17,471 nt of DNA, taken from contig JAJRZV010000020.1 of NCBI GenBank assembly GCA_024275095.1, forward strand, positions 1 to 17,471, in the 5' to 3' direction. The translations under genes and the position numbers were made by a program. Below are positions 1-17,471 of the stretch, one piece after another. Below the pieces are notes generated by a model. That model was not told the origin of the DNA. It was given only the letters and a program-made list of their open reading frames with translations, and searched no databases. Source of the DNA: a bacterium. GTDB taxonomy: Bacteria > JAJRZV01. Numbering within the stretch: position 1 is the stretch's first letter; each line of letters starts with the position of its first letter.

Positions 1-303
1 ACTCAAAAAACACCGAACCAAAACACCGCCTTATATTCCGACTGAATTCTGGAAAAGGTGTGCGATGTCCATCATGCCCTTTCTTTTCGCTTTGCCGGCT
101 CTGTGGTGCGCCGTCTTTTTTGGGGAAAGCTGGAAGGAAAAGGCGGGCTCGCGTGGGCTTTTCTGCTGTTCTCATTCTATGTAGGCTTGTCCATCGGGAA
201 AAAGTTAGGATATGCAGGTATATTCCCACCACTCGCCTTCATCCTGCCTTCTCTTATCTCTTTGCCGTTTATCTTCCTGTGGAAAAGGGTGGTATTCCGG
301 TGA
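1..303 (+). CDS. lptF: LptF/LptG-family permease, C-terminal end only, with apparent frameshift
   Basis: This is the 3' end of a gene that enters from the left edge. Reading from base 2, the frame is open and gives EFWKRCAMSIMPFLFALPAL, the cytoplasmic entry and fourth transmembrane helix typical of LptF/LptG. At the T6-G4 run (116-125) the family-like reading moves to the frame of base 1, giving KGGLAWAFLLFSFYVGL and the last two helices, and ends at TGA 301-303. Neither frame alone encodes the whole C-terminal domain: the base-1 frame has a stop at 43-45 and the base-2 frame has a stop near 182. One extra T would restore a single frame. In the family, LptF and LptG form the inner-membrane part of the LptB2FG ABC exporter that pulls lipopolysaccharide out of the membrane. 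The stop overlaps the start of the next gene in GTGA. A sequencing error in the homopolymer is the likeliest reason for the break. The LptF rather than LptG label rests on gene order. Confidence 0.7.
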
Positions 304-1406
304 AAACTCTTCAGAAGTACATTATCACCCGCTTCGTCCTTGTGCTGGTAGCATGTGAAATAACACTTACAGCTTTGTTTGCAGGAATAGATATTGCCGA
401 GCATATGGAGCTGTTTAGAACATCTTCATTTCAAACAGTGATCAAGTATTACCTCTCTCTTTCCGTTGTAATTATTACTGCGGGAATACCAATAGCAATA
501 GCCGTTGCTGCAGGAATTACTCTAATGGCCATGAAAAAGCGGGGTGAATTGGGAGCTGTATTTACAGCCGCGGTGTCCCCTTCCATGGTTGTAGAAGCCT
601 TCAAACGCGCAAGTTACGTGATTATTCTGTTAACACTTCTTTCTTTCGAGGTTCTGGTACCCCCGGCAATGAGCCTCGTCACCTCTCTCATTGCTCGGGA
701 AAATCCTCTGAAAATTCAGGAAGGTGCACCTGTTGCCATTTTCACAGGGAATACACTCCTATTCTCCACAAGTGTTCAGTACGAAAAGGCAATATTGAAA
801 GACGTCATTGTCATTGAAGGATTCTTTGATCCCATTCCTGAAAACCTCTATGTTTCGCCTCAAGGGTTGCTCGAAGGAGGAACCATCATTCTCCACGATG
901 TGTACAATTTCAGTACCTCTACAACCTCAACCACTCGAGTAATTCAGGCAGAAGTGCACGATCCACTTGCCGGTAAAAGCGGGGTGCTTGCAGCGCTTAC
1001 ACATTCGACTTATGAATTAGCCAACCTCATGAGTGCATATACACCAAAGGACATACTGTTCAGCCGTTATACCGCATTCATCATGTTTCGCCTGATTTTT
1101 CTCATTTTAATTCTGGTGATATGCACAGGGGCAGTGAAAATAAGCATACGCTCCCCGATTTTTGATACCCTGGATATCAGTGCATGTACCATTTCTCTTC
1201 TCATATTCATGGTCATAGGTATATGTACAGCAGCTTTACCCTTCATATTTCTTTCAGCGCGACCTGGTATCCGAATTACAGGATATGTGTTGTCATTCAC
1301 GATACTCTTTTCTCTACCCGCAATCGCTTCGCTCCTCTATCATCTGGTATCTGGTACATCACAGGTAATCTCCGGAAGAATCCCTTATCCTTCTCCAAGA
1401 AGCTAA
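300..1406 (+). CDS. lptG: LPS export ABC transporter permease LptG (LptF/LptG family)
   Basis: This is a 368-residue inner-membrane protein, the usual length for the family. It has three N-terminal transmembrane helices (about residues 10-30, 50-75 and 105-125), a hydrophilic periplasmic jellyroll-like region (about 130-250), and three C-terminal helices (about 258-280, 295-318 and 328-350). The N-terminus, with KTLQKYIITRFV and the later DIAEHMELF, matches the start and first-helix exit of LptG. The GTG start at 300 overlaps the previous gene's stop (GTGA) and has a GGGTGG element upstream. A frame open from 60 is longer, but its extra N-terminal part is an out-of-frame copy of the upstream permease. 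The family role is to form the LptB2FG transporter with LptF and the ATPase LptB. Neither lptB nor lptA or lptC is present here. Confidence 0.85.
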   Translation: MKTLQKYIITRFVLVLVACEITLTALFAGIDIAEHMELFRTSSFQTVIKYYLSLSVVIITAGIPIAIAVAAGITLMAMKKRGELGAVFTAAVSPSMVVEAFKRASYVIILLTLLSFEVLVPPAMSLVTSLIARENPLKIQEGAPVAIFTGNTLLFSTSVQYEKAILKDVIVIEGFFDPIPENLYVSPQGLLEGGTIILHDVYNFSTSTTSTTRVIQAEVHDPLAGKSGVLAALTHSTYELANLMSAYTPKDILFSRYTAFIMFRLIFLILILVICTGAVKISIRSPIFDTLDISACTISLLIFMVIGICTAALPFIFLSARPGIRITGYVLSFTILFSLPAIASLLYHLVSGTSQVISGRIPYPSPRS

Positions 1407-1452
1407 AGCTCCTCAGCAGCTCCTGAGTCACTTTCAGCACGAAACCGAACTG

Positions 1453-1461
1453 TGGTAATAT
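1453..1461 (+). promoter_or_regulatory. Possible extended -10 promoter element before rmlA
   Basis: The 83-base gap between lptG and rmlA contains TGGTAATAT, which resembles an extended -10 element (TGn followed by TAATAT), about 29 bases before the rmlA start. No convincing -35 hexamer precedes it. It could give the sugar genes their own promoter apart from lptFG, but short AT-rich matches like this arise by chance. Confidence 0.2.
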
Positions 1462-1489
1462 TCTCAATCATTTCCGCGCGAGGTAAAAA

Positions 1490-2551
1490 ATGAAAGCTCT
1501 GGTTCTCAGTGGGGGCAAGGGCACGCGATTGAGACCCATCACGCACACCTATGCGAAGCAGCTTGTGCCGGTGGCTAACAAACCCATTCTCTTTTACGTG
1601 CTTGAAAACATTGCAAAACTAAACATCAAAGACGTTGGAATAATCGTCGGCGACACAGGAGAAGAAGTCAAAGCAGCGGTCGGTGACGGCAGCAGGTGGC
1701 ACATTTCTGTTACATATATTTACCAAGACCAACCCCTGGGGCTGGCTCACGCAGTTAAGGTGGCACAACGCTTTCTCCAGGATGAACCGTTTCTCATGTA
1801 CCTGGGAGATAACATTCTGCTCGAAGACCTCTCCCCGCTGGTACAGAAATTCAACAACTCGTCTCCCAATGCGATCATATTACTCACAGAGGTTGCCAAC
1901 CCAAGCGAATTCGGTGTCGCCACTCTTAACGAGAAAGGAGAGGTCATTAAACTGGTGGAGAAGCCTCGCGAACCCGAAAGCAACCTTGCACTGGTTGGAG
2001 TGTATCTTTTCGACAGGCACGTACACAAAGCCATCGAGCATCTGAAGCCGTCCTGGAGAGGGGAGTTAGAAATCACCGATGCCATTCAATGGCTCATTGA
2101 CAACAACTTCCGTGTGGAATCACATATTGTCTCGGGATGGTGGAAGGACACCGGTAAGGTAGAAGACCTGCTCGAAGCCAATCGGATTATTCTCGATACC
2201 CAGACAGACTGCATAAAAGGTGAACTTCACAACAGCACTGCTGAATTCAAAGTCGTTATTGAAAAAGACGCTGTAGTTAAAGGCAGCAAAATTCGTGGAC
2301 CGGCCATTATCGGAAAAGGCGCACGCATTGTGGATTCCTACATAGGGCCTTTCACTTCTGTTGCCCCGGGAGTTGAAATCGTCAATTCTGAAATTGAACA
2401 CAGCATCATTATGGAAGGGTCACGCATTGTGAATGCAGGGCGTATTATAGACAGCCTCATCGGTCGCGAGGTGATTATTCAACGATCACAAAACCATCCA
2501 CGGGCTCACAGGTTTATTGTAGGCGATCGCAGTGACATAGAACTTCTGTAG
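1490..2551 (+). CDS. rmlA: Glucose-1-phosphate thymidylyltransferase, long form
   Basis: This enzyme joins glucose 1-phosphate and dTTP to give dTDP-glucose, the first step of dTDP-deoxysugar synthesis in the cytoplasm. The 353-residue product starts with the nucleotidyltransferase signature GGKGTRLRP (8-16). It then has KQLVPVANKP (23-32), QPLGLAHAV (81-89), the metal-binding YLGDN (104-108), VEKP (156-159), ELEITD (192-197) and GWWKDTGK (216-223). Residues from about 245 to 335 show hexapeptide-type repeats, probably a left-handed beta-helix. This extension marks the long form found in many secondary-metabolite and archaeal sugar clusters, as opposed to the roughly 290-residue RfbA. A GAGG element precedes ATG 1490. 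The next genes encode the following pathway steps. The substrate is well supported by family and context, although UTP-using relatives exist. Confidence 0.9.
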   Translation: MKALVLSGGKGTRLRPITHTYAKQLVPVANKPILFYVLENIAKLNIKDVGIIVGDTGEEVKAAVGDGSRWHISVTYIYQDQPLGLAHAVKVAQRFLQDEPFLMYLGDNILLEDLSPLVQKFNNSSPNAIILLTEVANPSEFGVATLNEKGEVIKLVEKPREPESNLALVGVYLFDRHVHKAIEHLKPSWRGELEITDAIQWLIDNNFRVESHIVSGWWKDTGKVEDLLEANRIILDTQTDCIKGELHNSTAEFKVVIEKDAVVKGSKIRGPAIIGKGARIVDSYIGPFTSVAPGVEIVNSEIEHSIIMEGSRIVNAGRIIDSLIGREVIIQRSQNHPRAHRFIVGDRSDIELL

Positions 2552-2560
2552 GAGGAGCAT

Positions 2561-3022
2561 ATGGAACTTATCCACGGAGTAAAGGTCAAAAAACTCAGGG
2601 TTATTCCTGATGAACGCGGACGACTTATGGAAATGCTCCGTGCAGATGACGACTTTTTCATCAAATTCGGACAGGTGTACATGACAACGGTTTACCCGGG
2701 AGTGGTAAAAGCCTGGCATTATCACCGAATTCAGTACGATAACTTTTGCGTTGTAAAAGGCATGGTCAAGCTCGCCCTTTATGACGACCGTGAAGGGTCT
2801 CCTACCCGTGGAAAAGTAAATGAATTCTTTATGGGAGAGTACAACCCCATCCTCGTCCACATTCCTCCACTGGTGTATCACGGTTTTAAAGGAATTGGAA
2901 TAAAAGAAGCGATTGTTATCAACATCCCCACTGAACCGTACAACAGAGAGACCCCCGATGAATACCGCATTGATCCTCACGACAACGAAATTCCATACGA
3001 CTGGGCCAGACGAGACTACTGA
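2561..3022 (+). CDS. dTDP-4-dehydrorhamnose 3,5-epimerase-like cupin (RmlC family)
   Basis: This 153-residue cupin resembles RmlC, which epimerises dTDP-4-keto-6-deoxyglucose at C3 and/or C5. It has the motif AWHYH (51-55), matching the RGxHYQ segment that holds the catalytic histidine in RmlC. It also has the EGSPTRGK turn (78-85), the second cupin histidine in PPLVYHGF (102-109), and a late tyrosine in TEPYN (124-128), where RmlC carries its acid/base tyrosine. At 153 residues it is shorter than the classical RmlC of about 180, and the R of RGxHYQ is replaced by A. It may therefore be a single-site epimerase or a related isomerase, not a true 3,5-epimerase. A strong GGAGGAG ribosome site overlaps the rmlA stop, and its own stop overlaps the rmlB start by one base. 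Confidence 0.8.
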   Translation: MELIHGVKVKKLRVIPDERGRLMEMLRADDDFFIKFGQVYMTTVYPGVVKAWHYHRIQYDNFCVVKGMVKLALYDDREGSPTRGKVNEFFMGEYNPILVHIPPLVYHGFKGIGIKEAIVINIPTEPYNRETPDEYRIDPHDNEIPYDWARRDY

Positions 3023-4050
3023 TGGCTGAAAAAACTTTTCTGGTTACAGGTGGAGCGGGATTTATAGGGTCTAACCTCGTGCATTTTCTCCATCGTGAAA
3101 TAAACGATGCGACCGTAATCAATCTTGATGCTCTTACTTACGCGGGCAACTTGGAAAACCTGCAAGGTCTGGAGAATTCTTCGAGATACCACTTCATCCG
3201 GGGAAATATATGTGATGGTGATACTGTCAAAAAAATTCTTGAAGAGTGGAAACCAGGCGTCATATTTCATCTTGCAGCAGAATCCCATGTGGACAGAAGC
3301 ATCCTTGACCCGTCTCCGTTTATACGAACGAACGTAGAGGGCACACAGGTATTACTTCATGCCGTGTTGGAAATTATTCCGGAGGCACGGTTTGTATACG
3401 TCTCAACCGATGAAGTATACGGCGATGCTGAACCAGAGGAATTTTTTACCGAGACAAGTCCCCTCAAACCATCAAGTCCTTACTCTGCATCCAAGGCAGC
3501 GGGAGACATGCTGGTGAGTGCATACGTAAGAACGTATGGATTAAATGCAATAACCGTACGGCCCTCCAATAACTACGGTCCATACCAGTTCCCCGAAAAG
3601 CTTATACCACTTGTTATTACCAGTGCTCTTGAAGAAAAACCCATACCTGTTTACGGAGATGGCAAGCAGGAAAGAGACTGGATTTACGTTGAGGACACGT
3701 GTCGCGGCATCTACGCCGCTGCAATGAAGGGAAATCAGGGTGAAGCATATAATATCGGCAGCGGGCGACCTCGGCACAATCTTGAAGTCGTACAAACCAT
3801 TCTTGATATTCTTGAAAAACCACACTCCCTCATTACTCATGTGAAGGATCGTCCAGGACACGACAGGCGCTACGCCATGCGCATAGACAAGGCACGACAG
3901 GCTTTGAACTGGGAGCCTCTTACTTCTTTCCAGGAGGGGCTCAGGCAAACAGTGAACTGGTATTTGAACAACCGTGATTGGTGGATACGTATTAAAAGTG
4001 GAGAGTATCAGGAATACTATGAAAAACAATACGGGCACCGGCTGAGATAA
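3022..4050 (+). CDS. rmlB: dTDP-glucose 4,6-dehydratase
   Basis: This NAD-dependent short-chain dehydrogenase-type enzyme converts dTDP-glucose to dTDP-4-keto-6-deoxyglucose. The 342-residue product is full length for RmlB. It has the Rossmann signature GGAGFIG (10-16), HLAAESHVDRS (83-93), the catalytic STDEVYGD stretch (128-135) with Asp130 and Glu131, the YSASK pair (Tyr154, Lys158), and the substrate-binding RPSNNYGPYQFPEKLIP segment (180-196). The start ATG overlaps the epimerase stop (TGATG), so translation is probably coupled, and the ribosome site is weak. It acts between rmlA and the epimerase gene in the pathway. The final reductase (RmlD) is not encoded in this window. Confidence 0.93.
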   Translation: MAEKTFLVTGGAGFIGSNLVHFLHREINDATVINLDALTYAGNLENLQGLENSSRYHFIRGNICDGDTVKKILEEWKPGVIFHLAAESHVDRSILDPSPFIRTNVEGTQVLLHAVLEIIPEARFVYVSTDEVYGDAEPEEFFTETSPLKPSSPYSASKAAGDMLVSAYVRTYGLNAITVRPSNNYGPYQFPEKLIPLVITSALEEKPIPVYGDGKQERDWIYVEDTCRGIYAAAMKGNQGEAYNIGSGRPRHNLEVVQTILDILEKPHSLITHVKDRPGHDRRYAMRIDKARQALNWEPLTSFQEGLRQTVNWYLNNRDWWIRIKSGEYQEYYEKQYGHRLR

Positions 4051-4061
4051 CACCCGGCAGA

Positions 4062-5942
4062 TTGAAACTCAACGTCAAGAACATCATACTGGCTCCCCTT
4101 CAAGCGGCCAGAAAATCACCTGTCGTTGTTGCATTTCTGGCTCTGGTTCTGGTTATGCACGTTTACTTTTACACAGCCAATGGGATTAAACCCGTGGAAC
4201 AGGCCATGCTCTCCGACACGGCGCTCCTGGTCGGTCTTTCCTTTCTCATATCCGCCTTCGGTAGACTCGCCGGTACAGTCACAGCCTTAGCCACCGGCTC
4301 GCTCATAACTATTGTGATACTGACGAATACGGTCTACTATCGATTTTTCCACCGTTTTCCGCCTCCGGGAGCCGTCAAGCTCCTGCCAATGCTGAAACAA
4401 GCGGGGGACGCGCTGGCGCGAGGGGTCCGTCCTTACGAGTGGATAATCCCGGCGCTACCTCTGGCCATTCTGGTGGCCTACTTTGTCTTCCCCAGAAACT
4501 CCCTGCAGGGGTCCCCGCATTCGAGGTTTAAAAAGATTTCAATTTCAGCGCTGTTACTGGTTGTGTGGAGTACACTCGTACTTTCGACATCCCACGCAAT
4601 ATACAAAAAACAGTGGTTCGCCGGAGACGACCTCTGGATCGCCCGCAAAACAGGACCCGAGGGCTTTCACTTGTACCAGCTATACCAACACATCAGGACC
4701 CGACCTCGACCAGTGCTCCCTGAAGAAAAGGAGTTCATACAAACGGAACTCGAAAGAAAAGCCTCTCTCCCGGCACACCCACGCTTTGCTGCATTGAAGG
4801 GTATATGTCGCAAATGCAACATCATCATTGTTCTTGTGGAATCATTGCATAGCAATGTAATTCAGGCAAAAGTCAACTCTCAAGAAGTAACCCCTTTCCT
4901 AAATCTTATGGCGGAAGAAAGCTTTTATTTTCCCTGGATTTTCTCTGTACTCGGTCCGGGCAATACTTCCGATGCAGAATTCAGCCTTAATACAGGGCTG
5001 TATCCCCTTGCAAACGAGGCTGTTTATATCAGTTACCATCGCCGAAAGTTCAATGCTCTGCCCCGCTTTCTCAAAACTATCGGATACTTTACTGCTGTCT
5101 TTCACGCGTTTGACCCTGCATTCTGGAACCGCATGCGTATATACCCCCAACTTGGCTTCCAGAAATTCTTTTCTGTCAAGGACCTCAAAACTGCACCGGA
5201 AGACGTAATAGGATGGGGGTTGGGCGACAGACCCTTTCTGGAACAGGTGGTGCAGCACCTCAAAACACTGCCCCAGCCTTTCTACACCATGCTCATAACG
5301 CTTTCCTCACACGTCCCATATCGAATTCCACGACCCCTTCAAGGCATTAATATTCCCCCTGAAATTCAGGACCCGACGGCGAGTTATCTCCAGGCGATAC
5401 ACTATACAGACAGGGCACTTGCCCGCTTTGTGAGCCTCCTCAAAGTCAATGGACTTTACCATAAAACTCTGCTCGTTATCGTCGGTGACCACGGACCACT
5501 TCTCGTAAGTCCCGAAGCTCTGAAGAAACTGAAAAATAAAGGCACAGCACCAGATTCTTTTTCTTTCTTTCATGTGCCGCTCTTCATTCATGTTCCCACC
5601 GCGTCCAACCCGGAACGCATCACCCGTGTGGGAAGCCTCAAAGACATTCCGTCCACCCTGCTATTTCTTCTGGGTGAAGAAAAGAAATTCCTGTCTCTTG
5701 GAGAAAATCTCTTCTCACAAAGTGAAGGATTCGTGCCGTTTCGGAGATATGTAAAATCCGGGAGCTGGCTGTCAAACAAAAAATATTTCACGGGGGGCAA
5801 ATGTCATTCGTTTCCAGGGGGCGAATCCCTTGCTCCTGGAGAATGCGAAGAGGGGATCAAACGTGCCCACCAGGAGTTAAACATTTCGGATGCTATTATT
5901 CTGAAAGATATTACCTTTTATCCAGAACCAAATCCCAAATAA
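4062..5942 (+). CDS. Membrane-anchored LtaS/OpgB-like phosphotransferase (sulfatase fold)
   Basis: This 626-residue protein has about four to five N-terminal transmembrane helices (20-38, 52-70, 75-93, 128-143 and 160-176), a linker, and an extracytoplasmic sulfatase/alkaline-phosphatase-fold domain from about 250. The metal and nucleophile residues of lipoteichoic acid synthase are recognisable: Glu260 in LVESLHSN, nucleophile Thr302 in GNTSDAEF, Trp355 and Arg357 in FWNR, His417 in SSHVPY, and Asp476-His477 in VGDHGP. In this family phosphoglycerol or phosphoethanolamine head groups are moved from phospholipid to a glycan or lipid acceptor outside the membrane. In Gram-negatives the usual model is OpgB, acting on periplasmic glucans; the acceptor here is unknown. 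Its place after the dTDP-sugar genes suggests an envelope glycan. The only start that keeps the first helix is TTG 4062, 11 bases after rmlB, with a poor ribosome site, so the exact start is uncertain. Confidence 0.82.
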   Translation: MKLNVKNIILAPLQAARKSPVVVAFLALVLVMHVYFYTANGIKPVEQAMLSDTALLVGLSFLISAFGRLAGTVTALATGSLITIVILTNTVYYRFFHRFPPPGAVKLLPMLKQAGDALARGVRPYEWIIPALPLAILVAYFVFPRNSLQGSPHSRFKKISISALLLVVWSTLVLSTSHAIYKKQWFAGDDLWIARKTGPEGFHLYQLYQHIRTRPRPVLPEEKEFIQTELERKASLPAHPRFAALKGICRKCNIIIVLVESLHSNVIQAKVNSQEVTPFLNLMAEESFYFPWIFSVLGPGNTSDAEFSLNTGLYPLANEAVYISYHRRKFNALPRFLKTIGYFTAVFHAFDPAFWNRMRIYPQLGFQKFFSVKDLKTAPEDVIGWGLGDRPFLEQVVQHLKTLPQPFYTMLITLSSHVPYRIPRPLQGINIPPEIQDPTASYLQAIHYTDRALARFVSLLKVNGLYHKTLLVIVGDHGPLLVSPEALKKLKNKGTAPDSFSFFHVPLFIHVPTASNPERITRVGSLKDIPSTLLFLLGEEKKFLSLGENLFSQSEGFVPFRRYVKSGSWLSNKKYFTGGKCHSFPGGESLAPGECEEGIKRAHQELNISDAIILKDITFYPEPNPK

Positions 5943-5956
5943 AAAATTACGGGCAA

Positions 5957-8593
5957 CTATTTGAGCACCATGTCAAATAAAAAGCGTGAGGGACGAAGCA
6001 CCTGATAACCCCGACGTGAGGGGAAACTAAGTATCACTCTCTGAAGTGCTCTCGTCAGGGCAACGAAAAGAAGCCGCCGCTCTTCCTCCATATCCCTCTG
6101 ACTGATGGAGCTACTTTCCAAGGGAAAGATTCCTTCCGCAAGTCCTGTAATAAATACCACAGGGAACTCCAGCCCTTTCGACGAATGGACAGTCATCAAC
6201 CGCACTGCATTGGTATTCCATCGGGCGAGTTCCAGGTCTTCCATGAGTCCTATATGGTCAATGAATTCCTGAATGGTCCCTTTAAATTCTCTTCCTGCTC
6301 TGAGAAGCTCTTCCAGGTTTTCGACCTGTCCCGCAGCCTGAGCTGAACCGCGTCGTTTCAACTTCTTCAGACACCCCGTATCCTCGAGAAGCACCTGCAA
6401 TACATCTCCTGGAGCAAACTGATGTGGAGAACGCATGATTTCGGCTCCATACTCTATGAAACGCCTGTACCTGGGTGGTGCATTCTGCTTCATATCATCC
6501 GGGAATTCGAACTCGCTGAGTCCCTGAATAACGCGTCTTGAACCTGTCAACCATGCCAACCCTTTCAGATACTCTTCCACATTACCTGAGACAAGTGCTC
6601 TCAAAATGCCGACGACTCGTGTAACCTCCTCCCTCTCGTAAAATGCTGTCATGCCCACAAGCGTATACGGAACACCTGAACGGCTGAATGCTTCCTCAAA
6701 ATTTCGAGAATAAAAATGAGAGCGAAACAGAACGCATACACCCGAATAACTCACATCACCAGAGCGTACAAGTTCATGAATGCGTCGTGCAACGAACTCC
6801 GCCTCCTCTGTATCTGAAGAGGCTCGAAAGAGTTCCACCTCACCTTCATTTTTTGCAGCTGTAGCCACCAGCCCGGCCTGTTCGTGGCGACTCATAAGAT
6901 TTTGAGCCACCTGAAGAACCTTCGCCGGGAGGCGAAAACTCGTCTGAAGAGAAAACTCCACAACCCCGGGAAAATCCTCAACGACCCGGTCCATAAACTG
7001 TGTACTTGCACCCCGCCATGAATAAATATGCTGGTACGGGTCCCCGGTGATAAAAAGACAGGCATCCTCTGCGGTCAGGAGCTTAATCAGTTCATATTGA
7101 CTACATGTAAAATCCTGTATCTCGTCAACAAATACAGCCTTGAAATTGGCACGCAGTTCTTCCGCCACCTCAGGATGACGATGCATAATCCTACAGGGGA
7201 AGTAAAGAAGGTCCTCGTAAGTCAGCAAGCCTTCGGTTGCCAGACGATTCATCATGTGGAAAATCCTCGCAACATTCATGCGATAGTCACTGCCCAGGCT
7301 CCATCTATTCACTTCATCTGCCCGCATCAACCGTGTTTTTAATTTCTCTGCTTCTCTTACGAGTCGCTTGAGTCTTTTACCTTTTTGCTTGATGTCCAGC
7401 TTTTTCAAATACTCATCATCTAAAGGCGTAACTTCAAAATCTTCCGGTATGCCGACCAGCCAGCCGTATTTTCTGAGGATTCTCAAACCGATACCGTGAA
7501 CAGTATCAATGAGCATTTCGTGAACTTCACGCCGCAGTATTTTCTCCACGCGTTCCTTTACATCAGCTGCGGCCTTGCGCGTAAACGTGGCTACCAGCAT
7601 GGAAGAAGGTTCGAGTTCCTTCTTTTCAACGAGATAACATATCCGATGCACCAGGCAGGTCGTCTTTCCCGAGCCGGCACAACCCTTTAAAAGTATCCGG
7701 CGATGCTCACACTCCACCACACGTCTCTGGCCCTCGGTCAATTGCAAGCCTTCTTCCTTTACGGAAGTTTCCACAAGGACAGCCTTTCTCACTCGATGGG
7801 CACTTATAGCTCCGACATCTACCAGTGCATCTCTAAACTCTTCTGCACTTGCAAATCGCTCCTGAGGATTAACGTGCATGGCCTTTCCCACAACCTGAGC
7901 AAGCGACGGAGGAACCGAAGAGTTAATCACAGTAACAGGTGCAGCTCTGCCCTGAAAAATAGCCTTTCTCACCTCTTCCAAGGAATCACCGGTAAAGGGC
8001 TGAACTCCTGTGAGCATCTCATAAAGAACCACCCCCAGCGAATAAATATCTGAACGTTCTGTGAATTTACCCGTCCATCCTTCGGGCGGGAGATATACAG
8101 GGGTGCCAGCCATAGAGGCGGAGATGGTACCTTTCTTCAGAAATCGTGCAAGACCGAAATCCGTAAGTTTCACCTCACCTTGCGGCCCCAAGAGTATGTT
8201 TTCGGGTTTTATATCCCGGTGAACAACCCCCTGTTTGTGAGCATACTCAAGTCCTTCCAGCACACGACAAGCAATTTCTACAGCCTTCTCCACCCCCGGA
8301 GGATCTTTATCCATCAGATGCCTGAGAGACCCACCCTCCACATATTCCATCACCATTACCAGGCGACCATCAATAAAGTCGGCATTGTAAAATCTAACAA
8401 TACACGGGTGGTAAAGACGTGCAAGAACTCGTGCTTCATCTTTAAGCACCTGGACTTCCTTCGGGGAAAGACGCGATACCTTCAGGGCGAATTTTTCTCC
8501 AAGAATGGAATCTTCTGCCAGATATACATCTCCAAATGCCCCTCCTCCCAGCCAGCGCAGTATGGAATATTTACCAATTCTGGTGGAAATCAA
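5957..8593 (-). CDS. Ser/Thr protein kinase fused to UvrD/Rep-type superfamily 1 helicase
   Basis: This single 878-residue frame joins two complete enzymes. Residues 1-265 form a Hanks-type kinase: glycine loop GGGAFGDVY (16-24), Lys38 in FALK, Glu53 of helix C, HRDIKPEN (125-132), DFG (145-147), and GTPVYLPPE (163-171) at the APE position. No membrane helix or PASTA domain follows. After a short linker, residues 285-878 form a UvrD/Rep/PcrA-like helicase: Q motif LTEGQ (285-289), Walker A GCAGSGKT (304-311), VDEIQD (489-494), GDPYQHIYSWRGA (517-529), TSFRLP (551-556), VHSSKGLEF (802-810) and EERRLLFVALTRA (837-849). All key catalytic residues are present in both halves. The TTG start at 8593 sits in a TTGA overlap with the stop of the upstream gene and has AGGA seven bases before it. 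The kinase could phosphorylate its own helicase or a neighbour's product; that is inference. It lies last in a five-gene run and faces the sulfatase gene tail to tail. Confidence 0.93.
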   Translation of the reverse strand: MISTRIGKYSILRWLGGGAFGDVYLAEDSILGEKFALKVSRLSPKEVQVLKDEARVLARLYHPCIVRFYNADFIDGRLVMVMEYVEGGSLRHLMDKDPPGVEKAVEIACRVLEGLEYAHKQGVVHRDIKPENILLGPQGEVKLTDFGLARFLKKGTISASMAGTPVYLPPEGWTGKFTERSDIYSLGVVLYEMLTGVQPFTGDSLEEVRKAIFQGRAAPVTVINSSVPPSLAQVVGKAMHVNPQERFASAEEFRDALVDVGAISAHRVRKAVLVETSVKEEGLQLTEGQRRVVECEHRRILLKGCAGSGKTTCLVHRICYLVEKKELEPSSMLVATFTRKAAADVKERVEKILRREVHEMLIDTVHGIGLRILRKYGWLVGIPEDFEVTPLDDEYLKKLDIKQKGKRLKRLVREAEKLKTRLMRADEVNRWSLGSDYRMNVARIFHMMNRLATEGLLTYEDLLYFPCRIMHRHPEVAEELRANFKAVFVDEIQDFTCSQYELIKLLTAEDACLFITGDPYQHIYSWRGASTQFMDRVVEDFPGVVEFSLQTSFRLPAKVLQVAQNLMSRHEQAGLVATAAKNEGEVELFRASSDTEEAEFVARRIHELVRSGDVSYSGVCVLFRSHFYSRNFEEAFSRSGVPYTLVGMTAFYEREEVTRVVGILRALVSGNVEEYLKGLAWLTGSRRVIQGLSEFEFPDDMKQNAPPRYRRFIEYGAEIMRSPHQFAPGDVLQVLLEDTGCLKKLKRRGSAQAAGQVENLEELLRAGREFKGTIQEFIDHIGLMEDLELARWNTNAVRLMTVHSSKGLEFPVVFITGLAEGIFPLESSSISQRDMEEERRLLFVALTRALQRVILSFPSRRGYQVLRPSRFLFDMVLK

Positions 8594-9504
8594 TGAGCTG
8601 TCCTGAAAGCCGAGAGGTGTACAGGTTTCCCATCAAGCACCGTAAGCTTCGAAACAAAGGAGCGTCCGAGAACCCTGAATTCCTCACCCTTTGCAACCGA
8701 AGGAAATTTTTCCGTCTCTCCCTCGAAAACATCGGATATAAAACGTGTTGCTTTTCTATGAGCTACGGTCCCTCTTTGAGTACTCATGTATAACAATCCC
8801 TCAAGCGCGTAGCTCTTCAACAGTTTCTCAAACTCTTTCTTATACAGGGACCTGTCAAAAAAAATGTCCATCCCGATAACGCGTGAACCTGTAGCAACAA
8901 GAAACCCGGAATAATTCTTCAATTCACTTCCTTCACTGACAAACTGATCAAGCTCCGCCCGCAGCTCATAAAACGCATCTGAAAGACTCACTGTATTCGA
9001 ACGCACCCGAAGCGTTGTTAACGTTGAAGAGACGGTACTCCACACACGGCCCTGGTCTGAGTGAAAGGAGCGTCGCGTTCGCAGGTTACGTGTGACACTC
9101 GAGCAAAGAATAGCCCTGAGGCTGGGATGGGAACAGCCTGTGGACCCGGAAAAGGTCCCGCGGCCAGACCATCTCCCCTGCTCCACGCAGGACACAGGCA
9201 CCACAGCTTCGCCCATGGGGTCAAGGATGACACTGGTGTTGAACACGCGGTTCTGCAAAGCACCGTATATCTCCTCGCCCTCAAGAATAAAAAGAAAATC
9301 ATCCGCTGAATTCCTCACGACAACAGACTCAACACTCGCACGATCGAGCTCTTCCACCTGCACACGCCCTGCTACAAGACCCTCATCGAGAACAATAAAC
9401 GGCAACACTTTTCTTTCTTCGGCCTGGAGCGGGAAAACGGTCAGGTTTCTCCACAGCAACGGCTCATTCACCTCTGGTTGTGAACAAATATCCCTTAACC
9501 TCAT
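8590..9504 (-). CDS. ARPP-1/DUF6569-like domain protein
   Basis: This 304-residue soluble protein matches from memory the ARPP-1 (DUF6569) pattern, a domain named for its association with ADP-ribosylglycohydrolases and rhodanese/phosphatase proteins and of unknown biochemistry. Diagnostic segments are FPL (24-26), VVVRNSADDFLFILEGEE (61-78), IYGALQNRVFNTSVI (79-93), VPVSCVEQGRW (102-112), Gln151 and Trp155 in QGRVW, GMDIFF (211-216), and KLLKSYALEGL (227-237). The conserved Glu77/Glu78, Gln84/Asn85/Arg86 and Glu108/Arg111/Trp112 suggest an active or ligand-binding site. It has no signal peptide or membrane helix. A near-perfect ribosome site (AAGGAGGTGA, 9511-9520) stands before ATG 9504. It overlaps the upstream gene by four bases (ATGA) and the kinase-helicase gene by four (TTGA). 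The family assignment is fairly firm; the function is unknown. Confidence 0.75.
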   Translation of the reverse strand: MRLRDICSQPEVNEPLLWRNLTVFPLQAEERKVLPFIVLDEGLVAGRVQVEELDRASVESVVVRNSADDFLFILEGEEIYGALQNRVFNTSVILDPMGEAVVPVSCVEQGRWSGRGTFSGSTGCSHPSLRAILCSSVTRNLRTRRSFHSDQGRVWSTVSSTLTTLRVRSNTVSLSDAFYELRAELDQFVSEGSELKNYSGFLVATGSRVIGMDIFFDRSLYKKEFEKLLKSYALEGLLYMSTQRGTVAHRKATRFISDVFEGETEKFPSVAKGEEFRVLGRSFVSKLTVLDGKPVHLSAFRTAH

Positions 9505-9854
9505 CTCGGTTCACCTCCTTGCTTCTCTTCCACTGCAAGTAATTTTACATCATGCGTACGTGCGAATGCCCCAAGGTCATCACCCTCAACATCCATGATT
9601 TCAGGCATCTCCCGGGTAAGCACGCCCCTCCTTTTGTGACGGTGCATGTACACCACAACAAAACCTTCAACAGGAAAGGAACGGAGCGAAGCCATAACAG
9701 GTACAAGTTCATCTTCAATAACAGAAACACCTGTAAACGGTTCCTCTGATAACGGTACCGGGAACACGCGCGTCTGATATACGCCCTGAACCTGGTCAAG
9801 GGGTATGATTAAGTACTCCCCTCGCAGGTCAGCAGGTATTAAAAGACACCGCAC
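9501..9854 (-). CDS. Small CheW-like protein, front half best preserved
   Basis: This 117-residue protein resembles the scaffold fold of CheW. The pattern is a first strand and helix LIIPLDQVQGVYQ (15-27), a proline turn FPVPL (31-35), the strand pair GVSVIEDELVPVMASL (42-57) standing where CheW has its Gv...rG.viPvidL segment, then VVVYMH (66-71) and GVLTREMPEIMDV (77-89). The C-terminal part is degenerate. CheW domains link receptors to CheA-type kinases, but no receptor or CheA is present, so chemotaxis is unlikely. Here it may be an adaptor for the Ser/Thr kinase encoded two genes downstream (inference). The GTG start at 9854 lies eight bases after the previous gene, and the stop overlaps the ARPP-1 gene start in ATGA. 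The CheW relation rests on pattern alone and needs a profile search. Confidence 0.6.
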   Translation of the reverse strand: MRCLLIPADLRGEYLIIPLDQVQGVYQTRVFPVPLSEEPFTGVSVIEDELVPVMASLRSFPVEGFVVVYMHRHKRRGVLTREMPEIMDVEGDDLGAFARTHDVKLLAVEEKQGGEPR

Positions 9855-9862
9855 GGCCTACT

Positions 9863-10183
9863 CTAACTCAGCAAAAAGTATACTGCTTCATTCTTGACCA
9901 CCGCGCCGGCAAGAAATATTTGATTCCGTGCTGTTTTCACCTCATCCGGAAGTTCATGTATCCTGTCAATCTGGAAAATTCCTTTCACCACATCTGCAGG
10001 ATAAGCTGTAATAGAGCCCTCTCTCATACAGAATATGACAAATCGGCCTGTACGTGTCTCAGAAAGCGGGGTTATCACTTCTTCAGGTACACTTTCTTCC
10101 TGACAGTCAACAATACGCTCAACCCTTTCAGCTTCAACAGCATATCCCACACCATCTTTTTCCATGAGCAGGAATACCATCAT
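9863..10183 (-). CDS. Small CheW-like protein, back half best preserved
   Basis: This 106-residue protein also looks CheW-like. VFLLMEKDGVGYAVEAERVE (3-22) resembles the opening strands and first helix. The middle of the CheW barrel seems to be missing. GRFVIFCMREGSITAYPADV (46-65) followed by VKGIFQIDRIHELP and a last segment with IFLAGAVVKNEAVYFLL match the second subdomain, including the closing strand where CheW has the pattern fi.G......illLd. It complements the next gene, whose front half is better kept, so the pair could act as a heterodimer (inference). ATG 10183 overlaps the proS stop (TAATG), so translation is probably coupled to proS. A second ATG follows directly (ATGATG), so the start could be one codon later. 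No membrane segment is present. Confidence 0.55.
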   Translation of the reverse strand: MMVFLLMEKDGVGYAVEAERVERIVDCQEESVPEEVITPLSETRTGRFVIFCMREGSITAYPADVVKGIFQIDRIHELPDEVKTARNQIFLAGAVVKNEAVYFLLS

Positions 10184-11910
10184 TACTCTCTTACAGTCTT
10201 TTCATTTTCTATCATAGATTTCAATCGAAGGGTACACTCCTGAAAAGGTATGTCCTGACGTTCACCAGTGCGCCTCACCTTCACCTCCACCATTCCCTCA
10301 CTGGCCTTCCGGCCAACTATCACGTGGAAAGGGAATCCAATAAGGTCTGAGTCCTTGAACTTCACGCCGGGGCGCTCATTGCGGTCATCTATGATCACAT
10401 CTACCCCTTCACCGGAAAGTGATGAGTACACTTTTTCAGCCACTTCCCGTTGAGCTGGATAGGTTGGATTGAGAAGTATCACGACGGCCTCGAAAGGCGC
10501 CAACGGCACGGGCCAGATAATGCCGTCTTTATCATGATTTTGTTCCACAGCAGCAGCCATGGTGCGACCCACTCCTATTCCGTAACACCCCATGATCATG
10601 GGTCGAGAGTTGCCTTCTTCATCGAGAAAACAGCATTCCATTGGTTCACTGTATTTTGTGCCCAGCTTAAACGTATGCCCGACCTCTATGCCGCGCTTTT
10701 CCATGAGCACACCGTTTTCACACCTGGGACATCTGTCCCCGGAAACAGCAAACGCAATATCGGCCAGCTCTTTTACAGCAAAGTCTCTTCCGGGATTCAC
10801 GTTGACAAAATGGTGGTCTTCTTCGTTGGCTCCGGTCACCCCGTTCACAACTTCCGCCACAGAATAATCGCACACAATCCGAACTTTACCCTCCATATTC
10901 ACGGGACCTGCAAAACCGACGGGTGCACCCGTTAAATTCTCAATTTCTTCCGCCGTGGCCAGCTCCACCCGCTCTGCTCCCAGAAAGCGCGTTAGTTTGT
11001 TTTCGTTGATCTCCCGCAAACCTGCCGTGACTGCCATGACAAGGCTTCCGCTATCCACCTTGTAAATCAGGGTTTTGAGCAAACGATTCTTGTCAACCTT
11101 GAGAAAAGCACTTACCTCTTCCACAGTTCTCTTTCCCGGCGTGTGAACCTTCTCAAGCGGCCTCTGCTCCTCGTGCACGCTCGCATTTTCCCTTCTCCGC
11201 TCAGCCCGCTCGCGGTTGGCCGCATAGCCGCACTTCTGACAGTACATGATAAGGTCTTCTCCAGTCTCTGCTATCACCATGAATTCATGGGAAAAATGTC
11301 CGCCTATAGCACCCGTTTCTGCTTCCACAGGCTGAAACTCAAGTCCACACCGTTTGAAAATTCTCACATAAGCATCAAACATGCGCCTGTAGCTGTCCTC
11401 AAGGCCCTTCTCATCCACATCGAAACTGTACGCATCCTTCATGCTGAACTCCCGCGCCCGCATGAGCCCAAAGCGGGGCCTGATTTCATCACGGAACTTC
11501 GGGCCTATCTGGTAAATGATAAGGGGCAAATCCCTGTAAGACCTGACATCCTTGCGTACGAGATCAACAACCACCTCTTCGTGTGTTGGTCCCAGGCAAA
11601 ACCACCGGTCAGAGCGATCCTTGAAACGCAGAAGTTCTTTGCCGTAAGCATCCCACCGGCCTGTCTCCTTCCACAAATCCGCAGGAATGGTAAGCGGCAT
11701 ACTCACCTCTACGGCACCGGCACGGTTCATCTCCTCGCGGATAATGTTTTCAACCTTTCTGATAGTTCTCAAACCAAGTGGGAGACCATCGTAAATGCCT
11801 GAAGCGACTTTACGTATGAAGCCCGCCTTTACAAGGAGCCTGTGCGACGGAACCTCCGCGTCACGGGGGGCTTCTCTCAATGTGGGAATGTAGTAGTGGC
11901 TCCAGCGCAT
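10183..11910 (-). CDS. proS: Prolyl-tRNA synthetase, bacterial type with editing insert
   Basis: This cytoplasmic class II aminoacyl-tRNA synthetase charges tRNA-Pro with proline. At 575 residues it has the bacterial length (E. coli about 572). Motif 1 lies in GLPLGLRTIRKVENIIREEM, motif 2 in PKFRDEIRPRFGLMRAREF, and motif 3 in GCYGIGVGRTMAAAVEQ. Between motifs 2 and 3 lies a YbaK-like editing insertion with VSAFLKVDKNRLLKTLIY, which in the family removes mischarged alanine. ATG 11910 was chosen over GTG 11916 because the ribosome site AAAGGAGGTGA (11913-11923) overlaps that GTG and sits five bases before the ATG. Its stop overlaps the next gene. It is an ordinary housekeeping gene that seems to head an unusual operon. 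Confidence 0.97.
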   Translation of the reverse strand: MRWSHYYIPTLREAPRDAEVPSHRLLVKAGFIRKVASGIYDGLPLGLRTIRKVENIIREEMNRAGAVEVSMPLTIPADLWKETGRWDAYGKELLRFKDRSDRWFCLGPTHEEVVVDLVRKDVRSYRDLPLIIYQIGPKFRDEIRPRFGLMRAREFSMKDAYSFDVDEKGLEDSYRRMFDAYVRIFKRCGLEFQPVEAETGAIGGHFSHEFMVIAETGEDLIMYCQKCGYAANRERAERRRENASVHEEQRPLEKVHTPGKRTVEEVSAFLKVDKNRLLKTLIYKVDSGSLVMAVTAGLREINENKLTRFLGAERVELATAEEIENLTGAPVGFAGPVNMEGKVRIVCDYSVAEVVNGVTGANEEDHHFVNVNPGRDFAVKELADIAFAVSGDRCPRCENGVLMEKRGIEVGHTFKLGTKYSEPMECCFLDEEGNSRPMIMGCYGIGVGRTMAAAVEQNHDKDGIIWPVPLAPFEAVVILLNPTYPAQREVAEKVYSSLSGEGVDVIIDDRNERPGVKFKDSDLIGFPFHVIVGRKASEGMVEVKVRRTGERQDIPFQECTLRLKSMIENEKTVRE

Positions 11911-11912
11911 GC

Positions 11913-11923
11913 TCACCTCCTTT
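11913..11923 (-). promoter_or_regulatory. proS: Ribosome binding site that fixes the proS start
   Basis: AAAGGAGGTGA on the minus strand is almost fully complementary to the 16S rRNA 3' end. It leaves the optimal gap before ATG 11910 and physically covers the alternative GTG at 11916, so it rules out the longer reading. Confidence 0.8.
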
Positions 11924-11935
11924 ATCTAATCTGCA

Positions 11936-11964
11936 TCTGTAATGCTTGTATTTAACAACTGCAA
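11936..11964 (-). promoter_or_regulatory. Possible sigma70 promoter for proS
   Basis: In the 82-base gap upstream of proS the minus strand reads TTGCAG, 17 bases, then TACAGA. This is a fair match to the -35 and -10 consensus at the normal spacing, about 26 bases before the ATG. The region is AT-rich, so chance matches are possible, and the permease transcript could also read through. Confidence 0.3.
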
Positions 11965-11992
11965 AATATCCCTTCAAGAATATAGAGATCAC

Positions 11993-12574
11993 TCAAAGAG
12001 GAAAAATTCGCGTAATCCAGTTGGCCACAAGACCGGCGATGGGCGGAAAGAAAAACGTACTTGCGAGGTGCAGGAGAGTGAACTTTATGCCAAGTATTCC
12101 CACCTCAATAGGCAACCGGCTCAATGCACCCAATGCCCATGCTGTAACGTAACTGACCATCGTTCCAATGGCAGCGCCGGAAGCAATAAAACCAGCTGCA
12201 ATGGGAAACACCACGAACGGGCCGCCGGGTGTGAGAAAACCGGCGATGGTACCCACCAGAACGCCCTTCAGCCCGGATTCCGGCCCCACCCATTGAACTA
12301 TAATTTCCCGGGGCACGAGCACCTGGACAAGCCCGGAAACAGCCAGCGCGAAAACCAGCAGGGGCAGAATCCGAACAAGCAAGCTCATTCCCATTTTCAG
12401 GCCGAGGATGTGCTCTCCCTGACCGCGGAAGTACGCGATAAGAAAAAGCAAACCCGCCACCACCGCCATGAACACTGTAGGAACCAGCACGTTGTTTCCC
12501 TGACCTTCTCCGTTCTTCACTGTCCGGTGATTGTACCAGGGTAAAAAACACAAAGCCACACATAACAGATTCAC
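11993..12574 (-). CDS. Small membrane permease, DUF318/ArsP-like half-type
   Basis: This hydrophobic protein of up to 193 residues has about four to five transmembrane helices (30-48, 65-88, 103-130, 135-150 and 160-187). The segment LVGTIAGFLTPGGPFVVFPI (106-125) matches the pore-like GxxxGxxxPxGP motif of the permease superfamily that includes DUF318 proteins and ArsP. The protein has only one such half, where full-length relatives have two, so it may work as a dimer. The substrate is unknown. The start is uncertain. GTG 12574 gives an odd hydrophobic leader and no clean ribosome site. GTG 12490 has AGGGA six bases upstream and would yield about 165 residues, closer to how I remember similar short permeases. 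It lies on the same strand 82 bases before proS, so read-through into that operon is possible. Confidence 0.7.
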   Translation of the reverse strand: MNLLCVALCFLPWYNHRTVKNGEGQGNNVLVPTVFMAVVAGLLFLIAYFRGQGEHILGLKMGMSLLVRILPLLVFALAVSGLVQVLVPREIIVQWVGPESGLKGVLVGTIAGFLTPGGPFVVFPIAAGFIASGAAIGTMVSYVTAWALGALSRLPIEVGILGIKFTLLHLASTFFFPPIAGLVANWITRIFPL

Positions 12575-12651
12575 CTCATGGTGTAATCGAACAAATCAGC
12601 TTGTTAAGCATTCTTTCCTTCATCCCCTGCAAAACACGCCACTGGTTCCTC

Positions 12652-12687
12652 AATAAGGAAAACCCCGGTCAAATCAGGACACCGGGG
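12652..12687 (-). terminator. Terminator-like hairpin in the permease leader
   Basis: On the minus strand CCCCGGT (12687-12681) can pair with ACCGGGG (12669-12663) across an 11-base loop. It is followed at once by TTTTCCTTATT (12662-12652). A GC-rich 7-bp stem before a T-rich tail is the form of an intrinsic terminator. No gene ends upstream of it on this strand within the intergenic region, so it could be an attenuator in the permease leader. The loop is rather large and the T-tract is interrupted, so strength is uncertain. Confidence 0.45.
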
Positions 12688-12814
12688 GCATACCAGCCCG
12701 ATTTTTTTAGACGCTTACGTTTTTTTCTGGCAATTGACAATTTATCTTTCACAAACTCTTTTTTTACCGGAATTTTCAACATTACTTGCTACTCATTAAA
12801 ATTCTTAAAAAATC

Positions 12815-12844
12815 TTGACAGGTAGGAACTATAGATGGTAACAA
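12815..12844 (+). promoter_or_regulatory. Candidate sigma70 promoter for the exported-protein operon
   Basis: A perfect TTGACA (12815-12820) is followed after 18 bases by TAACAA (12839-12844), about 105 bases upstream of the first gene. The preceding AT-rich stretch could act as an UP-element. The -10 is imperfect and the spacing is one base longer than ideal. Confidence 0.4.
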
Positions 12845-12850
12845 TGCAGT

Positions 12851-12860
12851 CAGTGCACTG
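12851..12860. promoter_or_regulatory. Palindrome at the expected transcription start, possible operator
   Basis: CAGTGCACTG is a perfect 10-base inverted repeat. It starts seven bases after the candidate -10 element, where a bound repressor would block initiation. It is short and only one copy was noticed, so the operator role is a guess. Confidence 0.3.
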
Positions 12861-12948
12861 GATAGGGGACACGTGGCGGGAGGGACAGCTTACAAAGATG
12901 CGTTTATGGGCTTTCAAAACACTCTTTCTTTAATGGAGGGAGGACAAA

Positions 12949-13668
12949 ATGAAAAACCACAAAAAAACCACTTTAATCAAAAGGCACGCGTTATGTTTGG
13001 TAGGGATTTGCGCGTTTGTCTATTCATGTGTATTTGGACATTCTTATACAAAATACGAATTTTCCAGCGTTACCGCAGCAAAAATACCGTTCAAAGTAAA
13101 CAAAATAGTTCAGCTCCCCACCCTGATGATGCTGGACGAATGTGCATACGAGAGCGGGCACATGTACGACCACGTGGTAACCGAAAGCCTGAAAGCTGTC
13201 CTTTCAGGGCGTCAGATAGATTTCATTCCTGTACAGGCAGTTTATGAAATTTTCAGCAACGACCTTCGAAACACCGAAGATGCTTACACGTATCTGGCCG
13301 GCCTCCAGTACTCTCCTCGAGGAGCACTGTTCCTTTTCAGGAAAATAGCCGAAAACACCAAAGCAGAATACGGGGTGCTACCCATTGTGTATGTATCGAC
13401 CGCGGAGACATACGTCAGGAAAGAAGCCCGAACATCAACCGGGCAAAGCATGGAACAGGCCCGGGGCCTTTCACTTTACGAATACGTCATTGTCTCGTTC
13501 GTCAGGTTAACCGACGGGAAAATACTCTACCAGTACTTATACGGTGATTGCACGGAAGGCGGACTGGGTGGATATGCCGAATGCGCGTTTGACCCTGTAA
13601 GCACGAAAAAACTGACCCGGATAGTATCAAACGCAATGGAAGCGTTTATAAACAAAACAAGCCGCTGA
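12949..13668 (+). CDS. Exported protein of unknown function, first of five-gene cassette
   Basis: I do not recognise this 239-residue protein. It starts with a basic and then hydrophobic export signal (about 1-27). Cys27 in VYSC could be a lipid-attachment site, but tyrosine at -2 is unusual, so ordinary signal peptidase cleavage is also possible. The mature part looks alpha/beta. A strand near KIVQLPTLMMLD is followed by a helix with ESLKAVLSG, a strand with QIDFIPVQAV, a central strand GVLPIVYVS (about 143-151), YEYVIVSFVRLTDGKILYQY (176-195), and a C-terminal amphipathic helix ending at the last residue. This resembles the LpoB/CsgG/TolB-N type of small periplasmic domain, but that is only a shape argument. 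A strong GGAGGGAGGA site precedes ATG 12949. The next gene follows after 10 bases. Confidence 0.7.
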   Translation: MKNHKKTTLIKRHALCLVGICAFVYSCVFGHSYTKYEFSSVTAAKIPFKVNKIVQLPTLMMLDECAYESGHMYDHVVTESLKAVLSGRQIDFIPVQAVYEIFSNDLRNTEDAYTYLAGLQYSPRGALFLFRKIAENTKAEYGVLPIVYVSTAETYVRKEARTSTGQSMEQARGLSLYEYVIVSFVRLTDGKILYQYLYGDCTEGGLGGYAECAFDPVSTKKLTRIVSNAMEAFINKTSR

Positions 13669-13678
13669 GGAGGGGGTC

Positions 13679-14311
13679 ATGGAACGTAAACAATTCACGT
13701 TTATACTGCTTTTCATCATAGCAGGTGTTGTCCTGTCAGGCGGTTGCGCTTCAGCATACAGAATGGCCTACGGTGTACCGGAATTTAAAAGCATGGGCAG
13801 CAGAATTCCTTCGGGCGCGTCAATCATAGTCCTGCCCCCTGTCAATGAAACCCCGGTGAAATTTCTGGCAATGCTATTCCAAGAGCAACTGGTTAACGGC
13901 ATAAAGAAAAATCGAAAAGGATTCAGGGTAACAAATGCTTATCAAATGTTTGGATCTGATAAAAATACGGCGGCCCTTTACGACAGGTGCATAGACGAAC
14001 TGAGAGCCGATAAATTTAAAAATATTGACAAAGATTCGTGCGTTGCCGTTTATAACAAAACAGGCGGAGACGTAATCATACTGCCGGTGATTAAAAACCT
14101 GAACCTCCATCTGGATGTAAAAATATCCAGGGGCTCCTTCTACATAAAAGTCAAGTCAATCACGAGGGTGTATTATCTGGACGCAAAGATATATGCCTAT
14201 TCCAGGAACACCGGGGATATTATATTCAAAACGGATGGTTCTGTTGCGGCAATAAACGACCTGGAAGATTCAATAACCAGACTGGCAGACCAGATAGCCG
14301 AAAACCTGTGA
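13679..14311 (+). CDS. Predicted lipoprotein with LpoB/CsgG-like layout
   Basis: This 210-residue protein has a clear lipoprotein signal, FIIAGVVLSGGCAS, with Cys23 as lipidation site and alanine at +2, which in enterobacteria would send it to the outer membrane. The mature domain begins with SIIVLPPVNETP (48-59), a strand-turn very like the opening of LpoB/CsgG/GNA1162-type proteins. A helix with FQEQLVNGIKK follows, then DVIILPVIKN, an exposed strand pair with RVYYLDAKIYAYSRNTGDII, and a C-terminal helix. Such proteins in other systems act as outer-membrane-tethered regulators or secretion parts; the role here is unknown. Spacing to both neighbours is 10 and 18 bases with good ribosome sites, so it is part of one operon. 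Confidence 0.75.
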   Translation: MERKQFTFILLFIIAGVVLSGGCASAYRMAYGVPEFKSMGSRIPSGASIIVLPPVNETPVKFLAMLFQEQLVNGIKKNRKGFRVTNAYQMFGSDKNTAALYDRCIDELRADKFKNIDKDSCVAVYNKTGGDVIILPVIKNLNLHLDVKISRGSFYIKVKSITRVYYLDAKIYAYSRNTGDIIFKTDGSVAAINDLEDSITRLADQIAENL

Positions 14312-14329
14312 AAAAAAGGAGGCACCCAA

Positions 14330-14938
14330 ATGAACGAAAAAATGTGTAATATTGCAATCAGAGCGATCATTTCATGCCTGTACATCACGGCAATCGTCTC
14401 CTGTGCACCTTCAATGTCGTCGTATGACATGAAGTATCGAAAAATTGATTCGGATACCCGGCTGCTGGTATTAAAATGCATTTTTCCAGAAAACACGGAG
14501 CACGCGGCAGCCGCAAAGCTCACATGCCGGCAGGTGGACTCCATAATCGTTGCTTTGTTGGAAACTGGAAATATATTTAAAAACATTTCACAAGTTTCAA
14601 AAAACATTTTGAGCGAATCCGAAAAGAATTCTTTAGCAAGCCCCATGATTCCATCGATAGAAAAAAGGGTGGCAATAAAAAAGGTAATTAACAAAATTAA
14701 CAACTCGGCTCAGCAGGAACCTGATTACGTGCTCCTGCCTTTTGCAACGGTGGCATATTCCCTCGGTTACAGCGGTATCAAACTGGAACTTTACAACACC
14801 CAGGGTGAAATGGTGTGGGAAGGCGGAAAGGTGATAGATTTAGACGACTTTTTCAACTTCAAAAGCAACCAGGATGTCGCAAACATTACACAGGAACTCA
14901 TAAACAAAATGTACAATGCTTTATCCACGGAAGAGTGA
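14330..14938 (+). CDS. Predicted lipoprotein of unknown function
   Basis: This 202-residue protein has a lipoprotein signal ending in AIVSC, with Cys25 as the lipid site followed by alanine. The mature part begins with a charged strand region containing TRLLVLKCIF and then a long helical stretch. DYVLLPFATVAYSLGYSG, the strand LELYNTQGEMVWEGGKVIDL and a C-terminal helix follow. The order (opening strand, helix, a D.vLLP-type strand, a strand with a turn at QGE, last helix) repeats what is seen in the two upstream proteins, so the three may be distant paralogues. It is preceded by AAAGGAGG. Its stop lies 43 bases before the next start. Confidence 0.72.
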   Translation: MNEKMCNIAIRAIISCLYITAIVSCAPSMSSYDMKYRKIDSDTRLLVLKCIFPENTEHAAAAKLTCRQVDSIIVALLETGNIFKNISQVSKNILSESEKNSLASPMIPSIEKRVAIKKVINKINNSAQQEPDYVLLPFATVAYSLGYSGIKLELYNTQGEMVWEGGKVIDLDDFFNFKSNQDVANITQELINKMYNALSTEE

Positions 14939-14981
14939 TCAACGAAGTACGATTCACGACTTCTTTCACCGGGGTAACATC

Positions 14982-15566
14982 ATGATCAAAAAGTACAAAT
15001 GCAACTCAAAATGCCTGGGCCTGTTAATTACCTTACTCTTCCCGGTCGTGGCCGGATGCGGCGACATGACACGACTTCCAAACATAGCTGGCAGTTACGA
15101 GGGTTTTGTAATTTACACTGACACCACGTGTGATTGGCCTCTTCCGGCATCCTTTCCTCTGGAAATAACATTTCAATACAAAAGTTTTCCCACAACCATC
15201 GAGATTACGATGGACCCCAACCTAATTTTGTTAAACACGTTAGAACCCGCAGATATTAAATTTGAACAACATCCCTGCATTAAAATTTCCTATGCCACTC
15301 CCAGGAATCTGGAAGGCGCAATGTATAACCAGCAGGGGAATTTCGCTATTTACACCCCGTCTGAATATGGAATTACCATTACCACAACGTGTTCACCGTA
15401 TCTTTACATGAGCCTGAGGATTGTACCATTTAACGGCCACTACAATGAACAATCGCATAAGGTCGACATAAACGGTACAATATCAATATTCATAAGCCCG
15501 GACATCTTCTGTAAATACTCCTGCAGAATAACAGGTTATAAAAAAGATAAACATAAAATCGAATAA
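14982..15566 (+). CDS. Predicted Cys-rich beta lipoprotein
   Basis: This 194-residue protein is not recognised. The frame is open further upstream and overlaps the previous gene, but the start at ATG 14982 puts the positively charged MIKKYK next to a hydrophobic core ending in the lipobox VAGC (Cys26), with a GGGGT element upstream. The mature part is rich in beta-forming residues, starting with NIAGSYEGFVIYTD. It has five cysteines after the lipid site (in TTCDW, HPCIK, TTCSP, IFCKY and YSCR), enough for two disulfides. This suggests a small extracytoplasmic beta-sandwich or barrel domain. It sits between a lipoprotein gene and an outer-membrane barrel gene, 11 bases before the latter. Confidence 0.7.
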   Translation: MIKKYKCNSKCLGLLITLLFPVVAGCGDMTRLPNIAGSYEGFVIYTDTTCDWPLPASFPLEITFQYKSFPTTIEITMDPNLILLNTLEPADIKFEQHPCIKISYATPRNLEGAMYNQQGNFAIYTPSEYGITITTTCSPYLYMSLRIVPFNGHYNEQSHKVDINGTISIFISPDIFCKYSCRITGYKKDKHKIE

Positions 15567-15577
15567 AAGGGCGTGAA

Positions 15578-16225
15578 ATGGATAAACACAAATTCTTAAA
15601 AAATAAAACACCTGTGGTGTTCGGTATAATTTTCTTTGTTTGTTGCCCTGTAAAAAGCACTGCCGGTGATGTACAGCTCAGGCACTTGGGGTTCAATTTT
15701 CTCACGGGTGGAAAGGTGATGTTTTCAAAAGCCTTCAAGGGGAAAACGAGGGTACCGTTCGGCGGCACGTTCGAATTATCTATTTTACCGGTAAAGTACT
15801 TCGATATAAACTTGAGGCTTCTCTTCACAAACATATATTACTCGGCCAAAGAAAAGATCGAATTTGCTGACGGCATTAAAATTGACGCAGGCTCTTTAAT
15901 CCTTGAAGGAGTGTACATTGGATATGACCATAACATTCTTCCGGGTAGAAAACTTAATCCCTTTGCCGAAATTGGACTCAATCTTGCATTCCATGGCCTG
16001 AGGGGTGGTGATGTCGATGCTGGAGAATGGAACATCGACATGCTTATGGGAGGAGGCGTCAAGTTTTATCCTGTAAAATCAGGATGGCTGGAATTAAAAC
16101 TTGAGGCTGGCGTAAGCATCGAACTTTCAACCATTTCAGCAAGTATAGGAAGCATTTATGTAAGTGACGTGTTCAATCCGTCTCACTTTTTCTTTCTGGT
16201 GGGTGCAGGATTCAGGGTTTTGTAG
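15578..16225 (+). CDS. Predicted outer-membrane beta-barrel protein
   Basis: This 215-residue protein has a signal peptide (about 1-29, with cleavage suggested after STA). It then shows alternating amphipathic strands rich in glycine and aromatic residues: GGTFELSILPVKYFDINLRL (62-81), LILEGVYIGYDHN, LNPFAEIGLNLAFHGL, IDMLMGGGVKFYP, WLELKLEAGVSIEL and a final strand SHFFFLVGAGFRVL. This is the layout of a small eight-stranded outer-membrane barrel of the OmpA/OmpW size class. Function is unknown. It closes the cassette of four exported proteins encoded just upstream and could be their partner in the outer membrane. No intrinsic terminator is visible after its stop. Confidence 0.72.
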   Translation: MDKHKFLKNKTPVVFGIIFFVCCPVKSTAGDVQLRHLGFNFLTGGKVMFSKAFKGKTRVPFGGTFELSILPVKYFDINLRLLFTNIYYSAKEKIEFADGIKIDAGSLILEGVYIGYDHNILPGRKLNPFAEIGLNLAFHGLRGGDVDAGEWNIDMLMGGGVKFYPVKSGWLELKLEAGVSIELSTISASIGSIYVSDVFNPSHFFFLVGAGFRVL

Positions 16226-16418
16226 TTTTTGTAGTATAAGGTGGCGAGACATGACCTGCCCAACGATAAAGTGTGCATCATGGGTCATCGAAGAGGTAAT
16301 TGGATGATTAAATGTTTAAAAATCCAATCGATGAAACACTGTGCTTCGCTTATTCCCTTTCTTTTCCAGGTTATCTTTTATATCACGCAAGTAGTTAGCA
16401 GCCACCCCTTCCGGCTAT

Positions 16419-17471
16419 TTACTTAATCGTGATATCACATGTGGCGTAATTAATAACCCCGTTACCCCCATATACCTTTTGAACACCGTACCAGAGTTTT
16501 AAAACGCCGTCTTCATACAGTGCTCCAACTGGAAAGTAAGCAATATCTGCCGGGGCAAAAAACGGGTTGTTCTGGCATTTGACCCAGGAAATTCCATCAT
16601 GTGAGAAAGCACAGTTAAACCCGTTCTGGCCCGAGTCCAGATTCTCCGTGTAAATCAAGAGGAACAAATCCTGATATACAACGACTCTTCTAACCAGATA
16701 ACGAGTTGACGGATCTACGAAATCGGGAAGAGGGTTGTCAGGATTTTTTGTCCAGTTGACTCCATCTGGAGATGTGGCAAGCCCGATCTTAAAACTCTCG
16801 GCAGAGGAATCACGATAAGAATAAAACATATAGTATGTACCCTCTTTTACCGTTACTGCAAAGTCGGAAAGGTTCCACCACTGGCCGTTTGAGGGGAATA
16901 CGGGATTGCCCTCGTACAGGGTCCAGGATATTCCGTCATCTGAAGTTGCATACCCGTACTGTTTATTACCGTACAGGTTTACCTCGTTTCCCCAGTAGAA
17001 AGCTTCATAGCCTTTCTGTGGATCGTACAGGAGGTTGTAAGCACATACCCTGTGGTATGCCCAGTCTTCCTGCTTGTTCGGAAACACAGGATTGGTGTCT
17101 GCCCTGGTCCAGTTTAACCCATCCGGTGATACAGCAAGATATGTTTGCTCCTGGTTATCGCCTGTATTTGCCCAGTAATCTATGTACATTTTGTAGCCCA
17201 CACTATCTCTCAGAACACCAATTTGTCTAATTGCTGCTTCCCAGGTACCTCCTCCTCTTACGAATACAGGATTTCCAGCATAATCAGTGCAGCTGATGGT
17301 ATATGAACACGAAAGACCTTCATTTGTTTTTCCATTGCAATTGTTATCCCAGCCATCGCATACCTCTGTGCTTTCCACACAGACACCTGCAGATTCAGGG
17401 TTGAGCGCCACCACCCCCAGCGTCACATCCAGCGCGTACTCGCTCAGGCACACGAACTTCACCGTCTCAGC
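16419..17471 (-). CDS. Secreted protein: MopE-like motif plus five-bladed beta-propeller, N-terminus cut off
   Basis: The frame is open to the right edge (its first codons here read AET before VKF), so the N-terminus is missing; GTG 17462 is probably internal. With that codon counted as 1, a motif EVCDGWDNNCNGKTNEGL (33-50) matches the putative metal-binding MopE-type repeat (consensus CDGxDNDCDGxxDEG), with Asp replaced by Asn at several positions. Residues 60-347 hold repeated blades of the pattern (V/A)SPDGxNWT...NPVF: 111-127, 173-188, 229-245 and 286-301, with a first NPVF at 64. This is the five-bladed propeller of GH43/GH32-like proteins. The acidic catalytic residues cannot be assigned with confidence, so it may bind rather than cut glycans. 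It ends 193 bases from the barrel gene and faces it tail to tail. Confidence 0.75.
   Translation of the reverse strand, partial: AETVKFVCLSEYALDVTLGVVALNPESAGVCVESTEVCDGWDNNCNGKTNEGLSCSYTISCTDYAGNPVFVRGGGTWEAAIRQIGVLRDSVGYKMYIDYWANTGDNQEQTYLAVSPDGLNWTRADTNPVFPNKQEDWAYHRVCAYNLLYDPQKGYEAFYWGNEVNLYGNKQYGYATSDDGISWTLYEGNPVFPSNGQWWNLSDFAVTVKEGTYYMFYSYRDSSAESFKIGLATSPDGVNWTKNPDNPLPDFVDPSTRYLVRRVVVYQDLFLLIYTENLDSGQNGFNCAFSHDGISWVKCQNNPFFAPADIAYFPVGALYEDGVLKLWYGVQKVYGGNGVINYATCDITIK

Follow-up and report, generated by a model that had tools for sequence, protein, structure and literature searches.

A conserved bacterial fusion of a Hanks-type kinase with a UvrD-type helicase and its linkage to ARPP-1

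The kinase-helicase gene and its neighbours

The DNA analysed here (the window) is a stretch of 17,471 nt (contig JAJRZV010000020.1, assembly GCA_024275095.1) from a bacterial genome of 2.45 Mb that is 97% complete; all genomes compared with it belong to other phyla. A single uninterrupted frame joining a Ser/Thr kinase to a UvrD-type helicase had been predicted at positions 5957-8593. The frame and both domains were recovered, and the gene was placed on the minus strand, a point on which the original prediction was silent. The gene belongs to a run of same-strand genes with the following features:

5957..8593, minus strand: kinase-UvrD helicase fusion gene (878 aa, TTG start, one uninterrupted frame)
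7844..8569, minus strand: Hanks Ser/Thr kinase domain at the extreme N-terminus, residues 9-250 (Pfam Pkinase, E 2.8e-52)
8114..8122, minus strand: activation-loop S158-A-S160, likely autophosphorylation sites as judged from sequence
7742..7819, minus strand: inter-domain linker, residues 259-284 (length conserved in 45/45 orthologues)
5960..7741, minus strand: SF1A UvrD/PcrA-type helicase core, residues 285-878 (Pfam and fold match)
8590..9504, minus strand: ARPP-1 (PF20208) partner gene, 304 aa, directly upstream of the fusion (E 6.3e-74)
9187..9189, minus strand: ARPP-1 Cys106, predicted to be catalytic (invariant in 34 cytosolic and 19 other ARPPs)
9501..9854, minus strand: CheW-like small protein, 117 aa, same operon (Pfam CheW E 1e-4, just below the cut-off)
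9863..10183, minus strand: second CheW-like small protein, 106 aa, same operon (Pfam CheW E 0.006, below the cut-off)
10183..11916, minus strand: ProS, prolyl-tRNA synthetase, first gene of the same-strand run (family match)

The kinase half carries the elements of a Hanks kinase (Gly-rich loop, VAIK Lys, αC Glu, HRD Asp, DFG Asp and APE Glu), with Lys38, Glu53, HRD at residues 125-127 and DFG at residues 145-147 in the window protein. This full catalytic set is shared with PknB, StkP and PrkC, and the modelled kinase half resembled PknB with a TM-score of 0.91 (by target length). Unlike these kinases, the fusion is cytosolic, has no transmembrane or PASTA sensor part, and continues into a C-terminal helicase. 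Its kinase is at most 42% identical to the kinases of related loci.

The helicase half contains the Q motif and motifs I to VI of the SF1A family, with Q289 (Q motif), Walker A K310, DEIQD at residues 490-494, and motifs III-VI up to R848. Pfam assigned UvrD-helicase to residues 285-542 (E 1.6e-55) and UvrD_C to residues 750-857. The motif set and fold are those of the UvrD/PcrA/Rep helicases: residues 280-878 of the model, with 1A, 1B, 2A and 2B domains, matched PcrA, UvrD and Rep at Z about 40-44, the superposition onto residues 6-644 of PcrA (3pjr) giving Z 44.1 over 460 residues at an rmsd of 2.3. In contrast to these helicases, the fusion forms its own clade, has a kinase at its N-terminus and, ending soon after motif VI, lacks the C-terminal extension of PcrA. 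Scores against the NCBIfam equivalogs fell far below the cut-offs, with 360.9 bits versus 911.2 for pcrA and the same outcome for the others.

Note that these comparisons draw on two models, predicted with alignment rows consisting only of proteins of related loci. The first, a whole-protein model that is poor at residues 285-430, was used for the kinase comparison. The second, made with the helicase alignment rows only and unreliable in its kinase half, was used for the PcrA comparison. The linker was modelled as a helix with low confidence. The relative placement of kinase and helicase was a low-confidence prediction in both models, which counts against reading the two as a coupled module. 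The G+C content is equal in the two halves (0.485 and 0.489). The window protein is a genuine fusion, and each of its halves appears to be active.

The CheW-like genes form a tandem pair (9501-10183) between ProS and ARPP-1. ProS was not found beside other fusions and was ruled out as a conserved partner; the CheW-like genes were rejected likewise, as L101 is the only one of the loci examined in which a (single, clear) CheW gene follows the fusion. Elsewhere in the window, five consecutive short genes (12949-16225) encode proteins with lipoprotein- or signal-like N-termini and have no Pfam match over the cut-off. Towards the contig end, at 16419-17462 (minus strand), lies a gene for a secreted-type protein in which a MopE-like metal-binding motif precedes a five-bladed-propeller-like stretch related to GH32/GH130.

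Conservation and origin of the fusion

A full-length match to the fusion was present in two others (G125 and G168) of 386 genomes sampled across the domain. Within the phylum of G125, 62 of 147 genomes, from 18 families, had a fusion match at E 1e-95 or below, and within that of G168 the fusion was found in five of nine genomes. The resulting 67 further orthologues are mostly full length, with a few cut by contig ends, and their longest matches are ~32-41% identical to the window protein; such a number excludes chance. The fusion is kept steadily within families, as in 21 genomes of one family (f281) and all four of another (f269), and no other architecture with both domains was found among the loci examined. 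The original prediction had named restriction to this assembly, with two separate genes in close relatives, as a refuting result. Confinement to one genome is ruled out by this spread over three phyla and by the single clade that each domain forms (below).

In a maximum-likelihood tree of 56 kinase domains, 23 fusions formed one clade (100/100). Similarly, a helicase tree with 82 members grouped 16 fusions into one clade (SH-aLRT 100), and the standalone UvrDs from the fusion genomes fell outside it. Because each domain thus forms a single clade, a single origin of the fusion is most likely.

We counted residue conservation over 45 full-length fusion proteins. Kinase residues K38, E53, D127, K129, N132, D145 and E171 are invariant (45/45), as are helicase residues Q289, K310, D490, Q493, D494, Q521, R527, R554, K806 and R848 (45/45); E491 shows a single change, to Asp. 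Together with the Pfam matches, this bears out the claim that both halves possess complete catalytic sets. In the activation loop, position 160 is Ser in 37/45 and Thr in 2/45 orthologues, and position 158 is Ser in 28/45 and Thr in 4/45. Between positions 251 and 285 all 45 orthologues have 26-37 residues. An in-frame stop lies 0-12 residues upstream of position 1 in 39/44 orthologues, which puts the kinase at the extreme N-terminus.

In most of its hosts the fusion coexists with a standalone UvrD and a helicase of AddA/RecB size. The retained UvrD rules out the fusion as a general UvrD replacement. No standalone UvrD was found in fusion genomes G441, G442, G487, G506 and G435 (MAGs, 89-96% complete), where the fusion may be the sole UvrD-type helicase. 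Four other genomes (G526, G439, G536 and G168) yielded no Hanks kinase besides that of the fusion. The substrates of the fusion kinase are thus probably nearby, and a dedicated, local task is favoured over a network.

Linkage of the fusion to ARPP-1

The main new finding, absent from the original prediction, is the linkage of the fusion to ARPP-1. In the window, the TTG start of the fusion gene overlaps the ARPP-1 stop as TTGA (4-nt overlap). The partner belongs to the ARPP-1 family (249.4 bits versus a cut-off of 27) and has its conserved Cys and Gln (C106 and Q84), both invariant. Across the 34 cytosolic and 19 other ARPPs compared, R86, E108, R111, Q151 and W155 are invariant along with these two. 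PMC9503650 predicts that ARPP-1 is an enzyme in which a Cys and a Gln are conserved, both shared by the window partner, and proposes a catalytic role of the Cys.

Of 34 fetched loci, 17 have ARPP-1 beside the fusion (upstream in 15, downstream in 2), among them all four from the G168 phylum. By coordinates, it is adjacent on the same strand in 37 of the 62 fusion genomes of the G125 phylum. In this phylum ARPP-1 occurs in 59/62 genomes with the fusion versus 22/85 without it (Fisher p about 1e-18, a value that ignores relatedness). Distances between fusions and between ARPPs were correlated (Spearman 0.57 over 29 genomes), which fits co-inheritance but, as an uncontrolled value, is not counted as evidence. 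In the other phyla examined, the genes flanking ARPPs included neither a kinase nor a UvrD.

Among the 22 non-fusion genomes with an ARPP, 16 have only a secreted type that bears a hydrophobic segment or an additional domain at its N-terminus, two have fragments, and four have a cytosolic ARPP (G406, G432, G477 and G515). G406 and G432 have congeners with the fusion, and the ARPP of G477 lies at a contig end. Note that the profile used for this classification was built from fusion-adjacent ARPPs and leans towards them. ARPP-1 is unlinked to the fusion in nine families, which counts against a two-gene module. All 13 unlinked ARPPs of fusion genomes that were read are cytosolic, with nine further unlinked ones outside this count.

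Other settings of ARPP-1 were also seen. In the G125 phylum there is a second type that begins with a signal-like hydrophobic segment (e.g. L171, L172, L173 and L175), mainly in genomes without the fusion. Within fusion genomes, some unlinked cytosolic ARPP-1 genes lie directly before genes for nucleotide-messenger enzymes, either of the RelA/SpoT type (two families) or a CdaA-type diadenylate cyclase (L161:4354-7334, L170:444-3699 and L162:3793-5447). In a phylum without the kinase-helicase, a 500-aa frame (L338:5933-7435, minus strand) joins HIRAN (residues 12-93) to ARPP-1 (residues 197-492), in line with the HIRAN-ARPP pairing already published. The partners named in the available part of PMC9503650 are genes for HIRAN, WYL and deacetylase proteins, besides the predicted ARG-centred conflict systems in which ARPP is found; a kinase-UvrD partner is not mentioned there.

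Candidate roles of the kinase-helicase and ARPP-1

Enzymes of the UvrD/PcrA family translocate along DNA in the 3'-5' direction, and a Hanks kinase that has this catalytic set is usually active. By analogy with these families, the fusion would be expected to translocate 3'-5' on DNA and to phosphorylate proteins. Its domains are intact and conserved, most likely became joined in one fusion event, with a short linker kept, and are linked to and co-occur with ARPP-1. We consider the chances even that kinase-helicase and ARPP-1 form a cytosolic, chromosomal DNA-maintenance module. The helicase half would bind and move along DNA at gaps, 3' ends or stalled forks. The N-terminal kinase would thereby be recruited to, and probably activated by, the DNA-engaged helicase. 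It would then phosphorylate itself and proteins met at the DNA site, with ARPP-1 as the best candidate partner, cofactor or substrate. ARPP-1 in turn probably carries out chemistry on a sugar or nucleotide lesion, for which it would use the invariant Cys and the residues around it; for ARPP, covalent reactions with sugars in the manner of SRAP have been suggested (PMC9503650). For such a module we infer the direction of coupling, the substrates and the lesion. The original prediction had allowed for both directions, with unwinding that could trigger the kinase or phosphorylation that could switch the helicase.

A precedent for the principle of a DNA-tied kinase is YabT of Bacillus subtilis, a DNA-activated Hanks kinase that phosphorylates RecA (PMC3708118). 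Like the fusion, it is a bacterial kinase tied to DNA. YabT differs in being a putative membrane protein that binds DNA via a short basic region (PMC3708118), whereas the DNA-binding part of the fusion would be an ATP-driven motor.

Alternatively, the kinase might be a switch for its own helicase, such that a cytosolic signal would lead to an (auto)phosphorylated helicase half and turn unwinding on or off, no downstream substrates being needed. The short conserved linker and the four genomes in which no Hanks kinase other than the fusion was detected speak for this, as does a review in which UvrD/PcrA figures among the phosphoproteins of several bacteria (PMC4754617). However, with the kinase at the extreme N-terminus and nothing between it and the helicase, the protein lacks a sensor domain, and a self-directed switch alone does not explain the ARPP-1 association. 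We regard it as rather unlikely.

We also considered antiphage or anti-plasmid defence, in which the helicase would detect foreign DNA ends and the kinase would signal to an effector. In PADLOC, the helicase half comes closest to GajB helicases and the kinase half to PD-T4-6/MAD6 kinases, and PMC9503650 places ARPP in predicted ARG-centred conflict systems. The PADLOC matches span one domain each, however, and ARPP-1 has none. The window has no nuclease neighbour and only a generic helicase match, excluding Gabija (GajB beside GajA). The MADS, PD-T4-6 and BREX PglW kinases were excluded as well, since the matches cover the kinase domain only (194.2 bits versus 460 for MADS6, 127.4 versus 990 for PglW). 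Furthermore, the fusion is present steadily within families, and its neighbours are varied and mostly housekeeping genes. Searches of plasmid, phage and viral-contig collections returned neither a fusion nor a close ARPP-1, and a mobile-element or viral origin was rejected for lack of a fusion there. A defence role is weaker than the maintenance module and appears quite improbable.

The PcrA/UvrD family has transcription roles, and PcrA/UvrD proteins are the closest in fold to the fusion. The helicase might thus act on stalled RNA polymerase, with the kinase reporting transcription-replication conflicts. In PcrA/UvrD the Tudor-like module that binds RNA polymerase is part of the C-terminal extension. 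All orthologues stop 30-43 residues past the motif VI arginine and the window protein aligns only to PcrA 6-644, so that the extension is absent and a transcription-linked role is very unlikely. Finally, an assembly or gene-calling artefact joining two genes is practically inconceivable, as the same join recurs, with its linker length kept, in the 67 further genomes of two other phyla.

The maintenance module might also be taken a step further. On this tentative and somewhat doubtful extension, it would be a new kind of bacterial DNA-damage checkpoint, in which the kinase reads DNA engagement by its own helicase and, with the lesion-handling ARPP-1, signals or executes repair in several uncultivated phyla.

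Bacterial Hanks kinases have mostly been studied as membrane sensors, with few links to DNA repair. A eukaryotic parallel is FBH1, which was among the fold matches and in which a UvrD-type helicase is combined with an F-box part (ubiquitin ligase). Like the fusion, it covalently joins a UvrD-type helicase to protein-modification machinery; it differs in that the modifier is ubiquitin, not phosphate, and the likeness considered here is one of architecture and fold. The word 'helicase' is absent from two surveys of Hanks kinase architectures (PMC1262709, PMC11032199). Neither a kinase-UvrD fusion nor its pairing with ARPP-1 was found in the literature searched, mostly journals outside subscription, and domain databases may list the architecture uncommented. 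This agrees with the original prediction, in which no protein of this kind was known to have been characterised. Measured against that literature, the locus combines two known kinds of domain in a conserved way that has not been described, and their partner is likewise unreported.

In conclusion, a conserved kinase-helicase of single origin with both active sites intact makes coupling between DNA work and phosphorylation testable in one purified protein, and together with ARPP-1 it offers a simple two-gene form for reconstitution. The association gives the uncharacterised ARPP-1 family a concrete partner and a DNA context. The presence of a joined kinase-helicase and ARPP-1 in many little-known bacteria suggests an undescribed DNA-maintenance device that couples DNA work and signalling.
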